Below are positions 1 to 40,696 of a stretch of 40,696 nt of DNA, piece by piece (position 1 is the stretch's first letter; each line of letters opens with the position of its first letter). A program made the translations under genes and the position numbers. Origin of the DNA: a virus. Where the stretch lies: the IMG/VR virus record IMGVR_UViG_3300034073_001280, positions 1-40,696 of that record; one strand, given 5' to 3'. The notes below the pieces were generated by a model that was not told where the DNA came from, ran no database searches, and saw only the letters and a program-made list of their open reading frames with translations.

Positions 1-2
1 TC

Positions 3-419
3 TATGCAGATAAACTTGCCCAAGGTCTGCCTACTGTGTGCAACGGTATTACGAAGCACGTAGCTACAATTCCTGTTGTCGTAGGGGAAAAGTGGACACA
101 AGAAATGTGCAACCAGCAAGAAGAACAAGCAGTAGCAAAGATACAAGACTCTTTAGCGCAATGCTTTAAAGTCCTCCCTCCTCAAAGTGTCTTTGATGCT
201 GCTACATCTCACGCTTGGAACTTTGGTGTAGGTAAGACTTGTACTTCTGGAGCTATGAAGCAATGGAACAAAAAGGATTATGATCTAGGTTGTAGACTCA
301 TTGCTTACCAATATGACGGTACTACTCCTAACTGGTCTTTCTCTGATGGGAAGTTCGTGAAGGGCTTGCATAATCGTAGAGTTGATGAGATGCAGACTTG
401 CTTGAAGGATGTGAAATGA
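3..419 (+). CDS. Endolysin, GH24 (phage lysozyme) family, 5'-truncated by window edge
   Basis: This muramidase cleaves peptidoglycan at lysis. The reading frame is open from the first bases of the window, so the N-terminus with the catalytic Glu lies upstream. The visible part starts YADKLAQGLPTVCNGIT. Its Cys and Thr match the D/C and T positions of the E-D/C-T triad of P21/R-type lysozymes. Further on, the segment HAWNFGVGKTC matches the family's conserved FNVGVGNFC-like stretch. A GTG at 36 opens a shorter frame, but it falls inside this motif and is not the real start. The gene is followed by Rz/Rz1, completing a standard Gram-negative lysis cassette. Whether a signal-anchor precedes the domain cannot be seen here. 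Confidence 0.88.
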   Translation, partial: YADKLAQGLPTVCNGITKHVATIPVVVGEKWTQEMCNQQEEQAVAKIQDSLAQCFKVLPPQSVFDAATSHAWNFGVGKTCTSGAMKQWNKKDYDLGCRLIAYQYDGTTPNWSFSDGKFVKGLHNRRVDEMQTCLKDVK

Positions 420-441
420 AAGACGATAACAGAGGGACGCT

Positions 442-963
442 ATGAATACTTTACTATCGTTTTTTCTTAATTCGAAAGTTAAGTTACTTATTCTAGCTAT
501 CGTACTTATCTCTCTTTTTGCTTGGCACAAAGTGCTTGTTCATGAGGCAGTCACAGAAGCTGTCGCTGAATTTGAACTACAAACCCAAAGAGAAAAGTTC
601 AAACTTCTTGATAAAGCAAATAACGAGAGTATAAGACTCAAAGAACAGATTGCTAAAAACAAACAGGAGAAAGATCGTGAACTTCAAATTGCTAATTCTA
701 AGTACAATAATTTGCTTGAGTGGGTGCGCAACCTCCCAAGTCAAACCAGCGGTGGCAGTAGCACCGGAAATCCCGGAGATTCAGAAGCTGGACGAGAAGA
801 AGTTATCGCGGAGCTTCGTAGGAGACATGCAACTGATCTTGCAAAATATAGTTTTGACGCAGAAGAAGTGAAGATCGCTCTTCAGCAGTGCTACCGAGAC
901 TACGAGGCTGTGAAGAAAGCTAGGGATGGGTTCATTGAAGAGAACACCCCTAAAACCGATTAA
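442..963 (+). CDS. Rz: Inner-membrane spanin subunit (Rz, i-spanin)
   Basis: The i-spanin fuses inner and outer membranes in the last step of lysis, together with Rz1. The protein is 173 aa. A single N-terminal membrane segment (about residues 12-28, rich in L, I and V) is followed by a long charged, coiled-coil-like periplasmic region (about 40-90). A Ser/Gly-rich break (about 100-115) and a second helical region follow. This is the usual i-spanin layout. It follows the endolysin by 22 bp and contains the whole Rz1 gene in another frame, which is strong independent support. Confidence 0.88.
   Translation: MNTLLSFFLNSKVKLLILAIVLISLFAWHKVLVHEAVTEAVAEFELQTQREKFKLLDKANNESIRLKEQIAKNKQEKDRELQIANSKYNNLLEWVRNLPSQTSGGSSTGNPGDSEAGREEVIAELRRRHATDLAKYSFDAEEVKIALQQCYRDYEAVKKARDGFIEENTPKTD
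677..871 (+). CDS. Rz1: Outer-membrane spanin lipoprotein (Rz1, o-spanin), nested in Rz
   Basis: The o-spanin is an outer-membrane lipoprotein that pairs with Rz. I chose the GTG at 677 because AGGAGA (665-670) sits 6 nt upstream; the ATG at 650 has no such site. The 64-aa product begins VNFKLLILSTIICLSGC, a lipoprotein signal peptide with lipobox LSGC. Short proline-containing mature sequence (VKPAVAVAPEIPEI) follows, as expected for Rz1. It lies entirely within Rz in a different frame, the embedded arrangement known from other phages. Confidence 0.88.
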   Translation: MNFKLLILSTIICLSGCATSQVKPAVAVAPEIPEIQKLDEKKLSRSFVGDMQLILQNIVLTQKK

Positions 964-1020
964 ACGGGCCTACAAGAGCCTGAAAATAAAAACTAAGGGG
1001 TGTGTATGCCCCAAATGACT

Positions 1021-1065
1021 AAACCCCTAGAACGGCCTATAAAGCTGTCTAGGGGTTTCTTTTTG
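1021..1065 (+). terminator. Rho-independent terminator after lysis genes
   Basis: An 11-bp perfect stem (AAACCCCTAGA at 1021-1031 with TCTAGGGGTTT at 1048-1058) is followed by CTTTTTG. It ends the rightward lysis transcript just before the convergent leftward block, which stops at 1067. Confidence 0.9.
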
Positions 1066-1066
1066 T

Positions 1067-1306
1067 CTATCGTTTATTGAACCAATCTAGAAACTTATGC
1101 AGTGTAGTCTTGACTTGTCTACCATGAGGATTCGTCCACCCAAGTTTCTCTAAGGCTTGACGCTGAGAGGCGTCTTGAGTCTGCATGACGTTTACGTACA
1201 TCAGTTCTCGTTGGGTACAATCATCCATGTCTGAATAGAAATACATAGTCTGTGTGATCGTATCTCCTTCGGTCTTAGTTTCCAATTCGTATTTAAATTT
1301 ATTCAT
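1067..1306 (-). CDS. Hypothetical protein, 79 aa
   Basis: This is the last gene of the leftward block. It is hydrophilic, with no signal peptide or membrane segment. The start ATG at 1306 has GAGGAAG immediately upstream, inside the 3' end of the preceding small gene. I do not recognise the family. Confidence 0.7.
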   Translation of the reverse strand: MNKFKYELETKTEGDTITQTMYFYSDMDDCTQRELMYVNVMQTQDASQRQALEKLGWTNPHGRQVKTTLHKFLDWFNKR

Positions 1307-1307
1307 T

Positions 1308-1463
1308 TCACTTCCTCTCTTCTCTGTGCTTTAACCAAATCGGATGAAGCTCGTCAGCAAGGTCTTTATCCCTGTCAGACTTAGGTTCGTAGTAGCCTCC
1401 GTAAAGAAATGCAGTCAGATCATATAACCTACAAAGAGCGATTTCATAATTGTCTTCTTTCAT
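1308..1463 (-). CDS. Hypothetical protein, 51 aa
   Basis: This short gene starts at the ATG at 1463, which overlaps the stop of the upstream membrane-protein gene by ATGA. It ends 1 bp before the next start. It is acidic/hydrophilic (begins MKEDNYEIALCRLYDL) and no domain is recognised. The tight packing between two genes supports it as real. Confidence 0.65.
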   Translation of the reverse strand: MKEDNYEIALCRLYDLTAFLYGGYYEPKSDRDKDLADELHPIWLKHREERK

Positions 1464-1714
1464 TTAACTTCCTTTCTAAAGAACTCTACCATCTTAGCAC
1501 GAACTTGACTGAGGTATTTGTTAGCCCATCTACGAAGAAAATACGAACGAGCTACACTTACAAGGGTCATTCCTGCTCCTGTCCATAGTATCTGCCCTGT
1601 AGATGCACTTATACCAACCCAAGGGAAGATTACGAAGTTAGCTAGTACGGAGATACCGAACCCGATAAGCACGTTCAACCATGCTTCTATAAACGAATCA
1701 AGTTTTGATTGCAT
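1460..1714 (-). CDS. Small phage inner-membrane protein (DUF7220-like)
   Basis: The protein is 84 aa with two predicted membrane helices (about residues 12-32 and 40-58) and a positively charged C-terminal tail, so the C-terminus is probably cytoplasmic. The pattern LNVLIGFGISVLANFVIFPW recalls a widespread family of small phage membrane proteins. That assignment is from memory and moderate. AAAGGAG precedes the ATG at 1714. The function is unknown. Confidence 0.75.
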   Translation of the reverse strand: MQSKLDSFIEAWLNVLIGFGISVLANFVIFPWVGISASTGQILWTGAGMTLVSVARSYFLRRWANKYLSQVRAKMVEFFRKEVK

Positions 1715-1726
1715 ACACTCCTTTCA

Positions 1727-1766
1727 GATAAAAGAAAACCCAACACAACGGTTAAGTCATGTTGGG
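1727..1766 (-). terminator. Rho-independent terminator, leftward, after the nrd/thioredoxin genes
   Basis: Read on the minus strand, CCCAACA (1766-1760) pairs with TGTTGGG (1745-1739) and is followed by TTTTCTTTTATC. It lies between the thioredoxin gene and the small membrane-protein gene, and would end most nrd transcription. Confidence 0.85.
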
Positions 1767-1785
1767 CATCTTACAGCATTAGATT

Positions 1786-2043
1786 TTAGTTGTCAAGACC
1801 TAGAAAGTCCTCAAGTTGCTTTTTAGTCAAAGCTCCAGTCTTGCGTTTTATTTCGTTGCCTTGGTTGTCGTAGAGGATTAGGGTAGGAATTCCGTGCACC
1901 TTTACTTTTGACAATTGTTGCATATCAAGATTGTCAATGTCAATCTGTTCAAGAATAATGTCTCCAAGATCAATTGTATTGAGCAAAGAAGTTTGAGTCT
2001 TGCAGGATTGGCACCATGCGGATTGGTATTTGACTAATTTCAT
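1786..2043 (-). CDS. Thioredoxin-like protein
   Basis: This is a thiol-disulfide redox protein, most likely the electron donor that re-reduces the adjacent ribonucleotide reductase. The active site WCQSC lies near residue 10 and the cis-proline motif GIPTL near residue 50, both hallmarks of the thioredoxin fold. At 85 aa it is shorter than host thioredoxin (about 108 aa), as is common for phage redoxins. I chose the ATG at 2043 because it overlaps the nrdB stop by ATGA; a further upstream in-frame start would lie within nrdB. A terminator follows. Confidence 0.88.
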   Translation of the reverse strand: MKLVKYQSAWCQSCKTQTSLLNTIDLGDIILEQIDIDNLDMQQLSKVKVHGIPTLILYDNQGNEIKRKTGALTKKQLEDFLGLDN

Positions 2044-3008
2044 GCCCAAACCTCCGACCAATCTCCAGTCATAGAACCCTTAGCATAATCAACCACCTTC
2101 TGTTCAAAGAAGTTGCTATGTGTCACACCAAGCATCCCATCAACCCAAGGAAGAGGGTTCTTCTTAACCTTGAAAATACCCTTCAGACCAAGAGCAATCA
2201 ATCGTCGGTCAGCAATGTAACGAATATACTGCTTGACCTCTTCTTTGGTCAAACCCTCTTGAGAGCTAACTCCAAAAGCAAGATCAATAAATGTGTCTTC
2301 TAGCTCTACCATCTTCTCTGCGATTCGATACAATTCTGCCTTCAGGGTGTCGTTCCAGATGTGCTTGTTTTCTTTAACAAACTCCCGGAACAACTTAATC
2401 ATGCTTTCAGTGTGTAGCGACTCATCAGCAATGCTCCACGCAATAATCTGACCCATGCCTTTCATTTTACCGAATCGAGTAAAGTTAAGCAACATCACAA
2501 AAGAGCTAAACAGTTGCATACCTTCAGTAAAAGCACTGAATACAGCAATCTGTTGAGCAGCAGTTTCTTCTGTTTGAGCGACAAAGGACTCCACGTAATC
2601 ATGTTTGTCCTTCATAGCAGCGTACTCAAGAAACTCATTGTAGGTTGTCTCAGGAATGCCAAGTGTTTCAATTAGATGCGAGTAAGCTGCAATATGAATA
2701 GCTTCACGAGCAGCAAAACTGGACAGCATCATTCGTACTTCAGGGGCAGGGAATACTGGAAGGTAGTTATTTACATAAGCCCCGGCAACGTCAATGTCGC
2801 CTTGCGTGAAGAATCGAAAGATGTGAGTCAAGAACTCCTTCTCTTCTGGCTTCAGTTTATTCTTCCAGTCATTAACATCCTCAATCATCGGAACCTCGGT
2901 GTGCAGCCAGTGCATTTGCTCTGATTGCAAGAATGCGTCGAACGCCCACGGGTAACTGAAAGGCTTGAAAGAATCTCGCTTATCTGTCAACTTCAATTTC
3001 TTTTTCAT
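2040..3008 (-). CDS. nrdB: Ribonucleotide reductase class Ia, small (radical) subunit
   Basis: The R2 subunit generates the tyrosyl radical needed to reduce ribonucleotides. All di-iron ligands are visible with E. coli-like spacing: Asp71, Glu102, His105, Glu162, Glu196 and His199. The radical Tyr109 lies in E-x2-H-x3-Y, placing this in class Ia rather than the Tyr-less group. It is 322 aa, short but full-length for a phage R2. It lies 9 bp downstream of nrdA and overlaps the thioredoxin gene, so the three form a functional unit. Confidence 0.95.
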   Translation of the reverse strand: MKKKLKLTDKRDSFKPFSYPWAFDAFLQSEQMHWLHTEVPMIEDVNDWKNKLKPEEKEFLTHIFRFFTQGDIDVAGAYVNNYLPVFPAPEVRMMLSSFAAREAIHIAAYSHLIETLGIPETTYNEFLEYAAMKDKHDYVESFVAQTEETAAQQIAVFSAFTEGMQLFSSFVMLLNFTRFGKMKGMGQIIAWSIADESLHTESMIKLFREFVKENKHIWNDTLKAELYRIAEKMVELEDTFIDLAFGVSSQEGLTKEEVKQYIRYIADRRLIALGLKGIFKVKKNPLPWVDGMLGVTHSNFFEQKVVDYAKGSMTGDWSEVWA

Positions 3009-3017
3009 TTTTCTCCT

Positions 3018-4814
3018 TTAACCTTCACACGCAATGCAGCTATCACCCTCTACAATTTCTTGCATATTGATTTCATCTTCAATTCGTTTACGTTCAATCT
3101 TCTTACCAACTTTATCCGCTTTACGGAGTTTACCGCTACGGAGGTAGTAAAGAGCCTTCAAGCCTTTCTTCCATGCCAAGAAATGCACAGCATGAAGGTA
3201 TTTGACGCTGCAGTCAGGTTTGAAGAATACGTTTGTCGAAATTGACTGATCAACATATACTTGCCTATCTGCTGTGTGCTCTACAATCCAACGCTGGTCA
3301 ATCTCTTGTGCAGTCTTGAAAACATCCTTCGTATAGTCGTCCATCCATTCCAAGTCAGATACAGAGCCATCATTAGCAATAATTGCAGCCCATGTGTCAT
3401 CATACCATGACTCAGATTTTCCTTTTGACTCTTCTAGGATAATCTTATCAAGAAACTTGTTCTTATTCAAGTATGCCCCGGAGGAAGTGTCTTGTCGGTA
3501 AGCATTTGCTGCGTAAGGCTCGATGCTTGGGCTGGTGTTACCCATGATGATAGAGCTTGAAGCATTAGGCGCAATTGCCATCACGTGGCTACAACGCTTT
3601 ACAACCCCATAATCAGCAGCGTCTGGACAACTTCCACGTTCCTCTGCAAGTTTAGTGTTAGCCAAGTCAAGGCGTTCACGGATGCCCTTGAACATTTGCA
3701 TGTTGACTGACTTAGCAATTGCACTTTCAAAAGCAATATTATGCTTCTGAAGATAAGCATGAAAACCTAAAGCACCAACACCAACACTTCGTTCTCGCAT
3801 GGCACTAAACCTTGCACGAGAGATTGTATCGGGAGCATTTTGAATAAAATACTCAATTACGTTGTCTAGCATTTCAAGAATATCTTGCAAAAAGAGAGGA
3901 TCGTTCTTCCATTCATCAAAGTATTCAAGATTGACAGAACTCAAGCAGCAGACTGCTGTTCGCTCAGGAGAAGTAGCCAAACTGATTTCGACGCAGATGT
4001 TACTTCCGTAATTCTTCAAGCCAGCTTTCTTTTGATAGTCCGGTAGTCCTTCATTAGCACGATCAATAAACCAAATATAGGGTTCACCTGTGTGCATCCG
4101 TACTTCCAAAAGTTTCATCCACAAGTACTTAGCTGAAACGGTATCAACTACTTTTCCAGTATTAGGCTGGATCAATTCCCATGTGTCATCATAATCTGGA
4201 TTGATCATACATTGCTCAATAATCTGCATGAACTTATCCGTAATATTGACTCCATGATGCAAGTTCAAAGCCTTCAGATTTTGATCGCCAGTAGCTTTGC
4301 GCATCTCCAGAAACTGAATAATATCAGGGTGCGACACATCCAAGAAAGCTGCATACGAACCTCTACGAGTCTTACCTTGTTTATAAGCAAGACTGGATGC
4401 ATCGTAAGTCTTCAAATGTGGCATGATACCCACAGACTTGTCATCAGCACCGCGAATTTGAAAATGAACACCTACACCGCCACCCATCATTGATAGCCAA
4501 TTAGTTTCTGAAAGATTATTAACAAGACCTTCAGCACTGTCGTCTAGATGATTCAAGTAGCAGCTAACAGGAAGTCCACGTTTGTTACGTCCAAACGAGA
4601 GAATGGGTGTAGAGTAGGACAACCAATGCTTACTTGCGTAATCATACAGCCGTTGTGCATGCTCTTGGTTGCTTGCAAACGCAGCGGATACATAAGCAAA
4701 ACGCTCTTGCGGGGATTGTTCGTCCTCTCGCATGTAAGAATCTTTTAGGCGAGTCTTACCAAGATCGTCAAACAAACCATCCCGAGAAAAATCCATTTCA
4801 ATATTGTACTTCAT
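3018..4814 (-). CDS. nrdA: Ribonucleotide reductase class Ia, large (catalytic) subunit
   Basis: R1 reduces ribonucleoside diphosphates. Visible catalytic elements are Cys85, with Cys289/Cys290 as the redox pair candidates, and the Asn272-Cys274-Glu276 triad in SNICVEISL. The radical-transfer tyrosines are Tyr556-Tyr557 and the C-terminal shuttle cysteines are Cys593/Cys596 (CIACEG). It is 598 aa against about 760 in E. coli and begins essentially at the catalytic barrel. The N-terminal ATP-cone is absent, so dATP feedback inhibition is expected to be lost (inference), which would suit a phage needing high dNTPs. AAAGGAAATGA precedes the ATG. Confidence 0.95.
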   Translation of the reverse strand: MKYNIEMDFSRDGLFDDLGKTRLKDSYMREDEQSPQERFAYVSAAFASNQEHAQRLYDYASKHWLSYSTPILSFGRNKRGLPVSCYLNHLDDSAEGLVNNLSETNWLSMMGGGVGVHFQIRGADDKSVGIMPHLKTYDASSLAYKQGKTRRGSYAAFLDVSHPDIIQFLEMRKATGDQNLKALNLHHGVNITDKFMQIIEQCMINPDYDDTWELIQPNTGKVVDTVSAKYLWMKLLEVRMHTGEPYIWFIDRANEGLPDYQKKAGLKNYGSNICVEISLATSPERTAVCCLSSVNLEYFDEWKNDPLFLQDILEMLDNVIEYFIQNAPDTISRARFSAMRERSVGVGALGFHAYLQKHNIAFESAIAKSVNMQMFKGIRERLDLANTKLAEERGSCPDAADYGVVKRCSHVMAIAPNASSSIIMGNTSPSIEPYAANAYRQDTSSGAYLNKNKFLDKIILEESKGKSESWYDDTWAAIIANDGSVSDLEWMDDYTKDVFKTAQEIDQRWIVEHTADRQVYVDQSISTNVFFKPDCSVKYLHAVHFLAWKKGLKALYYLRSGKLRKADKVGKKIERKRIEDEINMQEIVEGDSCIACEG

Positions 4815-4839
4815 TCATTTCCTTTGTTGTTGTTAAATC

Positions 4840-5184
4840 TTATTCACTCTCTACTTCCCCTCGAAGCCTGTAACAGTCAACCAAAAGACGATTTCCAGTT
4901 GCACGATCCTTGGACGCTTGCGAAGCATAACCCGACTCGCACCAATTCTTATCCGTCCTAGACATACAAACCCAACGCCATGTAGTGATGATATTGTTGA
5001 AACGATTACGATGTGTATTCAATTGTTCATCAAGAGGAAAATTAAATACATCAAGACCGCAGTCGTAAAGCATCTGTTTAAAAGTATCTGGATTTTCATC
5101 AATCCACTCTTTATTAATCCACGGCATCACCGTTTCTAGTTCTGATAGGCTGATAGCCTCAAAGGCTGCAATGTTTAGTGCCAC
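4840..5184 (-). CDS. Hypothetical protein upstream of nrdA, 114 aa
   Basis: I chose the GTG start at 5184 because AGGAG (5194-5190) lies 5 nt upstream; a longer frame from GTG 5199 would contain that ribosome site. The product is Trp/Asn-rich and hydrophilic, with no recognised domain. It is the first gene after the promoter at 5218-5246 and probably heads the nrdA-nrdB-thioredoxin transcript. Confidence 0.72.
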   Translation of the reverse strand: MALNIAAFEAISLSELETVMPWINKEWIDENPDTFKQMLYDCGLDVFNFPLDEQLNTHRNRFNNIITTWRWVCMSRTDKNWCESGYASQASKDRATGNRLLVDCYRLRGEVESE

Positions 5185-5217
5185 AGTTTCTCCTTTCACA
5201 GAAGAAGGGGAATAGCT

Positions 5218-5246
5218 ATTATACCCCTCACTTCTTATTTTTACAA
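5218..5246 (-). promoter_or_regulatory. Sigma-70-type promoter for the nrd operon
   Basis: On the minus strand there is TTGTAA (5246-5241), a 17-nt spacer and a perfect TATAAT (5223-5218). It sits in the 63-bp gap between thyX and the gene preceding nrdA. A GGGG/CCCC inverted repeat flanks the -10 and could be an operator or just transcript-start structure. Confidence 0.75.
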
Positions 5247-5247
5247 G

Positions 5248-5913
5248 TTAATTATTTTCCATAGCAAACACTTCACTGATTGCTTTACTTACAGCCTCTG
5301 CCAACCAAATATGCTCCAATTGAGTACCATTTGCTCTACGAACTTCAATGTAATGAATAAAGCTTCGAATAGTGCCTTGGACATACAGCCTAGACTTTGT
5401 ATTCCCTTCTGGGAGTACAACACGAGCTTGTTCCTTTGCAATTCCATTATTTACTGCCCAGTTGTAGGCCAGCTTTGCTGCATCAATTACTGATTGTTGA
5501 TAAGCATCCCAAGAGACTTGTAAATGAGGATCATCCGTGACAATACTATTCTGTCGATTCTTCTGGTCTTGCAATCGAGCTTGTCGTGTAACGAAACTCA
5601 AATCACTGGTTGGATCGGCGTACCTCTGAGAAAATTCTTGAAATGTGAAACTGCGATGACGAAGAAGTTGTCGTGCAATATCTCGTGTTGTTTCAACCTC
5701 AAGAGTAATGCTTGCCATTTCAAAAGGACTGAAGTGCTTGTGCTTTAGCAGGTATTTGATTAGCTTTTCTGAAGTCTCAGTATTGAACTGATTACTAGGG
5801 TTTGAAACCCTGGCGCAAAAAACCACCAAATCTCCAATGGATTTAAATTGATCTTTAAATTCTTCGGCAGGTTGTGTGTATCCAACTAGGCGTACTTTTG
5901 TATAATCACTCAA
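5248..5913 (-). CDS. thyX: Flavin-dependent thymidylate synthase
   Basis: ThyX methylates dUMP to dTMP using FAD, NAD(P)H and methylene-tetrahydrofolate. The signature RHR-x7-S-x-R-Y is at residues 85-98 (RHRSFTFQEFSQRY), where the phage version has Gln where many bacterial enzymes have Asn. At 221 aa it has normal family length. The start is TTG at 5913, with AAAGGAG 7 nt upstream; no ATG is available before the conserved N-terminal region. It overlaps the end of an HNH homing endonuclease gene by 8 bp. Confidence 0.93.
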   Translation of the reverse strand: MSDYTKVRLVGYTQPAEEFKDQFKSIGDLVVFCARVSNPSNQFNTETSEKLIKYLLKHKHFSPFEMASITLEVETTRDIARQLLRHRSFTFQEFSQRYADPTSDLSFVTRQARLQDQKNRQNSIVTDDPHLQVSWDAYQQSVIDAAKLAYNWAVNNGIAKEQARVVLPEGNTKSRLYVQGTIRSFIHYIEVRRANGTQLEHIWLAEAVSKAISEVFAMENN

Positions 5914-6529
5914 AACTAAACTCCTTTATTACTCGTTCATAGATATCTGGAAAACTATGTCCACTACAAATTGACTGAAGGCATTCTCTTGTGTAAGGAT
6001 GCTCTTTCATTATAGCACAAATAGTACCTTGCTTTGCTCTCTTCAAATTACCTTTTATTTTTAGGTATTTCCTAAGAATTATTTCGGCTTCATCGTCTTT
6101 TACAACAGAGGTCACTGGCCTGACTCCTTGGGAACTTCTTCCTCGTTTAGCCGTGTCACTTCTGACACAGGGAGACTTGTCTAAATTATTGTCCCTAGAT
6201 GTGCCAATTGCAATGTTTTCTTTAGAGAGGTTTAGAGGATTATCGTCAAGATGCCTAACATTCACACCTTTACGCAAAGCAATCTCTCCAAAAATCATGT
6301 AGCCTACAAATTTATGGATTGCGAAAGAAACATTGTGCTTCATGCCTGTTCCATCATTAATAGTCATGCATGGGTATCTCTGCTTACCAAATGTCTTTGG
6401 AGTTACCTTTGTTCCTTTCGGTGTCACCATTTGTTTTGTTTCAAAATCAAACCAATAACCACGTTCTGCTGCTTTCATTATGATTAGGGCATGGTTACTG
6501 TACTCCTTTGGATAGTTCTCAACTTCCAT
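5906..6529 (-). CDS. HNH homing endonuclease (free-standing) next to thyX
   Basis: The central region has the HNH-3-type pattern: FAIHKFVGYMIFG, then VNVRHLDDNPLNL and ENIAIGTSRDNN. These are the metal-binding His, the beta-beta-alpha core and the trailing Asn. I chose the ATG at 6529 (207 aa) because the longer frame runs back into the preceding gene's coding end. It overlaps thyX, so it is a likely homing element targeting a thyX or neighbouring sequence in related phages. No intron is needed, since thyX is intact. Confidence 0.85.
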   Translation of the reverse strand: MEVENYPKEYSNHALIIMKAAERGYWFDFETKQMVTPKGTKVTPKTFGKQRYPCMTINDGTGMKHNVSFAIHKFVGYMIFGEIALRKGVNVRHLDDNPLNLSKENIAIGTSRDNNLDKSPCVRSDTAKRGRSSQGVRPVTSVVKDDEAEIILRKYLKIKGNLKRAKQGTICAIMKEHPYTRECLQSICSGHSFPDIYERVIKEFSFE

Positions 6530-6530
6530 G

Positions 6531-6764
6531 TTACTCAAACTCTTCCACAAGTGCAACAAAACTATCGTAGGGTTCCTGTAGATTCTTCAGGTGATAGCGT
6601 CCAACATCAAGCACCTCCACAATCTTGCAATTCTTCCCATAGGCTTTCACTTCATCGCCTAGCTTATAGATCTTCTTCTCAGCAACCTTTGCAATAGCTT
6701 GCTTTACTTCTTGGATTTTGTTTTCTTTAGTTTTAGCGCTCACAACTTCGTTGTTCTCTTTCAT
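6531..6764 (-). CDS. Hypothetical protein, 77 aa, Lys/Glu-rich
   Basis: The start is ATG 6764 with AAAGGAAA upstream. The N-terminal half is highly charged and helical. The C-terminal half (KLGDEVKAYGKNCKIVEV onward) looks like a small beta-barrel of SH3/KOW-like character, but this is only an impression. It lies between the Acb2-like gene and the homing endonuclease. Confidence 0.7.
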   Translation of the reverse strand: MKENNEVVSAKTKENKIQEVKQAIAKVAEKKIYKLGDEVKAYGKNCKIVEVLDVGRYHLKNLQEPYDSFVALVEEFE

Positions 6765-6775
6765 AGTGTTTCCTT

Positions 6776-7000
6776 TCAAAAGAATGTTGGTTGAGCTACA
6801 CTACGTGTAAGCGCCATTAGACCAGTTTGAAAATCCGTAGCACCAATGCTTACCCATCGCTGATCAAGACCTTCTGTAGTGCGTAGTTTATTGACCAATT
6901 CTCCCAACTCTGCTCCTTTGGTTTTAATTTCGTTCATAAGATCAATCTCAACTTGAGACAGTTCTCGATAGCCTTTAATTTGTCGATGTTGATTTTCCAT
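6776..7000 (-). CDS. acb2: Acb2-family anti-CBASS protein (cyclic nucleotide sponge)
   Basis: Acb2 (T4 Vs.4-like; Acb2/Tad1 domain family) binds cyclic di- and trinucleotides and so blocks CBASS signalling. The 74-aa protein matches the family in length and layout. N-terminal IKGYRELSQVEIDLMNEIK and C-terminal DQRWVSIGATDFQTGLMALT, followed by R-x-VAQPTFF, are the patterns I recall as conserved. The recognition is from sequence memory, without a database search. It sits beside the nucleotide pyrophosphohydrolases, an arrangement compatible with an early nucleotide/defence cluster. AAATTAAAAATGG precedes the ATG, a weak ribosome site. Confidence 0.82.
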   Translation of the reverse strand: MENQHRQIKGYRELSQVEIDLMNEIKTKGAELGELVNKLRTTEGLDQRWVSIGATDFQTGLMALTRSVAQPTFF

Positions 7001-7002
7001 TT

Positions 7003-7476
7003 TTAATTTCCTTTCTTAGTTTCTTCTTCCAACTCTAACTGAAGCAGTGCAAGAGCACGCCAAGCAAGCTTTGCACTGTGCCGTTGACCATCCGTATCGA
7101 ACTTACCTCGATCAATCAAATGCCGTCCAATACAATCTGCGTGGTCAGTGCTCTTTGTCTTATCCCAATGAAGTTCTTTGTCAGGATGATGCTGTTGATT
7201 ACCAGCCCAAGAGCACTTAGCAACTTCAGCAATAGCCAGTGGAAAGTAATCAAGTACCCCAGAGACAATCGGAATTTGCTTTCGTTCTTGAGCGTCTGTT
7301 GGGAGGAGCATGTCTGCCTTTTCAACATCTTCAATCTTGCAAAGATTATGTTTTGCAATACAAAGCATGACCCCATCTTCATTAATGTACCAGTCATCGT
7401 AGACGTGTTGCCAGTCTTGACCAATACTAATAAACCCCTTCAGGTTTGCTACTGCCATATGCGTTGGTTTAAACAT
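7003..7476 (-). CDS. dATP/dGTP diphosphohydrolase-like protein (DUF5664 / MazZ-type)
   Basis: The C-terminal two thirds carry the family pattern KQIPIVSGVLDYFPLAIAEV, then DHADCIGRHLIDRG and RHSAKLAWRALALLQLEL, with several metal-binding-type His/Asp/Glu. The family hydrolyses purine (d)NTPs to (d)NMP. In some phages (MazZ) it feeds synthesis of the modified base Z; no PurZ is seen in this window. I chose the second ATG (7476), 4 nt after AAAGGAG; the first ATG at 7479 is too close. The start overlaps the MazG-like gene stop. Confidence 0.8.
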   Translation of the reverse strand: MFKPTHMAVANLKGFISIGQDWQHVYDDWYINEDGVMLCIAKHNLCKIEDVEKADMLLPTDAQERKQIPIVSGVLDYFPLAIAEVAKCSWAGNQQHHPDKELHWDKTKSTDHADCIGRHLIDRGKFDTDGQRHSAKLAWRALALLQLELEEETKKGN

Positions 7477-7946
7477 CATTCTCCTTTACCAAAACAACCA
7501 CTCAAATCATTCTCTACAAAACTTTTACACTTCAAGTACTTCCCGTTCATATCCCGAACAACGTAGCGTTTGTAATCAGAATTATAACCGAAAACAGTCT
7601 CCTTGTTCTTAACAGTCTTGTAGAACTCTTGCGTCTGTTGAACTTCCTCTAGTGTAGTCGGAAACTTAGAAAGATTATTGTCAGCAGTCTTTACCATTGC
7701 TACATCTACTCGTGCTCCCAGTGCCTCTAGTTTCTGGATGTATCCAAAGATCGTAACGAGCGCGTCCATGCAAGCGTCCAGCTCTTCTACTAGATCAGTT
7801 TCTTCCAAAGCCTCGGCTAGTTCTTGTACTTCACTTTGGATGTACGAGAGTTGTTGTTTTCGTGCTTTTGGTTCAATCTCTAGGTTCTGCCCTGCAATCT
7901 CGCAAGCCTTCAGGGAGTTCTCATATAGGTAAGTTAGTTCTTTCAA
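7476..7946 (-). CDS. MazG-like nucleotide pyrophosphohydrolase
   Basis: The alpha-helical NTP-PPase signature ExxE...ExxD is visible as Glu39-x2-Glu42 and Glu54-x2-Asp57 (within SEVQELAEALEETDLVEELD). A second helix follows and ends in VKTADNNLSKF. The C-terminal 45 residues are an extra region with a Cys-containing tail. The start is TTG 7946, with AAGGAG 5 nt upstream. It is likely to hydrolyse non-canonical or excess (d)NTPs. A role lowering (p)ppGpp, proposed for other phage MazG proteins, is possible but cannot be seen here. Confidence 0.82.
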   Translation of the reverse strand: MKELTYLYENSLKACEIAGQNLEIEPKARKQQLSYIQSEVQELAEALEETDLVEELDACMDALVTIFGYIQKLEALGARVDVAMVKTADNNLSKFPTTLEEVQQTQEFYKTVKNKETVFGYNSDYKRYVVRDMNGKYLKCKSFVENDLSGCFGKGE

Positions 7947-8128
7947 TCTTTCTCCTTATAAATTTCACAGTGCTCAAACGGAACAAAGTTCCAACCAGAG
8001 TAGGGGTCATCGGGATTGGGTTTAACCCAATAGCAATCACTGTCGATACGTCTGACGTGAAAAGTCTCCCCTATGCGGTTATCATACCATGAACGGTTAT
8101 TACTTGACTTGGTGATTTTGATTTTCAT
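7943..8128 (-). CDS. Hypothetical protein, 61 aa
   Basis: This is a small basic/aromatic protein (MKIKITKSSNNRSWYDNRIG at the start). I chose ATG 8128, just after the stop of the upstream gene (8133). No good Shine-Dalgarno is seen, so translation is probably coupled. Its stop overlaps the TTG start of the MazG-like gene. Confidence 0.65.
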   Translation of the reverse strand: MKIKITKSSNNRSWYDNRIGETFHVRRIDSDCYWVKPNPDDPYSGWNFVPFEHCEIYKEKD

Positions 8129-8132
8129 AGTA

Positions 8133-8642
8133 TTAATCGTGACCGTATTCTTCAATATCAAAACCTTGTGCAGTAGCAACTACTCGTACATGATTACCAA
8201 AAGTCTCCAAGTAAACATCTTCGTCAATACTATCAAGAATCTTCACGAACTGCTGCACAGCTTTGATATCTACCCCCGAATCAATAATCTTTTGACGTTC
8301 ATTTTTGTAGTAATCGCTCTTCATGAACAAATCAGAGAAGTCACTTACGAAGACATTTTCAGTTTCACCTTCATATTCATCATAGCGAACGTCATCAATC
8401 TCATCTAGCGGGCAGTTCGTCACAGAGATTTCATTACGCCTAAAAGTACATTCATCGCCATCATTGAAGTATGGAGTATATTGCGTCCATACGAATGCTG
8501 TTACTTGAGGGTTGTCCTTGAAGAATGCCTTAGTCAAACCCTTCAGATGTTCTTGCATCTTTGTTTGGTATTTCGTTTGCAAGTCCTGACGTTCTTTGTT
8601 CAAGGCTTGAATCTCTTTTTCAATCTTATAAATTTCCTTCAC
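8133..8642 (-). CDS. Hypothetical protein with N-terminal coiled coil, 169 aa
   Basis: The GTG start at 8642 is supported by AAAGGAG just upstream. Residues about 5-40 form a Lys/Glu/Gln-rich coiled coil. An acidic middle (about 75-110) is followed by a mixed C-terminal part. There are no cysteine clusters or P-loop. Family unknown. Confidence 0.72.
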   Translation of the reverse strand: MKEIYKIEKEIQALNKERQDLQTKYQTKMQEHLKGLTKAFFKDNPQVTAFVWTQYTPYFNDGDECTFRRNEISVTNCPLDEIDDVRYDEYEGETENVFVSDFSDLFMKSDYYKNERQKIIDSGVDIKAVQQFVKILDSIDEDVYLETFGNHVRVVATAQGFDIEEYGHD

Positions 8643-8665
8643 ATTATCTCCTTTCAAGAGGTAAA

Positions 8666-9025
8666 TCAGTCAATTAAAATCTGCTTGACTTTAGCAGTAT
8701 TACGTTTCTCTGTGCCGTTCATCCAAGGCTGGATTTGCATGTTGTTCAGGTACTGCTCCATTGTTGGAATGAATCCAAGGTCTTGCGTAATATGGTCTTC
8801 AGCTACATCTCTGGGAGAGTAAGTTTTACCTTCAGAATTAACGCGAGTTGCACCGAAGACTTTCTCTACAATAAAACAACCAAAGCTACTATGCAAGATT
8901 GCACGATGGCGAATATCAGGGACGGAAGATTTAGATGAGTCAATGAAATCATCAATATCCATGTAGTCTTCTGGCACCCCTCCGTACTTCTTGGCGTGAA
9001 TTCTTCCGTGCAGGTAGGGTTTCAT
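8666..9025 (-). CDS. DUF6915-like phage protein, 119 aa
   Basis: The pattern MKPYLHGRIHAKKYGG, then PDIRHRAILHSSFG and DLGFIPTMEQYLNNM, recalls a conserved phage/bacterial family (DUF6915) of unknown function, rich in conserved His. The start is ATG 9025, overlapping the metallophosphoesterase stop by ATGA. The linkage suggests a joint transcript but not a joint function. Confidence 0.78.
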   Translation of the reverse strand: MKPYLHGRIHAKKYGGVPEDYMDIDDFIDSSKSSVPDIRHRAILHSSFGCFIVEKVFGATRVNSEGKTYSPRDVAEDHITQDLGFIPTMEQYLNNMQIQPWMNGTEKRNTAKVKQILID

Positions 9026-9885
9026 CTTACCCAATCTCCTTTTGAATCAAGTACCATCGGTTCAAGCACAGGAATAGAATCAATAATCAATCCAGTGCCG
9101 ACAATAGGCCGTTTGATGTTAACGTTGTTGTAATTGAACGCATACTGATCATCATCAATCAGGCAACCGCACTGCATTCCCCAATAAAGATCGTTACTGT
9201 TAGCCCAATAATCAATCTTAAATCTTTCGTGGAAATGACCTTGAACAGCATTCATACCGCTTTGTTGACTTAGCTTCAATACATCTGAACTCTTTCCGTG
9301 ATGCACGTAACACTGCTGTCCATTTGGCAGCGTCAAAGTAAGATCAAAACTCCAATTCCACCCTTCACCTACTCCAAGTACATCATTATAGCTCTTAATG
9401 TAGTGCTTCGGAATGCCGTTTGTCTTAGCTTTACGCCACACTAGGCTACCATGATTTGACTCAATGATATCCATCTTAGGAAAGATTTCTTCAAGTTCTT
9501 TGATGTAAGGAATACTAACCTCAAGTTCATGCCCAGCAGAGTAACCATTAGGATCATGCTCGTGGTAGCTCAGACTGTGTTTATCAAGCTCGTCACCCAA
9601 ACAGATTACTCGTGTAGGATTGTACTTCTGTTTTAGGTGCCGAAGAAAATCAAAGCTGTCTTCATGGTGGAATGGAATATGCAAATCAGAGATAAACAAA
9701 ATTCTAGAGTTATCTTCTGTATCCTTCTTTGGTTTAGAAGTAGTTCCCTCAGAAGCCAACACCCGATTTACACTACTCTTCTTAGTCTCTGACCCAAGAA
9801 CAAGTTTAGCAATCTCCCTCGAAGAAAACCCCAATTCACTCAGAGCTTTCATCTTATCTTTTGTGCTTTGTGAATGCTGCGTCAA
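9022..9885 (-). CDS. Metallophosphoesterase with N-terminal HTH-like segment
   Basis: This is a calcineurin-like phosphoesterase of 287 aa. Motifs in order are D67-x-H69 (ISDLH), G97-D98, N144-H145 (in SNHGS, replacing the canonical GNHD), H195-H196 and G216-H217-x-H219. The first 45 residues (LGFSSREIAKLVLG) look like a small helix-turn-helix, suggesting DNA or RNA association. The Asp missing from GNHD is a departure that may alter substrate or activity. This protein differs from the second phosphoesterase at 24424-25002. Confidence 0.85.
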   Translation of the reverse strand: MTQHSQSTKDKMKALSELGFSSREIAKLVLGSETKKSSVNRVLASEGTTSKPKKDTEDNSRILFISDLHIPFHHEDSFDFLRHLKQKYNPTRVICLGDELDKHSLSYHEHDPNGYSAGHELEVSIPYIKELEEIFPKMDIIESNHGSLVWRKAKTNGIPKHYIKSYNDVLGVGEGWNWSFDLTLTLPNGQQCYVHHGKSSDVLKLSQQSGMNAVQGHFHERFKIDYWANSNDLYWGMQCGCLIDDDQYAFNYNNVNIKRPIVGTGLIIDSIPVLEPMVLDSKGDWVR

Positions 9886-9887
9886 AT

Positions 9888-10115
9888 TTACTCCTTTTCT
9901 TGTTCAAAGAATGTAATGTTGTAGTAAGGCTCATCTTCACTATAGCAGTAATGCCCTGCTTTCAGATTGATACCTACACTTTTGTCGCTAACAAAATAAC
10001 CGTTACCTCGTAGAAACTTCACGAAGTTATCTAACGCAGCATACCACGAATTCTCTTCAAATTCATGAGTAACAACTGTACCGTCATCGTGAGTTGCTTG
10101 TAGTTTAAATTTCAT
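9888..10115 (-). CDS. Hypothetical protein, 75 aa
   Basis: This is a small acidic beta-rich protein whose start overlaps the endonuclease VII stop by ATGA. GAAGGAA lies upstream. No domain is recognised. Confidence 0.68.
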   Translation of the reverse strand: MKFKLQATHDDGTVVTHEFEENSWYAALDNFVKFLRGNGYFVSDKSVGINLKAGHYCYSEDEPYYNITFFEQEKE

Positions 10116-10741
10116 TGCTTCTTCCTTTCTTCAATCATTGTTTTCACCTGCTCATAACTAAACTTCCGGGTCAGCAAAGCCTTTTTAAAGAGCTTTTTAC
10201 GTTCGGTGCTGTTACCCCCTTGCCTCTGCCCTAGAGCCTCTAAAACAGCCTTCTTATCGCCTTCTGGAAGGCTGTTGAACATCGTCTGAGCTTTCTTCAA
10301 CCAGCCGGGGTGAACGTACCGAGTATCTTGTTCTTTTTCAAGGTAATCTGCAGCTTGTCGTAGGAAGTCAGGAAGTGTATCAGAGTACCAGTAGCTCAAG
10401 TATCTTGTATGAACCCCCTCCAGTTTCCCCAAAGCTGCATTGACTTGACGGTGAAGAACTCCACGAACAAATTGACTTTGATGGCAATGATCTAGACACA
10501 ACTTGTCTGTTGGTAGCTCTAGACCTGTGAGAGCATCCTTACCTCCTTGTTCTTCATAAAGAATCTTACGAACCTTTGCTACGTCAGTTGGTGAATAAAG
10601 ATGCTTAGGTTCCTCCTTAACCTCTCTGTGAAGCCTCTGATGCGCCCCGCACTCATTACAAGTGCAGTATCCCTGAAGGTCATCCATTAGGTTTCTGACG
10701 GAGTAGCTTTCGCAGTTGCATCTGATGCATTTAAATGTCAT
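10112..10741 (-). CDS. Recombination endonuclease VII (Holliday junction resolvase)
   Basis: Endonuclease VII (T4 gp49 family, His-Me fold) resolves branched DNA before packaging. The core LCLDHCHQSQFVRGVLHRQVN (Asp84, His85, His87, then Asn101 and ALGKLEG) matches the family's vDHdH-x-RGlLCnxCNxALG pattern. Two N-terminal zinc-ribbon pairs (Cys5/Cys8 and Cys28/Cys31) form a separate small domain. The C-terminal 60 residues are helical and basic. The start overlaps the next upstream gene stop by ATGA. Confidence 0.87.
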   Translation of the reverse strand: MTFKCIRCNCESYSVRNLMDDLQGYCTCNECGAHQRLHREVKEEPKHLYSPTDVAKVRKILYEEQGGKDALTGLELPTDKLCLDHCHQSQFVRGVLHRQVNAALGKLEGVHTRYLSYWYSDTLPDFLRQAADYLEKEQDTRYVHPGWLKKAQTMFNSLPEGDKKAVLEALGQRQGGNSTERKKLFKKALLTRKFSYEQVKTMIEERKKQ

Positions 10742-10962
10742 TCTTCACCATAAAGTACTTCCCTCCAATTCAGAATCTCTTCGTCTGTCATTCCAATGTG
10801 TTCAACAGTTTCTGCGATCCCTTGGTACAACTCAAAAAATTCCACAAACCAAGTTCCTCTCGGGTATTCATGTCCTTCGTGAATCACTTCACCATTTAAG
10901 ATGACCACGCACCAATCCCCTGAGTCAATGTTGTTGTCAATGAAAGTAATTCTGCTGCTCAT
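10738..10962 (-). CDS. Hypothetical protein, 74 aa
   Basis: An acidic small protein overlapping both neighbours by 4 bp. The N-terminal half is beta-like (ITFIDNNIDSGDWCVVI) and the C-terminal half helical. Not recognised. Confidence 0.68.
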   Translation of the reverse strand: MSSRITFIDNNIDSGDWCVVILNGEVIHEGHEYPRGTWFVEFFELYQGIAETVEHIGMTDEEILNWREVLYGEE

Positions 10963-11159
10963 GCTACGTCCTCATAACCAAACAACTTCCCTGAGTCAAA
11001 GTAATACGTTTTACTCTTACCGTCAAACTCATAAGTCTCGTGATAAAAGTTTCCCGTAAATTGTCCTGTACTTTCGTCAGTGCATTTACCATGTTCCTTG
11101 TCGAACTCATAAGTAGCTTGCACAGCATCACGAAGTTCTTGTGTTTTGATTTGAATCAT
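10959..11159 (-). CDS. Hypothetical protein, 66 aa
   Basis: An acidic, Tyr-rich small protein between the exonuclease and endonuclease VII genes, with ATGA overlaps on both sides. Not recognised. Its constant position among recombination genes might hint at an accessory role, but nothing in the sequence shows it. Confidence 0.66.
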   Translation of the reverse strand: MIQIKTQELRDAVQATYEFDKEHGKCTDESTGQFTGNFYHETYEFDGKSKTYYFDSGKLFGYEDVA

Positions 11160-12130
11160 TCCAGTGTCACTCCATAACGTTTATAGAAATCATACGCAAT
11201 CAATGGATCGTCCTTAGTCTCTTTCATTCGGCAGCAAGCGTGATAGAGGTTCAGCATATGCTTCCAGTCACTTTCAATCTTAGCACCATTCCAAGCTGTG
11301 TATTCAAATGGAGTAGGATACCACTTCTGATATTGCTGTACAACCACTTCTAGAACTTCTTTCTCGGTCTTGCAAGGTTCAAGCAACTTCAATGCGGACT
11401 TCTCCCCGAACTTAACCCCGCACAAGTCTGTGGGTTTGAAACCGTCTGTTCCGTCACCTATCAGTTGCTGGAGTCCGTACTGCTTCATTCCTAGTGCTCT
11501 GACTTTGCCCTTATCATCTTCCCAGATACTACCAAGATCAGGAATCACTTGAACTCCTTCTTCTGGTTTATCGGGGTTAAACAAAGACAAACCAGAGTAC
11601 GCCTTGGAATCCTTGTCTCCGGTACAAAGAATTGGAATATCTCCTCGTTTCAAAATTTCGTAACCCATCCACACCTGCATGTCATCAGGCTCTTCGTTTT
11701 GAGTGACAATTGCTTTGTACTTCTTCCATGCGTAAGTCTGGACTTGTTTCAAAAGCAATGGTTTCAAACCAACCCGATTGGACTTGTACTTTGTTGGTAG
11801 AGGAAGATCAGAGCGAAAGTTAGTCTTTCCTGAAATCATATAAATGACCTCATCACACCAAAATGAATCAAGGATAAACTTAATGTGATTATTCAAGACA
11901 TGAAAAGCATGTTCTGCTGGTTCAGCTTCTTGTGTATCTTCAATCTCGTACTCACTTAATTTGTCAATCTTATCTTTGCTTTTCAGCAAGTCCTTGAACT
12001 CTGTCCGTGTACTAAAGGATTTCTGAATTCCTGTAGGAGAGTGAGTAACAATAATTCCTCTCTCTTCAACCGCAGCAGCAGCTTTGTACACAGGGGTATC
12101 GAGGTCAATAAGTGCAATTACTTTACTCAA
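11156..12130 (-). CDS. 5'-3' exonuclease / flap endonuclease (PIN-like, T7 gp6 role)
   Basis: This enzyme removes RNA primers and 5' flaps and degrades host DNA. Motifs are an N-terminal metal Asp in IALIDLDTPVYKAAAA, then the basic arch-like segment RSDLPLPTKYKSNR. Acidic clusters EEPDDMQVWM and CTGDKDSKAYSG follow, and finally the helix-hairpin-helix-like QLIGDGTDGFKPTDLCGVK. It is 324 aa, normal for phage FEN-like nucleases. A homing-type gene lies directly upstream (12144-12893). Confidence 0.88.
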   Translation of the reverse strand: MSKVIALIDLDTPVYKAAAAVEERGIIVTHSPTGIQKSFSTRTEFKDLLKSKDKIDKLSEYEIEDTQEAEPAEHAFHVLNNHIKFILDSFWCDEVIYMISGKTNFRSDLPLPTKYKSNRVGLKPLLLKQVQTYAWKKYKAIVTQNEEPDDMQVWMGYEILKRGDIPILCTGDKDSKAYSGLSLFNPDKPEEGVQVIPDLGSIWEDDKGKVRALGMKQYGLQQLIGDGTDGFKPTDLCGVKFGEKSALKLLEPCKTEKEVLEVVVQQYQKWYPTPFEYTAWNGAKIESDWKHMLNLYHACCRMKETKDDPLIAYDFYKRYGVTLE

Positions 12131-12143
12131 TAGTCTCTCCTTT

Positions 12144-12893
12144 TCAAAAAATTCTTTTCGGTTCCCAGTTAATTAACTTACCATACACGTGCTCTTCAAG
12201 AACATCTCTGTATTTACATGCAAGTTGTTTTATCACCTCTTTCTTAGCGGAAATATATGCTCTCGAAGCTTCTTCTGGAGTGGTGTAATTGCCTATTACT
12301 TTTTCACAAGATTCTACCATTATTTTTGCATAATATTCTTTCTTGTGTTTAACAACTCCTAAGGGTAAGTTTCCTCTCTTTTTTCTTTCAATTAAAGCAC
12401 AATTAATAGCATGAGGTATTAGGCAACAAGTCTTTTCAGAATAAACCTGATCGCTCCCACTGAGCAAATCTTTATCCAGCTTAGGTTTTATGTTTGTACC
12501 TAGAAACAATTTCTCTCTTTCAAGATACCATGCACTGAAGATACTAAAATTATGCCACGATTCTTCTACGAATGTATCTGAATAAACATCTGGCGACCTA
12601 TTTCCTTTATAGTCCGTATAGCACCTTTTAATCATATTGCTCCAAACTCTATGTACAGGTGAGTGTATAAGGCTTTCAGCACTCTCACTTCCTATATACC
12701 CGACCCCATAGGTTGTTTTACAATAAGGGGTTTTAAATTTTCCTGATGGCAGAAGAGTAAGATATGACATAAATTCCACGTCTGTATTTTCTACCCTCAG
12801 AATGCACCTTTTGTAGTCTAAACGTTTTACCAGTATAGCCTTAGTCCCATATGAGGATAAGAAGATCATACCCTCGTGATACAACTTTTTCAT
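12144..12893 (-). CDS. Putative homing endonuclease-like protein with AP2-like C-terminus
   Basis: The 249-aa protein shares its core with the gene at 18959-19900. Both have VGYIGS/VGVGDYS, then W-x-x-M-x-x-R-(C/A)-Y, D-V-x-V/D-x-x-W-x-x-F/(I)-F-x-x-W, L-D-K-D, Y-S-E-x-x-C-x-L-(I/V)-P and P-L-G-V. The last about 60 residues (LGVVKHKKEYYAKI, then GNYTTPEEASRAY) resemble the AP2 DNA-binding fold found on HNH homing enzymes. The nuclease centre is not obvious. It overlaps the upstream gene by ATGA and is wedged beside the exonuclease gene, typical of an intron-less homing element. Confidence 0.72.
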   Translation of the reverse strand: MKKLYHEGMIFLSSYGTKAILVKRLDYKRCILRVENTDVEFMSYLTLLPSGKFKTPYCKTTYGVGYIGSESAESLIHSPVHRVWSNMIKRCYTDYKGNRSPDVYSDTFVEESWHNFSIFSAWYLEREKLFLGTNIKPKLDKDLLSGSDQVYSEKTCCLIPHAINCALIERKKRGNLPLGVVKHKKEYYAKIMVESCEKVIGNYTTPEEASRAYISAKKEVIKQLACKYRDVLEEHVYGKLINWEPKRIF

Positions 12894-13129
12894 CCGTTTC
12901 TTACTTCATCTACTAGACTAGCAAAAATCTCGTTTTTCTCCAAGACTTCATCAACTCGATTCTCAGCCATACTCTTAGCAATCTTTGCCAGCAATGTAGC
13001 ATCATAACCAGCTTCCTTAGCTTGAGCCTTCAATTCAGCTACGTTTTCCATGATGCTTTCTACCTCGCAGAATTCACGTTTCATTGCTTCAACCAACTCA
13101 GCCTTAGTCTTCTTTACTTCTTCGGTCAT
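12890..13129 (-). CDS. Small helical protein, 79 aa
   Basis: The start is ATG 13129, 5 nt after AAGGAG. It is almost wholly helical and charged. The stretch MENVAELKAQAKEAGYDATL loosely recalls the DUF2312/GapR-type DNA-associated coiled coil, but the match is weak. Function not assigned. Confidence 0.7.
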   Translation of the reverse strand: MTEEVKKTKAELVEAMKREFCEVESIMENVAELKAQAKEAGYDATLLAKIAKSMAENRVDEVLEKNEIFASLVDEVRNG

Positions 13130-13131
13130 AT

Positions 13132-13302
13132 TCACTCCTTATTTTCAGTCAACAAATCCATAAAATATTCCGCACGACCAACAGACACAGCACTGACTTC
13201 CAATCCTGCTGTTTCATCTGGTGTGTAGTAATTAGTGGGATTAACTCGGTAATCATTCTCCCACTTCTCAAAAGCAATTACAAAGTCTTGCAATGTAAAC
13301 AC
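13132..13302 (-). CDS. Hypothetical protein, 56 aa
   Basis: GTG start at 13302 with AAAGGAT upstream. The product begins MFTLQDFVIAFEKWENDY and ends MDLLTENKE. Its stop (13132-13134) lies over the ribosome site of the next gene. Not recognised, but the spacing and start signals argue it is translated. Confidence 0.66.
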   Translation of the reverse strand: MFTLQDFVIAFEKWENDYRVNPTNYYTPDETAGLEVSAVSVGRAEYFMDLLTENKE

Positions 13303-13304
13303 AG

Positions 13305-13520
13305 TTATCCTTTCATTTTAAATGCAGCATAAAATACTGCAATCACAAAACTTACCACGCATACCCAATGCATCCATACTGCAAACACAATATTAGTACC
13401 GAACAAAGCGTTAATAATGATAACACCAAAGTAAGGTACTGAAAACCCCACCATCATTGTAAGCATGAAGAACAACGGGAGTGCTATAACAGCTACTATT
13501 AGTTGGGGCGCGGCCACCAT
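13305..13520 (-). CDS. Small membrane protein, 71 aa (first of three)
   Basis: Start ATG 13520 follows an almost perfect AAAGGAGGTGA site. There are two long hydrophobic segments (about 4-28 and 32-65). INALFGTNIVFAVW parallels LNTLFGLNIAYTVW in the next gene, so the two are likely diverged tandem copies. No catalytic features. Confidence 0.75.
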   Translation of the reverse strand: MVAAPQLIVAVIALPLFFMLTMMVGFSVPYFGVIIINALFGTNIVFAVWMHWVCVVSFVIAVFYAAFKMKG

Positions 13521-13536
13521 ATTCACCTCCTTTAAA

Positions 13537-13737
13537 TTATTTCTTCAAACTACGAATCGACAAACCCAAACCACCGAAAGTTGTGATGTTCAACCACATA
13601 ACGCTCAGATATGTCCACACTGTATAAGCGATATTCAAACCGAACAACGTATTCAGAGCACTTATAGTAAGCAACGGGCCTGCAATAATAACCCCAAGCA
13701 GCACAACCAAAGCACCAATAATAGCTACATATTTCAT
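13537..13737 (-). CDS. Small membrane protein, 66 aa (second of three)
   Basis: Two hydrophobic helices (about 4-27 and 36-60) with a short basic C-terminus. It is similar to the 13305-13520 product in the loop between helices. Small proteins of this shape are frequent in phage early regions; role unknown. Confidence 0.75.
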   Translation of the reverse strand: MKYVAIIGALVVLLGVIIAGPLLTISALNTLFGLNIAYTVWTYLSVMWLNITTFGGLGLSIRSLKK

Positions 13738-13758
13738 TTATTTCCTTTCTTAAAAACC

Positions 13759-13968
13759 TTACTTCAAAACCCGCTTCGCTGAGATGCTTCGTACTTTACT
13801 CAGCACCCAATCACTTAACTTAATCGGATAATGCACCACCAAGCAAACTGCCGCAGAGATAACCGTCAGTACACCACCGATACCAATCACAGCTAGGATA
13901 GACAAGATGAAAGCGATATACCCGATTGTCAGTACAAATGTTTCGTAGTTAGTCAAACTGCTACCCAT
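13759..13968 (-). CDS. Small membrane protein, 69 aa (third of three)
   Basis: Hydrophobic segments at about 8-30 and 32-50 are followed by a basic C-terminal tail (VRSISAKRVLK). It overlaps the upstream gene by 16 bp in another frame. It is not clearly related to the two preceding membrane proteins. Confidence 0.72.
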   Translation of the reverse strand: MGSSLTNYETFVLTIGYIAFILSILAVIGIGGVLTVISAAVCLVVHYPIKLSDWVLSKVRSISAKRVLK

Positions 13969-14255
13969 GTTTTAGTTACTCGGACTTCTTCTTGTTGCTC
14001 TACTTCATAGACAGAAAGTTCATTGAACATGTCCTCTCCACAACCGTAGTGACTTTCATAAGAATCCCAATCAAGAGCATAGAACTTACCAGTTTCAATA
14101 TGCTTTGCAATCGTAGTGGCGGGACAATAATCCTTGTAGAGAGCATCATAGTCCTTGACAGTTTCTACAATGTCAAAATCCTGATGATCACCCCATGCGA
14201 AGTACTTAGCTTCTTCTTCGTCTTTCAGTAGAATGGTCTTAAGAATCTCACTCAT
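13953..14255 (-). CDS. Hypothetical acidic protein, 100 aa
   Basis: Strongly acidic, with ATTIAKHIETGKFYALDWDS in the middle. Similar short acidic proteins occur in other phages, without known function. The 3' end overlaps the membrane-protein gene. Confidence 0.72.
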   Translation of the reverse strand: MSEILKTILLKDEEEAKYFAWGDHQDFDIVETVKDYDALYKDYCPATTIAKHIETGKFYALDWDSYESHYGCGEDMFNELSVYEVEQQEEVRVTKTWVAV

Positions 14256-14257
14256 GT

Positions 14258-14446
14258 TTATCGCCCCTTCACTGGAATCAGTTGCAACTTACGCACTGAA
14301 ATCTTCTTATACAAACCAACAGAGGCTTCAGTATTCCGAACATGCCGCGCTGTAGCACGACTATTGAATACAAAGTCTGGATCAATCTTACCTTCGATTT
14401 CTACTGCCCATGCAGTAATGGGCTTTTGTTGGGTGGTCTTTTGCAT
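14258..14446 (-). CDS. Hypothetical protein, 62 aa
   Basis: A small basic protein, start ATG 14446 preceded by GAGGTAAGTA. The Arg-rich middle (NSRATARHVRN) could bind nucleic acid, but no motif is defined. Confidence 0.66.
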   Translation of the reverse strand: MQKTTQQKPITAWAVEIEGKIDPDFVFNSRATARHVRNTEASVGLYKKISVRKLQLIPVKGR

Positions 14447-14447
14447 A

Positions 14448-14591
14448 TTACTTACCTCCTCGTTGATTGTTGTTCATCTTCTTCACCGCTTCTTCCGCAT
14501 CCTTGCGAAGATAAAAGACTTGTGTGTTCTCATAGGTTTCTGTGTTGAAAGAAACCCACGCTCCATTTACAAACTTAGCTACATACTTCAT
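14448..14591 (-). CDS. Hypothetical protein, 47 aa
   Basis: Start ATG 14591 with TAAGGAGG 6 nt upstream. The product begins MKYVAKFVNGAWVSFNTETY and ends NNNQRGGK. Short but with an excellent ribosome site and adjacent stop/start packing. Confidence 0.64.
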   Translation of the reverse strand: MKYVAKFVNGAWVSFNTETYENTQVFYLRKDAEEAVKKMNNNQRGGK

Positions 14592-14601
14592 CTAAACCTC
14601 C

Positions 14602-14730
14602 TTATTGAACTTCAACATCAAACACAGAACAACCCAAGTGCTTCTCCCACAGTTCAAGTGGAGTTACTTCAGATTGATTATACGCCATGATTGGGATACC
14701 TTGTTGGGTTACTACCCAGATTTTGCTCAT
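14602..14730 (-). CDS. Hypothetical protein, 42 aa
   Basis: Start ATG 14730 with GAAAGGAG upstream. The product begins MSKIWVVTQQGIPIMAYNQS. First coding gene after the tRNA-Arg gene in the direction of transcription. Not recognised. Confidence 0.63.
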   Translation of the reverse strand: MSKIWVVTQQGIPIMAYNQSEVTPLELWEKHLGCSVFDVEVQ

Positions 14731-14770
14731 GTTTTCTCCTTTCAAATATTTCTAGTCCTAAGACCCTCTG

Positions 14771-14844
14771 CCCTCGGTACTCGATTTGAACGAGTATAGT
14801 CGAATTTAGAAGATTCGTTCATTGTCCAGTTATGATAACCGAGG
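14771..14844 (-). tRNA. tRNA-Arg (anticodon UCU)
   Basis: This folds as a complete cloverleaf by eye. The acceptor is CCTCGGT/ACCGAGG (7 bp), the D-arm TCAT/ATGA with loop AACTGGACA. The anticodon stem CGAAT/ATTCG has loop CTTCTAA (anticodon TCT), and the T-arm ACTCG/CGAGT has loop TTCAAAT. The variable loop is 5 nt and the discriminator base G73, as in bacterial Arg(UCU). CCA is not encoded, so host CCA addition would be needed. It reads AGA codons, which are frequent in AT-rich phage genes but often rare in hosts. Confidence 0.93.
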
Positions 14845-14878
14845 ATAGAAGGCCCTAGAACGCTTTAAACCGCTCTAT

Positions 14879-14944
14879 AAGCCCTTTAAGTAATCTAGGT
14901 AGGCAAGGGTATTACCTGACCTAGAAAGTACCTTTAAGGGGCTT
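14879..14944 (-). promoter_or_regulatory. Nested hairpin between SSB-like gene and tRNA-Arg
   Basis: An outer arm AAGCCC/GGGCTT (14879-14884 with 14939-14944) encloses CTAGGT/ACCTAG (14895-14900 with 14919-14924). No U-run follows, so it is not a standard terminator. It may be a processing site freeing the tRNA, or an attenuator. The region has the same CTAGAA/TTTAAAG wording as the element at 33438-33534. Confidence 0.5.
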
Positions 14945-14953
14945 TAGATTGCA

Positions 14954-15580
14954 TCAGAATGGATCGCTGTCGCTGTCACCATCTGAATCAACCGGAGGCT
15001 TCTTACCCTTCGGTGCTGCTACAGTCTTAGCCTTAGCAGGAACCTTGACCGTGCCCCCATTACCATCATCTGCTGAATCAAACTCGGAGCCACTTTCGTA
15101 ACCCGAACCCTCTGGCTTCACGTACTCAATCAAAGTATCAACCTTGACGTTCTTGAGTCGTGCAACTGGCCCCATCTTGGCATCATAGTGATCAACAGAG
15201 ATTTGTCCTTCAGAGCCATTAGCCACCAGAACAGAACTTGTGATTTCAACCAAAGTCTTACCCTTCTGCTGGAATACCTTCGGTGTGTACTGCGGAGGAA
15301 CAGGATTACCGTTAGCCAGCTTGGTGTTCTTGCGAAGAGTAATAATGTACTGCTTGCGTTGATCTGCGAATGGTGCAGGAATCTTGTAGATTTCCTCAAA
15401 CTCAGAAGTCTTTACCTCCTTGGCTTTTTGCTTTGGATAAGCATCGTTCCATTCATCTGCGTCATCTTCCGAGACAACAATGCTTGCCTTCCATTCAGTG
15501 CCCTTCTCTGCATCAAAGCAAGGCTTTGGGGTGTCAAGCTGCACGTATACTAGAGTGCCGGTGAGTTTAGAAATAGCCAT
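14954..15580 (-). CDS. Single-stranded DNA-binding protein-like, acidic C-terminal tail
   Basis: The N-terminal about 150 residues are beta-rich and compatible with an OB fold. A low-complexity linker of Gly, Lys, Pro and Ala follows. The C-terminus DSDGDSDSDPF is an acidic tail ending in Phe, the hallmark of SSB proteins (T7 gp2.5, bacterial SSB), used to recruit replication partners. It is 208 aa, close to gp2.5. Its position downstream of the polymerase fits. Assignment rests on tail and context more than on a specific fold motif. Confidence 0.78.
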   Translation of the reverse strand: MAISKLTGTLVYVQLDTPKPCFDAEKGTEWKASIVVSEDDADEWNDAYPKQKAKEVKTSEFEEIYKIPAPFADQRKQYIITLRKNTKLANGNPVPPQYTPKVFQQKGKTLVEITSSVLVANGSEGQISVDHYDAKMGPVARLKNVKVDTLIEYVKPEGSGYESGSEFDSADDGNGGTVKVPAKAKTVAAPKGKKPPVDSDGDSDSDPF

Positions 15581-15670
15581 GTGTATTTTCCCTTTCTTAT
15601 GTATTGGAAATGTGTTAACGAAAATGTGATTTTATGGAAGATCACGAACTTCTTTTCCGATTAAGAAATC

Positions 15671-15919
15671 TTACTTATTCAAATGCGTGCGCAATTCTTG
15701 CCAAATATCTCCAGCAGTCAGAGCCTGAAAATCAACACTCATCGGATCGTACTCTTCAAACTCTGGATTATGCGCAAGCTGATCCCCGACAGTAACTTCA
15801 GTAACAGTCCAATCATTTGTCATCAAAAGCCAAGCTGCAAGTTCAGACTTAGTTTGAAACGTAAGTTGAATTGACACAGGCTTAAAACCTTTTGTGTTTC
15901 CTACAATTTCTGCTTTCAT
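15671..15919 (-). CDS. Hypothetical protein, 82 aa
   Basis: Start ATG 15919 with AAAGGAG 5 nt upstream. An acidic mixed alpha/beta protein (MKAEIVGNTKGFKPVSIQLT at the N-terminus). It lies between the tRNA-like element and the SSB-like gene. Not recognised. Confidence 0.68.
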   Translation of the reverse strand: MKAEIVGNTKGFKPVSIQLTFQTKSELAAWLLMTNDWTVTEVTVGDQLAHNPEFEEYDPMSVDFQALTAGDIWQELRTHLNK

Positions 15920-15946
15920 ATCTTCTCCTTTCATTTAAAATCTAAA

Positions 15947-16021
15947 AGCAACGGGGTGTTCTCGAAGCACCGTCTTACGTCACATCCCTGTAATTTGCTC
16001 TACCAACTGAGCTACTGTTGC
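15947..16021 (-). ncRNA. tRNA-like element lacking a normal anticodon loop
   Basis: The minus strand has an acceptor GCAACAG/CCGTTGC (one A-C mismatch), then TA and a textbook D-arm GCTC-AGTTGGTA-GAGC. A T-arm GGTGC-TTCGAGA-ACACC has a mismatched closing pair. Between them the expected 5-7-5 anticodon arm cannot be formed. The best fold is TTACA-GGGA-TGTGA, a 5-bp stem capped by a GNRA tetraloop, with an 8-nt variable region. It is either a decayed tRNA pseudogene or a tRNA mimic that cannot decode. An extended -10 promoter lies 40 nt upstream. Confidence 0.6.
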
Positions 16022-16059
16022 ATAACCTGAAAGACGGCTAGACTTAGTCGTCGCCTTGA

Positions 16060-16088
16060 ATTATAGCACAGCTTCTTTACTCTGTGCA
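16060..16088 (-). promoter_or_regulatory. Extended -10 promoter reading into tRNA-like element and SSB-like gene
   Basis: On the minus strand TGC-TATAAT (16068-16060) is a perfect -10 with the TGn extension. A TGCACA (16088-16083) lies 17 nt upstream as a poor -35. It lies in the 86-bp non-coding gap before the gene ending at 16122. Confidence 0.62.
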
Positions 16089-16121
16089 ATCTTTTTCTTG
16101 CTGTGTTGTATTTTTGCTACT

Positions 16122-16370
16122 TCAATGTAAACCCTTACGCAGAGCAGCCGCAACCACGTTGCGTCCTTGCATATCCTGCCAAGTCTTAACCCATCGTACT
16201 CGCCAATACAACTCAATAGCTTTCCGAGGACGTTTAAGCCAACGTTCAAAGCGCTTGTAACCTTTCTTTGGGTCAGGGATGCAACCTGGGGTTACACCGA
16301 AAGTACGGTTCCTGATCATCTTATCACGAGGACTCTGTTTTGTCCAAATCTTTTGTTGATACTTGTGCAT
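16122..16370 (-). CDS. Hypothetical highly basic protein, 82 aa
   Basis: Rich in Arg, Lys and Trp (KKGYKRFERWLKRPRKAIEL), with a predicted pI well above 10, so nucleic-acid contact is plausible. The start ATG overlaps the upstream stop as TAATG. No known domain. Confidence 0.68.
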   Translation of the reverse strand: MHKYQQKIWTKQSPRDKMIRNRTFGVTPGCIPDPKKGYKRFERWLKRPRKAIELYWRVRWVKTWQDMQGRNVVAAALRKGLH

Positions 16371-16576
16371 TAGTATGCCTTGGAAAATTCTTCATAACTG
16401 TAGTCGTCAGTCTTCCACTCCAAAACATAGGTAATTCCCGGATTGTAGTAGTCTCCGTCTGATGCAGTACAAATGGACAGATTACTCTTGACAACCTCTC
16501 CGATCAGTTCCTTCATGAATTCAGGGTCTTGCTGTGCAAGATCACGGAGTGCTTCTTTAAGTTCTTGTCTGTTCAT
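16370..16576 (-). CDS. Hypothetical protein, 68 aa
   Basis: Start ATG 16576, with GGAAAGGGAATGAG before it, begins MNRQELKEALRDLAQQDPEF. The N-terminal half is helical and the C-terminal half aromatic-rich. The longer upstream extension would overlap the 55-aa gene and is not preferred. Confidence 0.66.
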   Translation of the reverse strand: MNRQELKEALRDLAQQDPEFMKELIGEVVKSNLSICTASDGDYYNPGITYVLEWKTDDYSYEEFSKAY

Positions 16577-16577
16577 C

Positions 16578-16745
16578 TCATTCCCTTTCCGTAGCAAGTT
16601 TATCAATCGAATTCTCCCAGCAAACGAGGGCAAGTTTCATCAGGTCGGAACGAGGGATGCTGATTCGCTGGAGTTCTGTTCCTGAGGAGGATAACTTGAT
16701 TATACAGGAGAATTCACTGCAATAGAAGTAGTGGAAGTGTGTCAT
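16578..16745 (-). CDS. Hypothetical protein, 55 aa, coupled to DNA polymerase
   Basis: The ATG at 16745 overlaps the polymerase stop (ATGA). The product begins MTHFHYFYCSEFSCIIKL and ends KLATERE. It ends with TGA one base before the next ATG. It has no own Shine-Dalgarno and depends on coupling. Not recognised. Confidence 0.62.
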   Translation of the reverse strand: MTHFHYFYCSEFSCIIKLSSSGTELQRISIPRSDLMKLALVCWENSIDKLATERE

Positions 16746-18940
16746 TGTGGTTTTTCCGTCACTTTACGAATTACAAGCTTTTCGGCTTCCTGCACATAGT
16801 AATCAAAGTCAACATCACCGTCGAAATCTTTCATATTGTTGCATGTTTTGACTTTCCATTGCGAGTCAATTGACAACCTACGATCTGACTTATCTTCTGA
16901 ATCAGGAAGTGCTTTCATCAATTTCACTAGCTTACCACCGTTCTTAGACGGATAGTATCGGCAGATTCTCTGTTGCTCAACATCAACACCTTCATCGGAT
17001 ACTAACACGAGTTTGGAACTCTTGTCAACTTTGGTGCGAAGCATGAAATCGAACTTATTACCTTTAGCAAAGTGCTCTCGGACAAATGACTCAATTTCTT
17101 CACCTTTCACCATTGCAGCTTCAGCAGCCATCGGGATGACCAACGAAGACTGATTCTGGTGCCAGCCAAGACCTTCGTACTGATAAGCCCCCTTGCGCTT
17201 TACACCACCTTTCTTGTAGATTGCTAAGTAAGAGTTTACATCACGAATCATCATTCTTTCGTATTCTACAAACTCAAGTTCCAAACCAACATCTGATTCC
17301 CATTTCTTGCACACAGCAGAGTACTCATCTTCCTTGTCTCTTGGTAGGGCGACAGTTAGACCATCTGTGTTCAACTGAACAAGTTTCAGTCCTTCAATTT
17401 CCAGAAGTCTTTCCGCAAGCATCAACAACGACAATTGACCATTGACAGTAATCTTCATTGTGTACATCGGATCATAGAACACGCTGTATTGGTTATTTGA
17501 GTCCCCGTAAACAGAGTTCAATGCAAGCTTTAGCATTGCATTTTCAGGTGTACCTTTCGCATAGGACTTACGTTGTTCGTACACATCCAAGTAAATGTCA
17601 CAAAACTCCTCTCCTAGATGTTCAGGGTACACACGATTGCTGATTGCGATGTTAGGGTACATTGAACTTACATCGGCGTCGAGAATCTTGTATTTGCTAG
17701 TTTCCCTTACAAGCTTTTCAGACAAGCTAGCATGAATACCTCCTACACCAAAGTCAACGCGAAGACCATCCAAAAGAATGTTCAATGTCTCAGCTACTCG
17801 ATAGCAACCCCAGTAGGATTTCTTCGGTACACGAACCTTTTTCGGTTTCTTTGTGAAATCAGGTGAGCCTTCAGAATCCAAAGGGTACTCCGTTACGTGA
17901 TTACCTTCACTGTCAAACAAGTACTCTGTAGCTTTCAGTTCTTCTTCTTCAATCCATCCACAAGGATGTTCCTTTAGAAAGACTTCACGATCTTTTTCAG
18001 AAGGAACTCCCTTGAACTTCTTTCGCTTTACTGTCATCTCTGCGTACTGAGCAACTTCACCTAGACGATGTTCTTCAATGTCAGAGAATACACCTTTGGT
18101 TTCTGAAATAGTTTGTTCACTAAACCATTCCTTCACTGCAATGCACTCTGGTCGCTTGAAGTCATAATAACTAAACAAGCACTCACCAATGTTAATCTTT
18201 GATCGTGGTGTTTGTTTGAGTACTTTTTTACCGTTCTTGAACGTATGAAGTTTTACACCTCTGTTTTCAAGTTCCATCTGAAAGTAATCTTTACCAATCT
18301 TACCGTCATTGTGATTTAGAAAACTCTTTCCGTACTTTTCAGTAAGCTGAAAACGAAATTCAATCTGAGGGATCGACTGATGCAGAAACAATCGAGTTGC
18401 CTCAACATCATGCTCGTTGTAGAAGATGATATCTGCAATCATTTCTTCCGTAAGTTCCGAATGAATGTCATACGGTAAGTCTTCTAGGTTGTCCATGCGC
18501 AGATTGAATTCAATCAACTTCAGGCTTGTCATGCGATTGCGGTTGTCAAAGTGATGAACTTTGAACAAGTCAATTTGCTTTACGTACTGATCTTCGTACT
18601 TTACCGTATTACCAAACCCCTCTCCGCGAAAAGAATCAATCTGTTTTTGTGCAAGTTCAAAAACATAAGAAGCAATTGCTCTACCTGATTTTGGTAACTT
18701 TGATCGCTTGTCTATGAGTTGTTGAATAATAGGCCAGTCAAATTGATTGGAGTTGAACCCAACTAGATAATAGTCGTTGTCGTGCAGATAGTCCAAGCAC
18801 TTGAAGATTCCTTCAATTTCATTCTTAAACTTAGAACAAGAGAAAGTCTTCTTGAACTTTCCGTCTGCGCGAACAACGCTGAAGGTGAATACTTCTTTGT
18901 ATGTTTCGATGTCAAAAACAAAAAGACTTTCTAATTTCAT
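16742..18940 (-). CDS. Family B DNA polymerase with proofreading exonuclease
   Basis: This is the replicative polymerase, 732 aa. Exonuclease motifs are Exo I Asp10-Ile-Glu12, Exo II N63-S-N-Q-F-D68 and Exo III Tyr174-x3-Asp178. Polymerase motifs are motif A DVSSMYPN (Asp423), motif B KLALNSVYG (471-479) and motif C NTDG (Asp526), where the usual DTD is reduced to T-D. All catalytic acids appear present. Pairing a family B polymerase with a T7-gp4-like primase-helicase is a mixed replisome. AAGGAGTAAA precedes the ATG. Confidence 0.94.
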   Translation of the reverse strand: MKLESLFVFDIETYKEVFTFSVVRADGKFKKTFSCSKFKNEIEGIFKCLDYLHDNDYYLVGFNSNQFDWPIIQQLIDKRSKLPKSGRAIASYVFELAQKQIDSFRGEGFGNTVKYEDQYVKQIDLFKVHHFDNRNRMTSLKLIEFNLRMDNLEDLPYDIHSELTEEMIADIIFYNEHDVEATRLFLHQSIPQIEFRFQLTEKYGKSFLNHNDGKIGKDYFQMELENRGVKLHTFKNGKKVLKQTPRSKINIGECLFSYYDFKRPECIAVKEWFSEQTISETKGVFSDIEEHRLGEVAQYAEMTVKRKKFKGVPSEKDREVFLKEHPCGWIEEEELKATEYLFDSEGNHVTEYPLDSEGSPDFTKKPKKVRVPKKSYWGCYRVAETLNILLDGLRVDFGVGGIHASLSEKLVRETSKYKILDADVSSMYPNIAISNRVYPEHLGEEFCDIYLDVYEQRKSYAKGTPENAMLKLALNSVYGDSNNQYSVFYDPMYTMKITVNGQLSLLMLAERLLEIEGLKLVQLNTDGLTVALPRDKEDEYSAVCKKWESDVGLELEFVEYERMMIRDVNSYLAIYKKGGVKRKGAYQYEGLGWHQNQSSLVIPMAAEAAMVKGEEIESFVREHFAKGNKFDFMLRTKVDKSSKLVLVSDEGVDVEQQRICRYYPSKNGGKLVKLMKALPDSEDKSDRRLSIDSQWKVKTCNNMKDFDGDVDFDYYVQEAEKLVIRKVTEKPQ

Positions 18941-18958
18941 TTTACTCCTTAATCTTGC

Positions 18959-19900
18959 TTAATCTATTTGAACAATTCCATTTGTGTCAAAGACTACATA
19001 CTTTAACAAAGCATCGTAAACTTTGTCATCTAACATGTGCTTGTATTCATCTGCAACCCTCTTAATCAAGGCTTCTTTTCCTGCTTTGTAAGCAAAGAAA
19101 GCATCTGCTGGATTAGAATAGTAGCCGAAGTATAGTTCTTTTCCATTATCATGACAAGTCGCAGTGTAGCCTATCACCCTGTTAAATTTATCCTTAATTC
19201 TTTTTACACCAAGAGGCGTATCTGAATGCACGTTTGTTTTAGTTATCAGTAACTTATTAATTCTTTGAGGTACAAGTGTACAGTGATCTTCTGAGTAAAT
19301 TTTGTTTCCTCTGACGATGATATCTTTATCAAGATTGTACCCCATGTTTCCGTACTGCTTTCTTTTGGTACACCACTCAGCAAATATTTGATAATTTAAC
19401 CAATCAGGACTCACGGTAACATCTTCATACGTTGGATGTTCTTTTTTATAAATAGGACAATACGCACGCTGCATCATTTTAGACCAATAATGATGAGCCT
19501 TAATTTTCGTTGAGTAATCTCCTACTCCAACAAATCCCATCCCATGAATGGCCGGATAATACGGATTCCATACGTTGCCAATTCGGATGTTTCCTTTTTG
19601 TGCAACAACAGTATTTCCGTCTTCGAATCTACAAAGGACTTTTTCTCCTCCAAGTAATTCAACAACCTCGAACTTACCCGAGTTTGAATCTCTGACTTGT
19701 CCCACTTCAATTTTAATATCAGAAGCCCACAAGCAACCGCACGAACGTGTTGAATTTGTTTTCTTTGTGAGATTACCTGCGGAAACATTTACTACATTGC
19801 CACAATCGCAGACACATTCCCACTTAACGGGTTTATGACCCGACACCCTTACCGCTGTAAGTCTTTCAAATCTCTTACCTGTTAAGTCTATAAGTTTCAT
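18959..19900 (-). CDS. Putative homing endonuclease-like protein with N-terminal zinc motif
   Basis: At 313 aa it has an N-terminal Cys cluster (Cys29, Cys31, Cys33, Cys54, Cys56; CVCDCGN...SCGC), typical of phage homing proteins. Its core is shared with the 12144-12893 product. The C-terminal FGYYSNPADAFFAYKAGKEA is an AP2-like or integrase-like DNA-binding end. It is inserted between the DNA polymerase and primase-helicase genes, where homing genes commonly sit. AAAGGATTTG precedes the ATG. I cannot point to a verified nuclease active site. Confidence 0.75.
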   Translation of the reverse strand: MKLIDLTGKRFERLTAVRVSGHKPVKWECVCDCGNVVNVSAGNLTKKTNSTRSCGCLWASDIKIEVGQVRDSNSGKFEVVELLGGEKVLCRFEDGNTVVAQKGNIRIGNVWNPYYPAIHGMGFVGVGDYSTKIKAHHYWSKMMQRAYCPIYKKEHPTYEDVTVSPDWLNYQIFAEWCTKRKQYGNMGYNLDKDIIVRGNKIYSEDHCTLVPQRINKLLITKTNVHSDTPLGVKRIKDKFNRVIGYTATCHDNGKELYFGYYSNPADAFFAYKAGKEALIKRVADEYKHMLDDKVYDALLKYVVFDTNGIVQID

Positions 19901-19926
19901 ATTTACAAATCCTTTCTTGTTTCAAT

Positions 19927-21651
19927 TTATCCTGCGTTTTCGTTTAACCAATCATCTAAATTATGCAGTCTCGCTGTTTGGTTGTCGTAGTAAACAGCAC
20001 CTGCTGGGCCAGTAATACCGTATAGTCTATTCTTTGTGACCGAAATCTCTGTGGTGTTGCGTAAAATCGGGTCGTCTGACATTTTATCCCTTTTCAATAA
20101 GATATTAGCACTAGCTGATTTAATAATAGTGCTTGACCCCATAATGTTGCTTTCATGATCACCCCCAGACTGACCGGCAGGGGTCTTCCTCATATGATTA
20201 ATCAGGCACAGTGTTGTTCCGTGAGATTTAATAAGCCCCTTTGCCCATTTCATGAAAAGAGCCTGTTCTTCGTTTGATAGACCATCGAGTACATCTTGCA
20301 ACGGATCAAGAATGATAATCTTTACTCCACAACCAACTACAAGTTCTTCAATCGCAGCTTGAATGTCTTCTACAGAACCATCTCTGTTATCAAGAAGATA
20401 AAAGCGCGGTGAACCATCTTCTTTCAGAAATAACTGATTCGCTTTACCTTTAATCTCATCTGATTTCAAAAAGCGCAAACGCTCGTCCATGTCAGCAATC
20501 AAAGAAATCTTGCGATGAATATATTGACCCAGAAGGGCTTCTCCGTACTGAGAAGAATCAAGTTCCATCGATACTACACCTACCGTATGCGGAGAGTTAA
20601 AAATCCAATACTCAACCATAGAGTTCACAAGGGTTGTTTTTCCTAGACCTGTATCTGCTGCTATGTTAATGATAGCATTGCCGGGCATACCACCCACAAA
20701 CATCTCATTGAGTTTACCCATCCAAGGTGGAAACGGTGTCTTTTCTACAGATGCCTGTTGCAGGATTTTATCATAAAGATCAGAAGAAGCCATTATTCCA
20801 ACCGGAACATACGCTTTAGCATTATAGAAATCACTGATAAACTGCTTTTCTTTACCTTTCAAAAGCATTTCATTAGGGTCTTTCAACGACCAGTTAGCAA
20901 TGAAAGTCTTCCCCTTTGGAAGAACGGCAATAATCTTTTCAATTGCGGCCTTACCAGCATCATCCGTATCCATACCAATCACGATCTTGGAGTAACCATC
21001 GAACCAAGAGTACTGATTGGCAATCTGCTTTGCACAGCCCGTTTCTCCTACTGTTGGTGATACCACCACGGGTTCAAAGTCCCAACCTTTAGAAACGTAA
21101 TAATCCTTCAACATCTGATAAGCAGCGAGTTGGTCTTCTTCCCCGCCGACAATCAGACATACTTTACCACCGTTCTTGAAACGGAATTGACCGAACAGAT
21201 CGCAAGAGTTTCCTGTGTTACCGATGCTTCCTCCAAAGTTCTTAGGATGACCCCTGCGCTTCCATCCTGTGAGTTCTCCTTCGGTTGTACAGGGATAGTA
21301 ACGTGCGAGTACCTCGTCTGACGCATCTAGTTCAGTGCGTACTCCGAACACTTTCAGTACATCATCACGAATACCTCGATATCCACCAGCAGTTAGACCT
21401 GTTTTCCCTTTGAGGGATTCTGTTTCTTCTGGTGTAACTGAAGCCTTTACTTTTTCTGTCATTTCATCCTTTCCTTTTACTTTGACTTTTTTATTCTTAG
21501 AATAACTTTTTCGTTCCTGTTTATATTCTTCGCTAGGAATGGTTTTTGTACATACGAAGCAATGCGATGATGAATCGTCATACACAGCCAAACCGTCACT
21601 ACTGCCGCAGTCTGGACAGGATGTGTGTTTAACAAAATTTGCTATTTTCAA
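19927..21651 (-). CDS. Bifunctional DNA primase-helicase (T7 gp4-like)
   Basis: At 574 aa, an N-terminal zinc ribbon (Cys12, Cys15, Cys31, Cys34) selects primer sites. The TOPRIM primase domain has GGEED (Glu171) and GMDTDD (Asp228, Asp230). A RecA-like hexameric helicase carries Walker A ADTGLGKT (332-339) and Walker B KIIILDPLQD, followed by LCLINHMRKTP. The annotated start is TTG 21651, only 1 nt after a strong AAGGAGG. An in-frame ATA two codons later has ideal 7-nt spacing. An internal ATG with ribosome site exists at codon 64. Confidence 0.93.
   Translation of the reverse strand: MKIANFVKHTSCPDCGSSDGLAVYDDSSSHCFVCTKTIPSEEYKQERKSYSKNKKVKVKGKDEMTEKVKASVTPEETESLKGKTGLTAGGYRGIRDDVLKVFGVRTELDASDEVLARYYPCTTEGELTGWKRRGHPKNFGGSIGNTGNSCDLFGQFRFKNGGKVCLIVGGEEDQLAAYQMLKDYYVSKGWDFEPVVVSPTVGETGCAKQIANQYSWFDGYSKIVIGMDTDDAGKAAIEKIIAVLPKGKTFIANWSLKDPNEMLLKGKEKQFISDFYNAKAYVPVGIMASSDLYDKILQQASVEKTPFPPWMGKLNEMFVGGMPGNAIINIAADTGLGKTTLVNSMVEYWIFNSPHTVGVVSMELDSSQYGEALLGQYIHRKISLIADMDERLRFLKSDEIKGKANQLFLKEDGSPRFYLLDNRDGSVEDIQAAIEELVVGCGVKIIILDPLQDVLDGLSNEEQALFMKWAKGLIKSHGTTLCLINHMRKTPAGQSGGDHESNIMGSSTIIKSASANILLKRDKMSDDPILRNTTEISVTKNRLYGITGPAGAVYYDNQTARLHNLDDWLNENAG
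21460..21477 (-). promoter_or_regulatory. Internal translation start for a helicase-only product
   Basis: On the minus strand GGAAAGGATGAA precedes the in-frame ATG at 21462 (codon 64 of the primase-helicase). This would give a 511-aa protein lacking the zinc ribbon, as T7 gene 4B does from its own internal start at the same codon number. Confidence 0.55.
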
Positions 21652-21657
21652 TCCTCC

Positions 21658-22209
21658 TTAACCAACATTCAAAAGAGAAAACATTTTCTTACCGTAAGTG
21701 GGTTTGAAGCTGATATAACCTAATTCAAAATAATCACGAATTGCTTGTGAAGTCAGCTTCACCTTGCAATCAGCTAAATCCTTAATAAGTTCAATCACGG
21801 ACTTCAATGCTTTATTGTTATTTTCACAATACCACTGAAAGAATTCTGATGATTGTCGGAAACCTTTTTCATTTTCAAATTCCTCAATCTCTCGTTTGTA
21901 TTCATCTAACGACCAATTATGAAGTTCTACAAAAGTGTAACGCCAATACTGAGGATCACTGAATTCTCCGGTGTCATTGTTCTTTACTAAGTAATGATAA
22001 CACATTGTGCACTTGTCGTCATCAAATGTACGCAAACCAAGCACCAGTGAAACACCTGTGTTTTGACCTAATTCTTTGTACTTCTCGCAGTAATCAATCA
22101 CGTTGTCAAAACAAGCTCCCGCCTTACCTTCTGCGTGCTCAACAAGTTTACCAAAATGAGATATCTCATATTTATAAGTGTCTGCTTGGTTAATCTTCAC
22201 AATGTCCAT
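21658..22209 (-). CDS. Hypothetical protein, 183 aa, upstream of primase-helicase
   Basis: Start taken as ATG 22209 (MDIVKINQADTYKY), within the end of the upstream gene and preceded by GGAGAAGG. A GTG three codons on is an alternative. The protein is acidic and rich in Tyr, Phe and Glu. The CTMCYHYL segment has two Cys but no full zinc motif. Not recognised; its stop lies just before the helicase ribosome site. Confidence 0.7.
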   Translation of the reverse strand: MDIVKINQADTYKYEISHFGKLVEHAEGKAGACFDNVIDYCEKYKELGQNTGVSLVLGLRTFDDDKCTMCYHYLVKNNDTGEFSDPQYWRYTFVELHNWSLDEYKREIEEFENEKGFRQSSEFFQWYCENNNKALKSVIELIKDLADCKVKLTSQAIRDYFELGYISFKPTYGKKMFSLLNVG

Positions 22210-22429
22210 CCTTCTCCAAAATAGCCTTATAAGCAAAGTACAAGTACTCCAACGCAGCATAATCTAGGTTAAACACCTGATCTGCTTCCGTTGAAACATA
22301 ACTCTTGCGTTTCACGAAGTACCCGTTCCCGTTATCCGTAAGAATCAACAAGTCCTTGACATTCGAGCAATAACCCTCACCAGCTTGAACCTTGATCTTA
22401 TCGCCTTTGAATTTAACTTTTACTGTCAT
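22190..22429 (-). CDS. Hypothetical protein, 79 aa
   Basis: A beta-rich N-terminal half (VKVKFKGDKIKVQAGEGYC) is followed by a helical tail. It starts 4 bp after the preceding gene's stop and overlaps the next by 20 bp. Not recognised. Confidence 0.66.
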   Translation of the reverse strand: MTVKVKFKGDKIKVQAGEGYCSNVKDLLILTDNGNGYFVKRKSYVSTEADQVFNLDYAALEYLYFAYKAILEKDGHCED

Positions 22430-22432
22430 AGT

Positions 22433-22780
22433 TTATTCCTCCCACTTGCGGTAATAAGGCTTCTCCAGAAACAACCAAAAGCACTCAACCTCTTGTTCAA
22501 TCTCAGCAATAGTGCTGTCTTGATTCATGATAAACGTCATGTCCAACGTCATCTTATCTCCTCGCTGAAATTGTACTTCAGGTTGAAAACCCACAGGCGG
22601 CAAGGCAGGGTTGCGACTGTAGTACTCATGCTTTGAGTGCTCGTACACCCAAATGTCAATGAAGTACTTCTTACCCTCTGAATCATCGAAGCGTTTCTGC
22701 AGGAGGAAGTCCGCGTTATTGTATGCATGATTGTCGTAGCGTTTGTAGCCAGCGTCAAGCCAGTCTTGGATTGTTAGCAT
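22433..22780 (-). CDS. Hypothetical protein, 115 aa
   Basis: An alpha/beta protein with many aromatic residues (YKRYDNHAYNNADFLLQKRF, FWLFLEKPYYRKW). It overlaps the upstream gene by 7 bp. No motif found. Confidence 0.7.
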   Translation of the reverse strand: MLTIQDWLDAGYKRYDNHAYNNADFLLQKRFDDSEGKKYFIDIWVYEHSKHEYYSRNPALPPVGFQPEVQFQRGDKMTLDMTFIMNQDSTIAEIEQEVECFWLFLEKPYYRKWEE

Positions 22781-23169
22781 TGGTTTTCCTTCCTAAACAA
22801 TTGCTCATTCCTAAACATCTCCAAGATATACTCAGGAAGATGCGTCTGTGTATCAAGTATAGCCTCTAAATGATCATCCGTCAAATCCTTCAGCAGTGTA
22901 TAAACCCCTTCAGGCTGCGAGAAGTTCTTTCCGTAGGACTTCCAGATAAAGACTTCTCTGATCTTCTCGTGAGGGGCATCAGCATAAAGCGTCAAGTCTT
23001 CTGGAGGTACTGTATTGATAGAACATCTTTGGTAATCCGCGCCTCCATCAAGAATATACCATTCCTTAGATACGGCATCAAAGTGTTCGCAATAGTCATG
23101 CCTGTGTCGGCTATGTAGAAGCGTACCGTCTGGTGTCTTCCATGCTGAGTAGATTAATTGTCGTTGCAT
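22774..23169 (-). CDS. Conserved phage protein of unknown function, 131 aa
   Basis: Start ATG 23169 (MQRQLIYSAWKTPDGT), preceded by GAAAGG. The longer frame runs through the previous gene. The stretch TPDGTLLHSRHRHDYCEHFD, followed by a Tyr/Asp-rich DGG segment, is one I have seen in several unrelated phages. It has no assigned activity that I know of. Confidence 0.74.
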   Translation of the reverse strand: MQRQLIYSAWKTPDGTLLHSRHRHDYCEHFDAVSKEWYILDGGADYQRCSINTVPPEDLTLYADAPHEKIREVFIWKSYGKNFSQPEGVYTLLKDLTDDHLEAILDTQTHLPEYILEMFRNEQLFRKENQC

Positions 23170-23375
23170 AGTGTACCTTTCTTCCAATCTTCCTCGGTAA
23201 TAACTCTTACTCGCTTGTACTTCAAAGATTCTGACATAAGACCATACCACTCTTCAGGACGACAAATCCAATAGTCCTCGTCCCATTCAAAAACTTCTTG
23301 AAGTTTCTTACCGTTCAGGTAAACATTTACGTCAACCATTTTAGTTTGACCAAAGCTTGTACAAGGTGCTTTCAT
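23154..23375 (-). CDS. Hypothetical protein, 73 aa
   Basis: A mixed-charge protein with a Trp-rich middle (FEWDEDYWICRPEEWYG). It overlaps the next gene by 16 bp in another frame and is separated from the preceding stop by 1 bp. Not recognised. Confidence 0.66.
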   Translation of the reverse strand: MKAPCTSFGQTKMVDVNVYLNGKKLQEVFEWDEDYWICRPEEWYGLMSESLKYKRVRVITEEDWKKGTLCNDN

Positions 23376-23376
23376 A

Positions 23377-23526
23377 TCAGTCTCTCACAACCTGCAAAAT
23401 CATTGACACACCTTGACAGAGAATATTGACTTCCATAGGCGTCAATTCACTGAACTTCTTTTGTACCCCAAACTTAGCCGCAACTGCATCGTAAAAACGT
23501 TCAACGTCTGATTTATTGTCACTCAT
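23377..23526 (-). CDS. Hypothetical protein, 49 aa
   Basis: The ATG at 23526 overlaps the end of the HU gene. The product begins MSDNKSDVERFYDAVAAKFG and is amphipathic and helical. Real status rests on tight packing and coupling. Confidence 0.62.
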   Translation of the reverse strand: MSDNKSDVERFYDAVAAKFGVQKKFSELTPMEVNILCQGVSMILQVVRD

Positions 23527-23839
23527 GACTCTTCCTTTCACTGAATTTAGCCTTTAGATTTTCTTGAAACGCAGGACTAACCACGAACTTCATAGTCATC
23601 CCAGCAGGGACTTCATAATCCTTTCCTGTAAGCCCAGAAGTCATAACCCTTGGCTTGCTGTACTTAGGGGCGAATGAACCAAAGCCTGTAAGGGTTACTT
23701 GAGTGCCTTCAAGCATCAACCCTTCGATAGTCCTTTGGAAGATATCCAAGAAATCTTGGCACTCGTAAATGGTGTACATCTTATCAGAAGTCTCAGACAT
23801 TGCTCGTGCAAGGTCTTTAGCGTAGATTTTGTTGGTCAC
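23519..23839 (-). CDS. HU/IHF-family DNA-bending protein
   Basis: A nucleoid-type protein of 106 aa that bends DNA as a dimer. The central VTLTGFGSFAPKYSKPRV matches the family's rGFGtF-x-R pattern. TSGLTGKDYEVPAGMTMKFV then matches the nP-x-TGe-x-i-x-ip arm region, although the arm Pro is missing. GTG start 23839 overlaps the upstream stop (GTGA) with AAAGGAG before it. It probably assists replication, transcription control or packaging. Confidence 0.85.
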   Translation of the reverse strand: MTNKIYAKDLARAMSETSDKMYTIYECQDFLDIFQRTIEGLMLEGTQVTLTGFGSFAPKYSKPRVMTSGLTGKDYEVPAGMTMKFVVSPAFQENLKAKFSERKSHE

Positions 23840-24177
23840 TCAGTCACTCCTTTGCTATTATTCACGTAATCTCCTGAATCAATCACTTCAATTGCACCAT
23901 CATTCCCTTTAAGTTGCTCTTCAAAACTTGCAAAAGTACTAGCCATAATAGCACTCATTCTCTCTGAACTCTTATACAGAGTGTAAGTGCTTCCAGAATC
24001 TTGCAAGGATTCGTAATGCTCCCCCTTGTCTTCAAAGGTAACAATCCCCGAAGAGAGCTTCCAAGAAGCACCATAGAGATAACTTCCAGACCAGCCTGCT
24101 AGAACTTTATAGATTGTTCCATATTTCTCGGATTGAATCTTAACGATAACCCATGAATCAGGTATGTATTCGCTCAT
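23836..24177 (-). CDS. Hypothetical protein, 113 aa
   Basis: Ser/Gly/Tyr-rich and beta-like in the first two thirds (VLAGWSGSYLYGASWKLSSG), with a helical end. Overlaps both neighbours by 4 bp. Not recognised. Confidence 0.7.
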   Translation of the reverse strand: MSEYIPDSWVIVKIQSEKYGTIYKVLAGWSGSYLYGASWKLSSGIVTFEDKGEHYESLQDSGSTYTLYKSSERMSAIMASTFASFEEQLKGNDGAIEVIDSGDYVNNSKGVTE

Positions 24178-24422
24178 GATTTCACCAATGGATTACGGTG
24201 CGAATTACTTCCACCTTCTTGAAAAGACTCCTCAAGTTCCTTCATGGCTTGCTCAAAGGCTTCCCAGTCGATTTCTTCAACTTGTACTTCATCCCACTGT
24301 GAAGGCCAGTAGGTTCCTAAGTCGCTATCAACGTAAGCTGGCATGTAATGCTCTCTAGATACGTTTGTTTTTACAAAAGTATCTTTCTTCCCTCGGAAGA
24401 ATTCTAGGATGTTTGTTAGCAT
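24174..24422 (-). CDS. Hypothetical protein, 82 aa
   Basis: Start ATG 24422, with AAAAGGAC upstream, at the stop of the phosphoesterase gene. The C-terminal half is strongly acidic and helical (WEAFEQAMKELEESFQEG). Not recognised. Confidence 0.67.
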   Translation of the reverse strand: MLTNILEFFRGKKDTFVKTNVSREHYMPAYVDSDLGTYWPSQWDEVQVEEIDWEAFEQAMKELEESFQEGGSNSHRNPLVKS

Positions 24423-24423
24423 G

Positions 24424-25002
24424 TTAGTCCTTTTCAACAATTCGGTGATGATCTACAGTTTTAATCTGTCGGTTGCTCATGTACTCTATGATATCTTCTT
24501 CCGAGAAGAACTTGTGTTCACCGTATAAATTATACGCGCTATCAATTCCTACGTCAAGGATTTTCCCTTGCTCGACTTTATATGACCCGTGAGAATGGCC
24601 GTGGAGGTGCCAAGCACCATAACCTACTTTGTGCCATGACGCAATAGGAAAGTGAAACAAACACGCAGGTGTTTCACCAATCTTGATTTCTTCGTAATGA
24701 TACCAATTTTGAATCAATCCGTCTTTCTTCAAAGCATCCAAAACCTTTGTACGATCATGATTACCCTTGATGAAGAACTTCTGACCCGGTAGTTTCTTTA
24801 CAAGTGCAGCAATTTCTTCGTACCTGGACAGAAAAGTAAAATCACCTAAATGCCATACCTTATCAGATTTCGTGCAAGTATTATTCCAAATGTCAATCAA
24901 CCACTCTTCGTGTTGCTCTTGCTGGACTACCTTGTGTCGATCTGTGAACTTGCAAATGTTCTTATGGTAAAAGTGCAAATCCGAGGTCATATAGGTTGTC
25001 AC
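24424..25002 (-). CDS. Metallophosphoesterase, candidate RNA 3'-end phosphatase
   Basis: A calcineurin-like enzyme with complete motifs: D8-x-H10 (TSDLH), G53-D54, GNHD 80-83, H117 and G135-H-S-H138. I chose the GTG start at 25002 with AAGGAG 6 nt upstream (192 aa). The protein would otherwise begin in the RNA ligase gene. Directly downstream of a polynucleotide kinase and RNA ligase, it occupies the role that the metallophosphoesterase domain has in bacterial Pnkp, removing 2',3'-cyclic or 3'-phosphates. This specific role is inference; the fold is clear. Confidence 0.87.
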   Translation of the reverse strand: MTTYMTSDLHFYHKNICKFTDRHKVVQQEQHEEWLIDIWNNTCTKSDKVWHLGDFTFLSRYEEIAALVKKLPGQKFFIKGNHDRTKVLDALKKDGLIQNWYHYEEIKIGETPACLFHFPIASWHKVGYGAWHLHGHSHGSYKVEQGKILDVGIDSAYNLYGEHKFFSEEDIIEYMSNRQIKTVDHHRIVEKD

Positions 25003-25012
25003 ATTGTACTCC

Positions 25013-25870
25013 TTAATTAACAATAGCCTCAAGAAACTTTCGTCGTTCTTGGTCGTTCATTTCAATCCATTCTTCCTTGCTAAACATAACAGTAATAATT
25101 TCAGGAAGGTGTTTCCACATTTCAGGAAGTGATTCTATCACGGTCTTAGGTAACTTGTACATTGTATCTACGTTGTTTTTGGACATTCGCATTAGTTTTT
25201 TCTTGCCTAAGTAATAAGGAGTCTTCAATTTGAACGCTTTACTATAATCACCTTCGGCATACATCATGAAACCTTCTCCCTTGTCGTTCGCTGCAACTTG
25301 AAGTGCCTCATCTCGCGTCATAAAATCAGAAAGACCTGCCCAAGCAAGAATTTCTCCGCTTGACTTATCCCGGCAACCTAACCACTCAGCACGGAACTTA
25401 CCCTCGTCTACAATGTGAGGATCATCTTCGTGGATAATTTCATAGAAATCTGTAACAGAAGAATCATAAACATCTGGATCAGAACAAGGCATCAAACTCT
25501 TAGCCATTACTACGAATTCAGACTTAGTGCTTCCAGTTGTGCTGACTACGATTTCACCTTCATGTTTAGATACACAAGCAAGGAAGCCGTTGTACTTCTT
25601 AGCAATCTGAACTTTCGTATCAGGTTGTAGTTCTCGACCCCAATTGTTCTCTAGATAGTTGAAACTCTTAGTCGGAGCAGCAACTACAATCTCTCCTGTG
25701 GTGTTGTCATATGTGTGACCTCTGCACTCCGATAGCAACGGATTGGTGTCCCAAAGATAATCAAACATTACACGTTTGGCGTACTTAAAAGTAGACAAGT
25801 TCCCATTGACAGAAACAGTCGCAAGTTTCTGATTTACAAGATCAAGCATTTGTTCATAGGTATTCAGCAT
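25013..25870 (-). CDS. RNA ligase (T4 Rnl1-like nucleotidyltransferase)
   Basis: An ATP-dependent ligase that joins RNA 5'-phosphate and 3'-OH ends through an enzyme-AMP intermediate. Motif I is K92-Y-N-G95, with the ECRG segment (48-51) before it as in Rnl1. Motif IIIa is F142-Y-E144, motif IV E199-G-F and motif V K214-L-K216. It is 285 aa, shorter than T4 Rnl1 (374), so the C-terminal tRNA-specificity domain is reduced. Eight bp separate it from the kinase gene, and the phosphoesterase gene follows. Confidence 0.86.
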   Translation of the reverse strand: MLNTYEQMLDLVNQKLATVSVNGNLSTFKYAKRVMFDYLWDTNPLLSECRGHTYDNTTGEIVVAAPTKSFNYLENNWGRELQPDTKVQIAKKYNGFLACVSKHEGEIVVSTTGSTKSEFVVMAKSLMPCSDPDVYDSSVTDFYEIIHEDDPHIVDEGKFRAEWLGCRDKSSGEILAWAGLSDFMTRDEALQVAANDKGEGFMMYAEGDYSKAFKLKTPYYLGKKKLMRMSKNNVDTMYKLPKTVIESLPEMWKHLPEIITVMFSKEEWIEMNDQERRKFLEAIVN

Positions 25871-25878
25871 ATCTTCCT

Positions 25879-26274
25879 TTACAGCTTGAAACTAAAGCGT
25901 TTCTTCATTTGTTGAATCTTTTCTTCTGGAACATTATGAATGTTCTCCCCACCATGACGGTTCTCGACAATCAAACTAATAAACTTAGCCTTGCATTCTT
26001 CTGCAATCTTACGGTACGTCTCAACTTCTTGTTCTGTGGTGCTGGTGTTGGATACAGCAAGATTATATCCACGACCGAGGAGAACCCTGGTACGGTCTTG
26101 ACACCAAGCATGTGCATCCTTCAGTTTGTAAGGGTTGAAAATATAAACCCCGTCATTCACAAAATATTCGTCAGCTTCAATGCAGTCGTCAACAACCTGA
26201 TTAGCGAAAAGAATCCGGGCAAGGCTGCTCTTACCGGAACCTGGAATACCTCGAATCAAATACAGTGTAGGCAT
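25879..26274 (-). CDS. Polynucleotide 5'-kinase (P-loop, kinase domain only)
   Basis: The protein is 131 aa. Walker A is GIPGSGKSS (Lys15, Ser16). The general base candidate is Asp35 in EADEYF, at the same position numbers as T4 Pnkp. Arg106 lies in ENRHGG, followed by the family's HNVPEEKIQQM. T4 Pnkp carries an added 3'-phosphatase domain; here it is absent, and a separate phosphoesterase gene lies two genes downstream. It probably phosphorylates 5'-OH RNA ends (for example cleaved tRNA) for sealing by the adjacent ligase. Substrate is inferred. Confidence 0.85.
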   Translation of the reverse strand: MPTLYLIRGIPGSGKSSLARILFANQVVDDCIEADEYFVNDGVYIFNPYKLKDAHAWCQDRTRVLLGRGYNLAVSNTSTTEQEVETYRKIAEECKAKFISLIVENRHGGENIHNVPEEKIQQMKKRFSFKL

Positions 26275-26278
26275 AATT

Positions 26279-26695
26279 TCACTCCTTAAATTGAACCTGT
26301 CTTGTGATTATACCTGCTTGTTTCAGTAAGTCAAGCCCAGAGGTGTCACGGTATGTTTCAAGAAACAGGAATTCGACAATCCCTGCATCAATAATGTCGT
26401 TTGCGCACAACGCGCAGCAACTCAATGTACAGAACATTGTAGCACCAACAGCACTTCCAGAGTTTCGTACAAGACCCATCAGCGCATTCTTTTCTGCGTG
26501 GCGAAGTCGTGGATCGGTGGTTCCATCTGGTAACTCACAAGGGCCATCGATGTGTGCAGGAAAGGCATTATAACCACAAGAAATGATCCGGTTATCCTTG
26601 ACAATCACTGCACCAACCTTAGCACGAGTAGCAGGGCTGCATTCAGCAAATGCTTGAGCGCACTTCATGTAGGCTTTGATGTGCTTGTTCTTCAT
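26279..26695 (-). CDS. dCMP deaminase
   Basis: Converts dCMP to dUMP, feeding ThyX. Zinc-binding motif HAE at 66-68 (RHAEKNAL) and C94-A-L-C97 are in place. The N-terminal CSPATRAKVGAVIV and GYNAFP are typical of ComEB/T4 Cd-type deaminases. It is 138 aa. The start ATG 26695 lies inside the end of the second deaminase gene, a 53-bp overlap in another frame, with GAAGAG upstream. Confidence 0.9.
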   Translation of the reverse strand: MKNKHIKAYMKCAQAFAECSPATRAKVGAVIVKDNRIISCGYNAFPAHIDGPCELPDGTTDPRLRHAEKNALMGLVRNSGSAVGATMFCTLSCCALCANDIIDAGIVEFLFLETYRDTSGLDLLKQAGIITRQVQFKE

Positions 26696-27026
26696 ACTCT
26701 TCGATCCCTTCTTCAGTCGTATATCTTACAATCTTCACTCCATAGCTCTTGATAATACTCTGACAAGTCCTACAAGGCTTTGCAAGCTTCGGTCTACCTT
26801 CGCTATCAAAACGCTGTACAAGAATACTGTGCACTTCTTTCGACTTACTCTGCAACAAGGCTTCAAGTTCACTATGCTTCCAAATCTTCTCCGAGGACTC
26901 TCCTACGAGTTCTGCATGAAACTTCATCAAAGGATGACTTCGGAAGTAATCATTCATCCCTGTAGCAATAGCCCTCCCTCTTTTATCAAAGGTCGTGCTG
27001 AAAATTGTATAGCGTTTACGACTCAT
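26643..27026 (-). CDS. Second cytidine-deaminase-fold protein
   Basis: 127 aa. The zinc signature is H51-S-E53 (KHSELEAL, with Ser instead of Ala) and P84-C-R-T-C88 (AKPCRTCQ), in the order expected for the deaminase fold. The N-terminal strand region reads RYTIFSTTFDKRGRAIATG. Substrate unknown; it could act on a free nucleotide, a nucleoside or nucleic acid. It overlaps dCMP deaminase, so the pair is co-expressed, but the two are not close copies. Confidence 0.8.
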   Translation of the reverse strand: MSRKRYTIFSTTFDKRGRAIATGMNDYFRSHPLMKFHAELVGESSEKIWKHSELEALLQSKSKEVHSILVQRFDSEGRPKLAKPCRTCQSIIKSYGVKIVRYTTEEGIEEYEEQAHQSLHEVRSSIC

Positions 27027-27179
27027 CTAGTCCTCTGTCAGAATTCTATTTATGCAAGGCAAAGAATACATCTTCACCTTCTCCAGCATTTCAAAATGCT
27101 TTCGTGCGTTCTCTTCGTGATTAAAGTACTTATGACCCCAGTCGAATCCACTTGCGTCTATTAGATAAACAACCCACAT
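27027..27179 (-). CDS. Hypothetical protein, 50 aa
   Basis: Start ATG 27179, stop TAG abutting the next ATG (TAGATG). The product begins MWVVYLIDASGFDWGHKYFN. Short, but exactly bounded by its neighbours. Not recognised. Confidence 0.63.
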   Translation of the reverse strand: MWVVYLIDASGFDWGHKYFNHEENARKHFEMLEKVKMYSLPCINRILTED

Positions 27180-27181
27180 GG

Positions 27182-27394
27182 TTAGTCCTTTACAATCAAA
27201 TTAAGACTACTAACCTCTTTAGCAAGCAAGGAATTAATCTCTCGCTGCATTCCATTCAAATACACCTGAGCATTCTGAAATGCTACCACATCATCTTGCC
27301 AAATTAGCATTTTCTCTACAAGGTTTCCAAGATGAATCACCCTCCAAACCAGAAGGGCAATCAAGACACCTTGAATGATTAGGATTATTTCCAT
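27182..27394 (-). CDS. Small membrane-anchored protein, 70 aa
   Basis: An N-terminal hydrophobic helix (about 3-20) is followed by a helical region of mixed charge to the C-terminus. The start ATG lies just after the repeated structured leader at about 27400-27480. Function unknown. Confidence 0.68.
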   Translation of the reverse strand: MEIILIIQGVLIALLVWRVIHLGNLVEKMLIWQDDVVAFQNAQVYLNGMQREINSLLAKEVSSLNLIVKD

Positions 27395-27399
27395 TTAAA

Positions 27400-27480
27400 C
27401 CGCCTACAATCAATTATCTATGCCTCAGGCTACCTACCCCTTACTTCAGCATTTAAACCACCTTCTAGGGGCCATTAGGG
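27400..27480 (-). repeat. Structured leader element, second copy of 19-bp core
   Basis: The minus strand contains taaggggtaggtagcctga (27443-27425), identical to 33479-33497 on the plus strand. In both copies it is preceded by CCTAGAAG 17-18 nt upstream and it lies ahead of a downstream gene in the sense orientation. It is the 100-bp gap between the genes ending at 27495 and starting at 27394. Confidence 0.7.
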
Positions 27481-27494
27481 GCCTTCCCGAGCCT

Positions 27495-27839
27495 TTAACC
27501 CCGAGCAGCAATCTTATGCTTCAAGCGATATTGCAGAGCAGAGAGCTTTTTGAGTTTTGCTTTGATTTCCCGGTGCTCTCGGAAAAGCATATTCCGCATT
27601 TCATCCCCTACAGGATAGCTCAAGGCTTCTTCCTTGAACTCCTTGCGTACTTGTTCATGCGTTCGGATGTACTGAGCCATCATGTGTTGAAGCATTTGGA
27701 TTTCTGCTTGTGATAGGTATGGTGACTCTCCATCATGATACTTATGAAATTCTCCGTCATAGGGTACATTCCAAGAAAAACCCTCTTGAAGATTAGCTGT
27801 ACTAGAAGAGTCAAAAAGACCACTGATAAATTTGAACAT
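27495..27839 (-). CDS. Hypothetical protein with C-terminal coiled coil, 114 aa
   Basis: The C-terminal half is Lys/Arg/Glu-rich and helical (FREHREIKAKLKKLSALQYR). The N-terminal half contains no recognisable motif. It follows the PcfJ-like gene and ends at the structured leader. Confidence 0.7.
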   Translation of the reverse strand: MFKFISGLFDSSSTANLQEGFSWNVPYDGEFHKYHDGESPYLSQAEIQMLQHMMAQYIRTHEQVRKEFKEEALSYPVGDEMRNMLFREHREIKAKLKKLSALQYRLKHKIAARG

Positions 27840-27872
27840 AATTTACTCCTTTAAAATTTAAACAACTGAACT

Positions 27873-29090
27873 TTAAGCAGATTCTAACTCTCTGTCAATA
27901 ACTTTTTCTTTGTTCTTTTTGTTAAGCATCTCAACAACACTCTTAGCAGCAGCCTTCAAATCTTCATCCTCTACTGCTGCATTACAGAATCCATAGTGCT
28001 GTTGAAGGTTGTACTTGTCTTTACTCATTGCAATGACGTAATTCTCGCACTGTACTGCAATTCCAAGTGTAGTCTCAACACTGCCTTTGGTCAAGTGCCA
28101 TACAAGATATTCACCCTTTGCACACATTCTAGCATAACTACCTACGCAATGATGCATCTTGGAACCTTCCTCTTGAACTTGCTGCATGTTCACCAATGGA
28201 ACAGCTACAACACCAGAATCGAACTCCATAACCTCTAAACCTTTGTGTAACTCCCTGAAGTCAACCTTCAAGAGTTTAGCGTATTCAGCATTGCGCTCTG
28301 CTTGTCGGCGGTTAGCAATCTCTTGTTGCATCCGAGAAAGACGGTCATGCTCTTCCTTCATTCTGCGTTTACTCCAGTTAGGGTTGAAAGTCTCTCCAGC
28401 ACCGATGCACATTCGTTGGGTATCAATATAGATACTAGCTTCTCTTTGAATATTATAGTCCTTGGAGTAATTCTTCAAAGGAATATCTTGAGTACGAATA
28501 AGCCATGAATAGACTTCAGGCGTGAAATGCGTCCTACTTTTTAGAATTGTACTGGGCACAACATTCCAATCTACAGGCGTCAATCGGGCATTACTCTTCA
28601 TGAACAATAATCGGTTGCGGCTGTAACTGTTCTTGCATAACTTCTTCCACGTAGTTTCCCCGAGAGTTTTCTTTAGTTCCTGTGGGGATTTCTTGAAATA
28701 AGCAACAATAGGAATAATATTAGCAATACCGTCCTTTCTACACTGCTGTAGAAGCTCTTCAGTTTCTAGGTACTCAAACCTTTGCCCCATAGGTGTCCAT
28801 GACGTTGTGCGACAAAGTCTGTACCACTCGGGAAACTGCTTGTAGACTTCGTTATAAACAATACCACGAGCAACCCTCACTACATTAGTAGCACGGATAC
28901 CGTGTTGTTCATTAAACTTCTTAGCTTCTTCTTTGAGATAGCGTTTGTTATTTCCGAGGAGATTCTTAGCTGCACTTTTCGGAGGGTTGTTGACAGCAAA
29001 AGAATGAATTTTTTCGCCCCTGTAGTTCCACAAGGTAATAATGGGGACAGCAGATCGTACTTCCCAAGTAAAGCTAATCGGTTTCTTCAT
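27873..29090 (-). CDS. PcfJ-like protein
   Basis: At 405 aa the C-terminal part contains the family pattern EEGSKMHHCVGSYARMCAKG, then YLVWHL and a TTLGIAV strand. A charged helical stretch (about 240-280) precedes it. PcfJ-domain proteins occur in conjugative plasmids and many phages; biochemical function is not established to my knowledge. It is one of the largest unknowns of the leftward block and is expressed near the start of the transcript, implying an early role. Confidence 0.78.
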   Translation of the reverse strand: MKKPISFTWEVRSAVPIITLWNYRGEKIHSFAVNNPPKSAAKNLLGNNKRYLKEEAKKFNEQHGIRATNVVRVARGIVYNEVYKQFPEWYRLCRTTSWTPMGQRFEYLETEELLQQCRKDGIANIIPIVAYFKKSPQELKKTLGETTWKKLCKNSYSRNRLLFMKSNARLTPVDWNVVPSTILKSRTHFTPEVYSWLIRTQDIPLKNYSKDYNIQREASIYIDTQRMCIGAGETFNPNWSKRRMKEEHDRLSRMQQEIANRRQAERNAEYAKLLKVDFRELHKGLEVMEFDSGVVAVPLVNMQQVQEEGSKMHHCVGSYARMCAKGEYLVWHLTKGSVETTLGIAVQCENYVIAMSKDKYNLQQHYGFCNAAVEDEDLKAAAKSVVEMLNKKNKEKVIDRELESA

Positions 29091-29106
29091 ATACCCCCTT
29101 TAAGAT

Positions 29107-29337
29107 TTAAACCGCCACAGGACACACAGCATAACACCCACTAGGATTTGCTTCAAGCATTTTCTTCAGGTCTTCCTCAGCAGATGCTTTTGTTGCGTAA
29201 GAGCTACGAATATTGCATTGCTGACCTGTGAAGGTGTCATGCGCACTGTAGCTTTGGTGAACACCTGCTTGTGGGTTGCTATCAAAATATAGATACCAGA
29301 CTTCTTGTGAGGCGTTCTTTACGATAATGTAGTTCAT
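29107..29337 (-). CDS. Hypothetical protein, 76 aa
   Basis: A beta-rich, Ser/Tyr-containing protein with three Cys, start ATG 29337 at the end of the preceding gap. It begins MNYIIVKNASQEVWYLYFDS. Not recognised. Confidence 0.66.
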   Translation of the reverse strand: MNYIIVKNASQEVWYLYFDSNPQAGVHQSYSAHDTFTGQQCNIRSSYATKASAEEDLKKMLEANPSGCYAVCPVAV

Positions 29338-29346
29338 GTGTTTTCC

Positions 29347-29796
29347 TTAATCAAACTCACGATTATAAAACTCCTGTGCAAACACAGATGTACTTTCATC
29401 AATCTTCATACCCAAAGCCTTCAGCATCTTATTCTTTACTGTAGAGTTAGGAAGACGAATGCAATCAGGAGGATTGAATCCTAGCATGATTCCTACTTCT
29501 GCCACAGCACCACTACGACAAAGACCAGCAAAGCAATGCACAATTACATTCATGTGTTGCTCTTTTGCACGTTGCAGTGCATTAGCAATCTCTTGTGCTT
29601 GTAAGTCCGTACAAGCTGTAGGGCCGTCCAGAACATCATCGAACTTAAACTGCAGAACTTCTTTGAACTTGTACTTTGGTGTCGGGAAAGTGTCAAAGAA
29701 ATCCACAATTTGAATTAACATGGAGTTTTCACCAGCGTCTGCATGGTGACCAGTGATGATATTAAATCTACTAGCGTTTTGAATAAAGTTGTTCAT
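29347..29796 (-). CDS. Cys-based protein phosphatase-like (dual-specificity/PTP fold)
   Basis: The signature H87-C88-F-A-G-L-C-R94-S95 (VIVHCFAGLCRSGAVAE) is the C-x5-R P-loop of tyrosine/dual-specificity phosphatases. An upstream FDDV (about 52-55) could supply the general acid. I chose ATG 29796 (149 aa), preceded by AAAGGTG. It may dephosphorylate a host protein or another phosphoester; the target is unknown. Confidence 0.82.
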   Translation of the reverse strand: MNNFIQNASRFNIITGHHADAGENSMLIQIVDFFDTFPTPKYKFKEVLQFKFDDVLDGPTACTDLQAQEIANALQRAKEQHMNVIVHCFAGLCRSGAVAEVGIMLGFNPPDCIRLPNSTVKNKMLKALGMKIDESTSVFAQEFYNREFD

Positions 29797-29805
29797 ATTC
29801 ACCTT

Positions 29806-30015
29806 TCAAAACAACGCATTCCAGCGTTCATTCTTCATCAGAAATTCCAACTCCTCCGTGTTAGCCATCCGACTAAGCAAAGGCCCAGCTTGGTTGGCTA
29901 GTTCTTGCTCTTCTGGTTGCATTCTAACAAAGGGGTTGTGCTTTGCAAGAGTACGGGAGAATTCGAGAGCATCAGCAAGGGTGATGCGACTAGGTAGGGC
30001 TTGGGATAGGGTCAT
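29806..30015 (-). CDS. Hypothetical protein, 69 aa
   Basis: A helical protein starting directly after the stop of the previous gene (TAAATG). Begins MTLSQALPSRITLADALEFS. Not recognised. Confidence 0.66.
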   Translation of the reverse strand: MTLSQALPSRITLADALEFSRTLAKHNPFVRMQPEEQELANQAGPLLSRMANTEELEFLMKNERWNALF

Positions 30016-30207
30016 TTATTGTTCCAACCCTGTGATGTTTTTCACATCGCTACTCTCAAATTCTTGGACAACCCATTCACCGTAACGACCAGCCTCACGC
30101 AGCTCTTGTACTTTCTTGTCTGCTACTTTCTTATTAGGTGTGACACCAAACACATCCATCCATGTGTAGTGGTCTTCAGTGATCCGAGTGATTGCGTAGA
30201 GCTTCAT
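30016..30207 (-). CDS. Hypothetical protein, 63 aa
   Basis: Start ATG 30207 with AAAGGAATC upstream. It begins MKLYAITRITEDHYTWMDVF. The longer frame of 97 aa would extend across the end of the 55-aa gene and lacks a ribosome site. Confidence 0.66.
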   Translation of the reverse strand: MKLYAITRITEDHYTWMDVFGVTPNKKVADKKVQELREAGRYGEWVVQEFESSDVKNITGLEQ

Positions 30208-30292
30208 AGTGATTCCTTTAAGTTGTTTGTTGCGATTTGTTGAATTATGCACGAAGTTCAGGAGGGCGTCAAGGGGTTTCGCAGAAACTGCG

Positions 30293-30460
30293 CTACAGGC
30301 AAGCGTCAAGAAACTCTTCGTTTAAATAGTTCCTGAGTTTTGTAGCCTTTTGCCTGCCGACTACTGTGCAAAAGATGTGCCTATTCGGTGAGTAAATAAC
30401 CCAAGTTGTTTTTGAATCGTCTTGTTGCTTTAAGCCAACACGCATAAAGTACTTTTTCAT
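30293..30460 (-). CDS. Hypothetical basic protein, 55 aa
   Basis: The ATG at 30460 overlaps the stop of the first leftward gene (TGATG), with GAAAGGG upstream. Begins MKKYFMRVGLKQQDDSKTTW. Lys/Arg-rich; not recognised. Confidence 0.62.
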   Translation of the reverse strand: MKKYFMRVGLKQQDDSKTTWVIYSPNRHIFCTVVGRQKATKLRNYLNEEFLDACL

Positions 30461-30663
30461 CAGAAAGCCCTTTCAGGAAAACGCGCCTCTTGCCAATCCT
30501 TCAGTTGAGTACGAATGTTCTTCCATGTTGTACCTTCAGCAATGCACTTCATGAAACCTTTAATGTCCTGCATAACGAGAATGTCCTTGCATTCTTTGGT
30601 TGGCTTGAGGAGGGTAAACTTGAACGTCTTGCAGGCGTAGATCACGTATTCTTTGTCAGTCAT
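30460..30663 (-). CDS. Hypothetical protein, 67 aa, first gene of leftward block
   Basis: Start ATG 30663 with AAGGAG 6 nt upstream, and about 25 nt behind the predicted promoter at 30692-30721. Small early genes at this position commonly encode host-takeover factors, but no motif supports a specific role. Confidence 0.7.
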   Translation of the reverse strand: MTDKEYVIYACKTFKFTLLKPTKECKDILVMQDIKGFMKCIAEGTTWKNIRTQLKDWQEARFPERAF

Positions 30664-30691
30664 GTTTCACTCCTTGTGTGTTGAAAAACTT

Positions 30692-30721
30692 AGTGTAGCA
30701 TGAACTTGTGAAAGAAGTCAA
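30692..30721 (-). promoter_or_regulatory. Sigma-70 promoter driving the leftward block
   Basis: On the minus strand TTGACT (30721-30716), an 18-nt spacer and TGC-TACACT (-10 at 30697-30692 with TGn extension). The start point would fall about 20 nt before the first ribosome site. Confidence 0.75.
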
Positions 30722-30772
30722 CAAAGGATTTGTGTTGTTTGTTTGGCACAGTTCAATCTCTGAAGATTTCGC

Positions 30773-30801
30773 TTGCAATTCCAGAAAGACTGTGGTAAAA
30801 T
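30773..30801 (+). promoter_or_regulatory. Sigma-70 promoter driving the large non-coding RNA
   Basis: TTGCAA (30773-30778), a 17-nt spacer and TGG-TAAAAT (-10 at 30796-30801, TGn extension). It is divergent from the leftward promoter, about 50 bp between the -35 boxes. Predicted start near 30808. Confidence 0.68.
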
Positions 30802-31283
30802 TACAATCATGTGCTAGAAATAGCAACATAGCCAAATTCGGAACCTGCGGGTAGGGTAGCATGGAGTTGCTATCACACATGAGATTCACCAAGTCTTCTC
30901 TCCCACGACACCCAATGTGATACACAGGGTAGGAGCTAACCAGCTTTGATAGGTTAGCGAACTTAGCAGGCGTTGCGCAACTCGTAATGACCCGACCGTA
31001 ACCATACATCTAGACCAAGAGAAGCAGTGATCAACAGCACTCTCTAGATTTCGCAGACGGAAGTATACAGCTTTAGAAACGGCATGAGACTTGTCTCCCT
31101 GATTCTTTAGTTATAACTGCGAGATAACCTGCCCTTCGAGTCGTGGAGCATGACAGAATGAAAGCAAGTTAGGGCTGTAGCAACCTGAAGTGAAAGGGTA
31201 CACCGTGTACTTTCTTTTCACCTCTAAAGTTGCTCAACCTTGCCTGCTTTCAATCAAAGAGCATAAAGTTAATAACATACTAA

Positions 31284-31307
31284 AGTATAACTAAGAGTAT
31301 AACTTAG
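31284..31307 (+). repeat. Tandem 12-bp repeat, possible operator
   Basis: agtataactaag (31284-31295) is followed immediately by agtataacttag (31296-31307), one difference. It lies in the AT-rich 3' part of the non-coding RNA region, before the terminator. Confidence 0.6.
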
Positions 31308-31334
31308 AATACACTACAATTAGACCATTGCACT

Positions 31335-31372
31335 ACCCCTATGAGCTTAACGGCTTGTAGGGGTTTTCTTTT
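31335..31372 (+). terminator. Rho-independent terminator of the non-coding RNA
   Basis: ACCCCTA (31335-31341) pairs with TAGGGGT (31358-31364). An inner GAGC/GCTT helix and loop TTAACG lie inside, and TTTTCTTTTG follows. It precedes the first rightward coding gene. Confidence 0.88.
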
Positions 31373-31414
31373 GTCTAATCGTCTTTCAAAATAATTAAAA
31401 TAAGGATGACTAAA

Positions 31415-32308
31415 ATGAAGTATACCGATGCGTACATCAAATCAGATGCTTTTCTTGATACGTTTGAATGGAGAAAAGTAAGAATGGAAGCTATCTTGAA
31501 ATATGGTAAACGTTGTCAGTGCTGTGGTGCTGTTCCTCTCCCTAGCAACGATGTTAAGATACATGTTGATCATATTATTCCTAGAAAAGTTGATACGTCT
31601 CTCGCACTTGAACTTTCTAATCTACAAGTCTTGTGTAACGTGTGCAATCATGGGAAAGGAAACTGGAATACTACTGATTGGAGGGAGTTTGAGCCACCTG
31701 AAACTAATATAGAATACTCTTGCGATTGTAAAGATAAAAATAAACCTGAAACAAGTAATGAGCACAAACCCATAGCAAGCGTACAGAGATACCTATCTTA
31801 TGACATTAAAATACCGCAAGAAGTGAGGAACAGTATGCGAAGATTTGGGCCTAAGTATAGTCTAGAGTTGGGTGTTATCGTTACTAACTTACTGTTCTCA
31901 TTGACAGAGGATGCGTGCATTGCTTACTCGCGGGCCAAAGGTGCTCATCTAAACCTCAGAAGAAATACAAACGTCTTGAGAATTAATGCTGCAATTGATG
32001 TGCTGGAAGAGGCGGACCTTCTTATTAATTTTATTGGCAAAGGCTCAAAAGAAAAGAAATTTCGTCAATCGAGTACGATTCTTCCTACAGAAGAATTTAA
32101 GAGTGTATATTCGCACCTTATCTCTGATGAAAACTTCATGCTGAAAGTAAAGAACTACTGGCAGAAAGCCAAAAACGAGGTGAAAGCTGTAGCATCCCGA
32201 CCTAGACGAAAAGTAAGTATTAAAAAGAAAGTCCTCCCTAAGAATAATTTAAAAGTCAGAAAAGACGTTATGAAAGAGTTGTTGACAGTGCTAACAACTT
32301 GGGGGTAG
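31415..32308 (+). CDS. HNH nuclease fused to winged-helix-like domain; ends at in-frame amber
   Basis: I chose ATG 31415, 8 nt after AAGGA (297 aa). The N-terminal HNH domain has Cys34/Cys37, Asp52-His53 (VDHIIPRK), Asn69, Cys74/Cys77 and His79. Residues about 128-225 resemble the winged-helix start of a phage/plasmid replication protein family (RRNTNVLRINAAIDVLEEAD, then FRQSSTILPT). A basic tail ends at TAG. The frame stays open for 57 further codons after TAG (next entry). The upstream terminator separates it from the non-coding RNA; its promoter may be the weak TTGTCT...TAAAAT near 31370-31400. Confidence 0.78.
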   Translation: MKYTDAYIKSDAFLDTFEWRKVRMEAILKYGKRCQCCGAVPLPSNDVKIHVDHIIPRKVDTSLALELSNLQVLCNVCNHGKGNWNTTDWREFEPPETNIEYSCDCKDKNKPETSNEHKPIASVQRYLSYDIKIPQEVRNSMRRFGPKYSLELGVIVTNLLFSLTEDACIAYSRAKGAHLNLRRNTNVLRINAAIDVLEEADLLINFIGKGSKEKKFRQSSTILPTEEFKSVYSHLISDENFMLKVKNYWQKAKNEVKAVASRPRRKVSIKKKVLPKNNLKVRKDVMKELLTVLTTWG

Positions 32309-32482
32309 ACTATCCTCTGTGTGCATGATAGCTTCGTTGTAGCGAAAGAGCACCTAGAACTCCTAGTCTTGACAATGGCAGACAAGTTCAGGGAGAGATT
32401 CAAGATTGATTGTCCTGTGCCTATGTCAATCAAATGGAAGGACACTGACAAGAGCGTACTTGAGAAGAAGATTGTGCTTTAA
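32309..32482 (+). pseudogene. Polymerase-like C-terminal remnant in frame after the amber
   Basis: In the same frame as the HNH gene, translation continues TILCVHDSFVVAKEHLELLV to a TAA at 32480-32482. The VHDSF motif is typical of the palm of single-subunit polymerase-like replication proteins, whose N-terminus is a winged helix like that in the preceding gene. The catalytic middle is missing. I read this as a deleted, amber-interrupted relic. Programmed read-through of TAG giving about 355 aa is the alternative. Confidence 0.6.
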
Positions 32483-32497
32483 CAATTGTTGCAAATT

Positions 32498-32521
32498 CAC
32501 TACATAAGTTGATAAGTAGTG
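32498..32521 (+). promoter_or_regulatory. Inverted repeat upstream of promoter
   Basis: CACTAC (32498-32503) and GTAGTG (32516-32521) form a perfect 6-bp inverted repeat about 20 bp before the -35 at 32540. It is a possible operator. Confidence 0.45.
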
Positions 32522-32539
32522 CAGATTTCAAACAAGTGC

Positions 32540-32567
32540 TTGACAAAGTAGATTTTAATGCTAGTAT
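32540..32567 (+). promoter_or_regulatory. Sigma-70 promoter for the rightward small-gene block
   Basis: A perfect TTGACA (32540-32545), 16-nt spacer and TGC-TAGTAT (-10 at 32562-32567 with TGn). The start would be about 25 nt before the first small gene. Confidence 0.72.
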
Positions 32568-32595
32568 CACAATACTTTAACTAAAGGACTAACCC

Positions 32596-32724
32596 ATGTA
32601 CCAACTCCGCAAACACCGCTGCATGTACTACATCTTCTTTGGAGACAAGCAAATCTCTCAAGGGATGTATAAGCAACAGGCTGAGAAAGAGATTGCAAGG
32701 ATGATTGAAGAGTTGTATGCTTGA
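32596..32724 (+). CDS. Hypothetical protein, 42 aa
   Basis: First gene after the promoter at 32540. Begins MYQLRKHRCMYYIFFGDKQI, ends MIEELYA. AAGGACTAACCC upstream is a fair ribosome site. Not recognised. Confidence 0.62.
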   Translation: MYQLRKHRCMYYIFFGDKQISQGMYKQQAEKEIARMIEELYA

Positions 32725-32786
32725 GGCTTCTAAATTTAATTGAAAGTGAGTAGCAAAGCTACAAACGATAATGAAAGGAAACTAAA

Positions 32787-32816
32787 ATGACAACTTTTAA
32801 AACTGGAGGCTTTTAA
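32787..32816 (+). CDS. Possible 9-codon leader peptide (MTTFKTGGF)
   Basis: ATG 32787 follows GAAAGGAAAC and ends with TAA directly against the next ATG (TAAATG). Its codons for Gly-Gly contain the GGAGG ribosome site of the following gene, so it may serve coupling. It may be incidental. Confidence 0.35.
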   Translation: MTTFKTGGF

Positions 32817-33149
32817 ATGACTATCGCAACTGACATGGGATTTGAGGTTGGTAAACTGTATCGTGTAATCAACGACGAGAATTCTTTTTACTACAAAAAC
32901 GGAATGATTGTGGAGTTTATAGAAGATGACACATCTGACGCGCCTTGGTTTGGGTATGTATCTGGGCCGATTGGAGAAAGTATTCGTTATAGCCCTGAAC
33001 AACGAATTGCAATACCTCTTGAACACCTTGTTCCAGTAGAAACCCCAAAGACCTACGAAGCCTCTACAAACAAACCTCTTCTCCTTCTGTACATCCAGCA
33101 GCAATACCCTGATGACAAGGTGCTGAAGGCTTTGGTGGAGAGTCTGTGA
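32817..33149 (+). CDS. Hypothetical protein, 110 aa
   Basis: GGAGG lies 7 nt upstream. The N-terminal part (FEVGKLYRVINDENSFYYKN) looks like a small beta-barrel and the C-terminal 30 residues are helical. Overlaps the next gene as TGATG. Not recognised. Confidence 0.7.
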   Translation: MTIATDMGFEVGKLYRVINDENSFYYKNGMIVEFIEDDTSDAPWFGYVSGPIGESIRYSPEQRIAIPLEHLVPVETPKTYEASTNKPLLLLYIQQQYPDDKVLKALVESL

Positions 33150-33424
33150 TGCAAATCCTAGACTATAACCTAGTCCTCACCTGTCAATGCTGCCCTGAGC
33201 AATACGATGTTCTTGATGTAGAAGGAAAGCAATCTGGATATATCCGTCTTCGTGGAGGGAACTTCCGAGTGTACTATCCCGATACAGGTGGAGAACTTGT
33301 GTTCTATCATCGTTTTGAGGATGACGCATGGAAGGGCATGTTCGACAACGACGAAGAACGAGAAAAGTACTTGACAGAGGCTGTTAAAGCGATTCATAAT
33401 AGAATCAAAGAGGTTAAGGAATAG
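33149..33424 (+). CDS. Conserved phage hypothetical protein, 91 aa
   Basis: Starts at the ATG overlapping the previous stop. The pattern LTCQCCPEQYDVLD and YIRLRGGNFRVYYPD is one I have met in other phages without a known function. The Cys pair CQCC might bind metal. Acidic helical C-terminus. Confidence 0.72.
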   Translation: MQILDYNLVLTCQCCPEQYDVLDVEGKQSGYIRLRGGNFRVYYPDTGGELVFYHRFEDDAWKGMFDNDEEREKYLTEAVKAIHNRIKEVKE

Positions 33425-33437
33425 AGAATGCCTCTAG

Positions 33438-33534
33438 AATCGCTTTAAAGGCACCTAGAAGCCCCTTAAAGCATTGACTAAGGGGTAGGTAGCCTGAAGG
33501 TGCTAGAAGGGCTTAAAAAGCGTTTAAAACGATT
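33438..33534 (+). repeat. Triple-nested structured leader element with repeated 19-bp core
   Basis: Three nested arms: AATCGCTTTAAA (33438-33449)/TTTAAAACGATT (33523-33534) with one mismatch, GCACCT (33451-33456)/AGGTGC (33498-33503) and CCCCTTA (33462-33468)/TAAGGGG (33479-33485). The core 33479-33497 recurs exactly at 27425-27443 on the other strand. It lies in the 5' leader of the gene at 33547, 13 bp before its ATG. Confidence 0.72.
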
Positions 33535-33546
33535 TAAGGAGAAATT

Positions 33547-33744
33547 ATGCAAATACAACGAACGCCTCACGGCTTTGACTGGAACTGTGCTAAGATTGAA
33601 TGCCTAGCTTCTGATGAGAAGAAAGGTTGGATTTATCTTGGCGTGACAACACCTAAAGACTCTATCGAGATTTATATTACGAAGTCCGGTAAGATGCGTG
33701 TGTATAATGCTAAGGACTCGACTAACAAGAAGGAGATACTATGA
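33547..33744 (+). CDS. Hypothetical protein, 65 aa
   Basis: TTAAGGAG precedes the ATG. A beta-rich basic protein (WIYLGVTTPKDSIEIYITKS). Directly downstream of the structured leader element and so the first candidate for control by it. Not recognised. Confidence 0.67.
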   Translation: MQIQRTPHGFDWNCAKIECLASDEKKGWIYLGVTTPKDSIEIYITKSGKMRVYNAKDSTNKKEIL

Positions 33745-33926
33745 CTAAAACAGAAATTATCGCAAAGATTGAAGATTTGTACGAACAACTACGTGACAAT
33801 GAGTACAGTAGCTGGTACAATCGCCCTACGACGACTTCGTGGGAAAACTCCTATGAGTACACCCGGTACAGCGAATTGAATACTGAACAAGAAAAACTCG
33901 TTATCGAACTTGAGAAAGCCCTTTAA
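33741..33926 (+). CDS. Hypothetical protein, 61 aa
   Basis: Start overlaps the previous stop by ATGA. Acidic, Tyr/Glu-rich and helical at both ends (MTKTEIIAKIEDLYEQL, KLVIELEKAL). Not recognised. Confidence 0.65.
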   Translation: MTKTEIIAKIEDLYEQLRDNEYSSWYNRPTTTSWENSYEYTRYSELNTEQEKLVIELEKAL

Positions 33927-34094
33927 ATGAAGAAAACCCTAGTCAAGAGCATTAAAATCTCCTTCCAAGAGAAGACCTCTAAAGGCTTTGTTGATCGCTC
34001 TTTTGATACACCAAAGGAGCATCTGGAATGGCACTTGAGCCAGATGAAAAAGAGTCCTGATTTCATCAGGGGTGTTTCGTATCGTAATATTTGA
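33927..34094 (+). CDS. Hypothetical basic protein, 55 aa
   Basis: ATG immediately after the previous TAA. Begins MKKTLVKSIKISFQEKTSKG and ends VSYRNI. Coupled translation is likely since no strong ribosome site is seen. Not recognised. Confidence 0.62.
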   Translation: MKKTLVKSIKISFQEKTSKGFVDRSFDTPKEHLEWHLSQMKKSPDFIRGVSYRNI

Positions 34095-34107
34095 ATAAGG
34101 AGTAATT

Positions 34108-34266
34108 ATGTTTTGGATTGTTCTGTTTACCCATACTGTCTGGTTGACTTTGGCTGTAGGTCAGATGTATACTAAGGAACCTATCGAACCTTGGCGGTAT
34201 TTTGTGGCTGTACTGGCCTGTACCATTTGGGCTGTACCTAGTGCTTTTAAAACTTACGGAGGTTAA
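34108..34266 (+). CDS. Small membrane protein, 52 aa
   Basis: AAGGAGTAATT precedes the ATG. Two hydrophobic helices (about 2-19 and 31-46) flank a short acidic/Pro turn. Its stop abuts the next ATG. Confidence 0.66.
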   Translation: MFWIVLFTHTVWLTLAVGQMYTKEPIEPWRYFVAVLACTIWAVPSAFKTYGG

Positions 34267-35289
34267 ATGAAAATCCAATATTACTCAACAAACATTGGAG
34301 TATTTTTCAAGATTGACGGATATTATTCGCACTACGATTTGTCAGGACATTTTGGTATTGTTGAAATCAACGGTAAGGACGTTACTCCGCTTGTACCTAA
34401 CAACGGGTGGTATCATTTTGAAGGTGAACTCAAGGACTTCAAGAAGCGCAACCCTCCGAAGAAGGAGCAGGTTGGCTGGAAGCTGATCAATCCTGAACTT
34501 GCTTCAGATAAGATTCCTTTGGCTCTCAACATGGGGCAATTAAAGCAAGTCTGGGATTCCGATGAGGATGAATATACTTATCATGGTGCCTATGCAAGTC
34601 TCGCTAGCCTCTATCAAGCGGATTGCACCGAACTTCCTGCAGAGATTGTTCCTGTGGAAGTAGAACTTGTTAAACTCCGTGACTTGCACATCGAAAACTA
34701 CGAAGCTCCTTCAGAAATGAAGATTCAGGTTCAAGATGGTAATTACGGTGGTAAACTTCAAGTACAGGACTTGAGCAAGGTTGCCGTCTTTGCTGATATT
34801 GAGCGAATGCTGACTCCCGATTTCCTCTTGCACACTCGTCCTTGCTCTTTGACAAGCGAACAAGTCTACAAGATTGTCCGTGCTCACATCCTGAATAACA
34901 TTGATGGTAAGGCAGCTCGTGTAACAAGTAATTATGATTTTTGCTTTGTAGTAGAAAAAGTCATTGAGACTAAGCCCTACGAAGTAAAGACTGAAAAACT
35001 TACTTCGGGTATGCGTAGCTACAAACCTCCACGATTCACTACAGCAACCAAGACGACAAAACAGCAGAAAATCTTTGAGATGACTTGGAAGGGCGCTCAC
35101 CACGGAGGTGGGTACACAGGTTATACTTGCATTGAACCTTGGGAAGCTAACAGCCTGAAGGAACTTTATGAGTACATGCAGCAATATTTGAAGGATTTGA
35201 TGCTAGAGATTAACAAACCTGTAGTAGAATGCCAGCACTGCAACGGATTGGGTTGCATTACGAAGACTATTGGGACTAATGCAAGATAA
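34267..35289 (+). CDS. Unknown phage protein with C-terminal zinc-type knuckle, 340 aa
   Basis: The largest intact gene of the rightward block after the HNH gene. There is no recognised catalytic motif. The N-terminal about 60 residues look beta-rich. The C-terminus carries CQHCNGLGC, a DnaJ-like CxxCxGxG knuckle, which would usually come in pairs but is single here. Two earlier Cys residues are isolated. ACGGAGG lies upstream. Role unknown. Confidence 0.75.
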   Translation: MKIQYYSTNIGVFFKIDGYYSHYDLSGHFGIVEINGKDVTPLVPNNGWYHFEGELKDFKKRNPPKKEQVGWKLINPELASDKIPLALNMGQLKQVWDSDEDEYTYHGAYASLASLYQADCTELPAEIVPVEVELVKLRDLHIENYEAPSEMKIQVQDGNYGGKLQVQDLSKVAVFADIERMLTPDFLLHTRPCSLTSEQVYKIVRAHILNNIDGKAARVTSNYDFCFVVEKVIETKPYEVKTEKLTSGMRSYKPPRFTTATKTTKQQKIFEMTWKGAHHGGGYTGYTCIEPWEANSLKELYEYMQQYLKDLMLEINKPVVECQHCNGLGCITKTIGTNAR

Positions 35290-35299
35290 GGAGTAAAAT

Positions 35300-35464
35300 T
35301 TGCCAAAACAAAAACAAAATCGCCACCCAGCAACCCCAACTCAGCAGGACTTTGAGCAAGATAGGTTTTATTACAACAACGAGGAAGATTTCCGTGAAGT
35401 TTTGAGTGAAGTACTGTATGATCTAGACTCAGATGAAGAGCAACGAGTTAGTAAGTTTTGGTAA
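35300..35464 (+). CDS. Hypothetical acidic protein, 54 aa
   Basis: TTG start at 35300 with AAGGAG 6 nt upstream. Begins MPKQKQNRHPATPTQQDFEQ, then an acidic tail (DLDSDEEQRV). Not recognised. Confidence 0.58.
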   Translation: MPKQKQNRHPATPTQQDFEQDRFYYNNEEDFREVLSEVLYDLDSDEEQRVSKFW

Positions 35465-35510
35465 TGAGCTGCTTGCAGCGAAGTATATTGGTAAAATTAA
35501 AGGAGAATAA
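35433..35510 (+). CDS. Possible 25-aa protein overlapping the previous gene
   Basis: ATG 35433 in another frame encodes MKSNELVSFGNELLAAKYIG and five more residues, stopping as TAAATG at the next start. The end-on coupling is suggestive, but no ribosome site is visible. Confidence 0.3.
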   Translation: MKSNELVSFGNELLAAKYIGKIKGE

Positions 35511-35723
35511 ATGGCTACACGTATCGCAACATCAGCTTTAACGGGACGTATATTTGAAGGTAAGGTTGATAGTAAAGGTTTGCACTTTGTTGGACAAAAG
35601 AAAGACGTAACTAGCGATGTATTGAAAGCTGTGATTGACAAAGCAGAATACCACGGAGGTTCTTTTGATATTGAAGGTGGGAATCAAAAGTGGGTTGTTA
35701 CAGTAACTGAAGTAAAGGAATAA
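35511..35723 (+). CDS. DUF7446-like phage protein, 70 aa
   Basis: Begins MATRIATSALTGRIFEGKVD, then DVTSDVLKAVIDKAEYHGG and FDIEGG. I recall this as a conserved small phage family of unknown function. AAAGGAGAATAA precedes the ATG. Confidence 0.75.
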   Translation: MATRIATSALTGRIFEGKVDSKGLHFVGQKKDVTSDVLKAVIDKAEYHGGSFDIEGGNQKWVVTVTEVKE

Positions 35724-35725
35724 AC

Positions 35726-36028
35726 ATGCAAGTAAAATTCGGAGAATTTAACGCCATGAACAACGAGACTATCCAAGTAGTCCCAGAACAAATCGCCGGT
35801 TACGTCATCCAGCGAAGCCCTACAGACAAGTTCAAATTTAACTGCTATGCTGTAGATAAAGAGGACGAACTTCTTTTCTGTGCAGCTTCTGATTTGGACT
35901 TTGAGAAGGCTACTACCCTTGTAGACGCTGTGAACAAGGAGTATTTCCCTGTAGTTCCAAGCCCTACGGAAGTTGCTTTCGTAGAAATTGGTGGAGAGTC
36001 TAAGGTTTATAACATTACTGCGAAATGA
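35726..36028 (+). CDS. Hypothetical protein, 100 aa
   Basis: A mixed alpha/beta acidic protein, two bases after the previous stop, with AAGGAAT upstream. The segment GYVIQRSPTDKFKFNCYAVD is beta-like. Not recognised. Confidence 0.69.
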   Translation: MQVKFGEFNAMNNETIQVVPEQIAGYVIQRSPTDKFKFNCYAVDKEDELLFCAASDLDFEKATTLVDAVNKEYFPVVPSPTEVAFVEIGGESKVYNITAK

Positions 36029-36216
36029 ATACACTTAACGAAACCCTCTCTGGCTTTGTCCCTACTCGTTCTTTGGTCAGCACAAAGGAGATTCATCTCC
36101 GTGGGCTTAAGGGTTCTGGTAAAGACAAGGAGCCTTGGAAAGAAAAAAGCAAAGATAAGAAACGAAAAAAGGATTGGAGTAAAGAACGCGAAAAGAAAAG
36201 AGGCTGGTATGAATAA
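36025..36216 (+). CDS. Hypothetical Lys-rich protein, 63 aa
   Basis: The C-terminal half is extremely basic (KDKEPWKEKSKDKKRKKDWS), a disordered nucleic-acid-binding type tail. Overlaps both neighbours. Not recognised. Confidence 0.64.
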   Translation: MNTLNETLSGFVPTRSLVSTKEIHLRGLKGSGKDKEPWKEKSKDKKRKKDWSKEREKKRGWYE

Positions 36217-36412
36217 TTTGATTCAGATGTTATTTCCTTGGTCAAAAGATGACCCTGTTCTGCACTGCAATGTCTATAAGACAGTAGGTTGCGCGCATGT
36301 GGATGGAATGCTTTGCAATATGAAAACCTGCGATGTAAAAGTGCAGTTAGAAATAACCCCCAGAGGAAAAACAGAGATTTTTCGTGCTGGTCGCTATGAA
36401 GGAGAAACATGA
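36209..36412 (+). CDS. Hypothetical protein, 67 aa
   Basis: I chose ATG 36209 (MNNLIQMLFPWSKDDPVLHC) because the longer frame is a shadow of the Lys-rich gene. Four Cys (positions about 20-41) could form a zinc site. Not recognised. Confidence 0.62.
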   Translation: MNNLIQMLFPWSKDDPVLHCNVYKTVGCAHVDGMLCNMKTCDVKVQLEITPRGKTEIFRAGRYEGET

Positions 36413-36825
36413 AAAACCTCCCAGTGAAAATTAACGATGTTATTGAGGTTCTCCCCGGTTGCCCCTTCTCTGGTCTTGTGTACTCTAAAGGTATTGTCCG
36501 GGAGTCCTTGAGTTTCATGTCCTGTGTAGTAGAATTCCCTGCGGATAAGCGAAGTACCGATGGACAACTTATGGAGACTTTCCAAGGACGTTATTGGTGC
36601 ATCCCTTGGAAGTACCTGCGGGTTGTTGAGAGTGCTTATGATGATAAGGTCTGTGAACTCATGGAAGAACTTCAATCTCTTGAGGATGACTTGATGATTG
36701 CTAGAAGTTGTCTGGTATACTCCGAAGAGATGCGAGAGATTCAGTATGAGCAGATTAAAAAGTTGGTAGAAGATATAGACTTGTTGAAAGCAGAGTTGTA
36801 TCATCTGAAGTTCAATGGTAATTAA
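36409..36825 (+). CDS. Hypothetical protein with C-terminal coiled coil, 138 aa
   Basis: GAAGGAG precedes the ATG, which overlaps the previous stop. The first 75 residues are beta-rich (VKINDVIEVLPGCPFSGLVY), and residues 80-135 form an acidic coiled coil. Not recognised. Confidence 0.7.
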   Translation: MKNLPVKINDVIEVLPGCPFSGLVYSKGIVRESLSFMSCVVEFPADKRSTDGQLMETFQGRYWCIPWKYLRVVESAYDDKVCELMEELQSLEDDLMIARSCLVYSEEMREIQYEQIKKLVEDIDLLKAELYHLKFNGN

Positions 36826-36839
36826 GAAAGGAGTTTAAT

Positions 36840-37148
36840 ATGGGTTACTACACAACATATACACTGAGTACAACTCAAGGCTATGACAACCAAGAGGAAA
36901 TTGAAGAAACACTACAAGAAATCTCTGGTTACTCTGTTAAGTTTGGTTGGAATGATTCTTGCAAATGGTATACTCATGAACAAGACATGAAGGAACTCAG
37001 CAAAATTTATCCAGAGACTATATTCCTTCTTGAAGGAGAAGGAGAAGAATCTGGAGACATTTGGCAAAAGTACTTCAAGAATGGTAAGATGCAGGTGTGC
37101 AAAGCGGAGATTGTATTTCCTGCTTTTGATGAATCGAAACTTGTTTGA
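36840..37148 (+). CDS. Hypothetical protein, 102 aa
   Basis: Starts MGYYTTYTLSTTQGYDNQEE, a beginning seen in several phage and bacterial unknown proteins. Alternating strand and helix with a conserved-looking CKWYTHEQDMKELS. GAAAGGAG upstream. Confidence 0.71.
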   Translation: MGYYTTYTLSTTQGYDNQEEIEETLQEISGYSVKFGWNDSCKWYTHEQDMKELSKIYPETIFLLEGEGEESGDIWQKYFKNGKMQVCKAEIVFPAFDESKLV

Positions 37149-37160
37149 GAGGAAATTGAG

Positions 37161-37385
37161 ATGAAAGACACCAAGGAATTAAATGCAGGGATTGCGTTGC
37201 TTGCTCTTCAGAACTTTGATGAAGCACAAGTACTTTCTGAAGAAGACTACACCAAAACTGTTGCAATGGTATATCGTCTTGAAAAGACTCCTTTGTACAA
37301 AGATTCTAAAGATTCAGATAATGCTATCCACATCCAGCAAGCTTTTACGCTGATTGAAGAATACCTCAAGGAACAAGGAGTTTAA
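37161..37385 (+). CDS. Hypothetical helical protein, 74 aa
   Basis: Helical, acidic, Ala/Leu-rich (ELNAGIALLALQNFDEAQVL). GAGGAAATTGAG upstream of the ATG. Not recognised. Confidence 0.67.
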   Translation: MKDTKELNAGIALLALQNFDEAQVLSEEDYTKTVAMVYRLEKTPLYKDSKDSDNAIHIQQAFTLIEEYLKEQGV

Positions 37386-37386
37386 C

Positions 37387-37590
37387 ATGAAGCAATTCAA
37401 AGAAGGTCAGATTGTAAAAGCTACTCAAGATGCGCCTTACGTAACAGCAGGAGAAATCGCTGAAGTTAAGATGAGTCTCATCAGCCTTGATCTTATACTT
37501 GTGTTTCATGAAGGTATAGATGATGAAAGTGCTTTTCCTTGTAAGCAAGCGAATCCAGAGCACTTTGACTTCTACGAAAAGATTGCCTGA
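37387..37590 (+). CDS. Hypothetical SH3-like protein, 67 aa
   Basis: I chose ATG 37387, with AAGGAG 6 nt upstream (MKQFKEGQIVKATQDAPYVT). A short beta-barrel-like pattern. Not recognised. Confidence 0.66.
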   Translation: MKQFKEGQIVKATQDAPYVTAGEIAEVKMSLISLDLILVFHEGIDDESAFPCKQANPEHFDFYEKIA

Positions 37591-37755
37591 GCCTTTGCTC
37601 AATCTAAAATCGCAAGCGGAAGGCGACGACTTCTAGGAGAAGCCACCTTGCTTACCGCATCGAGATAACTAAGTTAAAAGAGTCCTTCTGACTCGCCTAT
37701 TCACTCGGGCAGAATACGAAGGAAGCTCTCGAACCCTATAACCTAAAGGAGTTTT
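37591..37755 (+). other. 165-bp non-coding gap with several hairpins
   Basis: Perfect short stems: GCCTT (37591)/AAGGC (37620), CTTCT-AGG-AGAAG (37630-37642) and GAGTC-CTTCT-GACTC (37680-37694). TCCTTC can pair alternatively with GAAGGA at 37718. No U-run, no cloverleaf and no open frame. Possibly a small RNA or long leader of the next gene. Confidence 0.4.
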
Positions 37756-37965
37756 ATGAATGAACTAGACACAGCAAAACTCATCATCTATGTAATGACC
37801 ACATCCATCATGAAGATCAACCCGCAGTATTTCAGTAAAGAAGCTCTTGCAGCAATCGGGAGAAATGAAGTACAATTGCTGAAGAATCTTAGTGAAGTGC
37901 TAGACGAGGACTTGACGCTGAATGAGTTGATTATTAACGTATTTGATAAAGAAAGGTTTCATTGA
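37756..37965 (+). CDS. Hypothetical protein, 69 aa
   Basis: AAAGGAG precedes the ATG. A helical protein (MNELDTAKLIIYVMTTSIMK) with acidic C-terminal half. Overlaps the next gene as TGATG. Not recognised. Confidence 0.66.
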   Translation: MNELDTAKLIIYVMTTSIMKINPQYFSKEALAAIGRNEVQLLKNLSEVLDEDLTLNELIINVFDKERFH

Positions 37966-38171
37966 TGTTAAAGAATATTTGGGCTTTCCTTACTGGAGGA
38001 AAAGTTGTGTGGTTGCAAGACCACGATGGTGAACTAACCCGTACAATTGCGTACAAAGCCGGATTCGGTAAAATGCAAGCTAGGCGAATGATGTTCACAG
38101 GAAAAGTCACACTGAATGAAGATGGAACAGTGTCTGGTAAACCTTACGTTGATTATTGGAGTTATGAATGA
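37965..38171 (+). CDS. Conserved small phage protein, 68 aa
   Basis: Starts at the overlapping ATG 37965. The segment VVWLQDHDGELTRTIAYKAG, with an Arg/Met-rich middle, recalls small proteins of unknown role in other phages. Confidence 0.68.
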   Translation: MLKNIWAFLTGGKVVWLQDHDGELTRTIAYKAGFGKMQARRMMFTGKVTLNEDGTVSGKPYVDYWSYE

Positions 38172-38332
38172 CTACAACAACTAAAGACATTACAGAATAC
38201 CTAGACAATAAAGGTGTAAACTACAACGAAATTCGTTTCAGTGCATTGTTGGCTCAGTTGGATTGGGAACAACTTGAGGATTTGTTGAATATTATTAAAG
38301 ACGGTTACGAAGAAGGCGCTGCAAGTTGGTAA
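38168..38332 (+). CDS. Hypothetical acidic protein, 54 aa
   Basis: ATGA overlap with the previous gene. Begins MTTTTKDITEYLDNKGVNYN, ends EEGAASW. Ends as TAATG into the hydrolase gene. Not recognised. Confidence 0.62.
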   Translation: MTTTTKDITEYLDNKGVNYNEIRFSALLAQLDWEQLEDLLNIIKDGYEEGAASW

Positions 38333-38853
38333 TGCAGAAATTAAAAATTTCTTGGTTGATTTTCATTTTTATTCTCGGAATTTCATTCCCCTCCCTTCTT
38401 TCTATTCCCTCAAAGAGTAGAGAGTCTGGAGGGATTGTTGTATCTGAGTATCATAATAAAGAGTTTAGGTGTCTCGTCAACACTCTGTATGCAGAAGCCA
38501 GATCAGAACCAGAAGAAGGTATCCGTGCAGTAATGTCTGTAATCTACAACAGAAAGAAAGCCAAAGGCTATCCTAGTACCTTCTGTGGAGTTATACTCCA
38601 AGACAAGCAATTTAGTGCTTTTAACTCAGACAAGAACCTAGCTACAAAGCCTTTAAAGCCCATTAGAGAGCTTGACAAAGAAGCGTACCGTAAGGTATCA
38701 TCTGTTGCACAGGAAGCTGTCCAAGGGGCTTTTAAGCCTGTTCTTGACGAAGATGTGTTGCATTATGCTCACACGAAAGTAAAGAATAAGTGGACTAAGA
38801 AGTTTGAACGTGTTAAAGTCATTCATCAGCATGTTTTTTATAAGGAGATTTAA
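38332..38853 (+). CDS. Cell wall hydrolase, SleB/Hydrolase_2 family, signal-anchored
   Basis: A peptidoglycan hydrolase. I chose the coupled ATG 38332 (173 aa). Residues about 7-26 are a hydrophobic export signal or anchor. The catalytic domain has LVNTLYAEARSEPEEGIRAV (Glu55 the likely catalytic residue), IYNRKKAKGYPSTFCGVI and QFSAFN. A C-terminal HYAHTKVKNKW with a following HQHVFY completes the family pattern. It lies far from the endolysin, among early-type genes, so it may serve entry, spacing or superinfection rather than final lysis. The ribosome site is weak, so expression may be low. Confidence 0.86.
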   Translation: MQKLKISWLIFIFILGISFPSLLSIPSKSRESGGIVVSEYHNKEFRCLVNTLYAEARSEPEEGIRAVMSVIYNRKKAKGYPSTFCGVILQDKQFSAFNSDKNLATKPLKPIRELDKEAYRKVSSVAQEAVQGAFKPVLDEDVLHYAHTKVKNKWTKKFERVKVIHQHVFYKEI

Positions 38854-38933
38854 ATGCAAGACCTGTTTGATATTCAGCCTCAACTTTCGACATTACTCCT
38901 GAACTAATTAAAGAATTTAGAATGTACATATGA
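38854..38933 (+). pseudogene. Frameshifted 26-codon small gene
   Basis: ATG 38854 (AAGGAGATTTAA upstream) encodes MQDLFDIQPQL then a stop at 38905. A -1 shift near 38886 continues FDITPELIKEFRMYI to a TGA that overlaps the next start as ATGA. The coupled end supports the second frame being ancestral coding sequence. A single-base indel or sequencing error is likely. Confidence 0.4.
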
Positions 38934-39112
38934 ATCGACAAGAAATCATCCAACTAGCAGAATCTCTAGGACTTCTCTACCCAGAACCTAAGTCCTCTTC
39001 GGATTACAACTCTCCAGCGCATATGCGATTGATTTCTAAGCTGGAGAAGTTTGCTATGTCCGTAGCTTGGCATGAGAGGAATAAAGAGTTTCTGAATTCT
39101 GAAGAATCTTGA
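38930..39112 (+). CDS. Hypothetical protein, 60 aa
   Basis: Begins MNRQEIIQLAESLGLLYPEP; helical with a Ser-rich loop. Starts in the ATGA of the frameshifted gene. Not recognised. Confidence 0.65.
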   Translation: MNRQEIIQLAESLGLLYPEPKSSSDYNSPAHMRLISKLEKFAMSVAWHERNKEFLNSEES

Positions 39113-39153
39113 ACGAAAAGCTAAAAGTACCTTGGATTTTATAGGAGAACAAC

Positions 39154-39516
39154 ATGCAGCACTTTGACACCCTAGAGCACTACACCGAAGAAGATTTTGA
39201 TTACATCTTGTACCAACCAAGTAGCAAGAAGCCCTATCTCGATCCTGAACTCAAGCAGTTTTACTTCGTGTACGAGGATGCTTGGGGCACTGAGTACGAG
39301 TTGTTTACAACGGTAGAATGCATCTGGAAGGTTATCCCTCCTGATCCTACTACTTGGGCTTCAGATTTGGATTATCATGGGCATGTAGAGCTAAAATCAT
39401 GGGAGGTCATCTCTGTAGAAGACCATGAAGGTAACGAGGTTAAACCAGAAGATGTGTTGACAGATAAGCAGTTGTTGGCTTATACTCAAGGCTTGGAACA
39501 GTTTGTAGAGTCTTAA
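39154..39516 (+). CDS. Hypothetical acidic protein, 120 aa
   Basis: AGGAGAACAAC precedes the ATG. Rich in Asp, Glu, Trp and Tyr (FYFVYEDAWGTEYELF), with strand-rich middle and helical end. Not recognised. Confidence 0.71.
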   Translation: MQHFDTLEHYTEEDFDYILYQPSSKKPYLDPELKQFYFVYEDAWGTEYELFTTVECIWKVIPPDPTTWASDLDYHGHVELKSWEVISVEDHEGNEVKPEDVLTDKQLLAYTQGLEQFVES

Positions 39517-39544
39517 ATTGTAATTATTTTGAAAGGAAACCAAA

Positions 39545-39724
39545 ATGGAAATCCAAAAAGCAAAAGAACTTCGTGATAAGCTGCAAGAAGATATCTTGAG
39601 TCTTATTAAGAAGTTTGAAGAGGAGACTGAGACACATATTCATTACGTGAATCTAGATTCTGTGCAGATGCTAAAAAATCCTTTGCATAATACGGTAAAG
39701 GTTGAGGTAGAATTTAGGTTCTGA
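39545..39724 (+). CDS. Hypothetical protein, 59 aa
   Basis: GAAAGGAAACCAAA precedes the ATG. The N-terminal helix (MEIQKAKELRDKLQEDILSL) is followed by a beta-like end. Not recognised. Confidence 0.65.
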   Translation: MEIQKAKELRDKLQEDILSLIKKFEEETETHIHYVNLDSVQMLKNPLHNTVKVEVEFRF

Positions 39725-39852
39725 AACTCTTAAATGAAAATCGTTTTCAGATTTCGGATTTTTCGGGTGATTTTGAAAAGGTTGTCACGGAATTGCTGGG
39801 GATTTTGTAGAAATTCTTGGAAAATTGCGGGACAATCTTGATTTCATTGTAG

Positions 39853-39890
39853 TTTCGGTATAAACTCAGGTTTCATAAATCGTACCGAAA
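39853..39890 (+). promoter_or_regulatory. Inverted repeat overlapping a -10-like box
   Basis: TTTCGGTA (39853-39860) and TACCGAAA (39883-39890) form a perfect 8-bp inverted repeat. TATAAA at 39859-39864 is a -10 candidate with a poor -35 (TTGATT, 15-nt spacing). It lies in the 188-bp gap 39725-39912, which otherwise holds only AT-rich sequence with a GAAAA-TCG-TTTTC hairpin. Confidence 0.5.
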
Positions 39891-39912
39891 GAATAGCCAA
39901 GGAGTATCAACT

Positions 39913-40275
39913 ATGTCAAAGAGTAAGAAGTTAGTCTATCAAGAAGGCATCACCAAGAAGCATGAAGTGCTGAAGGAGGCTATGAAGTATCTTGATGTTA
40001 AAAGTCATAGTCATCCCCCAGATAAGTACGAATTTATCTGCAATTGCATCAATCAAGTGGTGAACGGTAATCCTATGTGTTTCAATGATGCATCGGGTCT
40101 GCTTTCAGTTATTGAAAGCCGTCTAGGTAGTTATGATACGTTTAATTCTTATCTTCACCACGTTCACAATATTCATCCAGAAGTGCAAGATCAAAACGAT
40201 GGTTGTAAACTTCAGATAACAAGAAAAGCGTGGATGCAAAGCATGTATGAAGAATATAAAGCAAAGGATGAATAA
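39913..40275 (+). CDS. Hypothetical protein, 120 aa
   Basis: AAGGAGTATCAACT precedes the ATG. Helical, with several His and Cys (YEFICNCINQVVNGNPMCFN). Not recognised. First gene after the inverted repeat at 39853. Confidence 0.7.
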   Translation: MSKSKKLVYQEGITKKHEVLKEAMKYLDVKSHSHPPDKYEFICNCINQVVNGNPMCFNDASGLLSVIESRLGSYDTFNSYLHHVHNIHPEVQDQNDGCKLQITRKAWMQSMYEEYKAKDE

Positions 40276-40277
40276 TT

Positions 40278-40583
40278 ATGACTAAAGTTAAATACACAGT
40301 ACAAGATATTCTTAATCTGCCAATGCAAGAAAACGATGCAAGTGCAGACACAATTGGAGATTACTTGCAAGAACTTCTTTCTTCTTTGTGGGAAGAAGGT
40401 GACGGTTTTAGTGGTAAGCGCCCTTTTGGTAATTCAAATTGGGAATCAGAGCTTTATCATACTCTTGTAATGCATGAAATCATCCAAGGTGAAATCATTG
40501 ACGGATACCTTGAAAGTTATGACGAAAAGAAAGGTTATAAGATCATCAAAGAAGCTATTCAAAGAATGTATATGCCTGAGTAA
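40278..40583 (+). CDS. Conserved phage hypothetical protein, 101 aa
   Basis: The pattern TIGDYLQELLSSLWEEGDGF, then SGKRPFGNSNWESELY, is one I recognise from other phage genomes, where it has no assigned function. Last gene before the terminator. Confidence 0.74.
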   Translation: MTKVKYTVQDILNLPMQENDASADTIGDYLQELLSSLWEEGDGFSGKRPFGNSNWESELYHTLVMHEIIQGEIIDGYLESYDEKKGYKIIKEAIQRMYMPE

Positions 40584-40621
40584 TAAACTTCAATCAACAA
40601 GTTATGTTTTTGTAATATTAT

Positions 40622-40678
40622 AAACCCCTTGATTTATTTCTCCTAATTTGGGGAGTATTCAAGGGGTTTTCTTTTTCT
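40622..40678 (+). terminator. Strong rho-independent terminator ending the rightward block
   Basis: AAACCCCTTGA (40622-40632) pairs perfectly with TCAAGGGGTTT (40659-40669), with an inner CTCC/GGAG pairing, followed by TCTTTTTCTT. Confidence 0.92.
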
Positions 40679-40696
40679 TGAAAAAATCTTACGGCC

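Follow-up and report, generated by a model that had tools for sequence, protein, structure and literature searches.

Gene setting and control signals of the region

The window, meaning the whole stretch of DNA that was analysed, is a 40,696-bp IMG/VR fragment of a freshwater phage, in which the region from 30808 to 31372 separates two outward-facing gene clusters. The leftward cluster carries replication and metabolism genes (polymerase, primase-helicase, ribonucleotide reductase) and the rightward, accessory cluster carries an HNH gene, the anti-Gabija protein Gad1 at 34267-35289 (Pfam Gad1, E 1.6e-57) and a cell-wall hydrolase. Comparison of the DNA polymerases grouped the phage with Curvibacter phage P26059A (65% identity) and Limnohabitans phage DC31 (64%), and the nearest near-complete IMG/VR records reached 68-69% identity. 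The parts of the window that were compared (6745-28937 and 27525-40696) were identical to a 74,818-bp record, G001, in which the RNA is present once; G001 is a second assembly of the same phage and contributes no evolutionary information. The genes between about 27.1 and 38.3 kb were mostly without homologues in the relatives, so the RNA probably entered the genome together with a variable accessory region or originated within one.

Within 30664-31405 (740 bases), we observed no gene-like frame. The longest ORF (117 aa, 30656-31009, minus strand) scored 0.05 per codon for codon usage, compared to 0.16-0.43 for real genes, and the six frames of the region gave neither a hidden protein nor a significant PHROGs match. 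The initial annotation had seen no credible rightward gene here; codon usage, PHROGs and the six frames bear this out, and do so for both strands. The GC content was 0.45-0.53 across much of 30850-31150 versus approximately 0.41 genome-wide, and the cumulative GC-skew minimum falls at this same region, with its promoter and divergent junction. The features of the locus are presented in Table 1.

Table 1. Coordinates of the features described in the text (window positions, except in the last row)
Feature	Position	Strand	Basis
Opposing promoter-like site TTGACT-18-TACACT for the leftward cluster	30692-30721	-	sequence match
Sigma-70-like promoter TTGCAA-17-TAAAAT, TG before -10; predicted start near 30808	30773-30801	+	sequence match
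Candidate non-coding RNA, predicted start to end of T tract	30808-31372	+	fold z -4.82; non-coding codon usage
5' hairpins (30813-30824, 30855-30874)	30813-30874	+	pair probability 0.88 each
Multibranch core closed by CCACGAC/GUCGUGG and AGGGUAGG/CCUGCCCU	30903-31146	+	75 pairs; predicted fold
3' arm, an interrupted hairpin of 39 pairs	31156-31255	+	z -5.04
AT-rich AGTATAACTNAG tandem repeat, resembling repeats at relatives' divergent junctions	31276-31312		sequence similarity
Intrinsic terminator; AGGGGTTTTCTTTT end recurs at 40662-40675	31335-31372	+	terminator scan, sequence match
HNH gene: N-terminal HNH endonuclease domain, C-terminal part weakly like phrog_4756	31415-32308	+	domain/PHROGs matches
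Frameshifted C-terminal remnant, possibly of a phrog_4756-like gene	32309-32482	+	weak match, E 0.024
tRNA-Arg-adjacent RNA in related records	L148:23264-23580 (DC31 44962-45276); L098:12832-13145; L106:13018-13362; L089:12952-13273; L109:13055-13376		

A promoter had been assigned to the RNA by the initial annotation. The sigma-70-like match is present as described, but such a strength is common by chance (55 matches found versus 40.6 expected in the 20 kb scanned). The score of the site alone is at chance level, and its position is supported by the architecture of the relatives' junctions, which likewise appear to hold outward-facing promoter-like sites when their sequences are read by eye. 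Further promoter-like sites were found downstream at 32282 and 32540. The AT-rich repeat may act as DNA, probably as a control element. Repeats of the AGTATAACT/AGTTATAACT type occur there and at the junctions of the related records L098, L148 and L147, as a candidate binding-site array. In L096 and L098 (approximately 1600-1720 and 2070-2180), a short ORF that begins with MGMKNGNYF and shows synonymous differences directly follows the junction promoter-like site, and is possibly a leaderless small protein.

The clean terminator previously proposed for the right-hand end holds. With 13 pairs at 31335-31364 and a T-rich tail, it outscored every other terminator in a scan of the window's last 20 kb, and the copy of its end sequence sits after the window's last rightward genes. 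The HNH gene, which has its own ribosome-binding site, begins approximately 43 nt past the terminator, its likely start being 31415 with AAGGATGA upstream. The similarity of its C-terminal part and of the frameshifted fragment to phrog_4756 is weak and suggests a composite or decaying gene at 31415-32482; gene decay so close by keeps alive the explanation that the region is a spacer folded by chance.

Predicted fold of the RNA

The full 30808-31372 sequence folded at -163.5 kcal/mol (z -4.82), with 0 of 100 shuffles as low, whereas z was -2.63 when the terminator was removed and -2.03 for the reverse strand. The core gave a z of -3.57, for boundaries picked after folding, and its helix probabilities were mostly 0.76-0.97, with high values for both closing helices and most hairpins. 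The 3' arm, folded as 31154-31257 and thus without the terminator, was not equalled by any of 200 shuffles. Beyond the terminator, the excess stability in these predictions rests on the arm (z -5.0) and the core (z -3.6). Windows of 200 nt placed the fold signal mainly in the 3' part, at 31100-31500; approximately 1% of the phage's other 200-nt windows also reach z -4.5.

The region had been described as a large ornate RNA with at least six perfect helices. The nested arm (31156-31255) and a bulged 12-pair arm (31010-31047) do exist in the predicted fold, but perfect hairpins are not enriched: 2 of 6 bp were counted versus 1.4 expected, a number equalled or exceeded in 77 of 200 shuffles. Complementary 7-bp pairs showed a modest excess (21 versus 10.8 expected; 5 of 200 shuffles reached 21), and a single pairing of this kind, such as the GAGTTGC/GCAACTC once put forward as competing or long-range, is within chance. 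GGGTAGG/CCTGCCC, supposed to be a tertiary contact, instead forms the helix that closes the core in the best fold (mean probability 0.86 for 30926-30933 paired with 31128-31135). What stands is a non-coding, structured unit bounded by a terminator, with a core whose excess stability is moderate and with no homologue found. Overall, the folding results make real structure likely, and "ornate" is a generous word for it.

Relatives and known RNA families

Among phages and plasmids, blastn found the RNA in the same phage only, and in 50 related records it found no copy; the short matches in relatives (query 405-431) fall inside ORFs. The result was the same with nhmmer over all loci, with single-sequence covariance models of the core and the arm, and with exact-pattern scans of viral contigs and genome contigs, none of which led to anything outside the same phage. 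The surroundings of eight pattern matches were read and held no further similarity to the RNA. As a positive control, the same tools applied to the same relatives recovered another RNA, adjacent to tRNA-Arg, with clear covariation. A structured region at 77.7k of record G027 was rejected as a homologue, since only the AT-rich motif was in common. Antisense targets of the RNA within the window were no better than those of shuffles.

The Rfam covariance models, including GOLLD, ROOL, HEARO and the group I intron, gave no match to the RNA at curated scores, and only unrelated chance matches at E up to 10. The ROOL RNA forms a homo-multimeric cage. GOLLD and ROOL are frequently found near tRNA islands, and a ROOL example solved by cryo-EM measures 659 nt (PMC12286853). 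The candidate resembles them in being large, structured, non-coding and phage-borne, but it differs by the lack of a covariance-model match, of a tRNA island and of homologues found, and the nearby tRNAs to which the initial annotation pointed are missing here: the only tRNA in the window lies at 14770-14844, 16 kb off. Like HEARO, it would be a structured RNA immediately upstream of an HNH-domain gene; in contrast to HEARO, this neighbour combines a small HNH domain with a phrog_4756-like part and is not IscB, and contigs with relatives of the HNH gene carried no such RNA. For a group I intron, there was neither a catalytic-core match to the Rfam model nor an upstream exon, the upstream sequence being a leftward gene (30460-30663) and then the promoter region. 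As for the new class once suggested for 30808-31372, the region is a candidate orphan RNA; a single genome does not make a class, which is neither shown nor excluded.

The RNA recovered as a control spans approximately 310 nt and lies 3' of tRNA-Arg(tct), next to the polymerase gene. It is 70-90% conserved across DC31 and many relatives, and at least 16 records of related phages contain it. In a nine-sequence alignment, compensatory change was observed at 15 of 64 pairs, with a covariation score of 0.244 compared to 0.152 for shuffles and ≤0.089 for slid controls, numbers of a kind that relatedness inflates. Its model, R3, also detects G027, G030 and G032 and has no match in the window's phage or in P26059A; the best score in the window, 10.5 bits at 37001-37050, is at chance level. 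Rfam recognised only the tRNA itself. Both RNAs are structured, non-coding and from the same phage lineage, but the tRNA-Arg-adjacent one is shorter, lies elsewhere and has many members with covariation, and R3 misses the candidate. It is a conserved, covarying family absent from Rfam, and a firmer subject than 30808-31372. In P26059A (L147:23450-24440), approximately 1 kb around tRNA-Arg is devoid of annotated genes and is not matched by R3; its first 700 nt, tRNA included, fold with a z of -6.3. A separate leader hairpin motif, GCCCCU..AGGGGUAKGUAGCCUGA with varying flanking helices, lies before genes in five phages (window 27428-27439, minus strand, and 33483-33494, plus strand; G027:78022; G040:34085; G041:74077; DC31:14511) and looks like a cis-regulatory RNA.

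Possible role of the RNA

The explanation that we favour, with a probability of about 45%, is a discrete untranslated RNA of approximately 560 nt, transcribed early from the divergent promoter, most likely trans-acting and recently acquired. Its transcription, rightward and probably by the host RNA polymerase early in infection, would begin in the divergent promoter region and end at 31364-31372. In the cell, the fold would consist of small hairpins at the 5' end, a multibranch core that is closed, and a long arm towards the 3' end. The RNA would most likely act in trans; it might, for instance, be a scaffold or a decoy to which a host or defence factor binds. The timing and the trans role are suggested by the position beside Gad1, and a trans role with recent acquisition appears most likely because the RNA lies at the edge of the variable Gad1 cluster and the closest relatives are without it; the trans role is the weakest step. 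In favour of a discrete RNA, we counted its non-coding character, the fold z values, the raised GC and the strength of the terminator, together with a promoter placed at the GC-skew minimum and at a divergent junction as in the relatives, Gad1 downstream, neighbours unmatched in relatives and antisense targets in the window at no more than chance level. Against it, we counted the lack of a homologue, and with it of covariation, the promoter score, the z without the terminator, the share of other windows with equally low z, and a downstream gene close enough to the terminator to fit a leader.

The main rival is precisely such a leader, a long 5' leader of the rightward cluster starting at 30808, whose terminator would act as an attenuator, with read-through, perhaps by a phage factor, expressing the HNH gene onward. 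The short distance to this gene and its own ribosome-binding site are consistent with it, as are the short or structured leaders at the relatives' junction and another terminator of the same phage, ending AGGGGTTTTATTTT, just before a gene start (G001:45410). In addition, the RNA contains three copies of GGGTAG (30849, 30854 and 30927) and one of CTACCC, in the 5' arm of the terminator (31333), so that an anti-terminator pairing is possible from the sequence. However, the terminator is strong, there are promoter-like sites further downstream, and the first downstream gene looks partly degraded; we regard the leader as possible, if on balance unlikely. This degraded, composite-looking neighbour counts towards a decaying or spacer region, in which the control region at the divergent junction and the terminator are real but the old sequence between them folds well by chance. 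The chance-level count of perfect hairpins, the very low z of other phage windows and the absence of the RNA from every relative point the same way. We nevertheless consider this explanation rather unlikely, given the z of the 3' arm without the terminator, the raised GC within an AT-richer genome, and a promoter and terminator that are intact where a coding remnant is absent.

A function of the DNA itself, as a replication origin or an operator array at the divergent junction, would account for the GC-skew minimum and for the AT-rich repeats shared in kind with the relatives' junctions. It is very improbable: skew tracks gene direction too, the repeats make up only about 35 of the 565 bases, and the core, the arm and the terminator would be left unexplained. 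That the RNA belongs, in diverged form, to a known family of large RNAs or ribozymes (GOLLD, ROOL, HEARO or group I intron) is suggested by the size, the phage setting and the adjacent HNH gene, but is extremely improbable in view of the Rfam results, the distance to the only tRNA, a neighbour that matches the HNH domain only and the missing upstream exon.

Returning to the discrete RNA, its reading as a trans-acting, large phage RNA of a new type, acquired beside an anti-defence cluster and countering a host defence factor as a structured scaffold or decoy, is speculative and doubtful. If real, the RNA would be one more orphan among the few large RNAs of phages whose function is unknown, and its place beside Gad1 would allow a role of RNA in counter-defence to be tested.
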